A stretch of DNA of 56,008 nucleotides. It comes from Gammaproteobacteria bacterium (lineage in GTDB: Bacteria; Pseudomonadota; Gammaproteobacteria; Xanthomonadales; Marinicellaceae). The notes beneath the pieces are model-generated. The model worked only from the letters and a program-made list of their open reading frames with translations. It had not been told where the DNA came from and did no database searches. The stretch is from NCBI GenBank assembly GCA_030430025.1, contig JAUIGR010000017.1:1-56008 (forward strand). Reading direction: 5' to 3'. Positions 1 to 56,008 of this stretch are shown piece by piece. Position 1 is the first letter of the stretch; every line of letters starts with the position of its first letter. A program made the position numbers and the translations under genes.

Positions 1-222
1 TCACGATGCATTTTTATTCGCCGCTTCCATGCGGCTCTCAGGCTAACGTGAAAAAGTTTTCCAGAAACTTTTTTATGGTCGATGGTGTGGCACATGGAGG
101 TGCCACCTTGAGCCATCAGGCTCAAGTAAGGTCAAAAAAACATCAGCAAAATCACACTTTTGCGCTTAAGTGTTTTTTTGACCAATGCTGGAAAAGACCA
201 GGAGGGCCTTTTCAGGGCTAAC
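1..222 (+). repeat. Interspersed structured repeat, copy 1 (left part outside window)
   Basis: Begins inside the element and ends with the degenerate right terminus TTTTCAGGGCTAAC before TA at 223-224. It contains the internal hairpins of the family: CCGC/GCGG, AAAAGTTT/AAACTTTT, GTGGCAC/GTGCCAC (here imperfect), TTGAGCC/GGCTCAA and GGTCAAAAAAACA/TGTTTTTTTGACC. It lies 3 bases beyond the stop codon of the leftward HEAT gene, so its hairpins could act as that operon's 3' end. Other copies: 36019-36262, 40366-40595, 49527-49730, 54117-54421 and 55835 to the window end. Confidence 0.9.
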
Positions 223-225
223 TAT

Positions 226-1176
226 TTACAACAACTGGATCAATCGATTTTGGACAGACTCATCGTCACTTTGTGTCAACCAAAATATAGCATGCTTCTT
301 GACACTTGAATCAAAATCACCCTGTAAAATAGTGAACAAATGATCTGTTCCTGATTCGTTTTGTGAGAGACTGAAAACCAAGGGCTCGTACAAAGATGAC
401 ATGTTGGGATCTGTCAACATATCGAGCAATACTTGACCATTGAGTCGTTCGCTTTGTCCCAACCAAAAAATGGCATCACGCTGTTGTTCTTGATCATTGT
501 CTTCTTTAGCAATACGCTGTAACAACTCATAAGCAACAGGACTGTCTTGTTGTTGCAATGCCATATTGATCATACGCCTGGTTTCACCGTTAGGTAATGT
601 GTTCAATAGCTTCTTCAGTGATTCAATTGTATCTTGAGAACGATGACCTAACCAAAAAATTGCTTGAGAAGAAACACCTTTTCGGTTTAATTCTGCCAGT
701 TCAATCAATGCTGTAGAGGCCTTAACCCCCTCATGGATACTCAAAGCATATAAGCTACCATTTTCAACCTGGTCGTTCGCTTGACTTATCATCGCTTGCT
801 GTTTTAACCAATTGACACTCACTTCTGACGTTAACTCACCCAGATTTTTCAGATTCACACCCATAGTTTTTACTTCACAGTGGTCACCTACTGGCATCAC
901 CACCTCAGGAGCAGCGTTTTTTAATTTAACATAGACATGAATGCTTTCAGTCATTGGGGCTTGGTTGGATAAACCAAACCCTTGTTTTTCCTGCATTAAA
1001 TCACAACCACTTATTTCCAGACTATTCCAACAACACATACTCGGAGTGTCAGGAGCTGCCGGTACTTGATAACTGATCCAACCATTGCGTTGCTCTGTCA
1101 CAGCACTCTCGATGTCGTTTTCAACCGTTGGAGCGATGATCAGAACCAAAAGCCTTAATATCCCCTGAATAAGCAT
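226..1176 (-). CDS. HEAT-repeat protein, last gene of sigma-factor operon
   Basis: A 316-residue protein whose C-terminal half repeats the signature xAIFWLGxS at least three times (QAIFWLGHR, DAIFWLGQS, HAIFWLTQS), typical of HEAT/armadillo-like alpha-solenoids used as binding scaffolds. The N-terminal 20 residues are hydrophobic and may be an export signal, though it is atypical. The N-terminal half has a Cys cluster (MCCWNS, GCDLM, HCEV). The start is one base after the stop of the TPR/HEAT gene, with GAGGAG as ribosome site, so the two are probably translated together. The partner is unknown. A role as effector or sensor of the linked ECF sigma factor is inferred from gene order only. Confidence 0.8.
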   Translation of the reverse strand: MLIQGILRLLVLIIAPTVENDIESAVTEQRNGWISYQVPAAPDTPSMCCWNSLEISGCDLMQEKQGFGLSNQAPMTESIHVYVKLKNAAPEVVMPVGDHCEVKTMGVNLKNLGELTSEVSVNWLKQQAMISQANDQVENGSLYALSIHEGVKASTALIELAELNRKGVSSQAIFWLGHRSQDTIESLKKLLNTLPNGETRRMINMALQQQDSPVAYELLQRIAKEDNDQEQQRDAIFWLGQSERLNGQVLLDMLTDPNMSSLYEPLVFSLSQNESGTDHLFTILQGDFDSSVKKHAIFWLTQSDDESVQNRLIQLL

Positions 1177-1177
1177 T

Positions 1178-2749
1178 TCATTTCTCCTCTATTAAATCTA
1201 ACAAAGCCTCAGGGTCAAGCATACCAATGGTTTTTAGCACTTGTTTTTTATCCTCTTTATCATCTGTTTGTCGATACACTTTCAACAACCATTGAACGTC
1301 CCCTTGCATCATCAATGCGTGCAAGATTCGCTCTTTTCCATTTGCATCAGCAGCAGCGTACTGACTAACCAGGTATGACCGGTCTTCATCATCTCCCATA
1401 CCAAAGGCCATGTAATAACCTTCTGTTTTTTTTACCTCAGGATCTCTATCAGCTAATTTTTTGATCCGTTTTGTTTCCCCCATGACTCCAAGATGCTGCA
1501 AAATTTCCTTTTTCATCTCAGCATCTTTTTCGTTTAAATACAGACTTTCAAGTGAAGAGAAATCTTGTTGTGACATCAATGCAGCCAGTAATGTGCGTTT
1601 CAATTCAGCGTCATTTGCCTCTTGATATAAACCACTGATTACACCTGGTTCAACATCTGTGATCATCAGCATGGTTGCCAATGTTCTTTTTTCTTCTAGA
1701 TCTTGCGCTTGTTGATATAAATCGAGTGCATATTCACTATTACCTTCACCTAAAATCAGCAATGCATGAATCGCTGATTGGCGCAACTCCTTATCATCCT
1801 CATTAGCAATCACATTTTTGATAATTTCTGACTCACCAGCCATCGCCAATGATTCCAACAAAGCGGTTTTCTTGGATAGTTCCGTGGCATGCTTATATAA
1901 TTTTTTCAAAACATCAGCATCACCCATGGCACCAAGAATGTGAATCATTTGTTGGGATAATTCCGGGTCTGACTCTTTATTGAGCAATCGCTCCATCATC
2001 TGTCCGTTATCCAAATGGATAAAACTGTTAATAATGGCAGATTTCACTGCTTTTTCTTTGGCTTGTTGGTATAGTTCAGTCAATCTTCGCTGATTTTCGA
2101 CACCACCTCGCAACCCAATCATCTGAATAGCCTGTGCTTTCAGTTCAATGTTTTTAGCCTCTTCAATGAATTCATACAACATAGCCGTTGCTTCGGGGGC
2201 ATCAGCTATACCCAAAATATGCAGTGCATTACTTTTGGATTGATCCGGCGCTGATTCTGACAACATTTCTTTAACCATGCCGATTGCTTTTTGGGGATTT
2301 TTTTCCATCAACTGTTGAATAGCAAACAAACGCAGCTCAGGAGCCACAGGTGGAATTGGCGGTATCAATTTAGCCACATCATCTGTCACTCGGGGAGGTA
2401 ATGCTGGTTTGATTGGCTGAGGTGGTATGACAGTCAAATCACCATGTTCAGCCATCAACACCTGTGCATCATCTATCCATTGACTATTCGGGTATTCTGC
2501 CTGGAGTTTTTTCAACAGCGCTCGTGCCCGACCATTTTGTCTGTTTTGATACAACACATAGGCTTGCCAATAAGTCGCCGAATCTGCCAAGTCAGGATCT
2601 TTTGAAGCTGCTGCAAATTTTTCAACAGCCTCAGACCAATTTTGTTTGGCCATAGCCAGATGACCTGCCTGATAATCGCTGTTGGCGCCAGCCAAGGCTG
2701 TCAATAAATTCAATGCCAAAACGCCGGCCAGTTTGTTTTTTGTTTTCAT
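1178..2749 (-). CDS. Exported TPR plus HEAT-repeat protein
   Basis: 523 residues with a signal peptide (about residues 1-22). A YbgF/BamD-like TPR segment follows (about 25-95, ending in YPNSQWIDDAQVL). A Pro-rich linker (about 108-130) leads into a long run of HEAT-like helical repeats to the C-terminus (KNALHILG, QAIQMIGL, QMIHILGAMG, SAIHALLILG, EILQHLGVMG). Such solenoids bind proteins or peptides. The predicted place is the periplasm. It sits 30 bases after the anti-sigma gene and one base before a second HEAT gene, in an operon led by an ECF sigma factor. The substrate is not recognisable. It could sense an envelope signal for the anti-sigma factor, which is inference. Confidence 0.85.
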   Translation of the reverse strand: MKTKNKLAGVLALNLLTALAGANSDYQAGHLAMAKQNWSEAVEKFAAASKDPDLADSATYWQAYVLYQNRQNGRARALLKKLQAEYPNSQWIDDAQVLMAEHGDLTVIPPQPIKPALPPRVTDDVAKLIPPIPPVAPELRLFAIQQLMEKNPQKAIGMVKEMLSESAPDQSKSNALHILGIADAPEATAMLYEFIEEAKNIELKAQAIQMIGLRGGVENQRRLTELYQQAKEKAVKSAIINSFIHLDNGQMMERLLNKESDPELSQQMIHILGAMGDADVLKKLYKHATELSKKTALLESLAMAGESEIIKNVIANEDDKELRQSAIHALLILGEGNSEYALDLYQQAQDLEEKRTLATMLMITDVEPGVISGLYQEANDAELKRTLLAALMSQQDFSSLESLYLNEKDAEMKKEILQHLGVMGETKRIKKLADRDPEVKKTEGYYMAFGMGDDEDRSYLVSQYAAADANGKERILHALMMQGDVQWLLKVYRQTDDKEDKKQVLKTIGMLDPEALLDLIEEK

Positions 2750-2779
2750 CTCTTTTCTCCTGTGATGAGGTTTATCTCC

Positions 2780-3496
2780 TCATATGATGTTCTCGTCTTT
2801 GGCCATTTGCTGTTTCATGCTTTTAACTTGAAACAACATGTCATGACCTCGGTTACTTTTATCCTGCATAGCAGGCAACGTGGTCGATTCAGACGGTGCA
2901 CCGTTGGCGTATTCCAACAAAATTTGTTCTAAATTCGACAGCAATAGAGCAGTGTGTTGACCTTCATGATTGGCCGCTGCCCTCTTAAAAATGCGATTAC
3001 TAACCAGCAATCGCTGTGCCATGGTTTGGAGTTGATTTCGATCCAGATCTTGATTACTGGCTTGAGTCAAAAATATTTCACTTTGGGTCAGATGCATCTG
3101 GATATTACCCGCTAATAACTGCCCACTGATGTCATTTGTTGTGATGTCTGAATGTTCATTCCGACCAATCCAATAAGCTGATAATACCAGTAACGCAGCC
3201 AACATCAAGCTGGCGAAGGAATACTGGGGTACAGCAATCCACTGAATAAAACGCTGCCACCCTGCTTCTTTTTGTCGTTGCCCGCTTGCATCAATCCGAC
3301 CACTGATGCGGTCCCATAACTGATGACCATAATCATCTGGTAAGGGATTATTGTCTTGTTGTTCTATGACTTGCATATCAGTCTCCAGTTGTCGCAATGC
3401 TGCACACACCTCTGGTGATCGTAAAAGTCGTTTTGATTCTTTTGAGCCCAATTCACCGAAATACAGCATCATTAATTGTTCTTCATTGATTTTCAT
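2780..3496 (-). CDS. Membrane anti-sigma factor-like protein
   Basis: 238 residues. An N-terminal cytosolic part starts with an anti-sigma-like helical segment (MKINEEQLMMLYFGELG, compare zf-HC2/RskA-type anti-sigma N-termini, but without the HxxxCxxC zinc motif). One membrane segment is at about 93-111, followed by a periplasmic helical C-terminal domain. The gene overlaps the upstream sigma gene by four bases (ATGA), the usual arrangement for a sigma/anti-sigma pair. Function as anti-sigma factor is inferred from position and topology, since sequence similarity to known families is weak by eye. Confidence 0.75.
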   Translation of the reverse strand: MKINEEQLMMLYFGELGSKESKRLLRSPEVCAALRQLETDMQVIEQQDNNPLPDDYGHQLWDRISGRIDASGQRQKEAGWQRFIQWIAVPQYSFASLMLAALLVLSAYWIGRNEHSDITTNDISGQLLAGNIQMHLTQSEIFLTQASNQDLDRNQLQTMAQRLLVSNRIFKRAAANHEGQHTALLLSNLEQILLEYANGAPSESTTLPAMQDKSNRGHDMLFQVKSMKQQMAKDENII

Positions 3497-4038
3497 GCAC
3501 TGACCTCACATTTGAGTTGTTGTCTGAGTTTTCGTACAGCACGAAAGATGGTCTGTTTACAAGCATTATCATTAAGTTTGAGCTTGGCAGCTGTTTCAGC
3601 AATGGAATAACCTTGATGATGTTTCATAGTGATCGCCAATCGCTCCACATCGGTAAGGTAGCTCATTGCTTTGCCCAGGCTGTCTTGCATTTCCAGCTGG
3701 TTTTCCTCACCTTCCACTGGTATTTCAATTGGTCTGTCTTCACAATTCAATGAACTGGCCTTTTGTCGATTAGCTTTACGAATGTAATCAATCGATGTGT
3801 TGGTTGTGATACGTAACAACCAAGTCGAAAATTTGGCATCATTTTGATATCGGCTCAATGCCTGATGAGCTTTGATAAAAGTATCTTGTGCAATATCTTC
3901 TGCCAAATGCGCATCATCAGTATAACGAAATGCCAACGCGTTAACGATCTTGGCATAATGTAAAACAATTTGTCGAAAAGCCCTGCTATCACCCGCCTGG
4001 GCTTTTTTTATCCACTGTATTGACACTTCATCTTTCAT
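3493..4038 (-). CDS. ECF-type RNA polymerase sigma factor
   Basis: 181 residues with sigma-70 region 2 at about 20-90 (AEDIAQDTFIKAHQAL, then KFSTWLLRITTNTSIDYIRK) and region 4 at about 125-178 (helix-turn-helix SIAETAAKLKLNDNACKQTI). Length and spacing are those of RpoE-like group 4 sigma factors. The region between the domains is acidic. It is the first gene of a leftward operon with an anti-sigma-like membrane protein and two helical-repeat proteins. The regulon is not visible. The AT-rich gap 4039-4287, shared with a divergent secreted-protein gene, presumably holds its promoter and may be autoregulated. Confidence 0.92.
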   Translation of the reverse strand: MKDEVSIQWIKKAQAGDSRAFRQIVLHYAKIVNALAFRYTDDAHLAEDIAQDTFIKAHQALSRYQNDAKFSTWLLRITTNTSIDYIRKANRQKASSLNCEDRPIEIPVEGEENQLEMQDSLGKAMSYLTDVERLAITMKHHQGYSIAETAAKLKLNDNACKQTIFRAVRKLRQQLKCEVSA

Positions 4039-4287
4039 GTCAGCCTAAACGTTCATTTTTATGCTTTGGTTATATTTATTTTTAAATATTTTTTCTTAGC
4101 TCACAATTTATATAGAAATTTAATTTTGTTAAATTTTTATCTGGTACTTTTTTTACAAATGATTTTGTTATCTATAAATATCTATGGGCAGATAGTTCAG
4201 GCAAGAAAACAAAAAACTAATCCTTATTTAATAAATTATTAATGGTCTAATCTCTAAACTTCTCCCCTTTTACAAAATCAACTCACT
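4039..4287. promoter_or_regulatory. AT-rich divergent intergenic region
   Basis: 249 bases between the leftward sigma operon and the rightward secreted-protein gene. It must hold both promoters unless transcripts enter from outside. It is very AT-rich, with long T runs. I could not fix a convincing -35/-10 pair for either gene. Confidence 0.4.
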
Positions 4288-5625
4288 ATGAAAAAACCTT
4301 TTTTAGTACTCTCGCTTTTAACCGCAATCTCAACACCAACTTTTGCCGATGTTTCGATATCACATAGTGGAATCGGGGATGCCATCTTGATTCCTTATTA
4401 CACTGTAAAGAATGACATGAACACCACTTTATCTGTCACCAACCACAGTGAATCAGACGTAAAAATGGTTCAGCTCGCTTATAGAGAATCAAGAAACAAC
4501 AAGAGCGCACTTTATTATAATGTTTTTTTACCGCCAAACAGCACTTGGGCAGTCGGTTTAGCAGCCACAACTTCCACGATACTCGAATATGAAGATCAAC
4601 CTAACGTGGTTCAACTACATAACAACGAATTATGCGCGCCAGGGCTGTCTGTTAATCAAGAGTTTTTACCTTGGGGATACAGTGAGGATGAAGCAGTCTC
4701 TAACAATCCAGGTACTGATGACAGCCACTTGAATCTAGAGCGAGTTCAAGAGGGATACATTGACATCTATGAGTTAGGAACCATGAACACTGACGACAAT
4801 GATTTTGATTTCCTTAACTGTGATAACATAACGTCACTTGTTTTAGAAGACGTGAACACTATTTTTAATATGTTTTCTGAACCAACAGGAGAAATATCTG
4901 CTTCGGCCAGTTTATTGAATGTTAATGAAGGCACCAGTTATCCAATCAGTAAGATCACCTTCAATGGCTTTTTTTCTGATGGGATTACTAATGAATATAT
5001 CCCCACAGATATTGACTTGAGTGACGCCTCTAGTACCGCCATCATCAATCATCAAGGAAAAATGATCACAACCACCTGGGAAAATGGTGAACAAGCCATC
5101 AGCGCCTTATTATCAGCACAAGCAGGCTCAGTTGATTATTCTATAGAACAAGGAATCAATGCACAAACTGAAGTTGTAATGACTTTTCCTACCAAAGTGT
5201 TTTTCAATACCGACGAATCAAATGATGGGCCTTTTACAGCAACTTACGACCTACACGAAGGGTCTTGTGAATCAGCAAAATTTTCTGCTTACGGACGATC
5301 TGGAGAAACCAGCATACCTCAAACCAATCAATCTTTGTGTTGGGGCACACAAGTGATAAAATTATCGTCTGAAGAACCATCTATTATGTCTGACATTTTG
5401 CAATCACAGCATCAAATCGAATTGAATCCAAGCCTTGACTCTGGCGTTATCCGATGGTCATTTGATGAACATAGTATGACATCACTTAACAGTGTCGAAG
5501 TTCAAGGTTTGCCCTTTGTCGCTGTCGGCTTACAACGATATACTAACGCCAGTGCAGCTGATGGTGTCTTGGCACAGTATGGTAATGCCTTTGTTGCCAA
5601 TAAAAAAACCGTTATTAACAACTAA
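4288..5625 (+). CDS. Secreted protein of unknown function
   Basis: 445 residues with a clear signal peptide (MKKPFLVLSLL...PTFA, about 20 residues). The mature N-terminus contains GDAILIPYYTVKND and a TNHSESDVKMVQLAYRESRN region. Comparable hypothetical exported proteins with an 'IPYYTV...NSREV' beginning occur in several gammaproteobacteria as far as I recall; the function is not known to me. No membrane segment follows the signal, and it lacks the IFxxGFE tail seen on other exported proteins here. A hairpin follows at 5646-5675. It is transcribed away from the ECF sigma operon and could be one of its targets, which is speculation. Confidence 0.8.
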   Translation: MKKPFLVLSLLTAISTPTFADVSISHSGIGDAILIPYYTVKNDMNTTLSVTNHSESDVKMVQLAYRESRNNKSALYYNVFLPPNSTWAVGLAATTSTILEYEDQPNVVQLHNNELCAPGLSVNQEFLPWGYSEDEAVSNNPGTDDSHLNLERVQEGYIDIYELGTMNTDDNDFDFLNCDNITSLVLEDVNTIFNMFSEPTGEISASASLLNVNEGTSYPISKITFNGFFSDGITNEYIPTDIDLSDASSTAIINHQGKMITTTWENGEQAISALLSAQAGSVDYSIEQGINAQTEVVMTFPTKVFFNTDESNDGPFTATYDLHEGSCESAKFSAYGRSGETSIPQTNQSLCWGTQVIKLSSEEPSIMSDILQSQHQIELNPSLDSGVIRWSFDEHSMTSLNSVEVQGLPFVAVGLQRYTNASAADGVLAQYGNAFVANKKTVINN

Positions 5626-5645
5626 AGGGCATCTGTATTAATGGA

Positions 5646-5675
5646 AGAGCCAGGGGCCGTTAAGCCCGTGGCTCT
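5646..5675 (+). terminator. Hairpin after secreted-protein gene
   Basis: AGAGCCA / TGGCTCT stem extended by GGGC/GCCC, 21 bases after the stop codon at 5625. The sequence after the stem is CCTAATC rather than a T run, so it is a strong hairpin but an imperfect intrinsic terminator. Confidence 0.55.
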
Positions 5676-5847
5676 CCTAATCAGATATAGCACTTTCATT
5701 TCATAATATCATTTCTCATAAGCTTGCTGCTCCTTATCAATAAAACATAGAAGTGCCCTGTGTTATTATGTGACGTATTAAGACCACCACCAACCTAAAG
5801 CTAATGGTTCTCAACACAAATAAAGGTTTCCTGATATTTACCGAATC

Positions 5848-6489
5848 TTGAGCAAAAAACACAACACCATTAAATGGGCTCTGGGTAAAAATTGGCATTT
5901 ACTTCATCCCAATGTTCAAAAACGATTCAATCGTTTACCGACCACTGACACACCAATTATTTACCAGGGTACTATGGAGCAGATTCAACGATCCAAAGCT
6001 GGCTGGTTATTTGCAATATTAACCAAGATTATTGGCAACCCATTATCTCCATATCAAGGGAAAAATATTCCTATGCGGGTAGAATTGACTACTCAGCCTG
6101 GACAACGTGGTGTTTTCTGGAAACGCACTTATTTTTTCAATGGTCGCAAGCCTTTCAGTGTTACTTCTGTCAAGAAAGATGAAAATGGACGTATGATGGA
6201 GTGTGTCGGGGGTGGGTTTGGAATGTTTCTGGATGTATTTGCTTTAAACGGCGAATTACATTTTAAAAGCACTCGTTACTTTTGGAAATTGGGTCATTAT
6301 TATTTGCCCCTACCTCATTGGCTCACTCCAGGACAAACGCACGTAATCCATCAAGATTTGGCTAAAACACACGGTCATGGAAAGTTTAGGTTCACTATTA
6401 CCATGAACCACCCTTTTTTAAAAACAACATTTTATCAAACCGGTGTTTTTGAAGAAATTAACCAATTGCCAAATTCTCCAGTAAAATAG
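5848..6489 (+). CDS. DUF4166 domain protein
   Basis: 213 residues matching the general pattern of DUF4166 proteins (N-terminal LLHPNVQKRFNRLP, then WKRTYFF, and a C-terminal tail ending in TTFYQTGVFEE). The family's function is unknown. The reading frame appears to start with TTG at 5848, since the family-like N-terminus lies upstream of the first ATG at 5974. A poor ribosome site makes the exact start uncertain. It is followed five bases later by a saccharopine-dehydrogenase-like gene. The two domains also occur fused in other bacteria as I recall, which supports a shared function. Confidence 0.8.
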   Translation: MSKKHNTIKWALGKNWHLLHPNVQKRFNRLPTTDTPIIYQGTMEQIQRSKAGWLFAILTKIIGNPLSPYQGKNIPMRVELTTQPGQRGVFWKRTYFFNGRKPFSVTSVKKDENGRMMECVGGGFGMFLDVFALNGELHFKSTRYFWKLGHYYLPLPHWLTPGQTHVIHQDLAKTHGHGKFRFTITMNHPFLKTTFYQTGVFEEINQLPNSPVK

Positions 6490-6494
6490 TATAT

Positions 6495-7598
6495 ATGCAA
6501 ACCATTATGATATTAGGTGCTTATGGCACTTTCGGAAAACGCATCAGTGAACAACTGGCATCACATAACCTGCATCTAATCTTGGTTGGAAGGAACCATA
6601 AGAAAGCAAATCAATTGCTTCTTTCCCTTCAGAAAGAGCAACCTCACGGCATTTACGAAACAGCCGTTTTTGACGTTCATAGCGAGCTGGCCAAACAGTT
6701 AAAAAAACACCAACCTAAAGTATTGATTCATACCTGTGGCCCTTTTCAACATCAAGACTTTGGTGTGCTTAAAGCATGTATGACTCACAAGGTTAATTAT
6801 ATTGACTTGGCTGATGGCCGAGAATTTGTCAATCAAATCCAATGTTTAGACAATGACGCCAAAATAGCAGGTATCAGTGCAATAACAGGGGCCAGCACTG
6901 TACCCGCATTAAGTTCAGCTGTTCTGGATGAGCTACAAAACTTAGGCATGGTTTCATTTGATGAAATTCGTTATGGTATCACGCCTGGACAAAAAACTGA
7001 GAGAGGCTTAGCTACAGTGCGCGCTGTACTGTCATATGTAGGCAAGCCATTTACTCAATACATGACTAAACGTTATGGCTGGCAAAACCTGTATTTACAC
7101 CGTTATCCAGAACTGGGATGGCGAATGATGGGGAACTGTGATGTGCCTGACTCTGACCTTTTACCTCGATTCTATAAAATAAAGAGCCTTAATTTTTCTG
7201 CTGGCATGGAAAGTAAATTATTACATGTATGTATTTGGCTCTGTTCTTGGCTGGTTCGATTAGGGGTACCATTGAATTTGGCCCAAAACGCAGCTTTTTG
7301 GCACAAATTGAGTCGTAAATTTGATTTACTCGGTAGTCATGATGGAGGCATGCATCTGGTGGCTACAGGTGTTAGGCATAATAATGAAAAGACAACCTAT
7401 GAATGGCATTTGATAGCAAAAGATGGAGACGGGCCATATGTTCCTACCGTTCCTGCAGTGATAATAGCGTTGCGTTTAGTGACCGAAACGACAACTATAC
7501 CAAAAGGTGTTATACCTTGTGTCGGTCTGATTAGCTTATCTGATTACATGTCTGCCCTATCAAATCATAATATTTACCACCAGTTCAAACAAAAATAG
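6495..7598 (+). CDS. Saccharopine dehydrogenase-like NAD(P)-binding oxidoreductase
   Basis: 367 residues with an N-terminal Rossmann fold: ILGAYGTFGKRI matches GxxGxxG, with LVGRN after the second strand. The middle contains THCGPFQH-like (HTCGPFQHQD) and NYIDLADGREF, typical of the saccharopine dehydrogenase-like family (trans-acting enoyl reductase type). The substrate cannot be told. The start codon is five bases after the DUF4166 gene, so the two are co-transcribed. A role in lipid or cell-envelope metabolism is possible from family parallels only. Confidence 0.85.
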   Translation: MQTIMILGAYGTFGKRISEQLASHNLHLILVGRNHKKANQLLLSLQKEQPHGIYETAVFDVHSELAKQLKKHQPKVLIHTCGPFQHQDFGVLKACMTHKVNYIDLADGREFVNQIQCLDNDAKIAGISAITGASTVPALSSAVLDELQNLGMVSFDEIRYGITPGQKTERGLATVRAVLSYVGKPFTQYMTKRYGWQNLYLHRYPELGWRMMGNCDVPDSDLLPRFYKIKSLNFSAGMESKLLHVCIWLCSWLVRLGVPLNLAQNAAFWHKLSRKFDLLGSHDGGMHLVATGVRHNNEKTTYEWHLIAKDGDGPYVPTVPAVIIALRLVTETTTIPKGVIPCVGLISLSDYMSALSNHNIYHQFKQK

Positions 7599-7713
7599 AT
7601 ATTTTAGCTCCTAACTACTAAACACCAAGCCTATTTGATACCCAAAAGAACAGGTCATCATGTAATCATACACTGACGACCAGATCGATATCATAAACTA
7701 CTGGACTAATACC

Positions 7714-7899
7714 CTAAGGCATATCAGCATCACCCCAATGACCCAAATTTTTTCTGCGGTCACTCTTTCTTCGACCTTCTTTATTAGGTTCCCAACGCAC
7801 TTGACAACGGCGATCCTTTATTTTTCTCCTCTGGCTACACCTACGATCAATTGGAGTTATCGTTGTTTTATTTTTACCAAAAAGTTTAAACATGATCAA
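7714..7899 (-). CDS. Small Arg-rich protein
   Basis: 61 residues with repeated basic DRR motifs (IDRRCSQRRKIKDRR, then GRRKSDRRKN) and an N-terminal MFKLFGKNK. An alternative start at 7893 gives MFKLF. Short proteins with GRRxxxDRR repeats are widespread in proteobacteria without known function. The gene stands alone between convergent neighbours. There is no signal peptide. The repeated motif speaks for a real gene, but it is short. Confidence 0.5.
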   Translation of the reverse strand: MIMFKLFGKNKTTITPIDRRCSQRRKIKDRRCQVRWEPNKEGRRKSDRRKNLGHWGDADMP

Positions 7900-8065
7900 T
7901 TCCCCCTTAACTACGAATCGACATCAACTCAAAAGCCATGCTAGTGTTTTTAACAAGCCTGTCATCATAGCTCATGCAAGGCTTCTTAATGTCACTGTCA
8001 ATAAAGATATCACATTAGGTCTTGATTTTCATCTTTGAAATGATAAATCCTACAAATTGTTCATA

Positions 8066-8659
8066 TCAGTAGGATAAGGCATCAAACTCTTCTATGTTTT
8101 TCAATAACAGCATCACGTGCTTTTCTATGTTTTCTCTGTCATTGTAATTACCTACACGCCTCATATCATCTGAAATAGCAATCCACCATCGCATATGACT
8201 AGCACTTAACTGAGCGGCTACTGGCACCAAATCACGAACTAATGGCAAAGAATACAAACAGTTTCTTTTCAGTAAGGTTAAACTTTCCAGGTCGAGCTTT
8301 TGGTTATGTAACTTTTCTATTAACTGGCTGACAATTTCTGGATCATTTTCCAGCGCTTGAGAAGAAATAGGTTCAGCATTCTCATCTAAAAAGCCAATAT
8401 CTAAATATGACAGGAAACTGCGAAGAGAGCCTCTCAGCGACAGCCACAATTCGCTCTTCCTTTGCAATTCTCTGGTTTTTTGAAAATAGGACAACATTCC
8501 AATCCAGAAAAAACCTTCTAAGCAAAAACCTATCAACTCAGGTACGATGTTGTCTCTAAAACCCGCTTCTGTATTTTGTGCCATAAAATATTGATACAAC
8601 AATAGACCTGTAAGACCAAAAACCGCCATAGGCGCATACATCAAGTAACGGTTAAACAT
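8066..8659 (-). CDS. Two-TM membrane protein, unknown
   Basis: About 197 residues from the start at 8659, chosen because AGGAG lies 7 bases upstream. Longer in-frame starts (8692, 8680) would overlap the upstream gene more deeply. Two membrane segments lie at about 7-25 and 38-56, followed by a cytosolic helical domain of about 140 residues with the stretch SASHMRWWIAISDDMRRVG. No family recognised. It overlaps the 182-residue gene by 8 bases and is probably translationally coupled to it. Confidence 0.75.
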   Translation of the reverse strand: MFNRYLMYAPMAVFGLTGLLLYQYFMAQNTEAGFRDNIVPELIGFCLEGFFWIGMLSYFQKTRELQRKSELWLSLRGSLRSFLSYLDIGFLDENAEPISSQALENDPEIVSQLIEKLHNQKLDLESLTLLKRNCLYSLPLVRDLVPVAAQLSASHMRWWIAISDDMRRVGNYNDRENIEKHVMLLLKNIEEFDALSY

Positions 8660-9200
8660 CTTGATCTCCTGGTTGAGCATAAGCTTGGACAACCTTACAG
8701 ATTTTGTTCGCCTCAGCTTGGGAAAATTCCAAGGGCAGTCCTTTCAAATAAACCACCAAGTCTTTTCTTAACGGTATAGGAATGATGTCATCGGGCTGTG
8801 TACTTTGCTTAAGCGTTATTGCTTCCAAAGCTTTCTGCTCTTTTTTAGAGCGAATCGGTTCAGATTGAGGCGCATTGATTTGTCCTAAACCCTGTGATTT
8901 GTATTCTCCCGGACTCTCAAGCCAAATAAAATAATCATTCAATGCTGATTTAAGTCTGGCATTGTATAAATTCAGTGCTTCCTCTCGTATGCTGGTGTCA
9001 TCCAATTTATGAATTCGAGAACACAACTCATCAACATCCAGTTGTCTTAAGTTGATGCGTTCATCTGGTGTTACATGTTCCAGCAATTGTTGAGCTGCAG
9101 TCTTACGACTCCTGGCTATCGCTGGATTCATCAAACCGGAAACTGCTGCTTCTTTTAAGAAGTTCAGCAAGCCTTCTCTGCTGTAATTCAGTTCGGACAT
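8652..9200 (-). CDS. Hypothetical soluble protein, unknown
   Basis: 182 residues, no signal peptide or membrane segment, mostly charged helices (TPDERINLRQLDVDELCSRI). It contains FIWLESPGEYK in the middle and ends with a helix rich in Ala and Gln. No family recognised. It is the first gene of a two-gene leftward unit with a two-TM protein; the 8-base overlap implies coupled synthesis of a membrane/soluble pair. Confidence 0.7.
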   Translation of the reverse strand: MSELNYSREGLLNFLKEAAVSGLMNPAIARSRKTAAQQLLEHVTPDERINLRQLDVDELCSRIHKLDDTSIREEALNLYNARLKSALNDYFIWLESPGEYKSQGLGQINAPQSEPIRSKKEQKALEAITLKQSTQPDDIIPIPLRKDLVVYLKGLPLEFSQAEANKICKVVQAYAQPGDQDV

Positions 9201-9366
9201 TTGTTTTGTTCAAAAATCATTTGATTATAATCAATACGAGCTGATTGAACAAAAGTAACATCAACTATGAGGATATTTAGCAGCGTTATCGCCTATAGAA
9301 AGACTTTTTGAACTAACAAATTCAATTTTTCACTATGGTTAAATGCATTTAAACAATATCCAATAA

Positions 9367-9396
9367 AGCCTGTACAGGATCGCTCCCATACAGGCT
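9367..9396 (-). terminator. Intrinsic terminator of beta-helix gene
   Basis: AGCCTGTA / TACAGGCT inverted repeat with a 14-base loop. On the minus strand it is followed by TTTATTGG. It lies 33 bases beyond the stop codon at 9430. Confidence 0.75.
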
Positions 9397-9429
9397 CCAT
9401 CTCTAAAACCGAGAAGGTGTTGCTAAAAG

Positions 9430-11334
9430 TTATTGTTGAAACCCATCGTAAAAAATAATGTCATTACCACGAGTTTCGTCTGCTCCTATATCAGATCTAT
9501 AGTTAGGAGAATTATTTTTATTGATAACAAAAGGATCATCCCAACCAAAGCTTTCAGCATCAATGTCTTTATGTGTTACACCTTCATTGATACAACGGTC
9601 AATGGCAGGTGAAACAGCCGCATCAAGGTGGTAGTCACCCTCAATCCGATTCACAAACATGGGGTCATCGACATTGACTTCACCAAAATTAAAAATACTT
9701 TGGTTATTAAGCGATCCTGTTTCATGAACCATTAAACAAGAAATGGCTGTACCCGTGTCAGGTAAATCACTGTTGATCACTTTAATGTTAGCATTTGACT
9801 CTTGAATGATTGAGTTTTTAATATTCATAACACTGGAGTTACTGTGGGTTACATCAAAAACAGACTGAGTTGTGTTATTATCAACAAAAGTATTATTGAT
9901 TACATCAATAGTGCCATCAAATATACCACCCGCAGAGAACACGGCATTATCAGCATAGGCACCACCATTATTGCCATTGTGGGCAAAGACAGAACCGACA
10001 ACCATTGTATCACTCATTGCTGTATTGATTGCCGTTCCATTGTCTGCTCTGTTACCTTCAAAATAACTCGAATAAATTTCAGCAGTACTTGCTACAATTG
10101 ATATAGCACCACCTTCTGTTTTTGCCCGATTATTGCGGAACAAGTTACATTTTTCAGTATTCCAGCAAGCCTTTGACAGTCTACCTGTTTCCAAAAAAGC
10201 ACCTGATTGAACAGCTATCCCGGCCCCACTGCTGGAAACATTCAGCAGATCATTATTTTCCACTAAACCAGAATGTAATAAAATTTTGGTCGAATCATCT
10301 AATGCACTAATGCCCCCACCCTTAGAGCCGGCAATATTGTCATTTATATTTAAAGGCTCGCTATTACTACCTATACAAACGTTATTGATACAAAACTGGT
10401 AACCAATCAAGTTGACAAATGATCCTTTATTCGCATGAACACCACCACCTCTATTGGTTGCTGTATTGAAAGCTATACCCCTAAGGTCATTAACGGTATC
10501 ACTATTTTGAGTACCTGAATAAAGAGCAAAAGAACAGTCAGTAGTTATATATAAACCACCTCCATTACCTGAACCAGGAACATTCTCATCATCATCGGCT
10601 GTATTGGAGTTAATACCACTGTTACCATACATCAATATAGATGACTCTATCCCAGAACAATATATACCACCGCCATCAGTGGCAGAATTCTGATAAATAA
10701 GAGTGTCTCGGAGAATGAAATCTGTGTCGGTATTAGGACTGTTTCCTTGAGCGGCTATACCACCCCCATAAGACGAGTGGTTATTGTAAATATTAACTTG
10801 ATCGAGCGAAATCAATGCATCAGCATCTAAAGTGGAAATGCCACCACCCGAAAGGAAATTGGTACCAGTACCACCGGTTAAATTCAATTGTTCTAAGACA
10901 ACATTATGACGCTGGTCATGTCCAGTAATGGCTATAACAGGCTCACTCGCATTAGCAACACCAATAATGGTCGCTTTATCTGAATTTTGGATATCATTAT
11001 TTGCATCAGCACAACTGCTGTAACCTCCACGCAAGCTGATACTAATGTCATTCAAATAAATATTCTCATTGTAATTTTTATTGCTTGCAATGCGAACCTC
11101 ATCTACACCTGAGTTTATAGCATCTTGTATGTTATCAAAATCACAGTTATCAGCCCCTACAGTGGCAAAGGAAAGCATTTCTTTGTTACTATTTTGGTTT
11201 AACGACTGTATAAGTTCAATGTGTTCTAATGCAAGTGATTCTACATCCAAATACTTTTGCTTTGAAGTTTGTGTTGTTGCTGATGTACTGCCTATAAAAA
11301 ACAGTGACGCAACCGTAAGTGTTTTTAGTTTCAT
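9430..11334 (-). CDS. Secreted right-handed beta-helix protein with IFxxGF tail
   Basis: 634 residues with a signal peptide (about 1-19) and an N-terminal spacer. A long array of beta-helix rungs follows, with repeating GGGI/GGGV/GGAI turns (LSGGGISTLD, YGGGIAAQG, DGGGIYCSG, GSGNGGGLY, RGGGVHANK, KGGGISALD, EGGAISIVA). This is the Pmp/right-handed parallel beta-helix pattern of surface or extracellular proteins. It ends in DIIFYDGFQQ, a variant of the tail found on three other exported proteins in the window. The beta-helix suggests carbohydrate or surface binding; no catalytic residues are recognised. It is transcribed alone with its own terminator. Confidence 0.85.
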   Translation of the reverse strand: MKLKTLTVASLFFIGSTSATTQTSKQKYLDVESLALEHIELIQSLNQNSNKEMLSFATVGADNCDFDNIQDAINSGVDEVRIASNKNYNENIYLNDISISLRGGYSSCADANNDIQNSDKATIIGVANASEPVIAITGHDQRHNVVLEQLNLTGGTGTNFLSGGGISTLDADALISLDQVNIYNNHSSYGGGIAAQGNSPNTDTDFILRDTLIYQNSATDGGGIYCSGIESSILMYGNSGINSNTADDDENVPGSGNGGGLYITTDCSFALYSGTQNSDTVNDLRGIAFNTATNRGGGVHANKGSFVNLIGYQFCINNVCIGSNSEPLNINDNIAGSKGGGISALDDSTKILLHSGLVENNDLLNVSSSGAGIAVQSGAFLETGRLSKACWNTEKCNLFRNNRAKTEGGAISIVASTAEIYSSYFEGNRADNGTAINTAMSDTMVVGSVFAHNGNNGGAYADNAVFSAGGIFDGTIDVINNTFVDNNTTQSVFDVTHSNSSVMNIKNSIIQESNANIKVINSDLPDTGTAISCLMVHETGSLNNQSIFNFGEVNVDDPMFVNRIEGDYHLDAAVSPAIDRCINEGVTHKDIDAESFGWDDPFVINKNNSPNYRSDIGADETRGNDIIFYDGFQQ

Positions 11335-11452
11335 GGTAAACCTCTATAATTAAATCTCAATCATTCATTACGTATGGAGACTGCGAAATGGACCAAATAT
11401 TTTTGTCTGAACGGCTGGTTATGAAGATATTCAGGATTTTTTAGGACGATTA

Positions 11453-13315
11453 TTAACCTTTTTGGAACTGGTTCTTACCTTTGTTTTTGGCTTGATACAA
11501 AGCTTGATCGGCTCGCTTCATAAGCTCTGCTAATGTGTGATCACCGTGTGGATCTGACAATGCCAAACCTAAACTGACCGTTTGTGTAATTGTTTTGCCA
11601 TCTGTTTGTGTTGGTGACTCAGCAATCGCCTTTCTTACCTTTTCAGAAAAAAAGCACAACTCATTTTCATTACAATTTGGAATCAACAACAAAAACTCTT
11701 CTCCTCCGATACGACCCAACTTAAACTGAGAATCTATTGTCGATCGAGCGATACTTGCAACCTGCTTGATAACAGCATCTCCTACTATATGCCCATAATG
11801 GTCATTGACTTGTTTAAAGTCATCGATATCAAAAATAACCAGGCCAAAGGGACTGTTCTGTTTTTTCGACTCTTTCAACAACTGCCTGGCCTGGGACAAT
11901 ATCGTACTCCTGTTAGCCAAACCTGTCATTAAGTCATACCTCGACTTAGTTCGATATGATTTTCGTGATTGATACAAGTGTAAAGTGATCAGGAGCAGTA
12001 TTAAAAAAGCCAAAACAAGTATAGTGCGTGTTAATTTGACAAACTGCTCCTTATTTTTTTCTCTTTCCAACTCTAATTCTTTAATTGCTAACTGATCTTT
12101 TAATACCCGTTGCTGAAATTCACTTAATTCCTGATTGAATGACATTGACAGCGCTATGGTGTTGTTTTTCATAAAAGCTAACTTTTCAGATTGATATTCA
12201 TCATTAATAGACCATAAATTGGCCAGCGCTCGTTGATGATCTCCTTGACTCCATATTAATACGATCTCCAATTGTTTTTTCAACGGATCTTTTAGTGCTG
12301 ATAACAGTTTTGAAGGTATTGATATAGCAAGATCAAGAGGTTTTTCGATACCAGCACGATGTGCGGCTATTAACAACATCGCTTCAGCTTCATCAATAAA
12401 ATTTTGTTCGCTAGTCGTGTCCCGAAGTTTTAAGGCCTGCCTAAAATCATTAACTGCTTGATGAAATTGTTGCCTAGCAAATGCTACTCGTCCTTGGTTA
12501 AAAATAGCAAAAAATTTAAAGTCAGTAAACTCTTTATGTTCATGAGTCAACTGAAATAGCTGCTTGACGTGTGAATCAGCTTTTTGCCAATCTCTTAAAG
12601 CAATGCTTTCACCCACTAAAGCATGTTGCATATTAAACATGTCTTGAGAGTCTCTTTCTTTAGCCCAGCCTTGATACGCTTTTGTCAAATAGTCATAAGC
12701 CTGTTGGTGAAGATAATTGGATCGGTACAAAGCAGCAGTAGCATTGTATACCATTGCTGACTGTTGTGTTGACAGGTTATTATCAATAGCTACTTTTGTG
12801 GCTTCTTTTAGTAAATTTAAGCCTGTTGCCAGTTGTTCAAGACTACTTTCGAAACAAAAAGCATAATGAGTCAGGGAAGATGTTAATGCCAAGGGAAGCT
12901 CAGTTTTCCTTGCTACCGATACTGCCGCTCTGCGATCTTCACAATACTGGCCAGGATCATTCGTCAAAAGGTAATCCATATATGAACGGTCTTGTAAACT
13001 TTGTACCCAATATTCGTTTGGCTGATTATGAGCCTTAAAAATTGCTATACTTTGAGAAAAAGCCTCTTTGGCTGCCAAAATGTCTTTTTCAGTTGTTTCT
13101 CTATATAGTCCCCAAATGTGATAAAAACGACCTTGCTCTATTGGATCCCACTGATTAATAGTTAATGACTGGTCATGAAATAATTGTGCTTTTTGCTGGG
13201 CTGTTTTATTTTCTAACGATTGACTGAATACTTCAAACGATTCAGTCGCAGTAACCATCACTGGAAAATAAATTAAAAAGATCCAAGACCACTTTCTGAT
13301 CACTGTCCACCTCAA
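11453..13315 (-). CDS. TPR-containing membrane diguanylate cyclase (GGDEF)
   Basis: 620 residues with an N-terminal signal or anchor (about 7-23). A periplasmic region of TPR-like helices (about 30-400) and a coiled-coil-like segment (LAIKELELEREKNKEQ) follow. A membrane helix at about 430-448 precedes a C-terminal GGDEF domain (about 459-618) with the active motif GGEEF at 537-541 and FDIDDFKQVND for metal and GTP binding. It should make cyclic di-GMP in response to a periplasmic signal. The RxxD inhibitory site normally five residues before GGEEF appears absent (SQFK in that place), so product inhibition may be missing. It stands as a single gene. Confidence 0.9.
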   Translation of the reverse strand: MRWTVIRKWSWIFLIYFPVMVTATESFEVFSQSLENKTAQQKAQLFHDQSLTINQWDPIEQGRFYHIWGLYRETTEKDILAAKEAFSQSIAIFKAHNQPNEYWVQSLQDRSYMDYLLTNDPGQYCEDRRAAVSVARKTELPLALTSSLTHYAFCFESSLEQLATGLNLLKEATKVAIDNNLSTQQSAMVYNATAALYRSNYLHQQAYDYLTKAYQGWAKERDSQDMFNMQHALVGESIALRDWQKADSHVKQLFQLTHEHKEFTDFKFFAIFNQGRVAFARQQFHQAVNDFRQALKLRDTTSEQNFIDEAEAMLLIAAHRAGIEKPLDLAISIPSKLLSALKDPLKKQLEIVLIWSQGDHQRALANLWSINDEYQSEKLAFMKNNTIALSMSFNQELSEFQQRVLKDQLAIKELELEREKNKEQFVKLTRTILVLAFLILLLITLHLYQSRKSYRTKSRYDLMTGLANRSTILSQARQLLKESKKQNSPFGLVIFDIDDFKQVNDHYGHIVGDAVIKQVASIARSTIDSQFKLGRIGGEEFLLLIPNCNENELCFFSEKVRKAIAESPTQTDGKTITQTVSLGLALSDPHGDHTLAELMKRADQALYQAKNKGKNQFQKG

Positions 13316-13419
13316 CTGAAATCCCTTCCATTATATAGAAAAATAGTTAAAACAAACAAGAGTGTGTTTATTAAAATCAATAACTTACGCAATTTTATTA
13401 ATATTTTTTATTAAATTTC

Positions 13420-13449
13420 TTGCATTAAAAACACTTCCTATGTTATTGT
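13420..13449 (+). promoter_or_regulatory. Possible sigma-70 promoter of small RNA
   Basis: TTGCAT at 13420-13425 and TATTGT at 13444-13449 with 18 bases between them. A start near 13456 would make a transcript of about 76 bases ending at the terminator 13501-13531. The -10 box is weak. Confidence 0.35.
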
Positions 13450-13455
13450 TTCAAA

Positions 13456-13531
13456 TAATAAATGTGCCCTAACCGATTTTTAATTCGGTTATACCTCTTG
13501 ATCCCAAATCTACCAGTTTGGGATTTTTTTT
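13456..13531 (+). ncRNA. Candidate small RNA with intrinsic terminator
   Basis: On the plus strand, between two minus-strand genes, a hairpin AACCGA/TCGGTT (13471-13490) is followed by a classic intrinsic terminator: ATCCCAAA at 13501-13508, TTTGGGAT at 13517-13524 and eight T. No plus-strand gene precedes it, and the T run is on the plus strand only, so it does not serve the leftward gene ending at 13560. No open reading frame of note lies in it. Target and function are unknown. Confidence 0.45.
13501..13531 (+). terminator. Orphan intrinsic terminator
   Basis: 8-bp stem ATCCCAAA/TTTGGGAT, 8-base loop, then T at 13524-13531. It is oriented against both neighbouring genes. Confidence 0.8.
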
Positions 13532-13559
13532 ATCTGAAAAATACCTACAAGCTTATGAT

Positions 13560-14369
13560 TCACTTGTTAGAAACATATAAGACAGGGTGACTTGGTACTA
13601 CGCTCAAGCACCATTTAGGGGTTTGTAAATTAAGTAAATAGTAACCGTCTGATATCTCATCAGGAACATAGATCATTTCTGTAATGGTTTTATTAGTGTG
13701 TTGATCCGCTGTTAGTTGATGACTTTCGGAGTTGATACCCCAAAAAATTCGGTGATTACTTAATAAACCATCATCATGAAATTTATCAACGGATGGAAAG
13801 TCCACTAACAAATGTTTCAATGTAGCTTGTTTTGTTATCCATTGCATTGCTTGATGAGTAAAAAAAGGAGGTTCTAGATCTTGACCATAAATCCAAAACC
13901 GTTTTTCTATGTTATTAGGTTTTGTCCGGATAATCAGTGCTTTAACTTCTTTGTGTAAATTAATTAACACTTCTGTAAGACTTTTTTTACTAATAACCTG
14001 GTCCGACTCTTTTAGTGTTGGTTTGTAATTTTCCCGGTTGTCTTTGGGGCTATGCGGCTGAAGAGTAATCAGTTGTGCTAACATCAGCGGTTGTCCAATG
14101 GCTTCATGGGGCATGATCAGCTCATTAACCACATGTGATATGCTTTCTGTGTGCGTGCCATTGCAGTGTGGGTTGAGATAAATTTCCGGTGCGTTACAAG
14201 AGCCTCCTTGCCGAGTATCACCTATAAAATCACCCGAACGCATGGGTTGAGCATGTGCTCTTTGTGCTCCAAAGTGGTTGGGTTGTTGACCATCAAAATT
14301 TAAAGTAATGCCAATTGATAAAGGCGGTTGTTCAAGATTAAAAATTCGGCCTGCCGCTCTAATCTTCAT
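13560..14369 (-). CDS. Cyclase-family metal hydrolase (kynurenine formamidase-like)
   Basis: 269 residues containing HCNGTHTES, the HxGTHxD-type metal site of the cyclase/arylformamidase (KynB-like) family. The central Asp is replaced by Glu, as in some members. It is the last gene of an operon whose other products fit 3-hydroxyanthranilate breakdown, overlapping the ACMS decarboxylase gene by ATGA. A formamidase opening N-formylkynurenine is the simplest guess. Hydrolysis of another amide or lactone in the same route is equally possible. It is longer than typical KynB (about 210 residues), so the exact reaction is open. Confidence 0.7.
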   Translation of the reverse strand: MKIRAAGRIFNLEQPPLSIGITLNFDGQQPNHFGAQRAHAQPMRSGDFIGDTRQGGSCNAPEIYLNPHCNGTHTESISHVVNELIMPHEAIGQPLMLAQLITLQPHSPKDNRENYKPTLKESDQVISKKSLTEVLINLHKEVKALIIRTKPNNIEKRFWIYGQDLEPPFFTHQAMQWITKQATLKHLLVDFPSVDKFHDDGLLSNHRIFWGINSESHQLTADQHTNKTITEMIYVPDEISDGYYLLNLQTPKWCLSVVPSHPVLYVSNK

Positions 14370-15385
14370 GACGACTGAAATCGATCAGCACTCAAGTTTA
14401 ACCATTCAAGGGCTGTTCCTGACAACATCCTTGTCTTCACTTCATCACTGAATGGCATCGACTCTATCAAACGACCAGGCTGTAACTCACCTAATGGGAA
14501 AGGATAGTCTGTGCCCAGCGCCAAACGCTCAGGACCCATCAAATCAACAAGAAATCGAAGCATAGCCGGGTCATGAACCAATGTATCTAAGTACATTCGT
14601 TTTAGATATTTTCTCGGGTTGTGAGGATTATCGACAGCAACCAAATCTGGCCTGACCTCAAAGCCATGTTCAATACGACCTATGCTGGCAGGAAACCCTC
14701 CTCCCCCATGAGCAAAAGCTATCCGCAAACTGGGTAAACGCTCTAGCACACCACCAAATATCAAAGAACAAATGGCCAAAGATGTTTCTGCTGGCATACC
14801 AACCAACCAAGGCAGCCAATACTTCTCCATTTGCTTTTTACCTAACATATCCCATGGATGAACAAAAACAGCTGCTCCTAAATCCTGAGCCGCTTCAAAA
14901 ATGGGAAACAAAGCAGGCTCATTGAGATTCCAATCATTAATGTGAGATCCAATCTGCACACCAACCAATCCGAGCTCTTTAACACAACGCTCCAACTCCA
15001 TGATAGCTAACTCAGGTGCTTGCATAGGCAGTGTACCTAAACCAACAAAACGATTAGGATTGATGGCAACTTTTTCTGCTAAATCATTATTCAAGAACTG
15101 AGCCAAGTCATGAGTATCACGCGGTTTTGCCCAATAACAAAACATCACTGGTACTGTTGACAGCACTTGAACATGGACACCGTGCAGGTCACATTCGGAC
15201 AACCGCACATGGGGATCCCAACAATTAGATTCGATATCACGAAAACGTTGACCATCCTGCATCATCCGCGCGCATCCACAACCCGTATGTTCTAGCTGAA
15301 CAAAACCACCATAACCATACTTTTCTCGTAAATCAGGCCAGTTTTGGGGCAAAATGTGAGTATGGATGTCTATTTTCAGCATCAC
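14366..15385 (-). CDS. Aminocarboxymuconate-semialdehyde decarboxylase (amidohydrolase)
   Basis: 339 residues of the ACMSD family in the amidohydrolase superfamily. The N-terminal DIHTHILP gives the HxH zinc ligands, FVHPWDMLG a further His, and LGTDYPFP the catalytic Asp. It decarboxylates 2-amino-3-carboxymuconate semialdehyde, formed by 3-hydroxyanthranilate dioxygenase, to 2-aminomuconate semialdehyde. The dioxygenase gene lies directly upstream. GTG at 15385 (overlapping the dioxygenase stop as GTGA) and ATG at 15382 are both possible starts. The name nbaD is used for the homologue of nitrobenzoate degraders. Confidence 0.92.
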
Positions 15386-15909
15386 AATTCTAACTGATTG
15401 CTATCTGGCATCACCGTGCCGCACATATCACAGGTACGTAAAGACTGATCAGCAAAAAAACGATCAAATACAGGTAAAAAGTCCTTTTCTATGCTATTTA
15501 GAACAAAATATTCTTCATATAACTTGTGATTACAATTTTCACAGTACCAAATCAGTCCATCTTTTTCACCTGGCATGCGTTGACGCTCGACTACTAACCC
15601 TATGGAATCAGCGTAACGTACAGGAGAGTGCGGCATTCGTGCCGGTAATAAAAAAACCTCTCCTTGTTTGATTGGGTAATCAACAACTTTACCATCCTGT
15701 TGGGTTTTAAGTAACATTTGTCCTTCAAGCTGATAGAAAAACTCTGGTCCCTCATCATAGTGATAATCCCTACGGCCATTAGGGCCCCCAACAACCATAA
15801 CTATGAACTCATCACTTTCAAAAACTTGTTTATTACAAACTGGCGGTTTTAATAATTCCCTGTGATCATCTATCCATTGCTGAAAATTGAATGGAGCTAT
15901 TGGTTTCAC
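15382..15909 (-). CDS. nbaC: 3-hydroxyanthranilate 3,4-dioxygenase
   Basis: 175 residues from a GTG start at 15909. This start overlaps the previous stop as GTGA and has GGAGG just upstream; a longer start at 15936 would add nine unrelated residues. It is a cupin iron dioxygenase: His50, Glu56 (HYDEGPE) and His94 (MPHSP) are the iron ligands, with Arg46/47 before them. The four cysteines of the bacterial rubredoxin-like second metal site are present (CENC, CDMC). It cleaves 3-hydroxyanthranilate to aminocarboxymuconate semialdehyde, the substrate of the next gene. Called nbaC or haaO in different species. Confidence 0.93.
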
Positions 15910-16328
15910 GAGACCTCCGGCATCACAGCGATGCATTTGAGTTCAATGGCTATAGGGGTAGGCAAGGCGTTGACTTCTACCGTCGTTCGACAGGGTTGAT
16001 TTTCAGCGAAGTATTTTGCATATTCTTGATTGTAAATATCAAAATCATCTTCCATATTGGTTAAGAATACCGTTACATCCACCAGATCATTCCAACCGCA
16101 ACCCGATGCCTCCAAAACAGCCTTAACATTATTGAACACACTGCGACATTGCGTTTGAATGCAGTATTCCAGAACCTCTCCGCTTTCCCCTAAGGTGACT
16201 CCAGGAATGTCCTGGTTCCCTTGAGTCCTTGGTCCGACACCCGATAAAAATAACAGATTACCTACTTGTCGAGCATGTGGATACAGACCTACTGGCTCTG
16301 GTGCTTGGTCTGCCATGATTTTTTTCAT
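15906..16328 (-). CDS. RidA-family protein, probable 2-aminomuconate deaminase
   Basis: 140 residues of the RidA/YjgF family ([17 protein letters not shown] at the start, [10 protein letters not shown] with the conserved Arg near the end). In 3-hydroxyanthranilate and 2-nitrobenzoate clusters the RidA-like member is 2-aminomuconate deaminase, releasing ammonia to give 4-oxalocrotonate. That assignment rests on operon context here. It is the first gene of a four-gene leftward operon; GGAG precedes the ATG at 16328. The semialdehyde dehydrogenase needed between decarboxylase and deaminase is not in the window. Confidence 0.85.
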
Positions 16329-16413
16329 ATTTTCTCCGGTTTTTGGTTATTACTGGACAAGATTGGCGTTGTACTTGAAAATAGTTGGCTTTCACAATTT
16401 TATAAAATCGCCA

Positions 16414-16821
16414 ATGTTATTAGGTTATATCACTGTAGGCACCAACGATTTGGCTGCTGCAACAAAATTTTACGACAAACTCTTCGCCAAAATCAATGTA
16501 GGTAGAATTATGCCTGAACTCGAAGAACAAGGTTTCATCGTCTGGGCCAAAGATATGGAGTCCACTGGTTTTTGTGTTACCAGACCCTACAACGGAGAAA
16601 AAGCGACTGCCGGTAATGGTCAAATGTCGGCTATAACTGCTGAATCTACAGAGAATGTCAAGGCATTACATGCCCTGGCTTTAGAGATGGGTGGTCAATG
16701 CGAAGGACAACCTGGCCATCGTGGCAATGGGTTTTACGCAGCTTATTTCAGGGATCTAGACGGCAACAAACTGAACGCTTATACCCTGATTGATAATAAT
16801 CATCCGGAATACAACTCTTAA
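16414..16821 (+). CDS. VOC (glyoxalase/dioxygenase fold) protein
   Basis: 135 residues from ATG at 16414; the in-frame ORF begins at 16315 but the extra residues are not family-like. It starts LGYITVGTNDLAAATKFYDKL and ends YFRDLDGNKLNAY, the classic beginning and end of the vicinal oxygen chelate fold. The first metal His found in many members is replaced (YITVGTNDL), as in many family members annotated only as VOC proteins. Transcribed divergently from the 3-hydroxyanthranilate operon. The substrate is unknown. Confidence 0.85.
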   Translation: MLLGYITVGTNDLAAATKFYDKLFAKINVGRIMPELEEQGFIVWAKDMESTGFCVTRPYNGEKATAGNGQMSAITAESTENVKALHALALEMGGQCEGQPGHRGNGFYAAYFRDLDGNKLNAYTLIDNNHPEYNS

Positions 16822-16918
16822 AAAAACATAAACTCAGTGCGTGTTGTCAAAGAAATAGCACCGGACCACTATTTTTAAAGCAACTGGTTAACCAGGTTTA
16901 TAGAAAACGGTTCAAAAA

Positions 16919-16937
16919 AAGCCCCTTAAAGGGGCTT
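16919..16937 (-). terminator. Intrinsic terminator of beta-propeller gene
   Basis: AAGCCCC/GGGGCTT stem at 16919-16937. On the minus strand it is followed by a run of seven T (A at 16914-16920 on the plus strand). It lies about 20 bases after the stop codon at 16958. Confidence 0.85.
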
Positions 16938-16957
16938 CTTCCTTAGTTGAGATGAAG

Positions 16958-18346
16958 TTACTTTATACCTCTTTTCTTCTTGATTTCTTCTATTCTTTTT
17001 TGAGACTCTAAATGCTCAGCCAGCTTATATTTGGCATCAGCTTTAATGACTTTTAATGGCTCCCACTCAAGGTCTTTTTGTAAATTACCAGCCATATCCA
17101 TTTTGTCCCACTGAGAGTTGGCAATGTAATAGACATCATTTTGGTTAACATCTAATTGACCGACATTTGAGGCATCTGGTTGAGCACTTTCCAAAGGAAC
17201 AGCTCCCTGATAAAAAATATCATTATTTAACAAAATACGCATGACTCTAGCTGGGGAAGTTTTACTTTGCATTGCAATTAAATCACCATCTTCATAAACC
17301 AAATCATTGATACCAGCAAGAAATGCTGCTTCTGGATTGATTAATATTTTTACCTGCTTATCCTCCGCATTAACAACAAAAATGCCTTGATCGTAATCTG
17401 ACAGATAAATATACGAACCATCCTCATTGCTGGTTATCGCCTTGATCGCACCCAGTTGAGGAGTTTTTATAAATGAGCTTGGTTTGTTTTGCCCTTTTTT
17501 CAATTCAAAGATTTCTTTGGTCAAAACATTAAAAAACAATAAATCCCCGGAAGCTGTTAAATGCAAGGCATTGATTAAGTTAGGAGCGTTGACTGAAGAT
17601 AAATCTTTATTCTCTATCCATGATCCATCAATTACATCAAATACTGAAAGTGTGGTTTTTCCTAAGTTATCCGGTGTCACACCATTGAACTGAGGCATAC
17701 TCGCAGTAGCCACCCAAAGCTGGTTATTTTTTGCGTCCAAAACCATATCAACCACACCATAAGTAGCATGTGCTCCCATCTCTGGTTTAATAAAGGACTT
17801 GAACCCTCCTGTAGCATCCAAGGTATATACCTCACCAGAACGCACGCTGCCCATTAAAAAACGATTGTTTTGAGCATCAAAAACAAAACTTTCAAAGAGC
17901 ATCCCCGAGTAATGAGCAGGGATTTCACCAACCACCTCACCTTTACCATATGGTTTGGCGTTATTCGCCATACCATCAACAATATAATTATAAACCTTTG
18001 TATCATTGATGTTGGTGAAAATTTCAGGGTCATCAATGGAATAACTAAAACCAGCATTTTGTAATTTAATCAAAGCGTTATAGGCTTTTGACTTATCACC
18101 ATTCAAAGAATATGCTTTGGCCAATCCATACCAATAACGAGTATCCTGCGGACGCAGTTCAACCAAACGCTCCATGACTGTTAGATACCGTGTATACTCT
18201 TTTTTCTTTAAGGTCCCAGCAGCAACCACTTCCAACTGTTCGGTGACATTGGTGTTTTTGATACCATCTACAAATTCTTTTTCACTGACCTCGGCCACAC
18301 TTGCTTGACTCAACATCAAAAGTAAAATCAAAAGGTTCTTTTTCAT
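16958..18346 (-). CDS. Exported beta-propeller protein with TPR-like N-terminus
   Basis: 462 residues from ATG at 18346, chosen because AGGAAA precedes it; a longer start at 18364 lacks that. Signal peptide at about 1-18 (NLLILLLMLSQASVA). A TPR-like part follows (about 40-100, RPQDTRYWYGLAKAYSLNGD). Then comes a propeller-like region with repeated blade motifs (FDAQNNRFLMGSVRSGEVYTL, LDAKNNQLWVATAS), resembling SMP-30/gluconolactonase-like or YncE-type domains. Probably a periplasmic binding or hydrolytic protein of unknown substrate. Single gene with its own terminator. Confidence 0.8.
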   Translation of the reverse strand: MKKNLLILLLMLSQASVAEVSEKEFVDGIKNTNVTEQLEVVAAGTLKKKEYTRYLTVMERLVELRPQDTRYWYGLAKAYSLNGDKSKAYNALIKLQNAGFSYSIDDPEIFTNINDTKVYNYIVDGMANNAKPYGKGEVVGEIPAHYSGMLFESFVFDAQNNRFLMGSVRSGEVYTLDATGGFKSFIKPEMGAHATYGVVDMVLDAKNNQLWVATASMPQFNGVTPDNLGKTTLSVFDVIDGSWIENKDLSSVNAPNLINALHLTASGDLLFFNVLTKEIFELKKGQNKPSSFIKTPQLGAIKAITSNEDGSYIYLSDYDQGIFVVNAEDKQVKILINPEAAFLAGINDLVYEDGDLIAMQSKTSPARVMRILLNNDIFYQGAVPLESAQPDASNVGQLDVNQNDVYYIANSQWDKMDMAGNLQKDLEWEPLKVIKADAKYKLAEHLESQKRIEEIKKKRGIK

Positions 18347-18475
18347 TTTATTTCCTATAATCATTTCGTTCGGTCTCAGACCACAATCATGGTCATCGGT
18401 TCAAAAAACGATGTGATTTTATCAGAAGTACTAACCAATACTGATAGAATAGGTCATTTTTTGCATTGGTAACTC

Positions 18476-19522
18476 ATGACCCTAGAAAATGATTTATTTT
18501 TACGTGCTTTGCTCCGTGAAAAGACAGAGAGAACCCCTGTGTGGCTGATGAGGCAAGCTGGTAGGTATTTACCAGAATACCGTAAAATCAGAAAACAAGC
18601 TGGTGACTTCATGACCTTAGCCAGCACACCTGAACTGGCTTGCGAAGTCACTATTCAACCACTGGAACGGTTCCCACTAGATGCTGCCATCATTTTCTCC
18701 GATATATTAACGATCCCTGATGCCATGGGTTTAGGTTTACATTTTGTTCAGGGCGAAGGACCTAAGTTTGAAAAACCGATCACTTCAGCCAAAGACATTG
18801 AAAACCTACCGATCGTCAGCGCCGATGATTTGCAGTATGTGATGGATGCCATTTCTTTAACGACCAAAACACTCAATGGCCGAGTTCCATTAATTGGATT
18901 TGCTGGCAGCCCCTGGACCTTATTAACCTATATGTTAGAAAATGGCAGCAGCAAATCCTATGCCAAATCCAAAGCTTTGCTTTATCGAACACCTGAACTG
19001 GCACATCAATTGTTAGACAAACTGGCACAGTCGACCATATCTTACTTAGCTGGTCAAATCGAATCAGGTGCATCAGTTGTCCAAATTTTTGACAGTTGGG
19101 GTGGCGTATTAAGTCCTGCAGATTATAAGACCTTTTCTTTACAATACATGAATCAAATTGTTATCGGCTTACAAGCTGCTGGTTATCCAGACACACCGAT
19201 CATATTATTCAGTAAAGGTGCTAACCACAGCCTTCCAATGATGGCCAATAGTGGCTGTCATGCACTGGGCATTGACTGGACTATTAATATCAATGATGCC
19301 TTAAAATTAACCGAAGGTAAAGTAGCTCTTCAAGGGAATCTTGATCCTGCCACCTTATACGCTGACGATCATTTTATTGATCACGCGGTCAAGGAAGTCA
19401 TTGATGCCTACGGTGACCGACCAGGACATGTATTTAATATGGGTCATGGGATGCAACCTGATATGGAACCAGAAAAAGTGGCTGTTTTGGTCGATGCAGT
19501 CAAACGCCATTCGGAACATTGA
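18476..19522 (+). CDS. hemE: Uroporphyrinogen decarboxylase
   Basis: 348 residues, the normal length. It starts with the family signature PVWLMRQAGRYLPEYR (substrate-binding Arg residues) and carries GFAGSPWTL in the middle and VFNMGHGMQPDMEPE near the end. It removes four carboxyl groups from uroporphyrinogen III to give coproporphyrinogen III in haem synthesis, in the cytosol. The stop overlaps the start of a Rieske protein gene (TGATG), so they share an operon. Confidence 0.97.
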   Translation: MTLENDLFLRALLREKTERTPVWLMRQAGRYLPEYRKIRKQAGDFMTLASTPELACEVTIQPLERFPLDAAIIFSDILTIPDAMGLGLHFVQGEGPKFEKPITSAKDIENLPIVSADDLQYVMDAISLTTKTLNGRVPLIGFAGSPWTLLTYMLENGSSKSYAKSKALLYRTPELAHQLLDKLAQSTISYLAGQIESGASVVQIFDSWGGVLSPADYKTFSLQYMNQIVIGLQAAGYPDTPIILFSKGANHSLPMMANSGCHALGIDWTININDALKLTEGKVALQGNLDPATLYADDHFIDHAVKEVIDAYGDRPGHVFNMGHGMQPDMEPEKVAVLVDAVKRHSEH

Positions 19523-19857
19523 TGCGTTTTAAATTAGCCCAATTAATCGACTTACCTCTCAACACATGGAGTGAACACAGTATTCAAACCGATCATGGTT
19601 ATATATCGGTGATGGTTAAAAGAGCTGCCACAGATTGGTCTGCTTTCATTAACGAATGTCCACACCAAGGAAGGAGAATGGACTATGCAGACAATGCGTT
19701 TCTTGAGACCCCCGATCAAAAAGTGGTTTGTCCAGCTCATGGTGCTACTTTTGACCCAGTGTCAGGTATTTGTCTCAGTGGCCCATGTGCCGGACAATTT
19801 TTGAAAAAGCTAGCCACCGAAGTTGATGACAAGAACCTTTATGTTTCGTTTGAATAA
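19522..19857 (+). CDS. Small Rieske [2Fe-2S] protein
   Basis: 111 residues from ATG at 19522, overlapping the hemE stop by one base. The Rieske cluster motifs are complete: CPHQG and, after a 22-residue gap, CPAHGATFD, giving the two Cys and two His ligands. It resembles stand-alone ferredoxin-like Rieske proteins used as electron carriers or as subunits of oxygenases. No membrane anchor. The partner enzyme is unknown; position after hemE may only reflect operon packing. Confidence 0.9.
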   Translation: MRFKLAQLIDLPLNTWSEHSIQTDHGYISVMVKRAATDWSAFINECPHQGRRMDYADNAFLETPDQKVVCPAHGATFDPVSGICLSGPCAGQFLKKLATEVDDKNLYVSFE

Positions 19858-20254
19858 AGCCACCTTTGGAATGTTATTGCGCTATGGTATCGTGGGTGTG
19901 CTGGCCACTTTGGTTCATTATGGTGTTGGCTACATAATGCATGAGCACCATCACTGGCCTCCTTTTTGGGCTCATGCCACAGGTTTTGTTGGTGGCCTCA
20001 TCACTGCTTATTGTGGCCACTACTTCTTCACCTTTAATGAGCAGCGAAGTCATCAGTCCCGATTTCCACGTTTTGTCATCAGTTCTTTGATTGCCTTGAT
20101 TCTTCACCAGCTTGGGGTTTATTTATTGGCCCATCATTTTCAATTAGATTACAGCACTCAGGCGGCGCCAATTTTGATGGTCTGCGTCCCTTTGACAACC
20201 TTTTTGATGGCTCGATTTTGGGTCTTTGCGCCAAAGCAGCATCCAAAATCTTGA
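19841..20254 (+). CDS. GtrA-family membrane protein
   Basis: 137 residues from ATG at 19841, overlapping the Rieske gene by 17 bases; a start at 19823 is also open. The GtrA pattern is present: LLRYGIVGVLATLVHYGVGY at the start, GFVGGLITAYCGHYFFTF in the second and third segments, and four predicted membrane helices. The family is linked to transfer of lipid-linked sugars across the inner membrane. No glycosyltransferase is nearby, so the specific substrate is unknown. Confidence 0.88.
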   Translation: MFRLNKATFGMLLRYGIVGVLATLVHYGVGYIMHEHHHWPPFWAHATGFVGGLITAYCGHYFFTFNEQRSHQSRFPRFVISSLIALILHQLGVYLLAHHFQLDYSTQAAPILMVCVPLTTFLMARFWVFAPKQHPKS

Positions 20255-20330
20255 TATCAAAAGGCAGTAACTTGGCATCAATAGGTAGCTGATCAATCTC
20301 CTCATCACTGAATATAATAAAAGCCTTCAT
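20079..20330 (-). CDS. Doubtful ORF antisense to gtrA-like gene
   Basis: 83 residues starting MKAFIIFSDEEIDQLPID, with a good ribosome site (AGGAAAG, 3 bases before ATG). The first 25 codons lie outside the gtrA-like gene, and the rest overlaps its 3' end on the other strand. The N-terminus looks protein-like, but the overlapping part is Lys/Arg/Pro-rich and may be a shadow. It could be a real small gene or the stump of one. No family recognised. Confidence 0.3.
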   Translation of the reverse strand: MKAFIIFSDEEIDQLPIDAKLLPFDIKILDAALAQRPKIEPSKRLSKGRRPSKLAPPECCNLIENDGPINKPQAGEESRQSKN

Positions 20331-20553
20331 AAACTTTCCTGTTCTATAAAGCTTTAAGTGTAGTAGCCAAATCTGACTAAAATCTGACAGATTTATGATC
20401 AGTTATCATAGATTGACAAAAATGACTCATACATTACCCAGACTACAAGCCAAAGAGTTACCGACTTCTGACAAAAAATTCTATAAAAAAATGAACCATT
20501 TGACTATTGAAAATCGTATAGCAAATCAATTCTAAATAAAAAAAGAGGTAAAT

Positions 20554-21867
20554 GTGAAAAAAATATTTTGTTTGATCACGATGTTGTACGGCACCCTCGC
20601 CTGGAGTCAAACCGATTATCGTATTGACAACATAGACATGGACTATGAGGACCTAAATGGCATACCAGGTCGAGTGATACTATTTGATGGGAATGAAGGC
20701 ACTTATGATGATCAGGAAGCCCAAGTAGATTTGCCTTTCTCTTTTAAATTTTACGGACAAGAATATAGTAGCTTGAGGGTCAGTACCAATGGCTACCTAG
20801 TGTTCCCAGAAAGTGAGTGGGGAGATGAGTACACCAATCAGCCACTACCGACTACCGATAATCCAAATGGTATTATTGCTGTTTTTTGGGATGATTTGGA
20901 AGTGGCTCAAAATGATGGCACTACCGATCAAATTTCCTATGTAATCCAAGGTGAAGCTCCCAATCGAGTATTGATTGTTGATTATCGGTCAGTGCGTGTC
21001 CGTGGGAGTAGCGATGACGCCATCTGGACCCAAGCAAAATTGTATGAAGGAAGTAATGTCATAGAGCTTCACTACGATGATACCATGAGTGAAACAGGCG
21101 ATGGAGCTACAAACGCCACTATTGGCTTAGAACACCCTTGTGGTTGCCGCGCTGCCAGAGGACCTAATTACAATAATGATAATGACACTGTACCTGCTAT
21201 CGCATATCGCTATACTCCTGTACCTCAGTATTATACACGGGAGGAAATTAATATGAGCTATGAAGATTTAGACGGGATGCCTGGTCGACAGATGCTTTTT
21301 GATGTTAATGAAGGAAACTATGATGATCAGGAAGCTCAAGTCGACCTGCCTTTCTCTTTTAAATTTTACGGACAAGAATATAGTAGCCTGAGAGTCAGTA
21401 CCAATGGCTATCTGGTGTTTCCAGAAAGTGATCTGGGAGTCGAGCCGGTCAATGAGTCATTACCGAATAACGACAATTCAAACGGTATCATTGCTGTTTT
21501 TTGGGATGATTTGGAAGTGACTCAAAATAATGGCACTGCCGATCAAATTTCCTATGTAATCCAAGGTGAGGCACCCAATCGAGTACTGATTGTTGATTAT
21601 CGATCAGTAAGTATTCTTGCAAGTAATGATGACTATATCTGGGCTCAGGCTAAGTTGTATGAGTCAAGTCATGTCATCGAGCTGCATTATGATAACTTGA
21701 GTGAAACAGACGATGGTGCGACAGATGCTACCATTGGTATGGAACATCCTTGCGGTTGCATCGCTGAACCCGGTCCCAATTATGATGCCACAAATGAGGT
21801 TATACCAGATGTTGCCTACCGTTACACTCCGAACAATGATTTGATCTTCATGAACGGATTTGAATGA
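20554..21867 (+). CDS. Secreted protein with two near-identical ~205-residue domains and IFxxGFE tail
   Basis: 437 residues, GTG start with AGAGGT upstream, and a signal peptide at about 1-18. Two tandem copies of one domain (about 26-222 and 231-428) share long identical stretches (LPFSFKFYGQEYSSLRVSTN in both). The pattern LPFxFxFYGxxY...VSTNGYLVF...IIAVFWDDLEV...NRVLIVDYRSV resembles beta-sandwich modules found at the ends of secreted peptidases and adhesins. A CGC motif sits near each domain end. The last residues are NDLIFMNGFE, the tail shared with three other exported proteins. Function is probably binding or adhesion, by analogy only. Confidence 0.85.
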   Translation: MKKIFCLITMLYGTLAWSQTDYRIDNIDMDYEDLNGIPGRVILFDGNEGTYDDQEAQVDLPFSFKFYGQEYSSLRVSTNGYLVFPESEWGDEYTNQPLPTTDNPNGIIAVFWDDLEVAQNDGTTDQISYVIQGEAPNRVLIVDYRSVRVRGSSDDAIWTQAKLYEGSNVIELHYDDTMSETGDGATNATIGLEHPCGCRAARGPNYNNDNDTVPAIAYRYTPVPQYYTREEINMSYEDLDGMPGRQMLFDVNEGNYDDQEAQVDLPFSFKFYGQEYSSLRVSTNGYLVFPESDLGVEPVNESLPNNDNSNGIIAVFWDDLEVTQNNGTADQISYVIQGEAPNRVLIVDYRSVSILASNDDYIWAQAKLYESSHVIELHYDNLSETDDGATDATIGMEHPCGCIAEPGPNYDATNEVIPDVAYRYTPNNDLIFMNGFE

Positions 21868-21908
21868 TGGCCTATGTGCTAATGAGTACGCCTTGAGTTT
21901 AAATAATG

Positions 21909-21950
21909 GCATGAAATGGAAAAGTCTCTGGTGGACTTTTTCATTCCATG
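21909..21950. terminator. Bidirectional hairpin terminator between convergent genes
   Basis: Long imperfect inverted repeat: GCATGAAATGGAAAAGTC and its near-complement GACTTTTTCATTCCATGC with a 6-7 base loop. The stem itself supplies A and T runs on both sides. It lies between the rightward secreted gene and the leftward GNAT-GFA gene. Confidence 0.75.
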
Positions 21951-21964
21951 CAAATCACTCACAC

Positions 21965-22939
21965 TCACTCTTCTCGCAATAACCGTTTAAAACGTTCTTG
22001 GCTGTGTGAAGACCACACTTCTTTGAAGTGATAATAACCATCATATTGAGGTACAGTCACATCAATATCAATCCCAGCTTGGCGGTCCTTTAAAAAAATA
22101 TGTACATCCGGTTTTATGTCGGAAGATTCATCGAGAGTACCTGAGCGTAAAAACACGAATGGCTTTGGTGCGGCGTGGTAGCGACTACAAATCGCTGTAC
22201 CGCAATCACCACAAAAATATACATCATGATCTTGTCCGCTACCACCCTGTGTCGTGAATTTCTTGAGTTCACCTGTTTTGAAGTTCAAATCTTTGGCTTC
22301 TATCCACATATTAACACCATAGGCACTGGATGATATTTTCTGGCATTGTCTGCAATGACAGGCATGCACCACCAATGGCTCTCCACTAAATTCATACTTG
22401 ATTTGCCTACAAAGACATCCTCCTGTTCTCATTTTAATCACCTTTTTAAGTTCAAAAATCACACTGTCAAAGTTTTGCCCTTCTAGTCGTGTTGTTTGTT
22501 TTTCAACAAACCCTAGTTTTCCAAGAACTCGTTTTGAAGCGATATTTTCTGGACTTGTGTAAGCCAAAATGGAAGTAAAACTCCTTTTGCCCTGCTCGTA
22601 ATTCAATATCGCTGATCCAGCTTCCGTACAATATCCACCACCCCGGTATTCAGTAACAAAGGCAAAACCCAAGTCAGGAGGGCTATTTTCTTGACGTCGA
22701 ATCAAACCACAGATACCGATGCCAATGCTATTTTTAAGCGAAACCTTATACATAGCAAAACCATTGTTTCGGTAATGGTCCTGAAATTTTTCTTTGATAT
22801 AGTGTTCGGCATCACTGGGTGTTCGAATACCCCGATCTCCAATAAAACGAATACAAACAGGATCAGTAAAAATGTTATAAATTAATTCAACATCATTGCT
22901 TGTTATTTGGCTGATGAATAACCGCTTTGTGGTAATCAT
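21965..22939 (-). CDS. GNAT acetyltransferase fused to GFA (CENP-V) domain
   Basis: 324 residues. Residues 1-165 are a RimJ/RimL-type N-acetyltransferase (TTKRLFISQI, GFAFVTEYRGGGYCTEA, TSPENIASKRVLGKLGFV). Residues 170-324 are a GFA domain with zinc cysteines CLC, CHCRQC and CGDC, related to S-hydroxymethylglutathione-activating proteins. At the junction ATT AAA ATG AGA, an internal ATG at 22432 with AAGGTG six bases before it looks like the old start of a separate GFA gene. Loss of the first gene's stop codon would therefore explain the fusion. It overlaps the lipoprotein gene by ATGA. A single-base error in the sequence could also create this fusion. Confidence 0.8.
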   Translation of the reverse strand: MITTKRLFISQITSNDVELIYNIFTDPVCIRFIGDRGIRTPSDAEHYIKEKFQDHYRNNGFAMYKVSLKNSIGIGICGLIRRQENSPPDLGFAFVTEYRGGGYCTEAGSAILNYEQGKRSFTSILAYTSPENIASKRVLGKLGFVEKQTTRLEGQNFDSVIFELKKVIKMRTGGCLCRQIKYEFSGEPLVVHACHCRQCQKISSSAYGVNMWIEAKDLNFKTGELKKFTTQGGSGQDHDVYFCGDCGTAICSRYHAAPKPFVFLRSGTLDESSDIKPDVHIFLKDRQAGIDIDVTVPQYDGYYHFKEVWSSHSQERFKRLLREE

Positions 22940-23457
22940 TGACGTTTCAATTGGGCTTGATAACGGGGTTTACCATGACGTCTTAGATCATAAGTCAAGA
23001 CATGCTTTTTCTCATCATAATGCAACATCCATACATTAGTTGCTGCTTCTGGAATCAGTTCAGCAGTGAATTCATCAGCTAAAAAATATTGTTGCCAAGA
23101 ATTGCCATTCTCATTAGCCCAGCCACCATAATTAGTTACCTGATCTGGCGTACCATCCTCATGTCTGTGGTCATGTTTCAGTAATAATCCACGTTCATTC
23201 ATGGTCAATATCCAGGTTCGGGAATGATCTTCTCCTACCGCAAAAGCAATTCGAATGTTGTCATACTGGCAAGAGGCAAATCGAGCCACCAGTTGCTTTC
23301 CAGCAAAGTCGTGGTTTGGATCTGCAGGAAAAGTTGAGGCGCCAACGAAAGTTTGACCACACAAAGTAAGCAAATGATCAAAAAAAACTTGTTGCTGACT
23401 GGGTTTATGCTGACATGCTGACAAAAATAACAGAATCAAGAAAGCTGCGTACTTCAT
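22936..23457 (-). CDS. Lipoprotein of unknown function
   Basis: 173 residues from ATG at 23457, which overlaps the tag stop by one base; a longer frame to 23484 is less likely. Signal peptide of lipoprotein type with lipobox LSAC (MKYAAFLILLFLSAC). The mature part has LCGQTFVGASTFPADPNHDFAGKQ-like sequence and TWILTMNERGLLLKHDHRHEDG. Similar predicted lipoproteins occur in many proteobacteria without assigned function. Attached to a membrane in the periplasm. Third gene of the MATE-tag operon. Confidence 0.82.
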   Translation of the reverse strand: MKYAAFLILLFLSACQHKPSQQQVFFDHLLTLCGQTFVGASTFPADPNHDFAGKQLVARFASCQYDNIRIAFAVGEDHSRTWILTMNERGLLLKHDHRHEDGTPDQVTNYGGWANENGNSWQQYFLADEFTAELIPEAATNVWMLHYDEKKHVLTYDLRRHGKPRYQAQLKRQ

Positions 23458-24032
23458 TAACAACACTCCGAGTAACAAAAACAATCTATAGTGTGATCAT
23501 TGACCATGCCCGTGGCCTGCATCAAAGCATAACAAATCGTTGTACCAACAAATTTAAACCCCCGTTTTTTTAAATCCTTACTCATACTATCTGATTGTTT
23601 AGTACTGACCGGCACTTGTGACATATTTTTCCATTGATTGATGATCGGTTGGCCATTCACAAACTGCCAAATATAAGCATTAAAACTACCAAACTCCTCT
23701 CTGACCTTAATCAAGGCTTGTGCATTAGTGATCGTTGATTTGATTTTCAATTGATTGCGAACGATATCAGGGTTGGTCCTTAACGACTGGATCTTTTGTT
23801 CACCAAATAAGGCCACCTGTTCAAAATCAAAACCAGCGAATGCCTCTCGATAACCTGAACGTTTATTGAGTATTGTGGCCCAACTTAACCCGGCCTGAGC
23901 CCCTTCTAAAGTCAAAAATTCAAACCACAATTGATCATCCATAATTGGCCGACCCCACTCTTCATCATGATATTTTAGATAGATATCATCATGGCCTTGT
24001 GCCCAGCCACAGCGTGTTTTGTTATCATTCAT
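23457..24032 (-). CDS. tag: DNA-3-methyladenine glycosylase I
   Basis: 191 residues, normal length. The family pattern is complete: RCGWAQGHDDIYLKYHDEEW at the start (a zinc Cys and His), EGAQAGLSWATIL in the middle, and VNDHTIDCFC near the end (the other zinc ligands). It removes 3-methyladenine from alkylated DNA. It overlaps the MATE gene stop by ATGA and the lipoprotein start by one base. Confidence 0.96.
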   Translation of the reverse strand: MNDNKTRCGWAQGHDDIYLKYHDEEWGRPIMDDQLWFEFLTLEGAQAGLSWATILNKRSGYREAFAGFDFEQVALFGEQKIQSLRTNPDIVRNQLKIKSTITNAQALIKVREEFGSFNAYIWQFVNGQPIINQWKNMSQVPVSTKQSDSMSKDLKKRGFKFVGTTICYALMQATGMVNDHTIDCFCYSECC

Positions 24033-25354
24033 ACTTCAACCAATGCCCATTTTTTATTTTGCCACATATATACCATAGCTATCGTCAGTAGCATACGATA
24101 AATGATGTGCCCAATCCAAATCGCTGTTAATCCTAACCCCATGTAGGGTCCAACCAACCACGCTGCGGGCAAAAACAGCAACCATTGTAAAGCAAACGAT
24201 ACTTTCATGGTGCTGGATGTATCACCCGCTCCATTAATAGTGTTAAACAGTACAATACCTATGCTTTCTATCGCCAGGCTGGCAGCTGCTAACTGTAAAG
24301 AAAGCCGTGTCAAATCAATCACAGCTTGTTCAGTTAAAAATATTTTGAGAATCTGATTGGGAAAAAGCATGACAGGTAGCATCAAAAACAAAACAAGCAG
24401 TGCCGCTAGCTTAGCTGCATCCCAACCCCATTGATGTGCCTGATCGGGTTGAAGCTTCCCTAAAGCTTGACCGACCAATGTGGCTCCACCAATACCTATT
24501 CCCAATGCAGGTAAAATACCTATCAACATCAAATTAATGATAATGTTAGCCCCTGCCAACTCCTGAGTGCCTACCTGTCCCACAATCCAGAACATCACAG
24601 TGAATCCAGCTGCAAAGAAAAATTGCTGCATCGATGAAGGTAACGATGTTTTTACCACCTGATGCACGGTTTGTTTACTTGGCCAGGCATGAAAAAAACC
24701 AAATCCTTTAGTTTTCCTTACTGCAACAAAAAAATAATAACTCATGCTGACCAACATCGAAATACTGGTACCCAATCCAGCACCTAAAGTACCCATGGCA
24801 GGTAAACCAAACTTGCCAAAGATTAATATGTATGAAATGGTAATATTACAACTATGAGCAATCAAAAGTGCTTTCAAGTAAACACCGGTCATGTTGATAC
24901 CACTCCAATAGCCTCTGAAGCTGAAATGTATGGCCAAGAAAGTCACACCCCAAAAACGTGCTTGTAAATAGGGCACCCCTTGCGCTTTAACAGTTGGATC
25001 AGAATTTGTTAGTTCAAATAAATAGGGCGCCAGTATGTGCAAAAAGAATGTGGCAGGAATAGCGGCAACAAAAATAATGACCATAGCTGCATGTAATGGA
25101 TTGGCCGCCTCAGACTGTTTCTCTTCACCCATCCGTCGGGAAACCATTGCCTGAACACCCGCACCAAAGCCCAAAAAAAAGGCCACGCACATATAATTGA
25201 TAAAACCACCCAATCCCACTGCAGCTAATGCCGTCGAACCCAAACGACCAACCATTGCTGAATCCACCAGGTTCAGTATATTTTGCGACATCATTCCTCC
25301 AATGATGGGCAACGATATAGACAATAAGATTTTGGTTCTTTGTTTATCAAGCAT
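24029..25354 (-). CDS. MATE-family efflux transporter
   Basis: 441 residues with about twelve membrane segments. It starts ILLSISLPIIGGMMSQNILNLVDSAMVGRLG, with the MATE signature NLVDSAMVGRLG, and contains AMVSRRMGE. The family exports drugs or metabolites in exchange for H+ or Na+. The substrate cannot be read from sequence. First gene of a leftward operon with tag, a lipoprotein and a GNAT-GFA fusion, all overlapping by 1-4 bases. Confidence 0.93.
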   Translation of the reverse strand: MLDKQRTKILLSISLPIIGGMMSQNILNLVDSAMVGRLGSTALAAVGLGGFINYMCVAFFLGFGAGVQAMVSRRMGEEKQSEAANPLHAAMVIIFVAAIPATFFLHILAPYLFELTNSDPTVKAQGVPYLQARFWGVTFLAIHFSFRGYWSGINMTGVYLKALLIAHSCNITISYILIFGKFGLPAMGTLGAGLGTSISMLVSMSYYFFVAVRKTKGFGFFHAWPSKQTVHQVVKTSLPSSMQQFFFAAGFTVMFWIVGQVGTQELAGANIIINLMLIGILPALGIGIGGATLVGQALGKLQPDQAHQWGWDAAKLAALLVLFLMLPVMLFPNQILKIFLTEQAVIDLTRLSLQLAAASLAIESIGIVLFNTINGAGDTSSTMKVSFALQWLLFLPAAWLVGPYMGLGLTAIWIGHIIYRMLLTIAMVYMWQNKKWALVEV

Positions 25355-25398
25355 TGGGTTATATTAGCTTATTTGATAGCTTATAGGTGACTCATTAT

Positions 25399-25492
25399 TC
25401 ACTCCTTTTGTTGTTGTAAAACTGCAGCCATTGAACCTGATATAAAACCCAAGACATGAGCAGCTAGGAATGCATTGGTAACCTGTAATTCA
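25399..25492 (-). pseudogene. C-terminal gene remnant (membrane protein tail)
   Basis: On the minus strand, about 30 codons encode NAFLAAHVLGFISGSMAAVL followed by a Gln-rich end and TGA. The frame is closed upstream and has no start. The pattern of small residues around a His recalls the last membrane helix of rhomboid-type proteins, but the piece is too short to be sure. It lies immediately upstream of the MATE gene and overlaps the start of the next fragment. Confidence 0.25.
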
Positions 25493-25747
25493 TCAGCAAA
25501 AATACTTAGTGAATTCCTAGATCATCACTTCTTAGCAACAGATTGCCACAGGCAATTACTTTATGGGATGCTTAGTCAAGCCTCTAACAAAACATTTCAA
25601 AAAGCATTGAAAAACTTCGAACAGACGTTTAAAAAATTATGTAAGAAAGATAAGTTTTTACCGATTGACGAAAAATTTGGCACTGTACATTTAATGGCAT
25701 TTCGACCTTGGGAGCTAATGCCGTTTTCAAACCTGAAAAGATTGTGA
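25475..25747 (+). pseudogene. Short ORF, probably a gene fragment
   Basis: 90 codons open from a TTG without ribosome site; the first ATG is at residue 32. The C-terminal part (ALKNFEQTFKKLCKKDKFLP, then RPWELMPFSNLKRL) looks like genuine protein with a conserved-looking C-terminal end. I believe I have seen similar RPWE...F..LRR ends on bacterial regulators but cannot name the family. Probably the 3' remnant of a longer gene, next to another remnant on the opposite strand. Confidence 0.3.
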
Positions 25748-25786
25748 ATTTTTTCTTGGCATCTTACCTCAAAACTCTAAAAACAA

Positions 25787-25814
25787 AAAACCACCTATTT
25801 GATACGGTGGTTTT
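25787..25814 (-). terminator. Intrinsic terminator of Spy-like gene
   Basis: AAAACCACC/GGTGGTTTT stem with a 10-base loop. On the minus strand six T follow the stem. It lies 22 bases after the stop codon at 25837. Confidence 0.85.
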
Positions 25815-25836
25815 GTTATCTTGATTTTTGATTTGA

Positions 25837-26154
25837 TTAATCCTTCGCCTTATACTCCTTATGTTTTTTCTTATGCTTCTTCATAGCCATATGTTCTTTT
25901 TTATGCTCCTTCATTTCTTGATATTTAGCTAATTGTTCGTTATCCAGAATTTTTGCTAACTGCTTTTCGTAGTCGGCATCAATGTCTTTTTTAGCCGCCA
26001 TAATACGCTCATGCTTTTCTTTTTTAAGTACTTTCCAGGCCGATTTTTGGTCTTCTGTCAGATTCAACTCACTTTTTTCACGACCTGCATGATCAGAACC
26101 AGCTGTGACCGTGAATGCCATGGCCAATATCAACAACATCAATACTTTTTTCAT
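25837..26154 (-). CDS. Small periplasmic Spy/CpxP-like protein
   Basis: 105 residues with a signal peptide (about 1-18). The mature part has the LTxxQ-type motif LNLTEDQKSAW, followed by long charged helices and an unusually Lys/His-rich end (about 85-105). Spy and CpxP are periplasmic chaperones or stress sensors with paired LTxxQ motifs. Only one clear copy is seen here, and the protein is shorter than E. coli Spy. It lies just downstream of a BaeSR-like two-component system, which controls spy in E. coli, so it is a likely target. Confidence 0.75.
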   Translation of the reverse strand: MKKVLMLLILAMAFTVTAGSDHAGREKSELNLTEDQKSAWKVLKKEKHERIMAAKKDIDADYEKQLAKILDNEQLAKYQEMKEHKKEHMAMKKHKKKHKEYKAKD

Positions 26155-26289
26155 TTTATCACCTAATGGTTTGTTAATAGTATTTACATCTTATTAGAGG
26201 AATTCACAAAAAATATGCAAGAATTGTGAAAATAAATACGCTAACGAAACACCTTTTAACTTGAGTCACGGTTTATGCAAAGGTCTCTT

Positions 26290-26958
26290 TTAATCTGTTG
26301 AAGGCATATATTTATAACCGCACCCATAAATAGCCTGAATAAAATTATGCGTTGGCGCAGTGGCTTTGAGTTTTTGTCTCAACTTTTTGATATGTGAGTC
26401 TATGGTGCGATCAATTACAATACGCCCATCATCATAAATAGCATCCATCAGTTGATCCCTATTAAAAATACGGCCAGGCTGTTGCATCATTTTTTTGAGT
26501 AGTTTATATTCAACTAAGGTCAGCTGCTGCTTTGACTCCGTTCCAACTACTGTCATGTCATTATCGTTAAGTTTGATGTTATATAACATAGGTGTATTTT
26601 GTTGCCTGAGCTGAACATTAACCCTTGCCACTAACTCTCGTGGACTATACGGCTTACAAACATAATCATTAGCGCCTATTTCCAGTCCCAACACTCTATC
26701 AATCTCATCCACACGAGCTGTAGTCATAATAATAGGTAACTGGCTGTTCTCTTTTCTTATGGCTTTGCAAATATCGATGCCACTCATACCTGGAAGCATT
26801 AAATCCAACAACACTACATCTATCACATGTCCTTTGATAAAAGACAAAACTTCATCACCTCGATCCAGAATAGTAGTTTGGTAATGTTCTTTCTTGAGGT
26901 AATCGGCCATGGTTGTTGCCAAGTTAAGTTCATCCTCTACAATTAATATATGTGTCAT
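26290..26958 (-). CDS. OmpR-family response regulator, BaeR-like
   Basis: 222 residues. The receiver domain has acidic Glu8-Asp9, phosphoacceptor Asp52 (LLDLMLPG) and Lys in CKPYSPRE, the last being close to E. coli BaeR. A winged-helix DNA-binding domain follows from about 130 (FNRDQLMDAIYDDGRIV, then RTIDSHIKKLRQKL). It lies one base after the sensor kinase gene and before a Spy-like gene. Probable activator of envelope-stress genes; the regulon is not visible beyond the neighbour. Confidence 0.92.
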   Translation of the reverse strand: MTHILIVEDELNLATTMADYLKKEHYQTTILDRGDEVLSFIKGHVIDVVLLDLMLPGMSGIDICKAIRKENSQLPIIMTTARVDEIDRVLGLEIGANDYVCKPYSPRELVARVNVQLRQQNTPMLYNIKLNDNDMTVVGTESKQQLTLVEYKLLKKMMQQPGRIFNRDQLMDAIYDDGRIVIDRTIDSHIKKLRQKLKATAPTHNFIQAIYGCGYKYMPSTD

Positions 26959-26959
26959 C

Positions 26960-28387
26960 TCATATTTTCGGCAGTGCTATGGTAATTTTTACACCACCCA
27001 ATTCCGAACGACTTGCTTGAATGGTTCCTTGATGTGCTTCAACGATGTTTTTAACTATCGCCAATCCCAGTCCTGACCCACCTGTTTTTTTATTTCTCGA
27101 GCTTTCCTTTCTATATAATCGGTTAAACATTTGAGCCATTTCATCAACACTGAGTGACGGTTCCGAGTCTTCTACTTGCAAAACTACTTGTTCATTTTTT
27201 TCTTGAATGGTGATTTGGATCATACCATCAGAATCAGTATAGCTAATGGCATTATCAATCAAATTGTTTAATAATTGGTACAACCTGTTATGATCACCAC
27301 TGATCTTATAGTTTATCTCGTCATGAATCAAAGTCATGGTCAAGTTTTTCTGTTGAGCGGCCAACGAAAATGCTGACTTAACCTGCTTGACTAACTTCAG
27401 TAAATCAAGCTCATCCATTTGATAACGAAGTGTGCCCAAATCCGATAGACTTAATTGATGTAAGTCGTCAACAAGGTTTTTCAGAGCTGCAATTTGACCT
27501 GATATGATGCCAATGTGTTTGCCATCAGCTGGATGAATGCCATCCTGAATCGCTTCAAGCTCTGCCATCACCACAGCAATAGGTGTTCGTAACTCATGAG
27601 CAATATCCGCCATCTGCTTTTTTTGTATTTCAGCATTGGACTCTAAAGTTGTGGCCAGTCTATTGAAGTTATCGGCTAACTGACCTATTTCATCGTAGCG
27701 ATTAATCCGTGTTCTGACTGAATAATCCCCAGCAGCTGCTTTCTTTGTTGCTTCATTGATGGCTTTAATTGGCTTGGTTAGGTAGTTTGCTATTGGAAAG
27801 GTCAATAACAAACTCACGCCTAACATGACTGCAGAAACCCCTAATATCAGTCTCTTAATTCGCTTCCCAAACTGTTTATCTTGTTCTAAAACGACAGATT
27901 GATCACCTGTTGAAAGTAAAAATCCAACTATTTCGCCCTGACTCCATATTTTAAAAACCAGCCCAGGGCTTCCCCAACTTTCGATGCCTGATATACGCTG
28001 TTTTTGACTGTCAAACAAGGTGTAATCAGGTATAAAGCGTTTCAATTTTTCCTGTACTTTTTTCTGTTTTTTGTGATCATTAATCTGCCATTCTTTATTT
28101 GACCGTGGTTGACTTAGTTTTTTACTGACTTTAACAGCACTTTTGTTCAAAATTTGATGCCAAAGCTGTGGCTTGGCAATCAGATCTTGCCAACTTCCAT
28201 AGTGATCATAATAACTTTCCAATGTCAAAACCAAGCGATGGTTGAAGGCTTTTTCTAATGATTTTTTATAATTATCAAACCCCTGATTGACTCCTTGTTG
28301 CATTAACAAGGACATGACCAATACCACCATCCCGGTAAATATGAGCAATAAAATAAAAACCTTGGCTTTAAGAGAGATCCGCTTCAT
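26960..28387 (-). CDS. Sensor histidine kinase, BaeS-like
   Basis: 475 residues from ATG at 28387; a TTG at 28393 would add two residues. Membrane helices at about 9-29 and 180-200 enclose a periplasmic sensor of about 150 residues. HAMP (about 200-250), HisKA with His264 (ADIAHELRTP) and HATPase with NLIDNAISYTD and GGSGLGLAI follow. The G1 box reads VEDSEPSLS, a form like that of BaeS. It signals to the adjacent BaeR-like regulator. A 10-bp inverted repeat lies just upstream (28404-28436). Confidence 0.92.
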   Translation of the reverse strand: MKRISLKAKVFILLLIFTGMVVLVMSLLMQQGVNQGFDNYKKSLEKAFNHRLVLTLESYYDHYGSWQDLIAKPQLWHQILNKSAVKVSKKLSQPRSNKEWQINDHKKQKKVQEKLKRFIPDYTLFDSQKQRISGIESWGSPGLVFKIWSQGEIVGFLLSTGDQSVVLEQDKQFGKRIKRLILGVSAVMLGVSLLLTFPIANYLTKPIKAINEATKKAAAGDYSVRTRINRYDEIGQLADNFNRLATTLESNAEIQKKQMADIAHELRTPIAVVMAELEAIQDGIHPADGKHIGIISGQIAALKNLVDDLHQLSLSDLGTLRYQMDELDLLKLVKQVKSAFSLAAQQKNLTMTLIHDEINYKISGDHNRLYQLLNNLIDNAISYTDSDGMIQITIQEKNEQVVLQVEDSEPSLSVDEMAQMFNRLYRKESSRNKKTGGSGLGLAIVKNIVEAHQGTIQASRSELGGVKITIALPKI

Positions 28388-28403
28388 AACCAAATCATGA
28401 CAT

Positions 28404-28436
28404 AAAATTTTGCAAATAAAAAGGAAGCAAAATTTT
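28404..28436. promoter_or_regulatory. 10-bp perfect inverted repeat upstream of baeS-like gene
   Basis: AAAATTTTGC at 28404-28413 and GCAAAATTTT at 28427-28436, 13 bases apart, 17 bases before the kinase start. It could be an operator, an mRNA hairpin in the leader, or a weak terminator of the slyD-like gene that ends at 28548 on the same strand. The sequence alone does not decide. Confidence 0.4.
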
Positions 28437-28547
28437 AAACGAAGAACCTTTACTTTACTCTATAGGCTTGCAATAAATACAAACCCAGGTGCACAAACAG
28501 TCTGCCAGCAAATAGTGAAATTAAGGAAAACTGATTGCCACAATCAC

Positions 28548-29027
28548 TCAATGGGCATGATTATGGGCAATCTCGTCTTCAGTTGCTGCACGGACATCCT
28601 CGATGGTGACATCGAAAGTCAAACGAACACCTGCTAATTCGTGATTGCCATCGATAGTTATCATGCCTTCGGTCACTTCAGTAACGGTAACAGCAACTGG
28701 ACCCTGTTGGGTTTCTGCATTGAATTTCATGCCAATCTGAATATCATCAATTCCTTGAAAAGCTTCACGAGGCACTGTTTGAATCATTTGTTCGTGATGT
28801 ACACCATAAGCTTCTTCAGGCTCAACCGTCACAGTGAAGCTATCTCCTATCGACTTACCAACCATGGCATTATCCAATCCAGAAATGATATTGCCAGCAC
28901 CGTGTAAAAACTTCAACGGTTCGCGACCTTCTGATGAATCAAGTATTTCGCCTTGATCATTGGTCAGTTTATAGTGCATTGCGACCACACAACCTTTTTT
29001 GATTTCCACTATTTTTCCTTGTTTCAA
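28548..29027 (-). CDS. SlyD-type FKBP peptidyl-prolyl isomerase
   Basis: 159 residues of the SlyD/FKBP class: VVAMHYKLTNDQGEILDSS, PLKFLHGAGNIISGLDNAM and EEAYGVHHEQMIQTVPR, with the chaperone insert-in-flap region at about 75-125. The C-terminus has a short His-containing tail (AHNHAH) in place of E. coli SlyD's long metal-binding tail. It catalyses proline isomerisation and acts as a chaperone in the cytosol. Single gene. Confidence 0.92.
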   Translation of the reverse strand: MKQGKIVEIKKGCVVAMHYKLTNDQGEILDSSEGREPLKFLHGAGNIISGLDNAMVGKSIGDSFTVTVEPEEAYGVHHEQMIQTVPREAFQGIDDIQIGMKFNAETQQGPVAVTVTEVTEGMITIDGNHELAGVRLTFDVTIEDVRAATEDEIAHNHAH

Positions 29028-29135
29028 AGGGACATTCTAACACAGAAATACTTATGTCTAAGGACCAGTCAGTTAACCAGTCCGAAGCTTAAAATAAGCT
29101 TGCACCGAAGGCATTGACATTGCTATCATGATCGG

Positions 29136-29660
29136 ATGAAAGAAATCAGTCGAGATGTGATACATACACTGCGTACGGTACATCAAAACCAAACACAGCT
29201 CAATCTGATGGCTGACCAAAAAGCCAACATCTTAATAGGCACGTTGGTATTGGTATTTACCGTTGTATTAACAAGAATGATGACTGTTATTGAGCTAACC
29301 TTTCATGTTTTACTGCCATCGTTTGTTCTATTGCTTTGTGAAATGACTGCTTTAGTTTTAACCACTCTGGTTTTGATACCCAAAAACATCAATGGCCTTG
29401 TCAACAGTAATATTGAACAGATGCCCAACCCTTTCTTTTTCGGCTTTTTTACTCGATATTCTGAATTGGTATATCAACAGTTTTTAAACGACACATTAAT
29501 TGACGATGTCAGCGCACATCGTTTGTTGATTACAGATATTTACCAAATCGGGATCATTTTAAAACGCAAATACACCTTGTTACGATGGGCGTATATTTTT
29601 GCCATTTCAGGTGTTGCACTATCACTTGTTATTGGGCTTTTCATACTGTTTTATTTATGA
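29136..29660 (+). CDS. Three-TM protein resembling Pycsar effector (PycTM, DUF5706)
   Basis: 174 residues. An N-terminal helix carries LRTVHQNQTQLNLMADQKAN, leading into a first membrane helix (about 32-50); two more are at about 55-80 and 150-173. The (D/A)xKAN motif before the first membrane helix resembles the DUF5706/PycTM family, whose studied members are membrane effectors of cyclic-UMP/CMP anti-phage systems. No pyrimidine cyclase is adjacent, so either the protein has another role or the family match is only topological. It overlaps the next gene by ATGA. Confidence 0.6.
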   Translation: MKEISRDVIHTLRTVHQNQTQLNLMADQKANILIGTLVLVFTVVLTRMMTVIELTFHVLLPSFVLLLCEMTALVLTTLVLIPKNINGLVNSNIEQMPNPFFFGFFTRYSELVYQQFLNDTLIDDVSAHRLLITDIYQIGIILKRKYTLLRWAYIFAISGVALSLVIGLFILFYL

Positions 29661-30028
29661 GTGATTATATAGAAGTTAAAATAGGTAATAAAAAATATCA
29701 ACTCGATGCATCTGATGCCCAAAGTATCCGAGACATTCCCTGGTCGGATAGAAAGCAGTTAATCGAAATATTAACAGCTATTAAGCAAGCGGATCACATC
29801 AAGCCTAAAGAACCACCTGAAAAAATTGAACAAAAACTGCTTGAACAAGAAGGACCTCCTAAATTAGGTCCGACAGTAAAGGCGAATGATGAGGACATTG
29901 ACGCCATGATGAATCGACTGATTATGGAAAGTGGTGGCCGCAGAAACAATATTCCAGAAAAAGGTCAAGTTTATAAATGGCTGGGTGTAACAGTGCTAGT
30001 AATCATTGTGTTAAGCCGTTTGTTTTGA
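29657..30028 (+). CDS. Tail-anchored protein, unknown
   Basis: 123 residues from ATG at 29657; the open frame begins upstream inside the previous gene. Acidic and Pro-rich N-terminal part (IPWSDRKQLIEILTAIKQAD), then DEDIDAMMNRLIMESG and a single membrane helix at the C-terminus (about 106-121), with no signal peptide. Translationally coupled to the PycTM-like gene, so probably a partner of it. Family not recognised. Confidence 0.75.
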   Translation: MSDYIEVKIGNKKYQLDASDAQSIRDIPWSDRKQLIEILTAIKQADHIKPKEPPEKIEQKLLEQEGPPKLGPTVKANDEDIDAMMNRLIMESGGRRNNIPEKGQVYKWLGVTVLVIIVLSRLF

Positions 30029-30081
30029 TTATTAACGAAAATCTGATTTAACAGCACCTTCATTAATGGGCTGACCTTAAG

Positions 30082-30522
30082 TTATTGAATTTCTAAGTTA
30101 AAGGTAACTGGACCATCATTGACTAAACTGACCTGCATGTCAGCACCAAATTGGCCAGTTTGAACATTCAAGTGAGTTTGTCTCGCTAATTGAACCATTT
30201 CATTAAAAATGTTCAAACCATGTTCAGGAGAGGCGCCCCGGGAAAAGCCTGGTCGGTTACCCTTGTTTGTATCAGCGACCAAAGTGAACTGTGAAACCAA
30301 TAACAGTCCGCCGTTAATATCATTTAATGATCGATTCATTTTGCCATCTGCATCATTGAAGATGCGATAGCGGCAAACACGATTAAGCAGTTTTTCGGCA
30401 GTGGCAACTGTGTCGCTTTTTTCAATACCAACCAATGCCAAAATGCCTTGTCCAATTTGACCGACAGTTTTACCAGCCACATCAACCTGGGCTTGTTTAA
30501 CCCTTTGAATCACAACTTTCAT
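30082..30522 (-). CDS. dtd: D-aminoacyl-tRNA deacylase
   Basis: 146 residues, standard length. It starts MKVVIQRVKQAQVDV, with the catalytic SQ motif in LLVSQFTL, the PGFSRGASPE segment, and NDGPVTF at the end. It removes D-amino acids (and glycine mischarged on tRNA-Ala) from tRNA. Single gene with no close operon partners. Confidence 0.96.
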   Translation of the reverse strand: MKVVIQRVKQAQVDVAGKTVGQIGQGILALVGIEKSDTVATAEKLLNRVCRYRIFNDADGKMNRSLNDINGGLLLVSQFTLVADTNKGNRPGFSRGASPEHGLNIFNEMVQLARQTHLNVQTGQFGADMQVSLVNDGPVTFNLEIQ

Positions 30523-30812
30523 ATGCTATGACCTCTGTAACAGTTATCAGAAACATTGGGCATGTTGGGTTTCACACTATTTCCTCCCAGCATTTAAATT
30601 ATATATCAGAGACGGGCTGTTTAGCACAGGAACATCCAACGATTAACCACCAGCTTGTCTGAACCGGATAACCCCATTGTTAGTCTAGCCTGCTGTTTTC
30701 ATGAATCTAATCTGTATCAAGAACGCGCCTATCGTGGTACATTGTTTTGTCACATCACAAACAAACATATGCGTCCAAGTACCTGTCGGTGCATGGTAAT
30801 AATGTTCGTCAA

Positions 30813-31433
30813 TCACGTTATCAACTTTTTCAATAACCGATGGTTAATGATTTGTTGCTTGGATGTGGTTAACCGGTTGGCTTTAACAATCGCCTTCAGT
30901 CCTTTCAATGCTTCTTCAAAATCATCGTTAACAACTAAAAAATCTGCCATCAGATGGTGCTTTAGCTCTGCCTTGGCCTTTTTCATGCGAGCATCAATGA
31001 CATCTTGAGAGTCCTGATCACGAGTCTCAAGACGTTCTCTTAAAGCATCGATACTAGGAGGTAAGATAAAAATCATCACAGCCTCCGGCATGCATTTTTT
31101 AACTTGATCTGCTCCTTGCCAATCAATTTCCAGCACCACATCATGGCCTTCATCCAGCATTTTTTCGACCGTTTCCTGTGAGGTACCATATAAATGACCA
31201 AAAACATTGGCTGATTCCATAAATACACCAGCCATCTCCATTTGTTTAAACTTGGCCTCATCAATGAAATGGTAGTTATAACCATCAATTTCCTTAGGAC
31301 GTGCAGGTCTTGTGGTATGTGAGATTGATAACTTCAAATGATTGGTATCACGCACCAAAGCATTGACTAAAGATGTCTTTCCTGTCCCTGAAGGTGCCGA
31401 GACAATAAATAAAGTACCTACCAAATGTTTCAT
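30813..31433 (-). CDS. gmk: Guanylate kinase
   Basis: 206 residues from ATG at 31433; the open frame to 31481 adds residues not found in the family. P-loop SAPSGTGKTSL, the SHTTRPARPKEIDGYNYHF GMP-binding part, and VLEIDWQGADQVK. It phosphorylates GMP to GDP. It follows yicC, an arrangement common in proteobacteria. rpoZ, often the next gene, is not here. Confidence 0.95.
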   Translation of the reverse strand: MKHLVGTLFIVSAPSGTGKTSLVNALVRDTNHLKLSISHTTRPARPKEIDGYNYHFIDEAKFKQMEMAGVFMESANVFGHLYGTSQETVEKMLDEGHDVVLEIDWQGADQVKKCMPEAVMIFILPPSIDALRERLETRDQDSQDVIDARMKKAKAELKHHLMADFLVVNDDFEEALKGLKAIVKANRLTTSKQQIINHRLLKKLIT

Positions 31434-31633
31434 AAGCACACCACAATAAAAACCGAGTATTATAACAGAGCCATAATACAACAGATGATTTTACAACTTT
31501 GATAACACAGACTAAAAATAGGTTTTAAAGCAACCACGAACTCCAAAAGACCTTTACTTGACTCTGCGACTTTGTTCAAAGTGGCAGATTTAAGGCTTGA
31601 ATTACAACAGCTAATAACTAGGGTCTGTTAACT

Positions 31634-32527
31634 CTATTCAATATTCTGAACCTGTTCACGCATTTGTTCTATCGCCACTTTCAAATCAATACTGGCATTA
31701 GATGAGAGAATGCTGACTGATTTCGAACCTATGGTGTTAGATTCACGGTTAAGTTCTTGAATCAAAAAATCAAGGCGACGTCCCACCGGCTCTTCAAGCT
31801 CAAGAACACGTTTAACTTCTTCGACATGAGCATCCAACCGATCAAGTTCTTCATTGACATCAATTCTTTGAAGTTGGAATGCCAGTTCTTGTTCAAACCG
31901 CTCGGGATTAACGTCAACATCAAAGTCAGCGAGTTTTTGTCTCAGTTTCTTTTCCAACGCCTGGTTAATCTCAGGCATGAAACAGCGGATTTCTTTGGCT
32001 TTTTCGACAATGATTTCAACTTTTTCTAACAATACCATCTTCATCGCTTCGCCTTCTCTTCTACGTCCAGCAATCATGTCACCAATAGTATTCTCTAACA
32101 GTTCGATCGCAATTTGTTGTAGTACCGAAGTATCAGTTGGCTTTTGAGTAATAACATCCGGCCAATTCATGGCATGTGAAACACCAAAGTTATTATGACC
32201 ACCACCCAAAGTGTGATGTACTTGTTCAGCACACTTATAGAGTTGTTTCAGTAGAGAGTCATTAACTGTTAATTCATTCAACTGAACATCTGGATTAGGG
32301 TAAAAACGAATAAACACAGACACCTTGCCACGAGAAATGTTTTTATTGAACATTTTTCTCATTTCCTCTTCACTGGCACGTAAAAAGTCAGGGGATTTGA
32401 TAGTGAGATCAAGGAAACGTTGGTTAACTGTCTTGATTTCACAGGTGAGTTTACCCAGTTTCGAGTTAACTTCTTGTGCCGCAAAGGCCGTCATTGATTG
32501 CATGTCTAACATCTGCTGATTAATCAT
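31634..32527 (-). CDS. yicC: YicC-family endoribonuclease
   Basis: 297 residues as the longest frame; the family N-terminus (usually MxxSMTAFA) matches MQSMTAFAAQEV, so the true start may be at 32503 (289 residues). Conserved features: EIKTVNQRFLDL, RGKVSVFIRF and the C-terminal PVGRRLDFLIQELNRESNTI. YicC proteins cleave RNA and affect stationary-phase growth. Upstream of gmk in the usual order. Confidence 0.92.
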   Translation of the reverse strand: MINQQMLDMQSMTAFAAQEVNSKLGKLTCEIKTVNQRFLDLTIKSPDFLRASEEEMRKMFNKNISRGKVSVFIRFYPNPDVQLNELTVNDSLLKQLYKCAEQVHHTLGGGHNNFGVSHAMNWPDVITQKPTDTSVLQQIAIELLENTIGDMIAGRRREGEAMKMVLLEKVEIIVEKAKEIRCFMPEINQALEKKLRQKLADFDVDVNPERFEQELAFQLQRIDVNEELDRLDAHVEEVKRVLELEEPVGRRLDFLIQELNRESNTIGSKSVSILSSNASIDLKVAIEQMREQVQNIE

Positions 32528-32639
32528 CCGCCATTATCGACTAAAAATCTTTCAATTTCCATGCATTGATGACTTTCGGACTATACAATAAAAAAACCAT
32601 AGCACTGACAATCAATGTCAATACAAAAAGAGGAATTCC

Positions 32640-35600
32640 ATGATTAAATCATTACGTACTTGCTTTATGCTATTTTTAGCTATTTATTTACCATCAACTG
32701 CACTGGCTAAAAAAGAAGCCGCCATTTCTGATGAGTCACTGGCAGCCATCCAGTTCAGAAACATCGGTCCAGCTTTCATGTCAGGACGGATCGCTGACAT
32801 TGCCATTCATCCCAATGACGAAAATACCTGGTATGTCGGTGTAGGTTCTGGAGGGGTGTGGAAAACTACCAATGCCGGCACAACTTGGACACCAATATTT
32901 GACAAACAAAAAGTATACTCCATCGGTTCTGTGACTATAGATCCAAACAACCCCAATCGCATTTGGGTCGGCACAGGTGAAAATGTGGGTGGCCGCCACG
33001 TCAGTTTTGGTGATGGTATTTATTTATCCACTGATGGCGGTGAAACTTGGAAGAATAAAGGATTGAAAGATTCTGAACACATTTCTACAGTGGTGATTCA
33101 CCCCAATGATTCCAACACATTGTGGGTAGCTGTTCAAGGACCATTGTGGTCTAAAGGTGGTGATAGAGGACTCTACAAAACCACCGATGGTGGTGAAACT
33201 TGGGATAAACAACTGGGTGATGATGAATGGACTGGCGCCACTGATGTGGTGATTGATCCACGCAATCCTGATAAATTATATGCTGCCACCTGGCAACATC
33301 ACCGCACCGTAGCGGCTTATATGGGTGGCGGCCCCAAAACGGCCATTTATACTACTGATAACGGTGGTCAAAATTGGAATAAATTAGAACAAGGTTTGCC
33401 CGATGAAACAATGGGTAAAATCGGCTTAGCCATTTCACCGCAAAAACCGGATGTGGTTTATGCTGCGATTGAACTAGAACGACGTACCGGAGGTATTTAT
33501 AAATCAATAAATCAGGGACGTACTTGGGAAAAACAGTCTGATGCCGTTTCTGGTGGGACCGGGCCACATTATTACCAAGAATTGTATGCATCACCACACG
33601 CCTATGATCGTATTTATCTAGCAAATAACAACCTTTTGGTTTCTGATGATGGTGGTAAAAATGTCCGTCAAGTCAATGAAAAAAACAAGCATGTCGACAA
33701 CCATGCTGTTGCTTTCCGAGCCAGCGATGATGATTATCTTTTGGTTGGTACCGATGGTGGCTTATATGAAACTTTTGACCTGACAAAAACATGGCGTTTC
33801 ATTGACAATCTACCAGTGACCCAATACTACAAAGTAGCCGTCGACGATGCTGAACCTTTTTACAATATCTACGGAGGCACTCAAGATAATAATACCCAAG
33901 GTGGCCCATCGCGCACTGATAATGTTCACGGCATCCGTAATTCAGATTGGTACATCATTTTATTCGGTGATGGCCATCAACCAGCAACCGAACCAGGTAA
34001 CCCAAACATTGTCTACGCCGAATGGCAAGAGGGAAACCTAACACGAGTTGACCGGACCACTGGTGAAATCGTATATATCCAACCACAACCAGCAGCAGGT
34101 GAAGCACCCGAACGCTTTAACTGGGACGCTCCCATTTTAGTCAGTCCACACAAAAACACCCGTTTGTATTTTGCTTCTCAGCGATTATGGCGCTCTGAGG
34201 ACCGTGGTGACTCTTGGACAGCTATCTCCGGTGACCTGACACGCAACCAAGAGCGGATACAGCTACCTATTATGGGCGCACAGCAAAGCTGGGATATGCC
34301 TTGGGACATGTTTGCTATGAGCCATTACAACACCATCACATCAGTAAGCGAATCACCTCTTGAAGTTGGATTGATATATATCGGTACCGATGATGGTATC
34401 ATTCAGGTAACAGAAAATAATGGTACCGACTGGCGAAAAATTGAAGTCGGATCATTACCAGGTGTACCAGCAACTGCCTTTGTCAATGACATCAAAGCCG
34501 ACCTACATGATGTTAATACCGTCTATGTTGCCTTAGATAATCACAAATACGGTGATTTTAGCCCTTACTTACTGAAAAGTACTGACCGTGGTAAATCATG
34601 GAAAAAACTTAATAATGGGATTCCTGATAGACATTTGGTATGGCGTATAGTACAGGATCATATACAACCTCTGTTAATGTTTGCAGGAACCGAATTTGGA
34701 CTGTTTGTCAGTTTTAATGGCGGTGACCATTGGACTGAGATGACTGGTGGTATACCAACTATTTCGATTCGTGATTTAGCGATACAAAAAAGAGAAAATG
34801 ACTTGGTTCTAGCCTCTTTTGGTCGTGGCTTTTTCGTGTTAGATGATTACAGTTTTTTACGAGAAATTTCTGAACAACAAATGCAAACTGAAGCCACTTT
34901 ATTTTCTGGCCGTGACGCTTGGTGGTATATACCCAGAGCTGTTTTGGATTTTACAGAAAAGGCATCACAGGGAGACGGATTTTATACCGCCAAAAACCCA
35001 CCATTTGGTGCAGTGTTTAATTATCACTTAAAAGATGAGCTAAAATCTAAAAAGAAAGTGCGTCAGGCTGCCCAGAAGAAGGCTGTCAAAGAGAAGAAAT
35101 CTTTTGCTGTGCCCAATTGGGATTCCCTGGAAGCTGAACGTATAGAAACAGGACCTCACATTTGGCTGGTCATCAAGGATGCAAGCGGTCATGTGGTCAG
35201 AAGAATCAAAGGCAGCACCCAAAAGGGCTTCAATCAAGTAGCTTGGGATTTACGTTATCCAGAAATGACCCATATTGAAGCCAAAGGTTCATTCATTCAA
35301 AAGCCGCAAGGTATGTTGGTGGTTCCGGGTGAGTATAATGTCACTTTAATTAAAGAGCAAGGAGGACAATTCACTACATTATCTGACCCACAAACCTTCA
35401 AAGTAAATCGCTTACGATCAGGTACCCTACCTGCTACCGAACCTGAGGATTTGGTGGCTTTCTGGCAAAGATTGGGACGCTTACAACGTGAATTAAGCAT
35501 CGTTGTTGAACAAGTGGACCTGGCAATCAAGCGCAGCACTCAAATGCAAGCTGCTTTAATCCGCAGTACCAGCATGCCAGGAACCTTAGATGAAAAACTC

Positions 35601-35906
35601 AACGCCATTCAGGTTGATTTAGAACGCATTAACACCATTCTAAATGGCAATCAGGCAAAAAATGAAATCGGCGAACAATCTAACCACGTCACAATTAGCA
35701 GCCGGCTGAGCACCGCTTTGTTAGGTACCACTCTAGCAACCTACGGCCCAACGCCCACCCACATTCAAGTAACCGATATTGCTGAACGTGAACTAAAAAC
35801 ACAACAACAAGCGATAGAAAAGTTGGTTAAAGAAACCATTCCCGCTTTTGAGCGTGAACTTTATGATGCTGGAGCACCTTGGGTACCAGGTGGTTTGGTT
35901 CAATAA
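32640..35906 (+). CDS. Large exported sortilin/BNR-type beta-propeller protein
   Basis: 1088 residues with a signal peptide (about 1-23). Many Asp-box/BNR repeats follow (STDGGETWK, TTDGGETWDK, TTDNGGQNW, SINQGRTWEK, SEDRGDSWTA, STDRGKSWKK, FNGGDHWTE), forming one or two propellers as in the VPS10/sortilin-like and YCF48-like families. A C-terminal region (about 790-1088) has a beta-sandwich-like part and coiled helices. Such proteins are common in marine bacteria and are usually labelled glycosyl hydrolases. No catalytic residues are recognised, so a binding role is as likely. Single gene with its own terminator at 35960-35985. Confidence 0.88.
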   Translation: MIKSLRTCFMLFLAIYLPSTALAKKEAAISDESLAAIQFRNIGPAFMSGRIADIAIHPNDENTWYVGVGSGGVWKTTNAGTTWTPIFDKQKVYSIGSVTIDPNNPNRIWVGTGENVGGRHVSFGDGIYLSTDGGETWKNKGLKDSEHISTVVIHPNDSNTLWVAVQGPLWSKGGDRGLYKTTDGGETWDKQLGDDEWTGATDVVIDPRNPDKLYAATWQHHRTVAAYMGGGPKTAIYTTDNGGQNWNKLEQGLPDETMGKIGLAISPQKPDVVYAAIELERRTGGIYKSINQGRTWEKQSDAVSGGTGPHYYQELYASPHAYDRIYLANNNLLVSDDGGKNVRQVNEKNKHVDNHAVAFRASDDDYLLVGTDGGLYETFDLTKTWRFIDNLPVTQYYKVAVDDAEPFYNIYGGTQDNNTQGGPSRTDNVHGIRNSDWYIILFGDGHQPATEPGNPNIVYAEWQEGNLTRVDRTTGEIVYIQPQPAAGEAPERFNWDAPILVSPHKNTRLYFASQRLWRSEDRGDSWTAISGDLTRNQERIQLPIMGAQQSWDMPWDMFAMSHYNTITSVSESPLEVGLIYIGTDDGIIQVTENNGTDWRKIEVGSLPGVPATAFVNDIKADLHDVNTVYVALDNHKYGDFSPYLLKSTDRGKSWKKLNNGIPDRHLVWRIVQDHIQPLLMFAGTEFGLFVSFNGGDHWTEMTGGIPTISIRDLAIQKRENDLVLASFGRGFFVLDDYSFLREISEQQMQTEATLFSGRDAWWYIPRAVLDFTEKASQGDGFYTAKNPPFGAVFNYHLKDELKSKKKVRQAAQKKAVKEKKSFAVPNWDSLEAERIETGPHIWLVIKDASGHVVRRIKGSTQKGFNQVAWDLRYPEMTHIEAKGSFIQKPQGMLVVPGEYNVTLIKEQGGQFTTLSDPQTFKVNRLRSGTLPATEPEDLVAFWQRLGRLQRELSIVVEQVDLAIKRSTQMQAALIRSTSMPGTLDEKLNAIQVDLERINTILNGNQAKNEIGEQSNHVTISSRLSTALLGTTLATYGPTPTHIQVTDIAERELKTQQQAIEKLVKETIPAFERELYDAGAPWVPGGLVQ

Positions 35907-35959
35907 ACACTAAGTTTTGATAATTCAGCCCTGGTTCTTCCAGGATTCAAATTAGTGAC

Positions 35960-35985
35960 AAACCCCGTATTTTTTGCGGGGTTTT
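35960..35985 (+). terminator. Intrinsic terminator of BNR-propeller gene
   Basis: AAACCCCG/CGGGGTTT stem with a T-rich 9-base loop followed by TTTTGTTGTTT. It lies about 55 bases after the stop at 35906. Confidence 0.85.
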
Positions 35986-36018
35986 GTTGTTTAATATCAA
36001 ACTGATTTTTGATAAGTA

Positions 36019-36262
36019 GTCACCCCTGAAAAAGTCCATCCTGGCCTTTTCCAGCATCGGTCAAAAAACACTTAACCGCAAAAGTGCGATTTTGCTGGTG
36101 TTTTTTGACCTTACTTGAGCCTAGCTGCTCAAGGTGGTACTTCCTTGTACCACACCGTCGACCAAAAAAAGCATTGAAACATTTGTTTTCTGGTCGAAAA
36201 ATATGTAGTTTGTAAGAAATTTATGTTATCTAACAACAACTTATGCATTTTTCAGGTTCGAC
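36019..36262 (-). repeat. Interspersed structured repeat, copy 2
   Basis: Reverse orientation. TA at 36017-36018, then GTCACCCCTGAAAAAG. The other end is TTTTTCAGGTTCGAC followed by TA at 36263. It keeps the large GGTCAAAAAACAC hairpin and a diverged GGTGG/CCACAC hairpin but lacks the CCGCTTCC/GCGG and AAAAGTTT modules. It follows the terminator of the propeller gene. Confidence 0.9.
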
Positions 36263-36264
36263 TA

Positions 36265-36790
36265 AGTAATCTATCATTTTTTGACTTGATGAAGTCATAT
36301 TGCCCAGGCCTTAACTCACGGCTCGCTCACTCAAACTCCTTGATCTTCGTAGCCTGCGCAGTCGTGGTTCCCAGCCTAATGCTTTCATCAGTTTCAAGTT
36401 TCAAAAATCAAACTCTTAAAGTCTCAAGCGTGCAACCAATCTTGCTTGACATGAACTAAATGACTGACCATCTGAATGATACTTGTGCTCAGATTGTCAA
36501 ACCAAGCGAATAACTCTTTCTTTGGCCTCTGGAGCGCAATGATTCAGTGGGCTTATTGGCTAATTTTCTCAAACGTTTTAGTCTCCGAAAAACTCAAGTG
36601 GCAAGGTGATCTTCTGGCATAAGGTCATCTAAACTAACAAACTCATAACTGGATTGAACCGGCAGACGGTCTTTAAACATAAGACCCTTATTAAAAGATC
36701 CCCACATACTTATGAGGACTTATCAGCAGTCTGAGGGGCATTACATGTATGAGATTATGCCCCTTGTCTAAATTCGAAGCAATAGCGTGT
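36265..36790. other. Gene-free stretch
   Basis: About 525 bases with stops in all frames and no recognisable gene on either strand. Possibly decayed coding DNA, judging from its less AT-rich composition around 36300-36420. I found no transposase signature here. Confidence 0.4.
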
Positions 36791-37123
36791 TTAACTTGGA
36801 TTATTATTTTTTACACAACTTTTAATATAGGGATGTGGGACACCACTTCCTCCTAAGAATGCACAGGCATCTTCAAACCAGTCACAATCATCTTCACCTG
36901 CTGGTTTACAGTAACACCAAACACCTGTATCGTCATTAATGTGACAAGTACCATTCCATCTAGGCTCAGCGGTATCGGTATCATCGGCTTGACTAAATAA
37001 TTCGTACAGAAAAACGCTTGTATCTGTATAGCTCACATGATCAGGCACATCACACGATTGAGCATAAGCTCCTGCACTGATTACAGCCATTAAAGTAAAA
37101 AGAAAAATTCGTCTACATCTCAT
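36791..37123 (-). CDS. Small Cys-rich secreted protein
   Basis: 110 residues from ATG at 37123, where AGGA lies nine bases upstream; the ATG at 37132 sits too close to it. Signal peptide ends in SAGAYA. The mature part has eight cysteines and a C-terminal motif CYCxxxx...WFEDACAFLGG...KSC. The same spacing recurs in a broken ORF at 55188-55390 (CHC...WFTDLCKFLAG...KTC), so this is a small protein family of the organism. Probably disulphide-bonded in the periplasm or outside. Function unknown. Confidence 0.75.
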   Translation of the reverse strand: MRCRRIFLFTLMAVISAGAYAQSCDVPDHVSYTDTSVFLYELFSQADDTDTAEPRWNGTCHINDDTGVWCYCKPAGEDDCDWFEDACAFLGGSGVPHPYIKSCVKNNNPS

Positions 37124-37287
37124 AAAAATCATTCCTATCTCGTTTTAGTATCCGAACCATCGAAGTTCTTATATAAAAAGTGTCAAAAAAATAAAATTTT
37201 TTCTTATTAATGATTGTGGAGCATCACTAAATTAGCCTGATAAGGTAGTCAATCTATGTTTTTAATAATAAAAACAACCCATTAAAA

Positions 37288-37389
37288 CGACTGGAGCAAG
37301 ACAGGGTAGAAAAGCAGAGATGTAGTCTGTGTCACTTTCGAGTCGGTTGCTTGAGATTGTCTCAGCAATAACAGTCCCAGATGAATGCA
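37288..37389 (+). pseudogene. Fragment of RNase P RNA gene
   Basis: About 100 bases match the 3' half of the complete rnpB at the right end of the window: CTGGAGCAAGAC at the start, then CACTTTCG, GGTTGCTTGAG, and ACAGTCCCAGATGAATG at the end, with mismatches between. The 5' half and the P1 3' strand are missing, so it cannot be a working RNA. The match ends where an IS5-type transposase remnant begins. It is diverged, thus not a recent copy. Confidence 0.75.
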
Positions 37390-37640
37390 ATATCTGTTGA
37401 TGACTCCAAGCTGCTTGATGAATGGTTATTGGGAGATGAAGTGGTTTTGTATACTGATGCAACTTATTCATCGCAAGAGATTCATGACAAACTCAAAGGT
37501 TTTGGTATTAAAAACCAAAATCCAACATAAAGTTTATAGGAACAAGCCATTGAGTGAAGCTGATAAGATACGTAACCGGAAGATTGCGCTGACACGTTCT
37601 GGGGAAGAACGGCCCTTTGTAACCTAAGCAACATGATGGA
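37390..37640 (+). pseudogene. IS5-type transposase remnant
   Basis: Two frames together read as the C-terminal part of an IS5-family transposase: LLGDEVVLYTDATYSSQEIH, then after a frameshift HKVYRNKPLSEADKIRNRKI and SGEERPF. The DDE catalytic Asp and Glu areas are visible in these pieces. The N-terminal half, the terminal repeats and the frame are lost. It is joined directly to an rnpB fragment. The region 37640-37757 may be a further piece. Confidence 0.65.
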
Positions 37641-38077
37641 TTGGCTGCGATGGGAGCTAATATCGGTAAAGAGGCTAAGTTTTTAGTAAGATGGACTAAC
37701 CCGAACTTTAAAATCACCGATATAACTTTGCCTGAATTAACGGAATTACCCCATTAGTTCAGAACAAACCACAAAAAAACAACCCTAATTTGACCTTTTT
37801 GATGCATGAGCACTAATGAAGGCTCATTTAATGTGATTGCTCAATTCAATGACTTTTACAGAGGTCTCATCTTAATAATTTACTTTGTATTTGGCACCAT
37901 ATAAACAACTGACCTACTTGAAAAAAGTACATTAGACATGGGAATATTTGCATGAATAACACGCAATTACAGGAATATTCAATCATATTGCATCAACTTA
38001 TTTATAACTGAACTATAGACGCTGTAGAATGTCCACATTGACTCAATAATTACTTAACAAATTAACAGGAGTAAAAC
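37641..38077. other. Gene-free stretch with possible further remnant
   Basis: One frame at about 37625-37757 (ending PELTELPH) is open without a start and may continue the decayed insertion. From 37758 to 38077 I see only AT-rich intergenic DNA that must hold the promoter of the small gene at 38078. Confidence 0.4.
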
Positions 38078-38284
38078 ATGAAAATAATCTTATCCACTTT
38101 TTTATTGGTGACTTTTTCTACATCTCAGGCAGTTGATTCTCAAATAGACACAACAAAGTATTGTTACATTAATGGTCTAAAATATTCACCTGGCGCACGT
38201 GTCGATGTTGAGTATTCATCACTAGTTTGCAAAAGATCTACACAGGATAGTCAAGAGTTAAGCTGGGCAGAAGAAAAAGAATAA
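38078..38284 (+). CDS. Small exported DUF1496-like protein
   Basis: 68 residues, with a strong ribosome site (AGGAG, six bases before ATG) and a signal peptide (MKIILSTFLLVTFSTSQA). The mature part CYINGLKYSPGARVDV...LVCKR follows the DUF1496 pattern C-x-Y/N-x(3)-Y-S-x-G-A...C. Family function unknown; exported to the periplasm. Single gene. Confidence 0.75.
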   Translation: MKIILSTFLLVTFSTSQAVDSQIDTTKYCYINGLKYSPGARVDVEYSSLVCKRSTQDSQELSWAEEKE

Positions 38285-38378
38285 TTTACAGTCTCTTTTT
38301 CTACTTATAATCAAACAAGAAGCCTAACATTGGTTGGTTTCTTTCTTTGATCAAATTAATCATAATTTTGACATTCAA

Positions 38379-39185
38379 TTATTTTACGACCACTAAGCTC
38401 GGGTTGACGTTCAATGCTTTGAAATCAAAAAGGGTCGAATCACATAAATGAGATGGGGTGATATTACTGATGGCTTTGGCAATGTTGTCGATGCGACCCG
38501 GTTGTATCCGCTCCCAGTCACGTAGCATCATTTTGATTGCTTGTCTTTGTAAATTATCTTGCGAACCACACAGGTTACAAGGGATGATAGGGAATTTCAT
38601 CTGTTCTGCGTATCGTTCTATATCTTTTTCTTTGCAGTAAATCAATGGTCTGATGACGATATTTTGACCATCATCGCTCACTAATTTGGGTGGCATGGTT
38701 TTCATCTTTGAGCCAAAAAACATGTTCAGAAATAAAGTTTCCACCATATCATTCTGGTGGTGACCCAAAGCAATTTTATCTACATTCAGTTCTTTTGCTA
38801 CACGATACAAAATCCCTCGCCTTAAGCGCGAGCACAATCCACAAGTGGTTTTACCTTCAGGGATTTTATCTTTTACAATGGAATAGGTGTCTTCTTCGAT
38901 GACATGAAAGGCGATCCCTAAGTTGGACAAATATTCAGGTAATATATGTTCAGGAAATCCTGGTTGTTTTTGATCCAGGTTAACCGCTATTAATTCAAAT
39001 GAGAAAGGGGCCTTTTTTTGAATATTCATTAAAATGGACAACATGGTATAAGAGTCTTTACCACCGGAAAGACAGACCATCACTCGGTCACCCGGCTCCA
39101 CCAAACCGAAATCAGTTGACGCCTTTGCTACTTGACGCCGCAGCTTTTGTTGAATTTTGCCGAATTGATATCGCGCCTTGTCCAT
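38379..39185 (-). CDS. ttcA: tRNA 2-thiocytidine biosynthesis protein TtcA
   Basis: 268 residues. PP-loop [20 protein letters not shown] and PCNLCGSQ (the cysteines binding the iron-sulphur cluster), and [16 protein letters not shown]. It thiolates cytidine 32 of certain tRNAs using ATP and cysteine-derived sulphur. Divergent from the DUF465 gene. Confidence 0.96.
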
Positions 39186-39262
39186 AAAACATGATGTGCT
39201 ATTGGAAAAGGTCGAACCTTAGGATAAACTTAGACAATAATCAACAATTAGCTGGTTTTTTC

Positions 39263-39466
39263 ATGACATTTAGCCAATCAGAATTAATCCATCGCATCAC
39301 TGAACTTAAGGCCGAACATCGTGAGTTGGATGAAATCATTGATGTGTTGATTCATTCTGGACAAGTTGATGAATTAAAAATAAAACGATTAAAGAAAAGA
39401 AAACTTCAGATAAAAGACATGATTGAGGTGTATGAAGATTTACTGATACCAGATCTTGATGCTTGA
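39263..39466 (+). CDS. DUF465 (YdcH-like) protein
   Basis: 67 residues from ATG at 39263; the open frame from 39191 adds unlikely residues. The pattern L-x(2)-EHREL DEIID...LKKRKLQIKDMIE is that of the DUF465/YdcH helical hairpin family. Small cytosolic protein of unknown function, common in proteobacteria. It precedes the TraB/GumN-like gene by 30 bases, probably one transcript. Confidence 0.85.
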   Translation: MTFSQSELIHRITELKAEHRELDEIIDVLIHSGQVDELKIKRLKKRKLQIKDMIEVYEDLLIPDLDA

Positions 39467-39496
39467 AATTACGCTTAGTTAACCCATATTCATTCC

Positions 39497-40366
39497 ATGA
39501 AAAATTTATTTTTGATGATTTATGCTGTTATTGGCATAACACTGGATACATCACAGGCTAATGGTTTAGAGTATGCCATTGATCAGCAAACTTTTACATT
39601 TGGCCGTTTTGTTGATTCGGCAGATCATGAAGCGATGCAAATGCCCATTGTCAGGTATGCTTATGCCAATGGCAGACCTGGTCACGTTGATTTGATTGGC
39701 GCTGTTCACGTAGGAGATGCTGCTTACTATGCTGAGCTCAATGAGCGATTTAAGAATTATGATGTGGTATTGTTTGAAATGGTTATGCCTGAAAACAGCG
39801 AAATACCTAAGAACCAAAAACTTGGCCAACAAAGTCCAGTGTCAATGTTGCATAACACATTGAAAAGTATTTTGGGTTTGACTTTTCAGCTCGATGAAGT
39901 GGATTACTCAGCCAGTAATTTTGTTCATGCTGATATGACGCCTAAAGAAATGGATCAAAGTATGGCCAACAAAGGCGAGTCATGGCTTAGCATGATCATC
40001 AAATTATGGCGAGCTGGTTTAGTACAACAGCTAACGGGTAAATCGCATATGAGTGATGGTGACTTGCTGATGGCCTTACTGTCAGGCGACACCCGAACTC
40101 ACTTGAAACGCATGATGGCCAAAGAACTAATGAACATGGATGAAACATTGCTGGCAATAGAAGGACAAGAAGGTTCAACTCTAATAACCGAGCGAAATAA
40201 AAAAGCCCTTGAGGTTTTGGAGCGAGAACAAATGAATCCAGCCAATCAAAAAATCGCCATATTTTACGGCGCCGGTCATCTTAAGGACATGGGGCAACGG
40301 CTGATTGATCAATTTGCAATGGTGCCTATCTCGGTTGAGTGGGTCGATGCTTGGCGGATTAAATAG
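39497..40366 (+). CDS. TraB/GumN-like exported protein
   Basis: 289 residues with a signal peptide (about 1-21). It contains DLIGAVHVGDAAYYAELN and, near the end, IFYGAGHLKDMGQRL, the two His-containing motifs of the TraB/PrgY/GumN superfamily, thought to be metal-dependent peptidases or erythromycin-esterase-like. Function here unknown, periplasmic by signal. Its stop codon TAG shares bases with the TA flank and first base of repeat copy 3, so that repeat inserted at or next to the gene's end. Confidence 0.8.
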   Translation: MKNLFLMIYAVIGITLDTSQANGLEYAIDQQTFTFGRFVDSADHEAMQMPIVRYAYANGRPGHVDLIGAVHVGDAAYYAELNERFKNYDVVLFEMVMPENSEIPKNQKLGQQSPVSMLHNTLKSILGLTFQLDEVDYSASNFVHADMTPKEMDQSMANKGESWLSMIIKLWRAGLVQQLTGKSHMSDGDLLMALLSGDTRTHLKRMMAKELMNMDETLLAIEGQEGSTLITERNKKALEVLEREQMNPANQKIAIFYGAGHLKDMGQRLIDQFAMVPISVEWVDAWRIK

Positions 40367-40595
40367 TCATTCCTGAAAAAATCCCTCCTGGCCTTTTCCA
40401 GCATCGGTCAAAAAAACACTTAAGCGCAAAAGTGTGATTTTGCTGATGTTTTTTTGACCTTACTTGAGCCTGAGAGTCGCATGGAAGCGGCGAATAAAAA
40501 TGCATCGTGACACCTGTTTCCTGGTCGAAAAAATGTGCAAATTTGAAGTAACTCTTTATATTTAACAATAAGTTATTGCATTTTTCAGGTTCGAC
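40366..40595 (-). repeat. Interspersed structured repeat, copy 3
   Basis: Reverse orientation. TA at 40364-40365, then GTCATTCCTGAAAAAAT; ends TTTTTCAGGTTCGAC, TA at 40596. It lacks the AAAAGTTT and GTGGCAC hairpins: the sequence jumps from CTTGAGCCT to GAGAGTCGCATGG, as if deleted between two GAGCC/GGCTC repeats. Confidence 0.92.
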
Positions 40596-40601
40596 TAATT
40601 A

Positions 40602-40617
40602 GTCAATCCTGAAAAAG
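40602..40617 (-). repeat. Solo terminal end of the structured repeat
   Basis: GTCAATCCTGAAAAAG preceded by TA (40600-40601), five bases after copy 3. It matches the right end of the family and nothing more, so it is a remnant of a second insertion or of partial excision. Confidence 0.7.
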
Positions 40618-40642
40618 TCGACATCCCCATAAGTAAAAAAAA

Positions 40643-40662
40643 GGGCGCCACAATAGGCGCCC
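40643..40662 (-). terminator. Intrinsic terminator of DUF1501 gene
   Basis: GGGCGCC/GGCGCCC stem with a 6-base loop. On the minus strand eight T follow. It lies 29 bases after the stop at 40691. Confidence 0.88.
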
Positions 40663-40690
40663 CAGCTCCCCCTACCACTTCCGGTTTGAT

Positions 40691-42001
40691 TTACTCAAAA
40701 CCTGAAGCGAAGATACTGTCGTAGTCATATATCGGATCCAACGCTGTACCAGTAACCACCCCCAGTTCTGTGTAATCTGTATACCCCAGAAAAATATGAC
40801 CTATGAATGGATTATTCATTCTTTTGAGCATGATTTCACTGACCACATCCCTGTAATCCACCGTCACATCTAGATCATCGCCTTCAAATAACTCGTTGGT
40901 TGCCAGGCCAGGGAAAATACCATGAAAACCAGGTATCACCTGGTCACCGATGATGAACATGGGATTACCATAACCATGATCAGTGCTGTTGTCAGAGTTC
41001 TGATAGGCTCTTCTTCCAAACTCAGATTGCACAACTATGGTGAATTGACCTGCATGAGTGGCAGTTAAATCTTGATAAAACGCATACAAAGCAGCTGACA
41101 AATTTTCAGCTAAATCAGCAAAAATACCATTGTCTATTCCCTGTCCATTGTGAGTATCCCAGCCGCCGGTTGGGACATAGGCTGTTTGTAAATCAACATC
41201 AGCTTTGTACAATTGTGCGACAGCTTGTAATTGCTCGCCGATAAAGCTTTCAGGATAAGTGGCATTATTGCCAGGAACATAATTATTCCAATCGATGTTC
41301 TGAACGATATTCGATGCATTTAAAGCCATGTAAGCTGCTCTTTTTTCAACGGTATCTGCTTGGCTATTAATTTCGTATAAAGTGCTTTGTACTTCATGTT
41401 CCCATGACCAGTGTCCTGCACCTAGTGAAAAATCTTGTGGATTGGCCATCACTAAAGTGGCGTTATGGGCTAATACAGCATCAGTATTATTGTAGCTGGG
41501 AACTAATGAGGGAATGATGGCATCACTTGGAATACTGGCTGACTGATGAAAACGGGTTAACCAGCCATCATTGGCGCCTGAGGCGCCGGCCACACCTAAC
41601 TCCAAATATCGAGTGGCCTCAAAGTGGCTGCGATTAGGGTCTATCAATCCTGTGGCGTGAACAATGGCCATTTTGTCGTTATTGAACAAATCACGTAAAC
41701 CAGGTGCTGAAGGATGCATACCAAAGGCATTTTGGCCGTTCAGTGCTAAAGACATAGCTGATGGAATATGCAAAGTCGGACGCAGGTTAAGATAGTGTGT
41801 GTAATTGGTACCTGAACGTGGTGGGATCATATGCAAACCATCCATACCACCATTCAAAAACACATAAACCAGTAAATCGCGATTGTTCCCCTGCCCACCT
41901 TTAAGTAAAGGTTTGGCAAAACCCAGTTGTAAACCGCCCAGTCCAGACATGGTCACTAAGCCAGAACCCTTCAAAAAATTTCTTCTGCTGATTTTTTTCA
42001 T
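40691..42001 (-). CDS. DUF1501 protein with Tat signal and IFxxGFE tail
   Basis: 436 residues. The N-terminus SRRNFLKGSG is a twin-arginine signal. The DUF1501 pattern is present (LVYVFLNGGMDGLHMIPPR, GWDTHNGQG, VVQSEFGRRAYQNSDNSTDHG), related to the alkaline phosphatase/sulfatase fold. It ends DSIFASGFE, as other exported proteins here. DUF1501 and DUF1800 genes are usually paired, as in this case (11 bases apart), and their joint role is unknown. Folded export through Tat suggests a cofactor or metal. Confidence 0.9.
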   Translation of the reverse strand: MKKISRRNFLKGSGLVTMSGLGGLQLGFAKPLLKGGQGNNRDLLVYVFLNGGMDGLHMIPPRSGTNYTHYLNLRPTLHIPSAMSLALNGQNAFGMHPSAPGLRDLFNNDKMAIVHATGLIDPNRSHFEATRYLELGVAGASGANDGWLTRFHQSASIPSDAIIPSLVPSYNNTDAVLAHNATLVMANPQDFSLGAGHWSWEHEVQSTLYEINSQADTVEKRAAYMALNASNIVQNIDWNNYVPGNNATYPESFIGEQLQAVAQLYKADVDLQTAYVPTGGWDTHNGQGIDNGIFADLAENLSAALYAFYQDLTATHAGQFTIVVQSEFGRRAYQNSDNSTDHGYGNPMFIIGDQVIPGFHGIFPGLATNELFEGDDLDVTVDYRDVVSEIMLKRMNNPFIGHIFLGYTDYTELGVVTGTALDPIYDYDSIFASGFE

Positions 42002-42012
42002 TGTTCTGCTCT

Positions 42013-43779
42013 TTATCGGTAACCAAACTCAGTCGTCATACAAATCATCCCTACCAACGCCATGAGCCGTTCTTGATTGTAACCTGGCCAACCATTATCG
42101 GTGATGTCAATAGAATCGTTGATGCCACCCGGATTGCCATCACTGTTATCATCACTGTTTTGTAATGACATGAAGTACTGCAAACGATCTCGAGTGTGGT
42201 CCTCCGGCGCCACACCACACAAGTGTTCATACCAAAAGGTCACTAAACTGCTGGGTGTGATGTCATTGGCATTGGGAAAAGCTGCTGTTGTCATGTTCAA
42301 AATATCATTGAAAGGAACATTTGCATTCTCTCCATCACGTTCTTGGCTAAACCATTGAATATAACGCCATGTCATCATTTGTGCTGAGGACCCTAACCAA
42401 TGGGCTTTGACATCCGGATAGCCATTCGGTGATGTCCAGTCGAAAGGGTAACCACCGGATTCTGCAAATAACCACCGGTGTGTGTTAGTATCTCCCTGAT
42501 CGGGATTGAAATTGTAATTGAAGCCGATCCCTCGCATTGCTGAAATAGAACGTTCAAAAGGCCTTTTAATTTTTTCACCCCATGTGTTTAGAAATTCATC
42601 AGACTTCAGTAATACTTCCATAGCTTGTTGAATTTGATCCGATGCAGTCCAATTTTCATGCAATACATCAGCCACTTGATTGACAATGGATTGTGGCGGA
42701 TTATCCGATATGAAGCGCCGGCACATTTTTCTGGCTAAAAATTTCGCTGTTCCCGGATGTTCAGCCAAGATATCTAAAATGGCATTAAAATCGGACAACG
42801 GGTCTTCAGTACTGTATTCAAAATATTGACCCAGTACCCTACTGATACCATCGTAATGCCAATCTTCTCGGAACATGAAAAGACCCGTCGGTGCATGCCC
42901 CCCAGTATCATCTGACCAATGCGCACCATCATACGACCAGCCAGTGAGGGCACGAGCTAAGTAATAGACATCCCGCTCAACATAACCCACCTTTCTGCCC
43001 TCATCATCTACAGGTACGTCATTGTGGTTCATATGACCCAAATAATTTTCAGCACCTAAGGTATGCAGTTCCAATAATTCTCTTGCAAAGTTTTCATTGG
43101 GTGCTTCAAAATGATTCAAGGCGTTGCCTAAATACATCATCATGCTGGTTGACTGGGTGACTGCATAGGCCATGTTTCTGAAATTACCCATGGCATTGGC
43201 TCTAATCACATCACGATCATAGTGAACGAATATGCCGGGAACACCATCTGTATCTAAGTAAACATTGAAGTGGTTATGCCAAAAATCAACCATCATTTCA
43301 AACAACTGTCGTTTTGAATATAGTGCCCGAATGAATGTGGCTGCACTGGTTTCTCTGCCAGGTCTGATGTGATCAACCCAATCAATAGGCGCTTCATCGG
43401 GTCGTCTGATGTGTTCCTGATACAATTGCTGACGTGTTTTGTTTAGTGTGGTGAAACCATTGCTTGCTGTGAGCAGAGAATCAGTATAACTGTCATCAAT
43501 ATGAGTGTAGTCGAGCTGTTCATCAATATAAGCCAATACTTTGGCTTGGTTATTAGCACCTGGCAACGATTCGATATGAGCGATGTCATCACTGGACACT
43601 CCAAATGCCATTTTATTTAAAACACGATGAACTAAATTAGGCGTGGGAATGACTGCTTTCAACCGCTTTGGGGCAGTGCTAGCCATTGGAACATAACGTT
43701 TATTTTTTTTACCTTGTTTATCCTTTTTCAAACTAGGTCGTTTGGATTTTGGCGTATATTTTGTTTTAAAAATGTGCAT
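42013..43779 (-). CDS. DUF1800 domain protein
   Basis: 588 residues. After a very basic N-terminus (about 1-40) comes the DUF1800 pattern: LNKMAFGVSSDDI, MVDFWHNHFNVYLD, NENFARELLELHTLG, VYYLARALTGWSYD and KFLARKMCRRFISDNPP. No clear signal peptide; the basic start may be cytosolic, or export may depend on the Tat-borne partner. First gene of the pair with DUF1501. Function unknown. Confidence 0.9.
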   Translation of the reverse strand: MHIFKTKYTPKSKRPSLKKDKQGKKNKRYVPMASTAPKRLKAVIPTPNLVHRVLNKMAFGVSSDDIAHIESLPGANNQAKVLAYIDEQLDYTHIDDSYTDSLLTASNGFTTLNKTRQQLYQEHIRRPDEAPIDWVDHIRPGRETSAATFIRALYSKRQLFEMMVDFWHNHFNVYLDTDGVPGIFVHYDRDVIRANAMGNFRNMAYAVTQSTSMMMYLGNALNHFEAPNENFARELLELHTLGAENYLGHMNHNDVPVDDEGRKVGYVERDVYYLARALTGWSYDGAHWSDDTGGHAPTGLFMFREDWHYDGISRVLGQYFEYSTEDPLSDFNAILDILAEHPGTAKFLARKMCRRFISDNPPQSIVNQVADVLHENWTASDQIQQAMEVLLKSDEFLNTWGEKIKRPFERSISAMRGIGFNYNFNPDQGDTNTHRWLFAESGGYPFDWTSPNGYPDVKAHWLGSSAQMMTWRYIQWFSQERDGENANVPFNDILNMTTAAFPNANDITPSSLVTFWYEHLCGVAPEDHTRDRLQYFMSLQNSDDNSDGNPGGINDSIDITDNGWPGYNQERLMALVGMICMTTEFGYR

Positions 43780-43929
43780 AATTCCCCCAAATTAATGCCT
43801 GATGCTCATTGACAACTTACAAATCTTTATTTATTTTAGAACTAATATCCCAGCCGATTGAGAGTCAGTTCACAAATTCGCACGGATCTTTAGGACAATT
43901 CAATCATTTTTTCGTTTTTATTAACAAAA

Positions 43930-44652
43930 ATGCATTCATTTGCATGCACAATAAACAGTATGACAAATTTTTTAACGTTTTTGCTGTTATCGACCTTTTT
44001 AATACTGAGCGTTCATGCTGAAACTCATCATGTTAATGTTGCTGACAACGTTTTTATCCCTCAAAACATCAATATTCAAGCAGGTGACACAGTTCGTTGG
44101 AAGAATTTAGGATTAATGAATCATAATGTGGCCTCCTCAGACATTGATTTTATCTTTCGATGTGCCATGGGTTGTGATGATACTGGTGGTGATGGCAACC
44201 CAGCTGGTCCTGAATGGGTGTCCGAGGTTACTTTTCATCAACCCAGCAACACCATTCCCTACATTTGTGAGCCACATGTTGGTTTTGGTATGGCCGGTTC
44301 AGTCAGTATCAGCACACCAGAACCTGATCAAATCATCATCGTTGACATGGACAATGGTTTTTCTCCACAAGTAGTTGATGTCGGCTTAGGCTCAAGAATT
44401 CAGTTCATCAATCAAGGTGGTGAGCACAACATCAGGGCTGATGATGACCGATTTCAGTGTTCAGAAAGTTGTCGTGACGATGGCATACAAGGGAACTATT
44501 CACCCAGCGGTTTTCTTTGGTCCTTATACATGATTTTTGACGAAGTAGGAACAGTTAACTATCATTGTCAAACACCTGGACATAATGAAACTGCCACCAT
44601 ACATGTGATTGATTATCCTATTTTTATCAACGGTTTTGAGTTTAATCCATAA
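43930..44652 (+). CDS. Exported double cupredoxin with IFxxGFE tail
   Basis: 240 residues. A start at 43960 gives a tidier signal peptide (MTNFLTFLLLSTFLILSVHA). Two plastocyanin-like domains follow: domain 1 has FIPQNINIQAGDTVRWKN, MNHNV and CEPHVGFGM; domain 2 has FSPQVVDVGLGSRI, GEHNI and CQTPGHNETA. The His, Cys and His ligands of type 1 copper are present in both; the axial Met is clear only in domain 1. The tail is IFINGFEFNP, with three extra residues after GFE. Likely a periplasmic or surface copper electron carrier. Confidence 0.87.
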   Translation: MHSFACTINSMTNFLTFLLLSTFLILSVHAETHHVNVADNVFIPQNINIQAGDTVRWKNLGLMNHNVASSDIDFIFRCAMGCDDTGGDGNPAGPEWVSEVTFHQPSNTIPYICEPHVGFGMAGSVSISTPEPDQIIIVDMDNGFSPQVVDVGLGSRIQFINQGGEHNIRADDDRFQCSESCRDDGIQGNYSPSGFLWSLYMIFDEVGTVNYHCQTPGHNETATIHVIDYPIFINGFEFNP

Positions 44653-44735
44653 GTAGCACTTGCTCTGAAAATGTTCCAAATAGCAGCCTGGGGGGAGACA
44701 CGTTACAATATTCCCTTTTATTATAAGAAACCATC

Positions 44736-45584
44736 ATGAGCCAGCGCTTTTCAGGCAGTGACCGTTACGTGGCCACTGACGACTTACAAATGGCAGTGAA
44801 TGCTGCTGCGACACTTCAGCGTCCCTTATTGATCAAAGGTGAACCTGGTACAGGGAAAACCATGCTAGCAGAAGAGGTAGCCAAGGCCTTGGATATGCCG
44901 CTGTTATCATGGCATATTAAATCCACCACCAAAGCACAACAAGGATTATATGAATACGATGCGGTTTCTCGGTTAAGAGATTCTCAGCTAGGTGATGAAA
45001 AAGTTCATGAGATTAGGCATTACATCAAAAAAGGTATGTTGTGGCAGGCTTTTGAAAGTGAAGTGCCTGTGGTGTTATTGATTGATGAAATTGACAAGGC
45101 CGACATTGAGTTTCCCAATGATTTACTGGTTGAGCTGGATAAAATGCTATTCAGTGTTTACGAAACTGGTCAAATCATACAAGCCAAGCACCGGCCCATT
45201 ATCATTATTACCAGTAACAACGAAAAAGAGCTGCCTGATGCCTTTTTGCGGCGTTGCTTTTTTCATTACATCAATTTCCCAGATAATACAACGATGAAAA
45301 AAATCGTTGAGGTACATTATCCGGGTTTGCAAAAGCAATTACTCAGTGCTGCTCTGGAAACCTTTTTTGAACTACGCGATGTACCTGGTTTACGAAAAAA
45401 GCCATCAACATCAGAATTAATTGACTGGATCAAACTGTTGCTAGCCGATGAAATTTCTCCAGAAATATTGCAAGGCAAAAGCATCAAAGAAGCGATTCCC
45501 CCTTTATATGGTGCATTGTTAAAAAATGAACAGGATGTCCATATGCTACAAAAACTCGCCTTCATGATGCGTCGCGAAGGCTGA
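44736..45584 (+). CDS. MoxR-family AAA ATPase
   Basis: 282 residues. Walker A GEPGTGKT (35-42), Walker B VVLLIDEIDKAD, sensor IIITSNNEKELPDAFLRRC. Works with a VWA-domain partner, encoded one base later, to assemble or activate a metalloenzyme or other complex. The client is not visible in the window. No signal; cytosolic. Confidence 0.93.
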   Translation: MSQRFSGSDRYVATDDLQMAVNAAATLQRPLLIKGEPGTGKTMLAEEVAKALDMPLLSWHIKSTTKAQQGLYEYDAVSRLRDSQLGDEKVHEIRHYIKKGMLWQAFESEVPVVLLIDEIDKADIEFPNDLLVELDKMLFSVYETGQIIQAKHRPIIIITSNNEKELPDAFLRRCFFHYINFPDNTTMKKIVEVHYPGLQKQLLSAALETFFELRDVPGLRKKPSTSELIDWIKLLLADEISPEILQGKSIKEAIPPLYGALLKNEQDVHMLQKLAFMMRREG

Positions 45585-45585
45585 C

Positions 45586-46761
45586 ATGTTAGTTAATTTT
45601 TTCTATTCCCTGAAAAAAGCGGGTGTGCCTGTTTCGACTAAGGAGCTGCTGGTATTACTTGATGCGCTTGAAGCGGAAGTGGCCTTTGGATCCGCCAATG
45701 AATTTTATCAACTGGCTAAATTATGTATGATCAAAGACGAAAAATACTTTGATCGATTTGATGTCGCCTTTGGTCATTTTTTTAATGGTTTGGAGATGAT
45801 TAAGGACTTGGAAACTTTTTTGATCCCTCATGATTGGTTGTCCCCTGATTGGATTAACAACTTATCAGAAGAAGACAAGGAGAAGATAGAAGCATTGGGT
45901 GGATTGGATAAATTGATGGAAACCTTGAAAAAGCGGCTAGAGGAACAGCAAAAAAGACACCAAGGTGGCAATAAATGGGTTGGTACTGGTGGTACATCAC
46001 CGTTTGGTAATTCAGGATATCATCCAGAAGGTGTTCGAATTGGCGGACAAAGCCAGCATCATCGAGCTGTCAAAGTGTGGGAAAAGCGACAATTCAAAAA
46101 CCTTGATGATTCAGTTGAGATCGGTACGCGTTCCATGAAAATAGCATTAAAAAAGTTGAGAAAATTTGCCAGAGCTGGGATAGCCAATGAACTGGACTTA
46201 GACAATACCATACGTTCCACAGCGAATAATGCTGGTTTTCTTGACTTAAAAATGAGACCGGAAAAACACAATGCTGCTAAATTACTGATTTTTTTTGATG
46301 TCGGAGGTTCAATGGATTGGCATATCAAGCTTTGTGAGGAGTTGTTCTCAGCCGTCAAAACCGAATTTAAGCATTTAGAGTATTTTTATTTTCACAATTG
46401 TATTTATGAAAACCTATGGCGTGACAATACACGTCGCTGGCAAGAAAATATCAGTACTTGGGATGTCATACATACATACCCTAAGGACTATCATGTCATT
46501 ATCGTAGGTGATGCGGCGATGAGCCCCTATGAGATCAGTCATCCCTATGGCAGTGTAGAACACATGAATGAAGAACCTGGTCGCCTTTGGCTACAAAGAA
46601 TACTCGACACATGGGAAAAAGTTGTTTGGCTTAATCCGGTGCCTGTTGAACAATGGCATTACACCCATTCCACTCATATGCTCAAAGCTCAAATGTCAGA
46701 TCGAATGTATCCTTTGACACTTTCCGGACTTGAAGCAGCCATAAAATGTTTATCACGATAA
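45586..46761 (+). CDS. VWA/CoxE-like protein, partner of MoxR ATPase
   Basis: 391 residues. The N-terminal half is helical (FFYSLKKAGVPVSTKELLVL). The central part is Gly-rich (WVGTGGTSPFGNSGYHPEGVR). The C-terminal VWA-like domain has FFDVGGSMDWH as its metal-ion-dependent adhesion site, with Gly in place of the first Ser of DxSxS, as usual in this subfamily. Encoded one base after the MoxR gene. Cytosolic chaperone pair. Confidence 0.9.
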   Translation: MLVNFFYSLKKAGVPVSTKELLVLLDALEAEVAFGSANEFYQLAKLCMIKDEKYFDRFDVAFGHFFNGLEMIKDLETFLIPHDWLSPDWINNLSEEDKEKIEALGGLDKLMETLKKRLEEQQKRHQGGNKWVGTGGTSPFGNSGYHPEGVRIGGQSQHHRAVKVWEKRQFKNLDDSVEIGTRSMKIALKKLRKFARAGIANELDLDNTIRSTANNAGFLDLKMRPEKHNAAKLLIFFDVGGSMDWHIKLCEELFSAVKTEFKHLEYFYFHNCIYENLWRDNTRRWQENISTWDVIHTYPKDYHVIIVGDAAMSPYEISHPYGSVEHMNEEPGRLWLQRILDTWEKVVWLNPVPVEQWHYTHSTHMLKAQMSDRMYPLTLSGLEAAIKCLSR

Positions 46762-46953
46762 AACATTGACTCAAACTTGTCCATTGCCATCTGATTCTTT
46801 ATCATTATTTGTGAGGCTTGAAACAAAACCAAGAAAGCTTACAAATAAACCATCTTTACAACATCTTGATATCAATTTATTGAAACTATATGCCATCTTA
46901 ATAAGTTTTTGTGTAACATGCGGACAACTGTTAAAAGCATCACTTGTCAATAT

Positions 46954-48807
46954 ATGTCTTCATTACAGGTAGTTGTTGTCGTTGATGACTCAACGGACGC
47001 TACAAAACTCATTTCTGCTGCGGTTAATCATGCTTATGAATCTGAATCTACTCTTACAGTTCTTTATGCCATAAGAAACAGCAAAAAGCAGCCAGTAGAA
47101 AAAAACAGTATCAATCAGGTGTTGATCAATATGATTGATGCCAATGTCGTTCATATCGATTCAAAGCAAATCGCACAACAAGTATTGGCATATTTGAGGA
47201 CCAATCCAGTATCTACGCTTTTCATCAGCCGCTTTATGGAACATAGTTGGCAAAAATGGTTATTCAAAGACCTGTCTAATCGTATTAAAACACAGTATAA
47301 AAATATTAATGTTTGCGTTACTGGAACACCTCACAATGATACTGGGAGAAGTTGGTTAAATCATCTAATAGGATATGCAATTTGCATTATTGTGGTGTCC
47401 TTATTAACAGTAATCTTGCATCTAATTCAGCATTTAATCGCTGAGGCTGATATCATGATGGCATATCTTGCTGTCGTAGTCATATTGGCTTACTACCTCA
47501 ATCGGGGGCCGACATTGTTTGCTGCTTTTTTTAGTGTGGCTGCTTTTGATTTTTTCTTTGTTTCACCGTTTTATACATTTGCCGTGGATCATGAAAAATA
47601 TTTGATTTCATTTGCCGTGATGGCTACAGTCGGTTTTCTGTTCAGTTCTTACAGTGAACGAGCCAAACAACAATTACGCGAATCAAAGGCCAGAGAAGTT
47701 CAGCTAAGAGATCTGTATCACTTGGCTCGTTCACTGGCGGCGGTATCAAGCAACGAGGAAATTGCCAAATTGACTTGTTTTCAAGTAACTGTAGCTACTG
47801 GCATTCGCACTGGTTTTTTTCAAAAAACAAATCAAAACATTGAATTAACAGAAAAGACTGGGATTCCAAATGATCATGAGTTTTCGGAAAATAAAGCAAG
47901 CCAATGTATTAAAGTACAAAATGAGATAACAGTTCATAAAAGTGAGGAAATATGGAGTTATTATCCAATTGGACCGAAAGATGGACTGGTGTTGATCTGC
48001 CCACTAGAAAAACCACTCACGCATCAGCAACACCATCTGATACAAACTTATTTGTCACTGAGCAAACTGGCTATCACACGATCATTACTTTCCGAACAGG
48101 CTTCAGCCGCCAAGTTACATATGGAAAGCGAACAATTGAGGAACGCCATCTTGAGTGCTGTTTCTCATGACTTGCGGACACCTCTTGCTACCATTATGGG
48201 AATGACCAGCACCTTGTTAGACAAGAATGCAAAGTTCGATGAGCTGACCACATTCGAATGTCTGAACACGATTTACGATCTCTCAGAACAGCTTTCTCAA
48301 AAAGTGACTAATCTACTACAAATGAGTCGTAATTTGAGGGGTAAGCTGATACCTAAAATAGAACTGCAAAATCCTGAGGAGTTTGTTGGAGCAACTTTAG
48401 CAAAAATGACTCACAGGCTACAAAATCACCAAATAGAAATAGACCTCGATGACACTTTGTTGATCCCAATGGATGTCTTTTTGATGGAGGTTGTACTTTC
48501 CAATCTGTTAGATAATGCTGTCAAATTCAGCAATCCGCAATCGACCATAAAAATATTTGGCAAGCATCAACAATCTTATTATGTTCTGAGCGTAAAGGAT
48601 CAAGGTATCGGTCTGAACAACTGCAATTATCAACACCTATTCGAGCACTTTTACACTATGCATCAGAATGTCAGTAGCACTGGTTTAGGGTTGGCAATCA
48701 GTCAAGCAATTGTTGAAGCACATGGTGGTCGCATTTCTGGTCGGAATGCGGATCAGGGCGCTATTTTCATTATTGAAATACCCGTCAGAATGTCTCAAGA
48801 GGATTAA
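46954..48807 (+). CDS. KdpD-like sensor histidine kinase lacking the KdpD domain
   Basis: 617 residues from ATG at 46954; the open frame from 46909 adds 15 residues. Domain order: Usp-like (about 4-125), four membrane helices of DUF4118 (about 139-232, with VSPFYTFAVD), GAF-like (about 255-390), HisKA with His405 (SAVSHDLRTPL), and HATPase (NLLDNAVKFS, STGLGLAIS). E. coli KdpD is about 890 residues, and its N-terminal ~210-residue domain with a Walker motif is missing here. Followed by a KdpE-like regulator and trkH. kdpFABC is absent from the window. Confidence 0.9.
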   Translation: MSSLQVVVVVDDSTDATKLISAAVNHAYESESTLTVLYAIRNSKKQPVEKNSINQVLINMIDANVVHIDSKQIAQQVLAYLRTNPVSTLFISRFMEHSWQKWLFKDLSNRIKTQYKNINVCVTGTPHNDTGRSWLNHLIGYAICIIVVSLLTVILHLIQHLIAEADIMMAYLAVVVILAYYLNRGPTLFAAFFSVAAFDFFFVSPFYTFAVDHEKYLISFAVMATVGFLFSSYSERAKQQLRESKAREVQLRDLYHLARSLAAVSSNEEIAKLTCFQVTVATGIRTGFFQKTNQNIELTEKTGIPNDHEFSENKASQCIKVQNEITVHKSEEIWSYYPIGPKDGLVLICPLEKPLTHQQHHLIQTYLSLSKLAITRSLLSEQASAAKLHMESEQLRNAILSAVSHDLRTPLATIMGMTSTLLDKNAKFDELTTFECLNTIYDLSEQLSQKVTNLLQMSRNLRGKLIPKIELQNPEEFVGATLAKMTHRLQNHQIEIDLDDTLLIPMDVFLMEVVLSNLLDNAVKFSNPQSTIKIFGKHQQSYYVLSVKDQGIGLNNCNYQHLFEHFYTMHQNVSSTGLGLAISQAIVEAHGGRISGRNADQGAIFIIEIPVRMSQED

Positions 48808-48811
48808 AGCG

Positions 48812-49504
48812 ATGAAAATTCTGATTATTGAAGATGACCTTCAAATGCAACGGTTTTTACAGGTATTGTTAAGGGGCCATAACTATGAAGTTGTTACTGT
48901 GATGACTGCTCAAGAGGGGTTGATTAAGACGGCAGAAATCAATCCAGATATTATTCTTCTGGATTTAGGGTTACCTGATATGGATGGTTTGGATTTTGTA
49001 TCAACAGTCAGGGAGTGGTCATCTGTCACTGTCATTGTTCTGTCTGCGCGAGATCAGGAAAACGATAAAATCAAAGCCCTTGATAATGGTGCTGATGATT
49101 ACCTGACAAAACCATTTGGATCTGGTGAACTTCTTGCTCGTATCCGGGTGGCATTGCGGCATTCTCAGTCTCAAAATGGCTCAGATGTAAAACGACTTGA
49201 ATCAAAAGATCTGACTATTGACTTCAGCCAGCGTTTAATTTGGTGCCAGGATCAATTGGTCCACCTAACACCTACGGAATACCGTATCCTTCAACTATTG
49301 GCGAATAATGGAGGTAAAGTATTGACATACCGCCAAATATTAGAACACATATGGGGCAAAAACTTCATTGAACATAATCATTATGTTCGTGTCCATATGG
49401 CCCAACTCCGCCAGAAAATTGAAGTCAATCCGACTCGACCCTGTTTCTTGCTAACGGAAGTAGGTGTGGGATACCGATTCCAGTTTGAACCCATAGAACC
49501 CTAG
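48812..49504 (+). CDS. KdpE-like OmpR-family response regulator
   Basis: 230 residues from ATG at 48812, four bases after the kinase stop (a longer frame starts inside the kinase gene). Receiver domain with Glu7-Asp8-Asp9 and phosphoacceptor Asp51 (LLDLGLPDMDGL), and Lys in LTKPFGSGELL. Winged-helix domain from about 130 (VLTYRQILEHIWGKN, then YVRVHMAQLRQKIE). KdpE is the nearest match by eye. With the adjacent kinase it probably controls potassium uptake, here likely trkH. Confidence 0.92.
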   Translation: MKILIIEDDLQMQRFLQVLLRGHNYEVVTVMTAQEGLIKTAEINPDIILLDLGLPDMDGLDFVSTVREWSSVTVIVLSARDQENDKIKALDNGADDYLTKPFGSGELLARIRVALRHSQSQNGSDVKRLESKDLTIDFSQRLIWCQDQLVHLTPTEYRILQLLANNGGKVLTYRQILEHIWGKNFIEHNHYVRVHMAQLRQKIEVNPTRPCFLLTEVGVGYRFQFEPIEP

Positions 49505-49526
49505 TCAATTTTCATTCTTGTACTTA

Positions 49527-49730
49527 GTCGAACCTGAAAAATGCATAACTTATTGTTAAATATAAAGAATTACTCCAATCTTGCATATTTTTTCGACCAG
49601 AAGACAGCTGTCACTATGCATTTTTATTCGCCGCTTTCGTGCGGCTCTCAGACTAACGTGAAAAAATTTTCCAGAAACTCTTTTTTGACCAATGCTGGAA
49701 AAGACCAGGAAGGACTTTTTCAGGACTGAC
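49527..49730 (+). repeat. Interspersed structured repeat, copy 4 (short form)
   Basis: TA at 49525-49526, then GTCGAACCTGAAAAATGC; ends TTTTTCAGGACTGAC, TA at 49731. It has the CCGC/GCGG hairpin, but the GTGGCAC, TTGAGCC and most of the GGTCAAAAAAA modules are gone: AAACTCTTTTTT runs directly into TGACCAATGCTGG. Lies between the KdpE-like gene and trkH, 7 bases before the trkH start. Confidence 0.93.
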
Positions 49731-49736
49731 TACTTA

Positions 49737-51191
49737 ATGATTAGTCGTACTATAACAGTCTATCTTATGGCCTTCCCAATCGGTTTAATGGGAGCTATCC
49801 AGCTTTGTTTTGGTTTACTGTCAGTCATCGTTTTTAGTGATGGTGTTAGCATCACGTTTTTTGTGCCGGCAATCAGCATGCTAATGGCCGCATCACTGTG
49901 TTTGGTTTTATCCAAAGAACATGATATATCTAAGATTAGGTATAAGGATGCCTTATCATTTGCTGTATTTACTTGGATTGTTTGTGGGGCCCTGGCTTCT
50001 ATTCCTATTATTTTGATTACCGAAGTTTCTTTAACTGATGGTATTTTTGAGTCAATCAGTGCGCTGACTACTACGGGAGCAACTATTTTAACAGGGCTTG
50101 ACTTAATGCCTCAGTCGTTTCTGCTATATCGGCAGTTTTTACAATGGCTTGGTGGGTTGGGTGTTGTTATCTTTGTTGTTTCTATACTTCCCATGCTAAA
50201 TGTTGGTGGAATGAAGCTATTGAAAGCTGAAACACCAGGACCGATAAAAGACAACAAACTGTCTCCTCGGGTAGCTAAAACAGCTCACTATTTATGGTTT
50301 GTTTATCTATTGTTAACTGTTTTATGCGCTATCGGTTATTACATTGGTGGAATGAGCGCATATGATGCAATTGCGCATAGCTTGACTACTGTTTCTACAG
50401 GAGGTTTTTCTACTCATGATATGAGTATGGGGTATTTCCACAATCCTGTTTTGTTGGTTATCTCAGATGTTTTTATGTTGCTTGGTGCCATCAGTTTTGC
50501 TTTACATTTTCGAGTTATGCAAACAAAAAAGTTGGTAGCTTATTGGCATGATGAAGAAACCAGGGTTTTTTTATACACAGCGTTTACCCTATCAATCAGC
50601 ATATGTGCTTTGCTATTATTTCACCATCAGTATGAGCATCCTTTATCAGCATTGAACCAAGCGACTTTCCATTTAATTTCATTCATAACCAGCACAGGTT
50701 ATGGAGCTACGAGCTTTACAGAATGGCCAGTGGTTGTATTACTGTTGTTGATTTTTGCCGGTTTCTTGGGCGGTTGTGCTGGATCAACAGCAGGAGGAAA
50801 TAAAATAATTAGAAATATTTTAAGTATCAAAATCATCATCCTGGAAATTAAGAGGCTATTGCATCCACATGCAGTCTTCACTGTTAAGTATCAAGGTGCA
50901 ACAGTTGGCATAGAAGTGCTCAGGGCAACAACTGCTTTCATGCTGATTGCTGCTATTTCAACTATGATTCTGACATTATGTCTGATGATCACAGGGCTCG
51001 ATTTTTGGTCAGCTTTGACGGCAACAGCGGCCTGTTTGAATGTGTTAGGACCAGCTTTTGGCAAATTAGGTAGTAATTTTCAACCTGTTTCCGATACAGG
51101 CACATGGATTCTTTCTTTCGCTATGATTCTTGGTCGACTGGAATATTTTACGGTCTTGGCTTTGTTTTTGCCCAGATTTTGGCGTCATTAG
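49737..51191 (+). CDS. trkH: TrkH-type potassium uptake channel subunit
   Basis: 484 residues from ATG at 49737; upstream codons of the open frame belong to the repeat. About ten membrane segments. The four selectivity-filter loops of the Trk/Ktr family are present: ALTTTGATIL, VSTGGFSTHD, TSTGYGATSF, and a last loop near CLNVLGPAFG. It imports K+ with a TrkA-like regulator encoded elsewhere. The adjacent KdpDE-like genes suggest local control. A repeat copy fills the leader, so ribosome access could be affected by its hairpins. Confidence 0.93.
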   Translation: MISRTITVYLMAFPIGLMGAIQLCFGLLSVIVFSDGVSITFFVPAISMLMAASLCLVLSKEHDISKIRYKDALSFAVFTWIVCGALASIPIILITEVSLTDGIFESISALTTTGATILTGLDLMPQSFLLYRQFLQWLGGLGVVIFVVSILPMLNVGGMKLLKAETPGPIKDNKLSPRVAKTAHYLWFVYLLLTVLCAIGYYIGGMSAYDAIAHSLTTVSTGGFSTHDMSMGYFHNPVLLVISDVFMLLGAISFALHFRVMQTKKLVAYWHDEETRVFLYTAFTLSISICALLLFHHQYEHPLSALNQATFHLISFITSTGYGATSFTEWPVVVLLLLIFAGFLGGCAGSTAGGNKIIRNILSIKIIILEIKRLLHPHAVFTVKYQGATVGIEVLRATTAFMLIAAISTMILTLCLMITGLDFWSALTATAACLNVLGPAFGKLGSNFQPVSDTGTWILSFAMILGRLEYFTVLALFLPRFWRH

Positions 51192-51298
51192 GAAAGGTGT
51201 AATAGAGCATCCGTTAGATTTACTTTACTTCTAAAATGTCCTTAAAATACCGCGTGCTTATATTCTGGCCGATTGAAAAAATGTACTGATGGCTTATT

Positions 51299-52237
51299 TC
51301 AGGTATTCATGAAATAGCTCACCTGATTATCTAGTTTCATCAAATATTGTGGTGCTGTTGGATCCAACCAAATGGCATCGGATTCCTTTCTTAACCAAGT
51401 TAGCTGTCGTTTGGCTAACTGCCTGGTAGCAGCAATGCTTTTGAACTTAAACTCATCAAAAGTGGTCTTGCCGTTTAAATGTTCCCAAGCCTGGCGATAT
51501 CCCACTGAACGCATTGAAGGCAAATCAGGGTGGTTTTTGGGTTCAGCCATCAACTTTTTCATTTCATCCAGGAAACCTTGCTTGATCATCAAATCAAAGC
51601 GTAAGACAATGCGGTCATGCAAAACACTGCGATTTGTTGGTGAAATGATGATTTTGAGGACATTCCAGTTGAGTTTCTGTCCTTGATCTTTTTGATACCA
51701 ATGGGTCATGTTCTTACCGGTAGCCAAAAACACCTCATAGGCTCGGTTGATTCTTTGGGGATCGTTAGGATTGATACGTTGCGCACTTTCTGGGTCGACT
51801 TGAGCGAGCAAATCATGTACATGCTGCCAACCTTTTGTTGCCGCTATTGTTTCTATTTTGTTACGAATAGCCGGATCTGCTTCCGGTAAGTTAGATAAAC
51901 CATTCTGTAATGCGTTGTAATAAAGCATGGTGCCTCCAGCCAGCAAAGGCGTGCGGCCAGTACTCAAACTTTGTTGCATTAATGCTTTGGCATCTGTACA
52001 AAAATTCGAGGCAGAATAGGGTTGCCATGGATGACAAATATCAACTAACGCATGAGGTGCTCTTTTTAACGTTTCAGTGTCTGGTTTGGCCGTACCAATG
52101 TCCATACCTTTATAAACCAAAGCCGAATCAACAGAAATGAGGTCACATTGGTATTTTTGATGTAAAAAAATCGCAGCATCGGTTTTACCAGCCGCCGTCG
52201 GACCCATTAAAAATATAGTTTTTAAACCAATAGTCAT
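51299..52237 (-). CDS. miaA: tRNA dimethylallyltransferase
   Basis: 312 residues. P-loop FLMGPTAAGKTDAAIFL, the DSALVYKGMDIGTAKP segment, and HALVDICHPWQPYSA. It adds the isopentenyl group to adenosine 37 of tRNAs reading UNN codons. It overlaps the mutL stop by ATGA; mutL-miaA is the common gammaproteobacterial order. hfq, often next, is not here. Confidence 0.97.
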   Translation of the reverse strand: MTIGLKTIFLMGPTAAGKTDAAIFLHQKYQCDLISVDSALVYKGMDIGTAKPDTETLKRAPHALVDICHPWQPYSASNFCTDAKALMQQSLSTGRTPLLAGGTMLYYNALQNGLSNLPEADPAIRNKIETIAATKGWQHVHDLLAQVDPESAQRINPNDPQRINRAYEVFLATGKNMTHWYQKDQGQKLNWNVLKIIISPTNRSVLHDRIVLRFDLMIKQGFLDEMKKLMAEPKNHPDLPSMRSVGYRQAWEHLNGKTTFDEFKFKSIAATRQLAKRQLTWLRKESDAIWLDPTAPQYLMKLDNQVSYFMNT

Positions 52238-54027
52238 TGACCCCGTAGAAATAATTTATCCAGTTGTTTCATATCCAATTGCGCCCACGTTGGTCGGCCG
52301 TGATTACATTGATCTGAACGCAGAGTTTGTTCCATGTCACGAAGCAACGCATTCATTTCCATGATCGATAACTGATGGTTGGCACGAACCGAGCCATGAC
52401 AAGCCATAGTCGCCATGATTTCATTGATAGCCGCTTCAATTTTCTGACTGGAGCCTAATGCCACCACTTCACTAAGCACATCTTTAATTAGATTTTCAAT
52501 ATCCGCATGGGCTAGCAACGCAGGTACTTTACGGATGACCAAACTTTCTTCGCCCGAGATCGATATTTCAAACCCGAGTTTGTGAAACCACTCTTGCTGT
52601 TGCTCTACCACCGCCACTTCTCGTTCAGATACATTGAGCTGTATGGGTACCAGCAACTTTTGGTTTTTTAATTGATCAGTTTTAAACCGTGTTTTCATGC
52701 GTTCATAAGTGATTCGTTCGTGAGCAGCATGCATGTCTACCACGATCATGCCATGGGCATTTTCGGCAATGATAAAGACACCATGAATTTGTGCTTTGGC
52801 ATAACCTAAAGGTGGTATATCTTCTTGACCTTCTTCAGGTAATATCATGTCGCCAGGGAAAGGTGGTAAGTCGTTACTGCTGTGTTGTACTTGTTGCAGG
52901 TAATTGAGACTTGCCGCCGAATCATTTTCCCGAATGAATGAACTGCCATAACTGGGCATCGATAGGCGACCTTGCATTTGCCTATAATCTGGCGTTGGCT
53001 GCTGATTCTGGATCGCCTGTGCCTGACCAACACGGGTTTCAGCCAGTGACTGATGGATTGAGCCAAAAATAAAATCATGAACCAATCGGGAATCTCGAAA
53101 CCGCACTTCGTGTTTGGTTGGATGAACATTCACATCTACCAATTCTGGATTAATGTCCAGATACAATACAAAAGCAGGAAACCGGCCATGGAACAGTACA
53201 TCCTGATATGCCTGACGAATCGCATGACCGACCAGCTTGTCTTTAATCATTCGATCATTGATATAAAAAAACTGTCGGTCAGGCTGAGCTCGATTCCAGT
53301 TGGGTTTGGCTACCCAACCTGACATTTTGAGGTGGCCACGTTGTTGCTCAATATGTATGCTATGGTCGATAAAATCTTTGCCGCACAGTAAATTGATGCG
53401 TTGATGCTTGAGCGCATCCGACATCCCACCTTGAGAATTACGAACAACCTTACCATTGTGAGACAAGCGGAAAGTCACATCAAATCGGGACAAACTGACC
53501 CGTTTAATCAACTCATCAATGCGCAAAAATTCTGTCTTATCGGTTTTCAAAAACCGACGTCTGGCTGGTGTGTTATAAAATAAATCGGTAACAATCGCGG
53601 TGGTACCAATGGGATGCGAGGCTGGTTCAACTGATTCAATTGCACCCCCGTTTACTGTGATTTTGAAAGCCATTTCGGCGTCTTTATGTCTAGAAATAAT
53701 TTCAAATCGACTGACTGAAGCAATACTGGGCAGTGCCTCACCTCGAAATCCTAATGTGTGCAATGCTTCCAAATCATGTAAAGAAGCAATTTTGCTGGTA
53801 GCATGACGTTGTAAAGCCATGGTCAGATCAGTGCGCTCAATGCCATAACCATTGTCCGTGATTTTGATGCGTTTTTTGCCACCAACCTGGATGTCAATGT
53901 CGATAACAGTTGCACCGGCATCTAAAGCATTTTCGATGAGTTCTTTGACCACAGAAGACGGGCGCTCAATGACTTCTCCAGCGGCAATTTGGTCTATTAA
54001 TTGGTCCGGTAATTTTTGAATGATCAT
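52234..54027 (-). CDS. mutL: DNA mismatch repair protein MutL, endonuclease type
   Basis: 597 residues from ATG at 54027, the start matching the family (IIQKLPDQLIDQIAAGEVIE). ATPase motifs ELIENALDAGA, DNGYGI and TLGFRGEAL. The C-terminal domain has DMHAAHERITYE, fitting the DQHA(X)2E(X)4E nuclease motif with Met for Gln, and also ACHGSVRANHQ and CNHGRPTW, the other metal-site motifs. So this MutL should nick DNA itself, unlike E. coli MutL, which relies on MutH. In an operon with miaA. Confidence 0.95.
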   Translation of the reverse strand: MIIQKLPDQLIDQIAAGEVIERPSSVVKELIENALDAGATVIDIDIQVGGKKRIKITDNGYGIERTDLTMALQRHATSKIASLHDLEALHTLGFRGEALPSIASVSRFEIISRHKDAEMAFKITVNGGAIESVEPASHPIGTTAIVTDLFYNTPARRRFLKTDKTEFLRIDELIKRVSLSRFDVTFRLSHNGKVVRNSQGGMSDALKHQRINLLCGKDFIDHSIHIEQQRGHLKMSGWVAKPNWNRAQPDRQFFYINDRMIKDKLVGHAIRQAYQDVLFHGRFPAFVLYLDINPELVDVNVHPTKHEVRFRDSRLVHDFIFGSIHQSLAETRVGQAQAIQNQQPTPDYRQMQGRLSMPSYGSSFIRENDSAASLNYLQQVQHSSNDLPPFPGDMILPEEGQEDIPPLGYAKAQIHGVFIIAENAHGMIVVDMHAAHERITYERMKTRFKTDQLKNQKLLVPIQLNVSEREVAVVEQQQEWFHKLGFEISISGEESLVIRKVPALLAHADIENLIKDVLSEVVALGSSQKIEAAINEIMATMACHGSVRANHQLSIMEMNALLRDMEQTLRSDQCNHGRPTWAQLDMKQLDKLFLRGQ

Positions 54028-54116
54028 GGCTGATATTCTATATCGCTCCATCACTAATGACCAAAGAATGTTTTACAAAGGACTGTGTACGGGCACCTTG
54101 GTGGTTATTGTAAGTA

Positions 54117-54421
54117 GTCGAACCTGAAAAATGCATAACTTATTGTTAACTATCAAGAGTTACTTCAATTTTGCACATTTTTTCGACCAGGAAACAGGTG
54201 TCACGATGTATTTTTATTCGCCGCTTCCATGCGGCTCTCAGGCTAACGTGAAAAAGTTTTCCAGAAACTTTTTATGGTCGATGGTGTGGCACAAGGACGT
54301 GCCACCTTGAGCCGTCAGGCTCAAGTAAGGTCAAAAAAACATCAGCAAAATCACACTTTTGCGCTTAAGTGTTTTTTGACCGATGCTGGAAAAGGCCAGG
54401 AAGGACTTTTTCAGGACTGAC
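54117..54421 (+). repeat. Interspersed structured repeat, copy 5 (full length)
   Basis: 305 bases with TA at 54115-54116 and 54422-54423. Left end GTCGAACCTGAAAAATGC, right end CTTTTTCAGGACTGAC. The ends are imperfect inverted repeats (15-16 bp). Internal hairpins in order: CCGCTTCCATGCGG; AAAAAGTTT/AAACTTTTT; GTGGCAC/GTGCCAC; TTGAGCC/GGCTCAA; GGTCAAAAAAACA/TGTTTTTTGACC with GCAAAA/TTTTGC inside; CTGG/CCAG. No coding frame of note. Taken as the reference copy. Confidence 0.95.
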
Positions 54422-54540
54422 TAAGTAACAGTAATCTCAGATGGGAAATGGCAAAAGCGCCCACCGCCTCAGAAGATTTCTGAAGCAGTGATTCATAATT
54501 TAGACAAACAGCAAAACTGATATTCTGCTATCAAAAGTGC

Positions 54541-55149
54541 CTATTCTGGTCCATTTAACTGACAATGATCATACAATTCATACTGCATTCCCGTATAAAT
54601 CCACTTGGCTTGAGAACCGACCATTTGACATTCATACGAGTAGACAAAAAGACCGCATGAACCGCTCTCAGAGTAACTATATATTGTTCCAACAGGTGCT
54701 CCTCCACATGATGCACCTCCTGACTTTGTGTAAGACTCTGATACTTTCCATTGACTCATAGATTCACTGATATAGTCGGCAAAATCATACATGTCATCAG
54801 AATGTTCATTGGTAGCAAACTTTTCAAATAAGTAGGGTACGGTGATCGACAATCCCTTTTTGTTTTCATTCGAGTTCAGAGCCTCTTCTGATAAGTCCGT
54901 AGGCATCGACTTATATAAATCCCCCGCATCAACAATAAATTCAGAATTTTTAATCATCGGTATAGTGATGGTGATACCAACAATTTCATTATCTGGGTTT
55001 TTATTGCTGAAAATATCAGCGAAAACTTCATTTAAGGACAAATCTCCAGAATATGATTTTTTCATGGGGCTGGCACTATCTTGGAGATATGTTTGTGTCA
55101 GCGAAGTAAAGCTAATAAGTAAAAACGCTGAATATAGGAGTTTTTTCAT
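54541..55149 (-). CDS. Secreted protein of unknown function
   Basis: 202 residues with a signal peptide (MKKLLYSAFLLISFTSLTQT). The mature part is acidic and Ser-rich with GITITIPMI, LSITVPYLFEKF and a C-terminal cysteine-bearing part (SCGGAP, SCGLFVYSYECQM, DHCQLNGPE). Four or five cysteines suggest disulphides outside the cytosol. No family recognised. It stands alone, between repeat copy 5 and the broken Cys-rich ORF, which is divergent. Confidence 0.7.
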   Translation of the reverse strand: MKKLLYSAFLLISFTSLTQTYLQDSASPMKKSYSGDLSLNEVFADIFSNKNPDNEIVGITITIPMIKNSEFIVDAGDLYKSMPTDLSEEALNSNENKKGLSITVPYLFEKFATNEHSDDMYDFADYISESMSQWKVSESYTKSGGASCGGAPVGTIYSYSESGSCGLFVYSYECQMVGSQAKWIYTGMQYELYDHCQLNGPE

Positions 55150-55187
55150 CTGTTTTTCGTGTGTGTTGAGTGGAATAAAATCGTATC

Positions 55188-55390
55188 ATGTGGCTTAAAA
55201 CCTGTCAAATGAAAGACAATTTGCCTAGATGTAGGGGTACTTGCGATATTTTCGATAAACAGATTTTTTGTCACTGTACTCGAGAAAACTATGCCAGTTG
55301 GCATTGGTTTACCGATCTCTGTAAGTTCTTAGCAGGTACTGATGGTTCAATAGACGGAGTTAAAACTTGTAAAAAAGATACCAATCAAAA
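55188..55390 (+). pseudogene. Broken Cys-rich small protein gene
   Basis: The open frame begins MWLKTCQMKDNLPRC, lacks a signal peptide, and contains CHC...WHWFTDLCKFLAG...VKTCKK. This matches the spacing of the C-terminal half of the Cys-rich protein at 36791-37123. Its natural end is lost: the frame runs on for some 75 codons into the antisense strand of rnpB. Probably a truncated family member left next to rnpB. Confidence 0.5.
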
Positions 55391-55394
55391 TTCA

Positions 55395-55752
55395 GTTGAG
55401 TTGGTCTGTAAGCCGGGTTCTGTTCGCTATCGCGCGGCAATCATTCATCTGGGACTGTCATTGCTGACAGCCTCAAGCAACCTACCCGAAAGCGATGCGG
55501 GCAACATCATTGCTTTCCTATTTGGTCTTGCTCCAAGTGGGGTTTACCTGACCGCTTTTGTTACCAAAAGCGCGGTGCGCTCTTACCGCACCATTTCACC
55601 CTTACCCCTCGCCTAACGTTAGGTGAGAGGCGGTATCCTTTCTGTTGCACTGGCCGTAGGCTCACGCCCCCCGGATGTTATCCGGCACTTTGCCCTATGG
55701 AGCCCGGACTTTCCTCGATTGTTAAACAACCGCGATTGCCCGACCAACTCAG
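55395..55752 (-). ncRNA. rnpB: RNase P RNA, bacterial type A
   Basis: On the minus strand the universal RNase P RNA landmarks occur in order: GAGGAAAGTCCGGGCTCC near the 5' end, CCAGTGCAACAGAAAG, GGTAAGGGTGAAA-like sequence, GGTGCGGTAAGAGCGCACCG, GGTAAACCCCACTTGGAGCA, GGTTGCTTGAGG, CAGATGAATGATTGCC, and AACAGAACCCGGCTTA near the 3' end. The P1 stem pairs GAGTTGGTC (55750-55742) with GACCAACTC (55406-55398). Length about 358 bases, normal for type A. It is the catalytic RNA that trims tRNA 5' ends. The ends are estimated from P1. Confidence 0.95.
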
Positions 55753-55756
55753 ACTC

Positions 55757-55787
55757 ATTATTTTCGAGATTTTGTCATAAATTGCAA
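55757..55787 (-). promoter_or_regulatory. rnpB: Probable rnpB promoter
   Basis: On the minus strand TTGCAA (55782-55787) and AAATAA/AATAAT (about 55757-55763) with 18-19 bases between. This places the start close to the P1 stem of rnpB. Confidence 0.5.
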
Positions 55788-55834
55788 CCTTTAGTAGATC
55801 AGATCCTTTTCTCAAACAGATTACTTCCTAATTA

Positions 55835-56008
55835 GTCGAACCTGAAAAATGCATAAGTTATTGTTGGATAAGATAAATATATTACAATCTCCATATTTTT
55901 TCGACCAGAAAACAAGTGTTTCAATGCTTTTTTATTCGCCGCTTCCATGCGGCTCTCAGGCTAACGTGAAAAAGTTTTCCAGAAACTTTTTTATGGTCGA
56001 TGGTGTGG
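55835..56008 (+). repeat. Interspersed structured repeat, copy 6 (right part outside window)
   Basis: TA at 55833-55834, then GTCGAACCTGAAAAATGC. It includes the CCGC/GCGG and AAAAGTTT hairpins and stops at GGTGTGG at the window end. Its last 70-80 bases equal the corresponding part of copy 1, but the bases before that differ (CAATGCTTTT against CGATGCATTT). Confidence 0.93.

Follow-up and report, generated by a model that had tools for sequence, protein, structure and literature searches.

The window analysed here, 56,008 nucleotides in length, spans the whole of contig C73 from an uncultured bacterium (G000), whose 3.08-Mb genome is assembled in 114 contigs. Re-reading of the sequence located six copies of a genuine repeat family at the coordinates given in a preliminary description, together with the solo end claimed beside copy 3, as follows:

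1..222, plus strand: MITE copy 1, of the 305-bp form, left part lost at the contig start; right flank TATTTA (223-228)
36019..36262, minus strand: MITE copy 2, of the short (~247-bp) form, 244 bp; TAAGTA at 36013-36018 and 36263-36268
40366..40595, minus strand: MITE copy 3, with an internal deletion; flanks TAAATA and TAATTA, 5 of 6 letters in agreement
40602..40620, plus strand: solo end GTCAATCCTGAAAAAGTCG, arranged in tandem with copy 3, from which TAATTA (40596-40601) separates it
49527..49730, plus strand: MITE copy 4, with an internal deletion; duplication TACTTA on both flanks
54117..54421, plus strand: MITE copy 5, the full 305-bp form; TAAGTA at 54111-54116 and 54422-54427
54216..54273, plus strand: hairpin unit of copy 5 (extent approximate), in the 305-bp form and missing from the ~247-bp form
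54379..54421, plus strand: terminal 43 bp on the right of copy 5; comparison with other full copies at this end indicates homology to free 43-bp elements
55835..56008, plus strand: MITE copy 6, right part lost at the contig end; left flank TAATTA

Since the window is an entire contig, its two ends truncate copies 1 and 6. Other copies at contig edges were found on C51, C79, C17 and C32 (among the best 40 of 231 candidates scored), and the repeats therefore seem to break the assembly. The density, previously called high, is about twice that found elsewhere, with 6 copies in 56 kb vs 21 merged matches over 400 kb on three other contigs, two of these matches belonging to the 43-bp class. The imperfect terminal inverted repeats, reported as GTCGAACCTGAAAAA against GTCAGTCCTGAAAAA, are both correct. 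Copy 5 overlaps no open reading frame (ORF) of at least 80 codons, but the absence of any coding frame does not extend to all copies, some of which contain a chance 96-codon frame (L018:1515-1805). The ORF at 39497-40366 has its stop codon at the edge of copy 3. In an Rfam scan of the window, an RNase P RNA gene (55393-55751, minus strand, 353 bits) was the only match above the gathering score; it lies outside the copies, none of which matched, and copy 6 is located 83 bp upstream of its 5' end.

A genome-wide search for further copies with TAGTCNNNCCTGAAAAA, allowing at most one mismatch, returned 162 forward and 156 reverse matches (318) against 16 + 11 (27) for the reversed-pattern control, and is therefore far beyond chance. 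True ends number about 290 in the genome, which corresponds to roughly 150 elements when every size class and the insertion sequences (IS) are counted. Across 21 genomes, a TAGTY version of the pattern without mismatch occurred 118 + 115 times in G000 and 13 + 13 times in G005 (probably HKST-UBA250), with zero matches in the 19 others. Used as a similarity query, copy 5 matched 7 of the 21 genomes; beyond G000 and G005, G001 and G004 each had a single diverged right half, all other matches being pieces of the hairpin unit. Among named public genomes, the left end was matched exactly in nine stretches, seven of them in 'Gammaproteobacteria bacterium isolate 3_bin.26' and two in 'Lysobacterales bacterium isolate HKST-UBA250'.

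The insertion footprint was characterized on 668 kb (22% of the genome, partly selected around ends), in which 211 ends formed 68 facing pairs, all kept in the counts, four of them (636-2512 bp) resembling chance or cross-element pairs. The 6-bp flanks were identical in 39 of the 68 pairs and alike in 5 of 6 letters in 18 more, against a mean of 9.8 exact matches (maximum 18) in 1000 shuffles of the right flanks. Since the end finder required TA beside ends with one mismatch, the two middle letters of the flank provide a fair test of duplication, and these agreed in 52 of 68 pairs vs 13.4 expected. The flanking TA noted earlier is thus present, but the real flank is a 6-bp direct repeat with the consensus TAnnTA, chiefly TAATTA, TAAATA, TAAGTA, TACTTA or TATTTA. 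We read the duplication as these 6 bp, and a 2- or 4-bp reading, with TA assigned to the ends, may also apply. In at least four places (window 40596-40620, C45:10957-10992, C107:160589-160592 and C11:81031-81034), a single TAnnTA is all that separates the ends of two elements, which is a tandem insertion into a pre-existing footprint.

An empty site was recovered within the same genome. On C53, a paralogue (~85% identity) of the sequence interrupted by the copy at C2:12130-12375 has a single 6-mer and no insert, the filled site reading AACAAC-TATTTA-element-TATTTA-AACATT vs AACAAC-TATTTT-AACAATT on C53, and this pair represents a precise insertion with a 6-bp duplication. A second case among the matches listed (C106 vs C2, 95 bp, 76%) is weak. 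The gene beside copy 5 was matched in 10 of 12 other genomes, same-genus relatives being about 71-79% identical in it; the 11 loci compared show no repeat, but the adjoining genes did not match there and the comparison therefore carries no weight.

The surroundings of the filled C2 site are themselves an IS (C2:10856-12462), flanked by TAATTA on both sides, whose ends GTCGAACCTGAAAAA and GTCAGTCCTGAAAAA are the MITE's own asymmetric pair; the MITE copy sits between the transposase gene and the IS end. This gene, on the minus strand, is broken by an insert carrying the hairpin GTGAAAAAGTTTTCCAGAAACTTTTT, and its pieces, with the domains DUF772 and DDE_Tnp_1, scored 153.5 bits (N-terminal, 148 aa) and 91.2 bits (C-terminal) against their best family, NF033578. 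Another IS at C45:9519-10971, also flanked by TAATTA on both sides and in tandem with a MITE end, has the ends GTCGAACCTGAAGAA and GTCGAACCTGAAAAA, of which one departs by a single letter. Its transposase, 40% identical to that of C2, is split into two frames covering NF033578 positions 2-184 and 190-419 (242.7 and 240.5 bits). NF033578 (transpos_IS5_1) was the top-scoring family for all four pieces, each alone falling below the NCBIfam cut-off of 275 bits because the genes are split. Nine transposase matches were detected in the genome: besides C2 and C45, they include contig-edge pieces on C49, C38 and C33, remnants on C53 (twice) and C107, and a distant homologue on C114 (open frame of 339 aa, 30% identity over 111 aa), at a locus with one end-like match and no TA before it. 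None of the nine is an intact transposase with MITE-type ends, C2 being interrupted, C45 split and the others, C114 apart, edge-cut or remnants. The query that finds the IS of G000 returned zero matches in G005 and 3_bin.26, two MITE-bearing relatives; the MITE is therefore an orphan in those assemblies, or the IS is missing from them.

The MITE identity put forward in the preliminary description is supported by the inverted ends, the target duplications, the empty site at the paralogous C53 locus and the ends common to full-length IS. Copies are short (<500 bp) with inverted ends and no transposase gene, 64 of the 68 pairs spanning 43-309 bp; direct repeats from target duplication accompany them at the frequency given above; and their ends match those of the C2 and C45 IS in the same genome, both without an intact gene. 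The C2- and C45-type IS are likely the mobilisers of the family; from the common ends and duplication, we infer that a transposase of this type moved the MITE and may do so still. We consider it probable, at about 0.87, that these repeats are a non-autonomous MITE family (43, ~204-261 and ~305 bp) moved in trans by an ISGlo4-type transposase of the IS5 family. In this model, which derives from sequence comparison, the transposase would recognise 15-bp imperfect ends GTC(N3)CCTGAAAAA and insert at TAnnTA with duplication of 6 bp; the IS5-family transposase of local IS would act in trans on gene-less copies; and the internal hairpins would be baggage carried over from source elements.

Relatives of the local IS were identified on plasmids, under the names given by the plasmid annotations. 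The best match to the N-terminal half of the C45 transposase was annotated as ISGlo4 (60.7% over 182 aa), an IS5-family element (NF033578) with TAGTC(N3)CCTGAA ends, like the local system, and an IS5-family transposase, as is probable for the local IS; it carries TAGTCGTCCCTGAA at both ends, and the site of the copy examined is without a 6-bp duplication. A relative annotated as ISRsp18 has GTCG(N2)CGTGAA ends (GTCGGCCGTGAAGAA/GTCGATCGTGAAGAA) and a 6-bp duplication (CATATA), again like the local system, and an IS5-family transposase, as is probable there too. Both encode a transposase, whereas the MITE lacks it and has little beyond the ends in common with the local IS.

The lengths among the 68 pairs are 43 bp in 8 pairs, 51, 115, 137 and 161 bp once each, and then 204-261, 276-279 and 305-309 bp. 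The 305-bp form corresponds to the ~247-bp form with about 58 additional bp, an insert that has runs of T at both edges and contains GTGAAAAAGTTTTCCAGAAACTTTTT. This insert is missing from the 11 copies of relatives in our alignment, and the hairpin was not found in 69 kb of two named relatives. In an unselected 456 kb of G000, 13 of 13 hairpin occurrences were inside MITE copies. Close variants of GTGAAAAAGTTTTCCAGAAACTTTTT were detected at eight loci in G002, G004, G009 and G011, in a different hairpin array with no adjoining MITE end, and the hairpin type also occurs once in the C2 transposase gene. Most likely, the ~247-bp form would have taken up this separate, genus-wide hairpin repeat once, the resulting 305-bp form then spreading with the MITE. 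Independently of the MITE, an array of hairpins that terminates in variants of ATGAAAAAGTTTTCCNGAAACTTTTTT is present at L034, L035, L036, L038, L039, L041, L042, L044 and L098:6627; arrays of this type occur in several species of the genus, and one copy breaks the C2 transposase gene. Nested in a family copy (L064:17725-17884, i.e. C11:97725-97884), we also observed another MITE-like element, ~160 bp long, whose ends are similar to GAGACCTCTGCATAAGTC and GACTTATGAAGAGGTTTC; related stretches, among the matches listed, occur beside the copy at L007 and at about 104.7 and 147.2 kb of C107. The ends of this element resemble the ISNme1/ISPg1 type listed in PMC4596501.

The 43-bp pattern was matched 28 times in G000 and 5 times in G005, with 0 matches in 19 other genomes and 0 for the reversed control. 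At least one of the 28 matches in G000 (C9:21758) belongs to a larger copy, as its right end, and was excluded from the free-standing set, which comprised 16 elements (13 from G000, 3 from G005) chosen for TA at both inner edges. Their flanks were alike in 5 or 6 of 6 letters in 12 of 16 cases, and the two middle letters in 10 of 16. The right 43 bp of long copies are homologous to the free 43-mer. A plausible alternative, to which we would give somewhat less than even credence, is that the 43-bp elements are in-place deletions of larger copies rather than mobile units, the left end having recombined with an end-like sequence located 43 bp inside the right end. Such a sequence is present at that position and in the same orientation in larger copies, some 43-mers read AAAAATGCCAGG, resembling a junction between the left end and this inner sequence, and a deletion in place would also preserve the flanking duplication. 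Against this origin, 43 bp is a discrete length recurring in two species, and the end letters differ, with GGGTTGAC in 6 of the 16 free 43-mers whereas GGACTGAC prevails in the full copies of G000 (32 of 48); the differing letters lean towards a separate 43-mer lineage. More tentatively, the 43-bp palindrome (two 15-bp ends and 13 bp, forming one hairpin) could itself be a mobile unit moved by a bacterial IS5-type transposase and the seed of the family, larger elements being nested from end-like hairpins and the unrelated genus-wide hairpin repeat, in which case their structures would record assembly, not function.

The preliminary description had taken the preserved stems as a sign of selection on RNA or DNA structure. 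Folding is indeed strong, at -95.7 kcal/mol (z -4.0) for copy 5 and -85.3 (z -7.3) for copy 2 (244 bp). In an alignment of 59 copies (48 from G000 and 11 from relatives), the named structure of 47 pairs kept pairing in 95.8% of cells (shuffled 95.2), with both sides changed in 7 pairs and 18 cells (shuffled 2.7 and 3.0). With the structure shifted by one column, such changes reached as many as 10 pairs and 15 cells, and the pair count by itself is therefore weak; 13 of the 18 cells fall in two adjacent pairs of one helix and may therefore reflect one event, inherited in several rows. The compensatory changes expected under that description thus exist in part, but they mostly separate subfamilies, so that the structure was most simply inherited from source copies. 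Among the 48 copies of G000, private mutations affected 50 of 4109 stem letters (1.22%) vs 80 of 8525 unpaired letters (0.94%), the stems having the higher rate (p 0.16), and the pair was retained in 15 of the 50 stem mutations, where the spectrum of changes at unpaired letters predicts 12.3. Single copies therefore seem free of structural constraint, within the resolution of 130 private mutations, which weak selection could escape; nearest-neighbour identities of 89-98% (median 96%, 48 copies) indicate that there was time enough for private changes to accumulate. Selection on the stems after insertion is accordingly unsupported.

Genomic placement was examined in gene gaps delimited by a rough ORF caller (at least 80 codons), leaving out 7 of 103 elements with a score of 20 or less. 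Over all DNA examined, the 78 classifiable copies were distributed in 53 tandem, 20 convergent and 5 divergent gaps, five copies overlapping ORFs and 13 lying unclassed at segment edges; the 230 background gaps of the unselected 456 kb were 140 tandem, 38 convergent and 52 divergent, and the copies of this unselected part alone were 13 tandem, 7 convergent and 1 divergent, with 2 over ORFs. The under-use of divergent gaps (p 0.0002) and over-use of convergent ones (p 0.045), like the strong folding and the excess of double changes, would suit copies domesticated as functional RNA or DNA structures, such as terminators or processing sites kept by selection after insertion. We regard this as improbable in view of the private mutations and the clustering of double changes, and avoidance of divergent gaps is equally expected from the purging of harmful promoter insertions, the scarcity there fitting a loss of promoter-hitting insertions.

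A MITE of IS630/mariner type, moved by a TA-duplicating transposase as earlier suggested, is very improbable: TA does lie immediately outside GTC/GAC in nearly all good copies (the end finder favouring TA) and the genome has one DDE_3 domain, but a TA-only duplication would leave adjacent letters unrelated, yet these agree, and the IS bearing the correct ends encode transposases that best match the IS5 family. The search for an IS630-type element with the same ends was negative in this genome, the sole DDE_3 match (PF13358; C28:3100-3438, L092; 135-aa frame) lying in a 3.3-kb locus without end-like match at fewer than 4 mismatches. Beside it lies a 300-aa frame that by eye resembles an IS256-type transposase. 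IS1634 (NF033559) was likewise discarded as mobiliser, with 0 matches in G000 and matches in 4 of 12 other genomes. Finally, an end pair 2.1 kb apart (C11:97681-99818), considered as an autonomous element, proved to be two separate copies flanking an ORF that resembles a neighbouring ORF, not a transposase.

The IS5-dependent MITE family favoured here can be set beside several known bacterial repeats. Correia/NEMIS and RUP elements are IS630/mariner-related MITEs, small, with TA at their junctions and stem-loops, which duplicate TA only; the present family is alike in size, junction TA and stem-loops, and differs by its TAnnTA duplication and probable IS5-family partner. BrickBuilt of Porphyromonas gingivalis and ATR of Neisseria are MITEs related to the IS5 family (PMC4596501) and share IS5-like ends, the lack of a transposase, stem-loops and a modular interior, but have GAGACCTTTGCA-type ends and other or variable duplications, BrickBuilt numbering 19 copies vs ~150 elements here. 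QMITE2 of Coxiella burnetii is another bacterial MITE that has direct repeats and whose transcript folds strongly; it differs by the length of these repeats (7-9 bp) and of its ends, 23-29 bp (PMC10969869). A partial literature search found no prior description of TAnnTA duplications.

This is a new MITE family of a familiar kind, unusual for its small size and modular make-up; what a specialist might not expect is the 43-bp class and the growth by modules. A very dense repeat family of uncultured gammaproteobacteria is now tied, through its ends and footprint, to a named IS type, and its repeats offer a reason for the assembly breaks at many copies. The private-mutation test provides a simple means of separating inherited from selected hairpins in MITEs. 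If the 43-bp class is mobile, the minimum substrate of an IS5-type transposase would be close to two bare ends.
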